11,757 nucleotides of DNA from Stephanodiscus triporus. Lineage: Eukaryota; Bacillariophyta; Thalassiosirophyceae; Thalassiosirales; Thalassiosiraceae. Every line of letters begins with the position of its first letter. Position 1 is the stretch's first letter. Below are positions 1 to 11,757 of the stretch, piece after piece. The notes under the pieces are model-generated. The model was not told where the DNA came from, did not search any database, and saw nothing but the letters and a program-made list of their open reading frames with translations. The stretch lies in NCBI GenBank assembly GCA_036939755.1, contig JALLAZ010002035.1, positions 1 through 11,757 of the forward strand, read 5' to 3'. The translations under genes and the position numbers were made by a program.

Positions 1-313
1 GTGATAAATGAATGGTGCGACCCCTATTATGTGTATATTTCACCTATTTTCCCTTAGAAAAAACCAAGCGCGGCGGGATATAGCCTTTTGCTTGAGGAAC
101 AATTTTTGTCGATGAAAATGGGGTTTGCAACGACACAGGCAGAGTAAATAAGCCATCGTCGCTGCCACCCATCGTTTCGACCGGTTTCCGTGTGGCGAAT
201 TTTTGTTTTCCGATGTTCTTGGCCGAGGCTCTGAATAAAACACAGTCTGTCCTGTTGTGGAAAAAAGGTCCCGCCAAATTCTGAAACGTTTGTTTCTATT
301 CGAACAGTCTTAA
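1..313. other. Left-edge stretch with no supported gene
   Basis: Short open frames occur on the minus strand, but none has a recognisable domain or start context. The stretch lies immediately upstream of the Gag-like reading frame that starts at 314, so it could hold the leader or LTR of that retroelement. I found no second copy in the window, no primer-binding site like the one at 4746 and no polypurine tract, so this cannot be supported. An AATAAA hexamer is present near 234. Confidence 0.4.
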
Positions 314-2826
314 ATGGAAGACCACCATGCCAATTCGATAGAAAAGTTGGAAGTCCACCAGGTTGCTTTGCTGTCACAGATTGAAGATCGCCTCCTGGCC
401 AAAATCAACGTGTTCAACGGACTATTCGGTGACCTGCGTCAGGACGTCAATGACCATGAAAACCGTCTCTCCAGCCTCTACTTGACTTGCTCAAGCAAGA
501 CTCACTGCTCAAGGGCTACAAGGACACCAACGATTAACATGTTGCCACCCTCTGCATGGATGTCAATTATACTTGTGCTAGGATTCCCGAAATCCGCCGG
601 GAAATCCACGACTCCACTGTCCGTCTGGTGAAGTCCATCAAGGAAATTGAGGACAGAGGCCACATCTGCCCCCCCCCCGTGTACGAGGTGCCTCTGTTGA
701 CCCTCCCCCTACTCCCGGCGCGACCAGATTCCAATTGCCAGGTGGTACAAACCCCACCTTTTGAGGGGCAGCAACATTTCCCTCCAGCAATCATTCTATA
801 CATGATGCCGCATCCCCGCCCCACATCGATACACCGCAGGACAATCATTCTTCTTCTGCAATCGTGACACCATCACATGTGACACAGTTGCATATGCCTC
901 AGGGGAATCTCTGATGGGACCCATCAGCCATCGACCTGGCTTCTCTCAACAGTGGGAATCAACACCAAAATGACCAACACGTCAGGTTCTCTACTCCGGG
1001 CCGTACCGGCACCACGGAGGAGGGCTCCGATGTATGCAACGTGGGGGGGGGGGCATCATATCACCACGCCCTAGCAACAAAGAATGCCTCACTCAATCTT
1101 GCGGGGTTGGCCTGTTCAATATTGCCAATTTGGCTACTGCTGACTACCACGGTGGCACACATGGACATGGTGTTCAGGAACTCACCATCTTGTTCATTCA
1201 CAATTGCGATAATCAATCCTTCTCCAACACTGTATCCCTAGAGGAAGTCCTTACATGCTTTCACAAGATGCAACAAATACACCAGAAGATCCTTCAGAGC
1301 TGGTTCAATACACGTACTCAGGTGTCTGGACCATCTCTCGAACGCATCCTGAAACAAGGCCTCCAGGCATTTCCAAAGTTAAGAACTATGGATGTCCACA
1401 ATGCTGTTGAATTCTATGATAAGTTCCCGGAGATCTCCCACGCATACCTCATCCCACTCCTCATGCCCTTTGATGCCGTCTGTCTGGGGAATAACTTAGA
1501 AGGTCTGTTTGTGCCGGGCCATGGCATGCAACGCTATCACAAATGCCCTACTGCCCTCTTTGAGTTGTTGATCCCCAGACTCTTACCCACCACAAATGCT
1601 GAGGTACAGGCCAAACTCTCCTTGGTCCGTGTCGAGTCCAAGAATGGCTATGACCTCCTGTGGCGTGTCCTGGAACTGGAACTCACTGTCCCTATGTTTG
1701 ACCCAAAGGTTCCCCTCCAACAACTAACCTGGGACAGCGATACCAAAATTTTGGAACTTGGCTGGCGCTACAAACTCTACTTCCGCCTCCAAGTCAAAAA
1801 GCATGTTTACTTCAATGCCAGGGATCGCATGTACTAAACAGTGACTATCTCTAAGATTGTAGTATTAAGGTGATTACTTATTTATGAGTATTCTGCTTTT
1901 ATTTCACTTGGAAACCTTGTGCTGCAAACCTTCCATGTGGCAATTTAAAATTGCTAATTGCTAAACAGCCTGTCTAGCTATCATATGTAGCTTCCGTATG
2001 TACGTACCTATTAGGAAGTCTAACAGCACGACCATGTTCGTCAAAGCGGTTGCCTCCTCCGAATATGCCGACATCGTCACCACCCTACAGTCTAATGTTG
2101 ATTCATACCAACACACCAACGATGAGTACTTCTTGCCCCAACACTTTCGTGTCACGAACATAGCTAGGATGCTTATTCACAACAATGCCAAAGCACGGGT
2201 ATGGGACTTGGGCCATCATCGTGTCAATAGAGTCGCTGGTTGGGACGATATGGCTGACGTCCTCATGGACAATGAGCTCCACTTCTGTCACATACAGGGC
2301 TACCAACCTTGCGTCCTCCGCATCGAGCAGGGTCGTGCTGGGGTCCTGGTGGCCGTGGACCACCAGACCGTAGGGGATTTGATTGGCAACAGGGGTTCGA
2401 CCACCATCAGGACAACTCCACCCTCACCAGTGATAGAGGATCTACCAGCTCTACTCTCACTAGTGAGAGAAGCTCTGCCACTCCACGTGGCCATTTGCCT
2501 GCCCGGACCAACGTCGCCGCTCCTTCCTTCCTAATTAACAATGTGAGGAATGCAAACATGTTGGTCATGAGGCCATCAACTGCAACATGTTGGCCCTTGC
2601 TCTGTTCATTGAATGACACGAAAAGTCTCTTTCGGATTTGGAATGTTATGACATTGAGACAAAATGGCTTACGCGCTGGAAGGAGCGCCTTGGTCAGCCT
2701 GCCCGTACTCTGCACCAGGTCATGCACACGTACTGCAATGCAATGAATGTCACCGTCAATACCCTTGACCTCGCCATGGATTGGGAATGCTGGCTGGAAT
2801 GGGATGTTGACCTCGCGGATGAATGA
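314..2826 (+). pseudogene. Retrotransposon Gag-like protein, frameshifted and interrupted
   Basis: In the intact element this protein would form the virus-like particle and bind element RNA. The N-terminal piece (314 to about 480) is rich in Leu, Glu and Asp, like a coiled coil. It continues in another frame through about 1043, with a stop at 535-537. The best block is 1034-1834, which contains EFYDKF, LMPFDAV, RLLPTT and NGYDLLWRVLELELTVP, typical of diatom Copia Gag. A 169-base insertion follows, then 1998 to about 2330 holds SEYADIVTTLQS and CHIQGYQP. A basic Arg/Gly-rich stretch lies in a third frame at about 2341-2530. The zinc knuckle is at 2542-2583: C-x2-C-x4-H-x4-C, reading CEECKHVGHEAINC. 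A stop at 2614-2616 interrupts the tail, which otherwise runs to 2826. Frame order is 2, 1, 2, 0, 2, 1. It is clearly non-functional as a single protein. What I see is the motif set and its order; the family name is from recall. Confidence 0.8.
1829..1997. mobile_element. 169-base insertion in gag, flanked by ATGTAC repeats
   Basis: The Gag frame is clean up to ATGTAC at 1829-1834, then hits a stop at once. The conserved downstream Gag block resumes after a second ATGTAC at 1998-2003, in a different frame. The distance between the two ATGTAC copies is 169 bases, exactly the offset that carries the upstream frame into the downstream one. This fits an insertion that duplicated a 6-base target. 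The insert is AT-rich and has no clear terminal inverted repeats. An alternative is an intron: GT at 1831 to AG at 1989-1990 (160 bases) would also keep the frame. Confidence 0.55.
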
Positions 2827-3740
2827 CCAGGGTATGATCTTTCTAAATGCGTTGGGATTGATCATATGCGATATTCACACAATCAACTTCCTGGGGCATC
2901 AGTACCACCCAAGTCACCTGCTCTAGCACCCGACATCTCAGAGGCAACATTGTCGGCTAATTCACCACAGGTCCCCTTGGTCTCCTTTATCGGTTGTCAG
3001 TCCCATGGTACTCCTTCTGAGATCAACACCTCCAAAACTCCACCTTGGGATATCACCGCCACGCCACGCATTGGGGATCATGTTGATCCCCCCCCCCCGT
3101 GGAGCCGCCTTTGTCTCATCCTGCTACTGAACCCTACAATATTCCTTCCGGATCCATTACTGACAACATTCTCAAGAGCCAGGCCCATACTTTTTCACCA
3201 ACTACCCCTTTCGAATTCCCATTTTATACTGTAACGGCGCTACAAGCAATGACTTCTGATGTTCCTAACACTACACCCAACATAATCACACCGTCGGCCA
3301 GCATCATACAGCATACGGGTAGTTGTGGCACCCCAAGTCTTTGGCATCAAGGGCGACAGCCGCTTATCAGTTCAGGTCAATGAATGGTCTCATATGGATG
3401 GGGGCGCAAATATCTGCCTTACGGGTGATCTTGGTATTCTCACTGATGCTGTCAACATTCCACCACTTCCCATCATGGTGGGTCTCAATGGCAATGGCTC
3501 ATTGGTTGACGATTGTTGCACTAAACTCTGGGCTATATTCCTCTCTGTCAACTGTGTTGCTATTCTGCAAATGCTGTCAAAACCATCATCTCCCCTCAGG
3601 CAATTCTCGGATCAAGCGACCTCTTTGCCTCGTGGACAATGACTGGTTACTAGGATAACTGGCCGGGGGCCTTTCATTTTGACAGTCATGACAGCTTCAT
3701 CAACATGATTTTGTCTGCTTGATGGGATTGCCCCTTTTCA
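2827..3740 (+). pseudogene. Retropepsin-like protease remnant of the Copia-like element
   Basis: A Ser/Thr/Pro-rich linker (2827 to about 3300) changes frame at an 11-C run at 3088-3098. The protease-like block begins near 3320 and carries MDGGANICLTG; its DGGA, at 3397-3408, takes the place of the usual D[S/T]GA of retropepsins. It is followed by DDCCTK, and after another frame change near 3525 by SANAVKTIISPQAILGSSDL. Stops at 3651-3653 and 3720-3722 then end any useful frame. In an intact element this enzyme would cut the Gag-Pol polyprotein. I recall DGGAN as normal for the diatom Copia family, so the Gly may be ancestral rather than damage. The integrase that should follow is missing. 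Confidence 0.7.
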
Positions 3741-4510
3741 TGGAGCTTTTGACGGAGGAATGTAGAAAGGTGTATGCAATTTTTAGGAATTATGGGGTGG
3801 TGACATGGGAATGAATTGGGGTATCTCTAATTGACATGGGGGAAAATTTTGAAACAACGGATATAGTGGTATGTAAATCACAAAAATGCAACCAAAAAAG
3901 ACAATTCATCTGCCACACTCTGCCAAAGCGTAGCATAGGTATAAGTTAAGAATGGCAGACCAAACATATCATCTAGATACTTTTTTACTCTTGATCTAGA
4001 AAAGAAAATTGTTTAACACTAATTCACATATGTCATGGCCGCTAGTAGATTAGATGATAGATACTACCTACACCTTCAGACTCTGGAAACCAAAAAAGCA
4101 GGCATATTATCTTCTAGAGAGAGTGTGTTATCTGATTGTTGTGTAATACCTCTCACTCTTCTGGCTTGCCCGATTTGCTTGCTGGCAATGTTCCTGCTCC
4201 TTTGAGCTGAATGGCCTTAACTGCATGCATCCAATTTTTATTCCACCCATGGCGCGCCTCAAAGTGTTATTAGCCTCGTGGTGATCATCAATATTTTACA
4301 GCCTTATTTCTCACGGCAATGATTGTTATTTTATTCTGCCTCTCAGCAATAACCAATATTTTATTGCAATGATTGATACTCATCGGCCTCTCAGCAATAA
4401 GGATACTACTCAACTCTTTTCCGCCTAATGGTGATGCTATTCCATTCCGTCTATTCCTCATGGAAATATTCTTCCACCCACTTGCACCAACCCTTATGCT
4501 TATGCTCCAC
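3741..4510. other. Non-coding stretch between the two retroelements
   Basis: No reading frame here is convincing. The left part (to about 4140) is AT-rich and follows the break of the Copia-like element. A short diverged tandem repeat lies at about 4316-4400. I see no LTR of the upstream element. Confidence 0.5.
4316..4400. repeat. Diverged tandem repeat, two units of about 50 bases
   Basis: GCAATGATTG occurs at 4316-4325 and 4366-4375, and GCCTCTCAGCAATAA at 4338-4352 and 4386-4400, in the same order. The two units differ in the middle (TTATTTTATTCT against ATACTCATCG). This looks like a local duplication of about 48 to 50 bases with no evident function. Confidence 0.7.
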
Positions 4511-4745
4511 TGTCGAGAGAGGTCGGACAGACTGAGGATACCATCTACGTAAATAGTAGGGTACATACTAGGTAGTAAGTAGGTACGTAGGTGTACCATA
4601 ACTAAAAGAGTAGATAAGGTTAGCTATCACTTATAACCATGAGTCAAAAGTCCTTGGCTCAGTGGTTAGGCATATTTTATCTGCCACCGCACTGGCTTTA
4701 CCCTNGCCACCGCACTGGCTTTACCCTACGTGGCCTCTCTTGAGA
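4511..4745 (+). repeat. Left LTR of the miniature element
   Basis: This copy begins TGTCGAGAGAGG and ends CTCTTGAGA. Against the right copy I count six substitutions and one one-base indel over about 211 bases, about 97% identity, so the insertion is fairly young. It carries an extra 23 bases (an N plus a 22-base duplication, 4705-4727) absent from the right copy. A tRNA-like A-box lies at 4655-4665. Confidence 0.8.
4683..4727. repeat. 22-base duplication either side of a single N
   Basis: GCCACCGCACTGGCTTTACCCT stands at 4683-4704 and again at 4706-4727, with an undetermined base at 4705 between. The right LTR has one copy only. Two contig ends overlapping by 22 bases and joined with one N instead of being merged would give exactly this pattern. 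Confidence 0.85.
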
Positions 4746-4760
4746 GGTTATGAGCCCAAC
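4746..4760 (+). promoter_or_regulatory. Primer-binding site, half-tRNA-Met type
   Basis: GGTTATGAGCCCAAC follows the left LTR with no gap. Its reverse complement contains GGGCTCATAACC, a methionine anticodon arm: loop CTCATAA with CAT as anticodon, T before it and AA after it, closed by GGG/CC stem bases. This sequence is present in yeast initiator tRNA-Met. Copia-type elements can prime from an internal cut of this tRNA rather than its 3' end. Confidence 0.75.
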
Positions 4761-5184
4761 GGAATTGTTGGACCGGGTTCGAGTCCCCGTGAGTTCCCTC
4801 TATGTAAGTCGCCACGATCGCTTTAGAGAGAACTTGAAGGGAGTTCTGGATCCGGGTTCAAGAGAAGTCGTTTAGGGTTAACCCTAGCTCGCTGGTTAAC
4901 AGTGGAGCTGTCGTGAGACGAATTCGCGCTGCGAAGTTGTCCGATATCGGAGCTTTCTCAACGCAATGTCGTCCATCGTACTCGAATCGTACGTACGAAC
5001 AAGGAATCTTCATAGTGAAAGAAAGATTTCTCGTACAAATACGATCCAATACGTGTAGTAGAGTACCAGCTCCAGAGGGAGAGCATACGTACGTCTACGT
5101 TAGTACAACTAACAGTGCGAGTAAAATCAACTACCAGCTGTGTCTCAGTTGTCGATCTCGTCGAAAATGACATTTCTTCTCGTT
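4761..5184. other. Internal non-coding region of the miniature LTR element
   Basis: The longest open frames are under 90 codons and show no Gag, protease or polymerase motif. The region holds the B-box-like GGTTCGAGTCC (4776-4786), a second weaker look-alike GGTTCAAGAGA near 4855, and several TACGTA-type palindromes. It presumably carries packaging and dimerisation signals, which cannot be read from sequence alone. Confidence 0.55.
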
Positions 5185-5194
5185 AGAGAGGGAG
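5185..5194 (+). promoter_or_regulatory. Polypurine tract
   Basis: AGAGAGGGAG is ten purines in a row, ending exactly at the base before the TG that starts the right LTR. This is where the plus-strand primer of reverse transcription should be. Confidence 0.7.
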
Positions 5195-5405
5195 TGTCGA
5201 GATAGGTCGGACAGACCAAGGATACCCTCTACGTAAATAGTAGGGTACATACTAGGTAGTAAGTAGGTACGTAGGTGTACCCTAACTAAAGAGTAGATAA
5301 GGTTAGCTATCACTAATAACCATGAGTCAAAAGTCCTTGGCTCAGTGGTTAGGCATATTTTATCTGCCACCGCACTGGCTTTACCCTACGTGGCCTCTCT
5401 TGAGA
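5195..5405 (+). repeat. Right LTR of the miniature element
   Basis: It begins TGTCGAGATAGG and ends CTCTTGAGA, matching the left copy at about 97% and lacking the N-associated duplication. The sequence after it (AATCATGTGC) is unrelated to that after the left LTR, so the repeat boundary is sharp. Confidence 0.8.
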
Positions 5406-6240
5406 ATCATGTGCAACGTGATGACATCCTTCATATGCAATAGATAGGCAAACGTACCTATCATCACTCCTTTACCACTGCTCTTGCTGGCTTAGCTTTT
5501 GGGAAGTTAGCCGGAATTCTGTGTAACAAAACTGCCAGAGCCAAACTGTAGCCTTATGCCATGCGTGAGGCTGTAGATCCACTCAACGGATGGATTCCAC
5601 ATCAATGTCAAACATGTGCAAGATGAATGACATCCTTCATATGCAATGGATAGACACATGGACCTATCATCACTCCTTTGCCACATTTCTTGCTGGCCTC
5701 ACCATACTTGTTTGTAGCTTAAAAACCCTCAATAAACCAACATCCTTGTGCTGCTACAACCCCACCAATCTTATGACCACCATTGGCAGTGACACTTTTT
5801 CTCCCTCCCCTCTTACTCCAAACCTTTCTCCTTGTGCTTGCAAATGCACCCTCAGGAACAACATCCAAGTGAGCATCTCTGGTTGGTGGTGGATTCACCA
5901 AATTTGACCAGAGCTTCCAACGGCAATGGTCCCCATTGACATTGACAAAGTAAAACAATCATTTTTGCCCCCTTAAAATTGCCTCTGCACTGCCCATGTT
6001 ATGACTGCCTTCCTTGCTGCCACCACTAGAACCTAGCTACAGGATGTTGCCAATAGGTCCATAGGATTATGAACCTATTGCATTGAAATAGCCAGAGATG
6101 CCCCAGACATGGCTACAGGCATCTTTTCTTGCAACCGCATCATCGCTGTTGACATGCTATGTGTGTGTATAGTATTATAACTGATAGTAATAAATATATA
6201 TTTCTAGTTATTATGACATTACTTATTGTGTAGCATGTTG
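5406..6240. other. Non-coding stretch with a diverged duplicated segment
   Basis: No intact gene is supported. The open frame 5590-5907 covers one copy of a duplication described separately, and I recognise no domain in it. The right end near 6160-6230 is AT-rich and simple in sequence. The stretch may be old coding or mobile DNA, but I cannot identify it. Confidence 0.45.
5408..5702 (+). repeat. Diverged direct repeat, about 88 bases, offset 206
   Basis: About 5408-5497 and 5613-5702 share GACATCCTTCATATGCAAT, CCTATCATCACTCCTTT and CTTGCTGGC in the same order. Both translate to a related peptide, with ILHMQ, TYHHSF and LAGL kept in both; the first copy has a stop after ILHMQ. Conservation of the peptide suggests an old coding origin. 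I do not recognise the protein. Confidence 0.6.
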
Positions 6241-7192
6241 GATGATTGCTGAATGCCTTAGCACTGGGGGTGTGGTGTGGCACCATGCCGGCCATGGGAT
6301 ATGGTTGGGGTGTGGTTTTTTACCCAGCTTTCACCTAGGACATCATGTGTCAGATTCCACCAACCCCAAAACCACCCCAAAATGCAACCACTGTCCAACC
6401 TCATATCGTCAATGATAGGCAAATGGGGATGCTTCAACTTCAAGTAGCAATCCTCCTTGCATGTATAGTGGGAAGACATCTGCATTGTATGAATATCTAT
6501 TTCCTTTTTCCTGGGTTAACAGCGCAATGTGAAACAACAAAATCAAGATAAAATGGCAAATAAATCAGTAGATTGGCTACAACTTAGCAAATAATTCTTG
6601 GGCAATAGGGGAAATGGGGTATCGTACCAAATTGAAGCCAGCAATATTTCTGACTCTAGGCATTTCTTACTTTTGTGATAGGGATGATTTAGAGTACTTA
6701 TTACAAACCTCTAAAGTGGTCTCTCATAGGGACTGCATATGGTACTTACTATCTCACCAACATGGAGATAACATCTACCTAGATATTTATTTAGTATGTG
6801 AACTGTTAGTTTATATGGTTATGGGCTCCCACTGACCGCAATAGATGCCATTACATATTGCCACCATTGTTGATGGTAGACAAGATATTCGTCAAAACAT
6901 AAGTAGCAGTAGATATAAGTTATTTCCTTGCTTATTCTATCTTCTATCATTTTGAATAAAACCTAGACACATCCTCAGCCAACCCCATGGGGGGTCAGAT
7001 GTGTGGAGTCAGTCGATGATGGAAATCGCATACTGGCAGAACCGAAAGAACTCTTAAGCTGTTAAGTAGGGAAGTGACCAAATTCCTGGTTTGATTGTAT
7101 TGTATCACTATCAGTATTGTTTGCGAGAGACATCTTGAATCCTGGGCTTTGCAAGGCAAGAGCAGAAAATCGTAACGAAAATAAGCGTTATC
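6241..7192. other. Intergenic stretch, nothing recognised
   Basis: Open frames on both strands are short (at most 85 codons), overlap one another and have no familiar motifs. I see no tRNA, rRNA or clear repeat. The right end is the downstream flank of the arginase gene. Confidence 0.5.
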
Positions 7193-7198
7193 TTTATT
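7193..7198 (-). terminator. Candidate polyadenylation signal of arginase
   Basis: Read on the minus strand, this is AATAAA, about 38 bases past the arginase stop codon. That is a reasonable place for a 3'-end signal, though a single hexamer is weak evidence. Confidence 0.4.
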
Positions 7199-7235
7199 TA
7201 GTACCCAAAGTAAAGCATAATCCCGATAATAAACC

Positions 7236-8774
7236 CTACAGCATAGCTTCACCTAGCAGTGCGTTTACAAGTTGATGACCAAGCTCGACCGTCGCGCTGG
7301 CTCCACGGCCATCAGATAACTCTGCATTCACCTCGACTATTTCCGCGCTAGCAAGGGCTCCACTCTGAACTACGTGTTCTGCCACAAAGTGCGCCTCCCG
7401 CCAAGTCAAGCCACCTCTCACCGCAGTGCCAGTTGCGGGTGCATGCATGGGATCGACGGCATCAATGTCGTATGACAAATGTATGGGACGATCAAAATCA
7501 TGCTTCAACAAATGCTCCAGGGCGAGATCCATGACCCGTCCTATCCCGAGGTGATCAATATCGTACATTGTGAAAGTTTTTATTCCGAGTTTTCGTATGA
7601 ATTGCCTCTCTGCCTTGTCAATATCTCGTAAGCCGACATAAACGAGCGAGTCCGGGGATAAGCGCGGCGGGCTAGTCCCCTTTTCCAGCCATTCGAATCC
7701 GGGGATGACACTCCGATCGGGTACCAATTCTTTCATCATGAAGGCCAGTGGCATGCCGTGCATGTTCCCACTATCCGATGAAGAAGGAGTGTTCAGATCA
7801 GCATGGGCATCGACCCAAATCACACCCGTGTTGGGTCTCGCACGCAATATTCCCGCCAACGATCCAATGCCAATACTATGATCACCACCCAATATTAGAG
7901 GGAATCTGCCGAGCTTTAATCTGGATTCCACCAAGTCGGCAAGAGCCTTCGTGCCAGCGCCGACTTCAAGACTACGGGTTCAATTGCATGCCGGGACAAG
8001 CACCGTGTCACAATTAGACGAGTACGGAGTACAAAGACGTTATTTCTCTCGAAAGGGAAAATGAATTTACCTGTTATGGACCTGTGAGGTGTATATGGAT
8101 GGTTGCTTTGATTTTTCGAGATGAGCGCAGATTGCTGAAAAGTCGAGATCTGGGATATCTTCCACTCTCCAGCCCAGGTCACTAAGTTCCCGGACGAGGC
8201 CTTGCGCTCGTAGTAGTGCGGGGCCTGAATCCTTCAGTACAATATAAATCATTGAAAGATGAGAGTTGAGACTATATCAACCAGCGTTCTTTTGGGTTGC
8301 ACAAACTCTTCACATCTTACCGTGCCAACAAAAGGTTGCCCGAATGTCATTGGAGCCCTGTGCGATCGATATATTGGGGGGAAATGGTATGTAAGTGCGG
8401 TTCTCCAATTCATTAGTTGTCACAACAGCATGTGTAACTTACCCGATAACAGAAACTGTTTTTGGAGACGCCACATGGCGATAAAGATTCTCTGACTCGA
8501 GCGAGGGAATATGTTGCGTATGGACGTTTGAATAACCCATACCACCACCCTTTCTGTCACAGTCATCACCAATGGCCTGTCGTTTGCCTATTTCCGTCGC
8601 TTCGTTCCGGAAACCTCGGCCAATGATTCGGACTTCTTCCGAGAGTAGTTTCTCTAAAATGTCAACATCACGAGAAGTAAATGATGAACTGTTGAGCTCA
8701 GCTTGTCCCAAATGAGATACAGAAGAACGTAACTCACCCGCCAGTGCAGTTTTTCTCGCCACAGATCGAAGCAT
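7236..8774 (-). CDS. ARG: Arginase, probably mitochondrial, four exons
   Basis: Arginase hydrolyses L-arginine to ornithine and urea with two Mn ions. Exons on the minus strand: 8774-8443, 8357-8321, 8231-8071 and 7971-7236, giving 421 aa. Introns of 85, 89 and 99 bases all fit GT-AG and keep the frame. Motifs in order: VIGAP (109-113), GTDSGP (122-127), GGDHS with His208, DAHADLN with Asp231, His233 and Asp235, SGNMHG (244-249), GLRDID (290-295), SYDIDAVDP with Asp345 and Asp347, and VEVN with Glu390. All expected metal ligands are present, so it should be active. The core matches the usual arginase of about 320 aa. The first 105 or so residues are extra, and the start MLRSVARKTALAGELRSS is basic and Ser/Ala-rich, like a mitochondrial targeting peptide. 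The ATG at 8774 has G at -3. Agmatinase and related ureohydrolases are less likely given GLRDID and SGNMHG. Splice sites are predicted by eye. Confidence 0.93.
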
Positions 8775-9323
8775 CTCTATTTTCCCGATGGTTTGACTGT
8801 CAATGCAATGGGGGCCACACGACGGACGGGGGGTTCGGGTCTGGCTGCGCGTTGTGCAAGGTTTTTACTCTCTATTTATCTCTACTAGAGTACACACTTA
8901 GTACGTATGTAGAGGAGATATCTCGATAACTCAACGACTTGCGAAGGTGTGGTACAATATCGTACTCCTAGAAGAGAGAGTTTGAGTGTCTGTCCCTGTT
9001 CGGTGAGGAGCGCGTGAGCCCCCGGCCCGCCGCGCGCGGGCGGCGCGTCGATCTTTGGTGTCATCTGGCCCTCAAATCTCAAATCTACTCTACCTAACAT
9101 CCCAATCATTATTTTTGCCGCGCTCACAGTTCTTCACCATATCGTATCTACTTTTTTGCTGCCATCGATTTCATTTCGCGGGGCAGCAAGATAAGAGGCA
9201 TCAGTAAGTGTGCCACAAACTCCCACTTCTCAACGATACACCTCCAGAAGGAAAAAATAAAAGACGCGAGGCGTGTATCGTAGACGGAATCGTCAACAAC
9301 TTCCTACCAGCAGCCAACCAACG
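8775..9323. promoter_or_regulatory. Shared upstream region of divergent arginase and ETFB genes
   Basis: 549 bases separate the two start codons, and the genes point away from each other, so both promoters must lie here or in the 5' leaders. A GC- and CpG-rich patch at about 9016-9054 contains the perfect 10-base palindrome CCGCGCGCGG (9030-9039). An imperfect inverted repeat pairs 8879-8893 with 8962-8979. The ETFB frame is closed by a stop at 9258-9260 with no ATG between it and 9324, which supports the chosen start. No TATA box is evident. Co-regulation is inference. Confidence 0.6.
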
Positions 9324-10375
9324 ATGAAAATTCTTGTCCCCATCAAGCGAGTCATCGACTACGCGATCAAAATTCGCGTCGACCCCACCAAGGGCGCGCA
9401 GGGCGTGCAGCTCAGCAACGTCAAGATGAGCATGAATCCATTCTGCGAGATCGCCATCGAGGAGGCCATACGTCTCAAGGAGAAGACAACTGCCGAGGTG
9501 GTGGCAGTGTCGATCGGGCCGAAGCAATGCACCGAAACGCTGCGCACGGCATTGGCCATGGGAGCGGACAGGGGCATACACATTGAAACGAAGGCGGACG
9601 TTCGGGGGGATTATATCGATATGCAACCGTGGGGGATCGCCACTCTCTTGAAGGGCGTGGTGGAGAGGGAGGGTGGTGTGGATTTGGTCCTGTTGGGAAA
9701 GCAGAGTATTGATTCGGTGAGAGGTTGATTCGTGTTTTACTGTACCTTACTTTACTGGTGATGGATATTTGATCACCATGAATAATTTTCTTTCTAATTT
9801 CCTACAATTTGTTTTTCCGTTACCTCCAGGATTGTGGTCAAACTGGAACACTTCTTGCTGGTCTTTTGAATGCTCCGCAGGCTACATTTGCGTCGAAGGT
9901 GGATAGAGGCGATGATGGGTCTTTCACTGTAGAACGTGAGACTGATTCGGGTAAGGATCGGCATCACGCTAGATTTGATACTTCATGAAGGATAAACAGT
10001 TTTTTTCTATCCATCATCTTTATTTACCAGAACACAGACCACTCACATACTCATTTCCCTCGCACTTGAATCTCAGGAACTGAAGTCATTAAGCTGAAGC
10101 CGTCTGCCATGCCCGCAATCATAACATGCGACCTCCGTCTCAACACGCCTCGCTATCCAACAATGCCAAATATAATGAAAGCGAAGAAAAAACCCGTGCA
10201 GACTATTTCGCTCGAAGATATGGTGAAAGAATTGGGTCTTAATCTTGATGAAGTGCTCACTCCAAAGAATGAGGTCATTGAGGTCTATGAGCCTCCTCCG
10301 CGGAAGGAAGGGGAAATGGTCGGGGATGTAATGGAATTGCTCGCCAAATTGAAGGAGAAGGGATTGGTTGCTTGA
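9324..10375 (+). CDS. ETFB: Electron transfer flavoprotein beta subunit, three exons
   Basis: The ETF heterodimer accepts electrons from matrix acyl-CoA and amino-acid-pathway dehydrogenases and passes them to ETF:ubiquinone oxidoreductase. The alpha subunit holds most of the FAD site; beta binds AMP. Exons: 9324-9716, 9830-9950 and 10077-10375, giving 270 aa (human 255). Introns are 113 and 126 bases, GT-AG, frame kept; reading through intron 1 meets a stop at 9726. Clear family blocks: [12 protein letters not shown] near the start, [39 protein letters not shown], then [20 protein letters not shown] and PNIMKAKKK. The start [10 protein letters not shown] has A at -3 and matches where family members begin. 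Eukaryotic ETF beta usually has no cleaved presequence, and none is seen. In the partner-docking loop [13 protein letters not shown], Met201 stands where human has Leu195; Lys206 and Lys209 align with the human methylated lysines. Splice sites are predicted by eye. Confidence 0.96.
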
Positions 10376-11277
10376 GGGGAGAGAATAGGCTGTAGATAGG
10401 ACTTCCCCACTAAGTATGTATTCTAAAAGGTCTTATGGTGCTGATATTTATTGCGGCTCAATAGCGGGGATTTGCATCCAAGGCAGATTCCTAACTACAT
10501 ATTTGGTGGATATGTGATATGTCAGATTTGTCTTCGCAATACACAATTTTTTACATCATACAAGCCGGTCGGGGCTGTGCTGCGCCGGTGGCCCGGCCAG
10601 ACGGACAGGAGGAGTTCTCTTTTTTTTCCTCTTTGTGGTGTGTGATGCATAGCAAAGAGATGATGTCATGGCATCTACCTAGGGAGCTCCGGGTCGAGGC
10701 AATGATGGCAGCCAGAAGATGATGTCAGTAATAAAAATCGACCCTTCGCAAGCCTCATTTTTGACCTCTCTATCGGGGGCTGTAGTGACAGACGGACAAG
10801 ACATCTTCATTGTACTTATTTGACACCACCTATTACTCACCATTTATCATAGCTGTAACTTCTGTTACTTGTTAATTTAGTCGGGTAAAAAAGTTACGAT
10901 ACAGAATTCCCTCAACTTAAGGTCAAATGTGTGATGGAATGGCCATAACTTTTGCAAAAATGGGGTTACAACCGCCAGTCAAAGTGCAAAAGGCTTCCCC
11001 TATGCATAACTAGACCACCCCTAACAGGATTTTGGATGGCATTCATTGGAATAAGTTCCTTGGTGCATTTCCTCGACATTTTTGCACCTCTGAAATTAGG
11101 TGTTAATTCCTACGTAGCTTTTGGTCCCTTTTTTTAGTCCTTAATGAAGAAAATCATGGTGACTGCTGAAATGAAGAGGATACCATGACTAATAGATGCA
11201 ATGAAGTGGCAATGAAGATACCTAATGTTAATATAACTATGGGGGAAAGCCGCCTTTACTCAAAACATCCATTATCA
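10376..11277. other. Downstream of ETFB: no gene recognised
   Basis: Short overlapping open frames are present, none with a motif. A GC-rich patch lies near 10560-10610, followed by a T run at about 10618-10627. Small palindromes occur, such as TTTTGCAAAA (10950-10959) and a GGTGCA/TGCACC hairpin (11062-11088). The 3' UTR of ETFB must lie at the left end, but I see no clear polyadenylation signal. Confidence 0.45.
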
Positions 11278-11757
11278 TCATGCCCAATGCCATCGTACGC
11301 TATCGACGCGTGAACTCGTTCTTGTTCTCCTCACGGATGTGACCGTTGCACAATGCAAATCCCCCTCCCCCGCCTTTTCCTCCGTGCCCCCCCCAAATCG
11401 ATCAAGCGCCCTCTTCCACCATGGTGGGGGAAGATGATCATTCACCTCCTCCCAATCGTGAGCCCTCGCCCTCCATGCGAAGAAGTACGCAAGGATGCCA
11501 ATCCTCCTCCTCCTCCCCCCCCCCTCTTTCGACGATGACAACAATGACAACGTCGGAACATTGTGAACTCTGTAGAGGGCACCATACATCAACCCTAACC
11601 AGACGTGCCTCTCCTCCTTGATGTCGAGGTCACAATTGAGTATGTCGAAGAAGTTGCCATCGTTGTTGCCACTTCTGTGACAGTCGTTTTTTTGTCGCCC
11701 ACAGCAATGATGGCGTGGTCGTCTCCCCTCCTCACCCTCACCCCTGCCGCCACCGCC
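11278..11757. other. Low-complexity edge region, open on both strands
   Basis: On the minus strand one frame stays open for 160 codons from the window edge to a stop at 11278-11280, including HVWLGLMYGALYRVHNVP and a Gly/Arg-rich tract. On the plus strand, 11346-11621 reads as a Pro/Ser-rich peptide, and a second frame is open from about 11598 to the edge. C- and TCC-rich simple sequence makes long open frames likely by chance. It may be part of a gene continuing past 11757, but strand and product are undecided. Confidence 0.25.

Follow-up and report, generated by a model that had tools for sequence, protein, structure and literature searches.

A miniature LTR retrotransposon family in the diatom Stephanodiscus triporus, probably moved by Copia-type enzymes and possibly carrying a split tRNA-type promoter

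Two direct repeats enclosing a short interior without apparent coding capacity lie within the 11,757-nucleotide stretch of Stephanodiscus triporus DNA analyzed here (contig JALLAZ010002035.1 of assembly GCA_036939755.1; hereafter the window), raising the questions of what kind of element they delimit, which enzymes move it, and how it would be transcribed. Around them, the window holds an arginase (7236–7934, − strand) and an electron transfer flavoprotein domain (9324–9728, + strand), both ordinary host genes; for the arginase, identity is 95% with a protein in JGI data and 86% with one from Thalassiosira sp. AJA248-18, and further named matches come from Thalassiosira profunda, Cyclotella atomus, and Skeletonema, which places the host in the Thalassiosirales. 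A dispersed repeat at 3711–4046, ending near 4046, has 74–81% identical copies in contigs C120, C929, C1267, C1115, C640, C677, and others, and a tandem repeat with a unit of ∼200 bases (5406–5699) directly follows the 3′ repeat of the element and forms arrays in C36, C9, C1308, C1124, C443, and C999 as well. Between 314 and 3700, ORF fragments give the impression of a decayed Copia gag/protease region, and four ORFs tested there had no Pfam match above the cut-off.

The element has the layout of a miniature LTR retrotransposon of the TRIM type (Table 1): a short pair of LTRs flanks a short non-coding interior, with a total below ∼1.3 kb, a primer-binding site (PBS) beside the 5′ LTR, and a polypurine tract (PPT) beside the 3′ LTR. 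The initial annotation had recognized a TRIM-type element from two repeats of about 211 bases at about 97% identity that begin with TG and end in GA, a site abutting the left repeat, a ten-purine tract abutting the right repeat, and a 449-base interior coding for nothing visible. Each of these features held up on closer analysis, as the LTRs are identical at 205 of 211 aligned bases (97.2%), both start with TG and end with GA, the site and the tract adjoin their respective LTRs, and the one interior ORF tested (4913–5170, 85 aa) had no Pfam match. TG..GA is one known type of non-TGCA LTR end. The left LTR is longer as assembled (235 vs. 211 bases) because an N within it has the same 22 bases on either side; this duplication is absent from every other aligned LTR, and we therefore interpret it as an artefact of joining during assembly; without it, the true LTR would measure ∼212 bases.

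Table 1. Features of the TRIM copy in the window, with positions counted from the first base of the window.
Feature	Position	Strand	Length or remark
Whole TRIM copy	4511..5405	+	895 bases as assembled, ∼872 without the duplicated stretch
5′ LTR, TGTCGAGAGAGG...CCTCTCTTGAGA	4511..4745	+	235 bases; includes the assembly join
A-box-like TGGCTCAGTGG in 5′ LTR	4655..4665	+	
T4 run past the A box, 5′ LTR	4675..4678	+	possible weak Pol III terminator (putative role)
Assembly join: N at 4705 between identical 22-base stretches (4683–4704, 4706–4727)	4683..4727	.	
PBS GGTTATGAGCCCAAC, half initiator-tRNA-Met register	4746..4760	+	adjoins 5′ LTR
Non-coding interior	4746..5194	+	449 bases
B-box-like GGTTCGAGTCC in interior	4776..4786	+	beyond PBS
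PPT AGAGAGGGAG	5185..5194	+	adjoins 3′ LTR
3′ LTR	5195..5405	+	211 bases
A-box-like TGGCTCAGTGG in 3′ LTR	5338..5348	+	no B box after it
T4 run, 3′ LTR	5358..5361	+	proposed RNA end (putative role)

Further copies and solo LTRs, for which a search of the host genome had been suggested, are present. Querying the host assembly (21.65 Mb in 1324 contigs) with the element gave at least 16 matches on at least 15 contigs. Two full-length LTRs are found in the window copy and in those on C664 and C944, the 5′ LTR is shortened in C329, the 3′ part is found in C455 and C1149, and C407 and C351 hold partial copies. Lone LTRs occur in C1260 and C816, and another five contigs carry an LTR piece at an end (C678, C1215, C1159, C684, and C96); LTR counts given below cover 19 LTRs or pieces, a second match in C816 (447–501) being left out. 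Family LTRs start with TGTCGAGAGAGG and end with CCTCTCTTGAGA or near it, the variants being TTAAGA (C1159, C684, C96), TTAAGT (C455), and more divergent ends in C816, C407, and C1149. A pattern spanning the junction of LTR end and PBS (≤2 mismatches) gave five matches, four of them exact and all family copies and one unrelated with 2 mismatches, against two matches for its reversed control; the PPT/LTR pattern (≤3 mismatches) gave seven, five in the family and two outside it, against two for the control. A tandem 684-base array is ruled out, the copies being dispersed with differing flanks. Dispersed copies, common boundaries, PBS, PPT, and lone LTRs, with no recognizable protein, show the element to be a TRIM, an assignment about which we have very little doubt. 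Beyond the host, two LTR patterns searched in viral contigs and one searched in prokaryote genomes returned 0 matches each, and one viral contig (L088) matched over 18 bases, which we judged to be chance, the alignment spanning 24 bases and having phage-like genes next to it. Among the individual pieces, C407:114–255 (L017/L060) lies 1.3 kb from a tRNA-Ala gene and C1215:1–76 lies 3 kb from a tRNA-Met gene, these being two cases only, and the lone LTR at C816:447–734 (L016) has an inverted 55-base LTR piece ∼20 bases off.

The absence of a target duplication, noted for the window copy at the outset, extends to other copies: although a TRIM would be expected to have one of 4–6 bp, a word of ≥4 bases common to the 15 bases on either side was found in none of the six copies with two flanks, the C329 copy with its shortened 5′ LTR included. 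Each of the three copies whose LTRs are both full-length has a left and a right flank of different origin. The right flank of the C664 copy belongs to a repeat found without interruption in C879 and C1024, where the sequence is unrelated to the copy's left flank; the left flank of the C944 copy continues in C99 (82% over 457 bases) and its right flank does not; the right flank of the window copy is the ∼200-base tandem repeat (as in C36 and C1308; also C9), and its left flank is not. Because they continue repeats that are uninterrupted elsewhere, these single flanks represent true insertion ends. The mismatch reflects either recombination between elements or the assembler crossing between copies, and the latter is favored because of the N in the window and the LTR pattern of C664 and C944, whose 3′ LTRs are 1 base apart in 211 and whose 5′ LTRs are 5% apart (∼8% divergence within each copy's own pair). 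LTR divergence is unusable as a clock for this element: with a join in the 5′ LTR and flanks of different origin, neither the 97% LTR identity nor the missing target duplication can date the insertion, and the fairly recent movement originally proposed is not supported.

The PBS pairs at 13 of 15 bases with initiator tRNA-Met sequences from yeast, plant, and human, all organisms other than the host. When 434 interior offsets were compared with these tRNAs, only offsets 0 and 1 reached 13, one reached 12, and the rest reached at most 11. With the anticodon at 34–36, the first PBS base stands opposite nucleotide 40, and relative to these tRNAs the site fits the register of a half initiator tRNA-Met whose last nucleotide is 40. 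Half-tRNA priming is described as starting at nucleotide 40 in hemiviruses (PMC1181622), and a half-tRNA primer is also reported for copia (PMC5371799). The copia-style half-tRNA primer site of the initial annotation is supported. Against this, no PBS pairing with the 42 distinct host tRNAs examined, organelles included, exceeded 12 of 15, and 21 of the 434 offsets do as well; a search of the assembly for the host initiator tRNA-Met gene did not find it. PBS-like sites at C68, C80, C95, and C882 were rejected, as ARAGORN gave no tRNA there and by eye they are not family copies. An RVT_2 (Copia-type reverse transcriptase) search of the assembly gave 100 matches; pattern searches, together with examination of 20 of these matches with short flanks and without 5′ ends, found no autonomous Copia element with matching ends or PBS. 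We consider it likely that the TRIM is moved by Copia-type (hemivirus) enzymes.

The tRNA-type A and B boxes, like the N at 4705, are additions to what had been annotated. Canonical A- and B-box patterns were used for the box search. Box patterns of the form TRGCY/YGG/GGTTC are also given in PMC10886601. The A box occupies LTR bases 144–154 and is intact in 13 of the 15 LTRs covering it (all but C1215, C1159, C684, and C96, which do not span it in full), one of which is just 80% identical to that of the window; the T4 run behind it is present in 17 of 18 LTRs, being uncovered in C1215. In 20-base segments across 11 near-complete LTRs, several of them nearly identical to one another, conservation was highest for starts at 139–142 (LTR 139–161; 0.964 vs. 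a mean of 0.863); with one LTR per lineage and 12-base segments, LTR 26–38 and 44–55 score above the A box. The B box starts 30 bases into the interior; of four copies, two (C944 and the window) keep it intact, C664 deviates by one base, and C329 has a shortened form. With the B box lying there, only the 5′ LTR is accompanied by both boxes and would hold the full promoter.

The A–B distance is 99 in C944; for the window copy it is 121, or 98 without the duplicated stretch, and in host tRNA genes it is shorter (43–58). Among 2000 dinucleotide shuffles, the A box appeared in 78, the B box in 57, and an ordered A–B pair in 0, under a distance limit of 20–130 chosen after the boxes were seen. Scanning of 269,968 host bases (overlaps included) gave 20 A–B pairs, namely 16 tRNA-gene rows and four element rows that represent two copies, each seen twice. 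ARAGORN at default settings found no tRNA gene inside the element, and at relaxed scores it made many scattered, inconsistent calls that we took as noise. Rfam gave no match in the window at curated cut-offs and, at lax cut-offs, a weak mascRNA-like match at 4744–4796 (E 1.2, 18 bits vs. a cut-off of 42.5); it gave no tRNA-like match in the C944 and C664 copies. The TTTT-free interior of the window copy was dropped as a sign of Pol III, the interiors of C664 and C944 having TTTT.

From these boxes we infer, with a confidence that stops a little short of even, that RNA polymerase III may make the element RNA from a split tRNA-type promoter. Transcription would start ∼8 bases upstream of the A box in the 5′ LTR, the two halves of the promoter being the A box in the LTR and the B box past the PBS, and would stop at the T4 run of the 3′ LTR, leaving a repeated end (R) of ∼30 bases. 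A Copia-type (hemivirus) element would probably supply the enzymes that copy the element RNA and insert the product; half an initiator tRNA-Met, extending to nucleotide 40, would prime minus-strand DNA at 4746, and the purine tract would prime the plus strand. The strict form of the split promoter, with the A box and terminator in the LTR and the B box beyond the PBS, is a tentative proposal and rather doubtful. Against Pol III stand the T4 run that is also present in the 5′ LTR, which makes read-through necessary, the long gap between the boxes, a B box that is intact in only two of the four copies, the absence of any tRNA by Rfam and of consistent ones by ARAGORN, and the two LTR stretches that can score above the A box. 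Overall, our best explanation is a TRIM that Copia-type enzymes probably move, with the Pol III split promoter as its weaker part. Counting against it are the lack of a target duplication in all six copies with two flanks and the failure to find a host initiator gene in the assembly or an autonomous partner among the 20 reverse transcriptase matches examined.

The same TRIM could equally be transcribed by Pol II, like most, its A and B boxes being a chance pair or the functionless relic of a decayed tRNA or SINE, and we put the chances of this at about one in two. The B box broken in two of four copies, the tRNA models without a match, and the other LTR stretches that are equally conserved all fit such a reading, which has more difficulty with an A box that 13 of 15 LTRs keep intact even where overall identity falls to 80%, with the 0 of 2000 shuffles having an A–B pair, and with the limitation of A–B pairs, in the host DNA examined, to tRNA genes and this element.

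As to the enzymes, it is unlikely that a Gypsy-type or other LTR element moves the TRIM and that the initiator-tRNA match is incidental: among 434 offsets none scores above that of the PBS (offset 1 ties), which begins at the half-tRNA position, reports exist of half-tRNA priming in copia and hemiviruses (PMC5371799, PMC1181622), and the assembly has its 100 RVT_2 matches, Copia-type being the only reverse transcriptase searched. This alternative draws on the failure to find a Copia partner with the same ends in 20 of those 100 matches and to find the host initiator tRNA in the assembly. We give very little credence to an assembly artefact, in which wrongly joined repeats mimic an LTR element. 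The N join in the 5′ LTR of the window, the mismatched flanks in three of three full copies, the contrast in C664 and C944 between 3′ LTRs 1 base apart and 5′ LTRs 5% apart, and the five LTR pieces at contig ends all point to misassembly; against it, the order LTR-PBS-PPT-LTR recurs in C664 and C944 without the duplicated stretch, lone LTRs exist in C1260 and C816, and single flanks are true insertion ends. Misassembly touches which ends are joined, not the element itself.

A split promoter, if true, would show how layout alone can leave an LTR element active at its 5′ LTR and silent at its 3′ LTR; every new copy would regenerate the promoter, and lone LTRs would be promoter-dead. It would also make this, as far as our literature search shows, the first small-RNA-promoter TRIM of the diatom/stramenopile lineage. 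PMC10886601 lists TRIMs carrying tRNA-type promoters in fungi, animals, and one lycophyte; with a diatom added, TRIMs would have become linked to small-RNA promoters a further time, in a distant lineage. A search of titles and abstracts, with most subscription papers beyond its reach, found no diatom TRIM described. Elements of this kind can escape published repeat searches in diatoms: the pipeline described for Cyclotella cryptica required TG..CA ends, 5-bp duplications, and an LTR distance of ≥1500 (PMC7466962).

Among known systems, the Copia elements of diatoms (CoDi) are described with LTRs of 153–844 bp, and three of 26 families are without TG/CA ends (PMC2806351); they are coding and 5–8 kb long, unlike the present element, and no common sequence was found in the 20 reverse transcriptase loci examined here. 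TRIMs, which the initial annotation called best known from plants, have further records in ants, a flatworm, and bivalves (PMC3532108 among the sources) and in fungi (PMC10886601). By description, the TRIMs/SMARTs of plants and animals, such as PbTRIM of ants, resemble the diatom element in size, non-coding interior, PBS, and PPT, and those of plants share its methionine-tRNA PBS, whereas PbTRIM differs in having 4-bp duplications and a leucine-tRNA PBS (PMC3532108).

Closer parallels are found in Helenus (TRIMp3; Kojima, 2024, PMC10886601), TRIMs whose LTRs contain a tRNA-like sequence. As described there, the fungal families are 311–1263 bp long, non-coding, and ordered LTR-PBS-PPT-LTR, like the diatom element, and most of them use a tRNA anticodon loop, in the main that of initiator tRNA-Met, probably with Copia enzymes, a primer type that the diatom element has in common with them. 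Both an A box of tRNA type and a B box with GGTTC occur in Helenus, and the diatom element has both box types; in Helenus, however, both lie within the LTR, whereas the B box of the diatom element is interior, past the PBS. Helenus also has 4–5 bp duplications, not seen in the diatom element, and is listed in that account from fungi, animals, and Selaginella, with no diatom or other stramenopile. As its boxes are not both in the LTR and its lineage is unlisted there, the diatom element is not a Helenus; Pol III transcription of Helenus is itself just predicted (PMC10886601). In Cassandra, the plant 5S rRNA TRIM, the 5S promoter is entirely within the LTR, in contrast to the tRNA-type boxes of the diatom element, which are split across the LTR end. 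The Pol III RNA of Cassandra, as described in PMC10886601, begins in the 5′ LTR and runs as far as the 3′ LTR, a course that we tentatively propose for the diatom element too.
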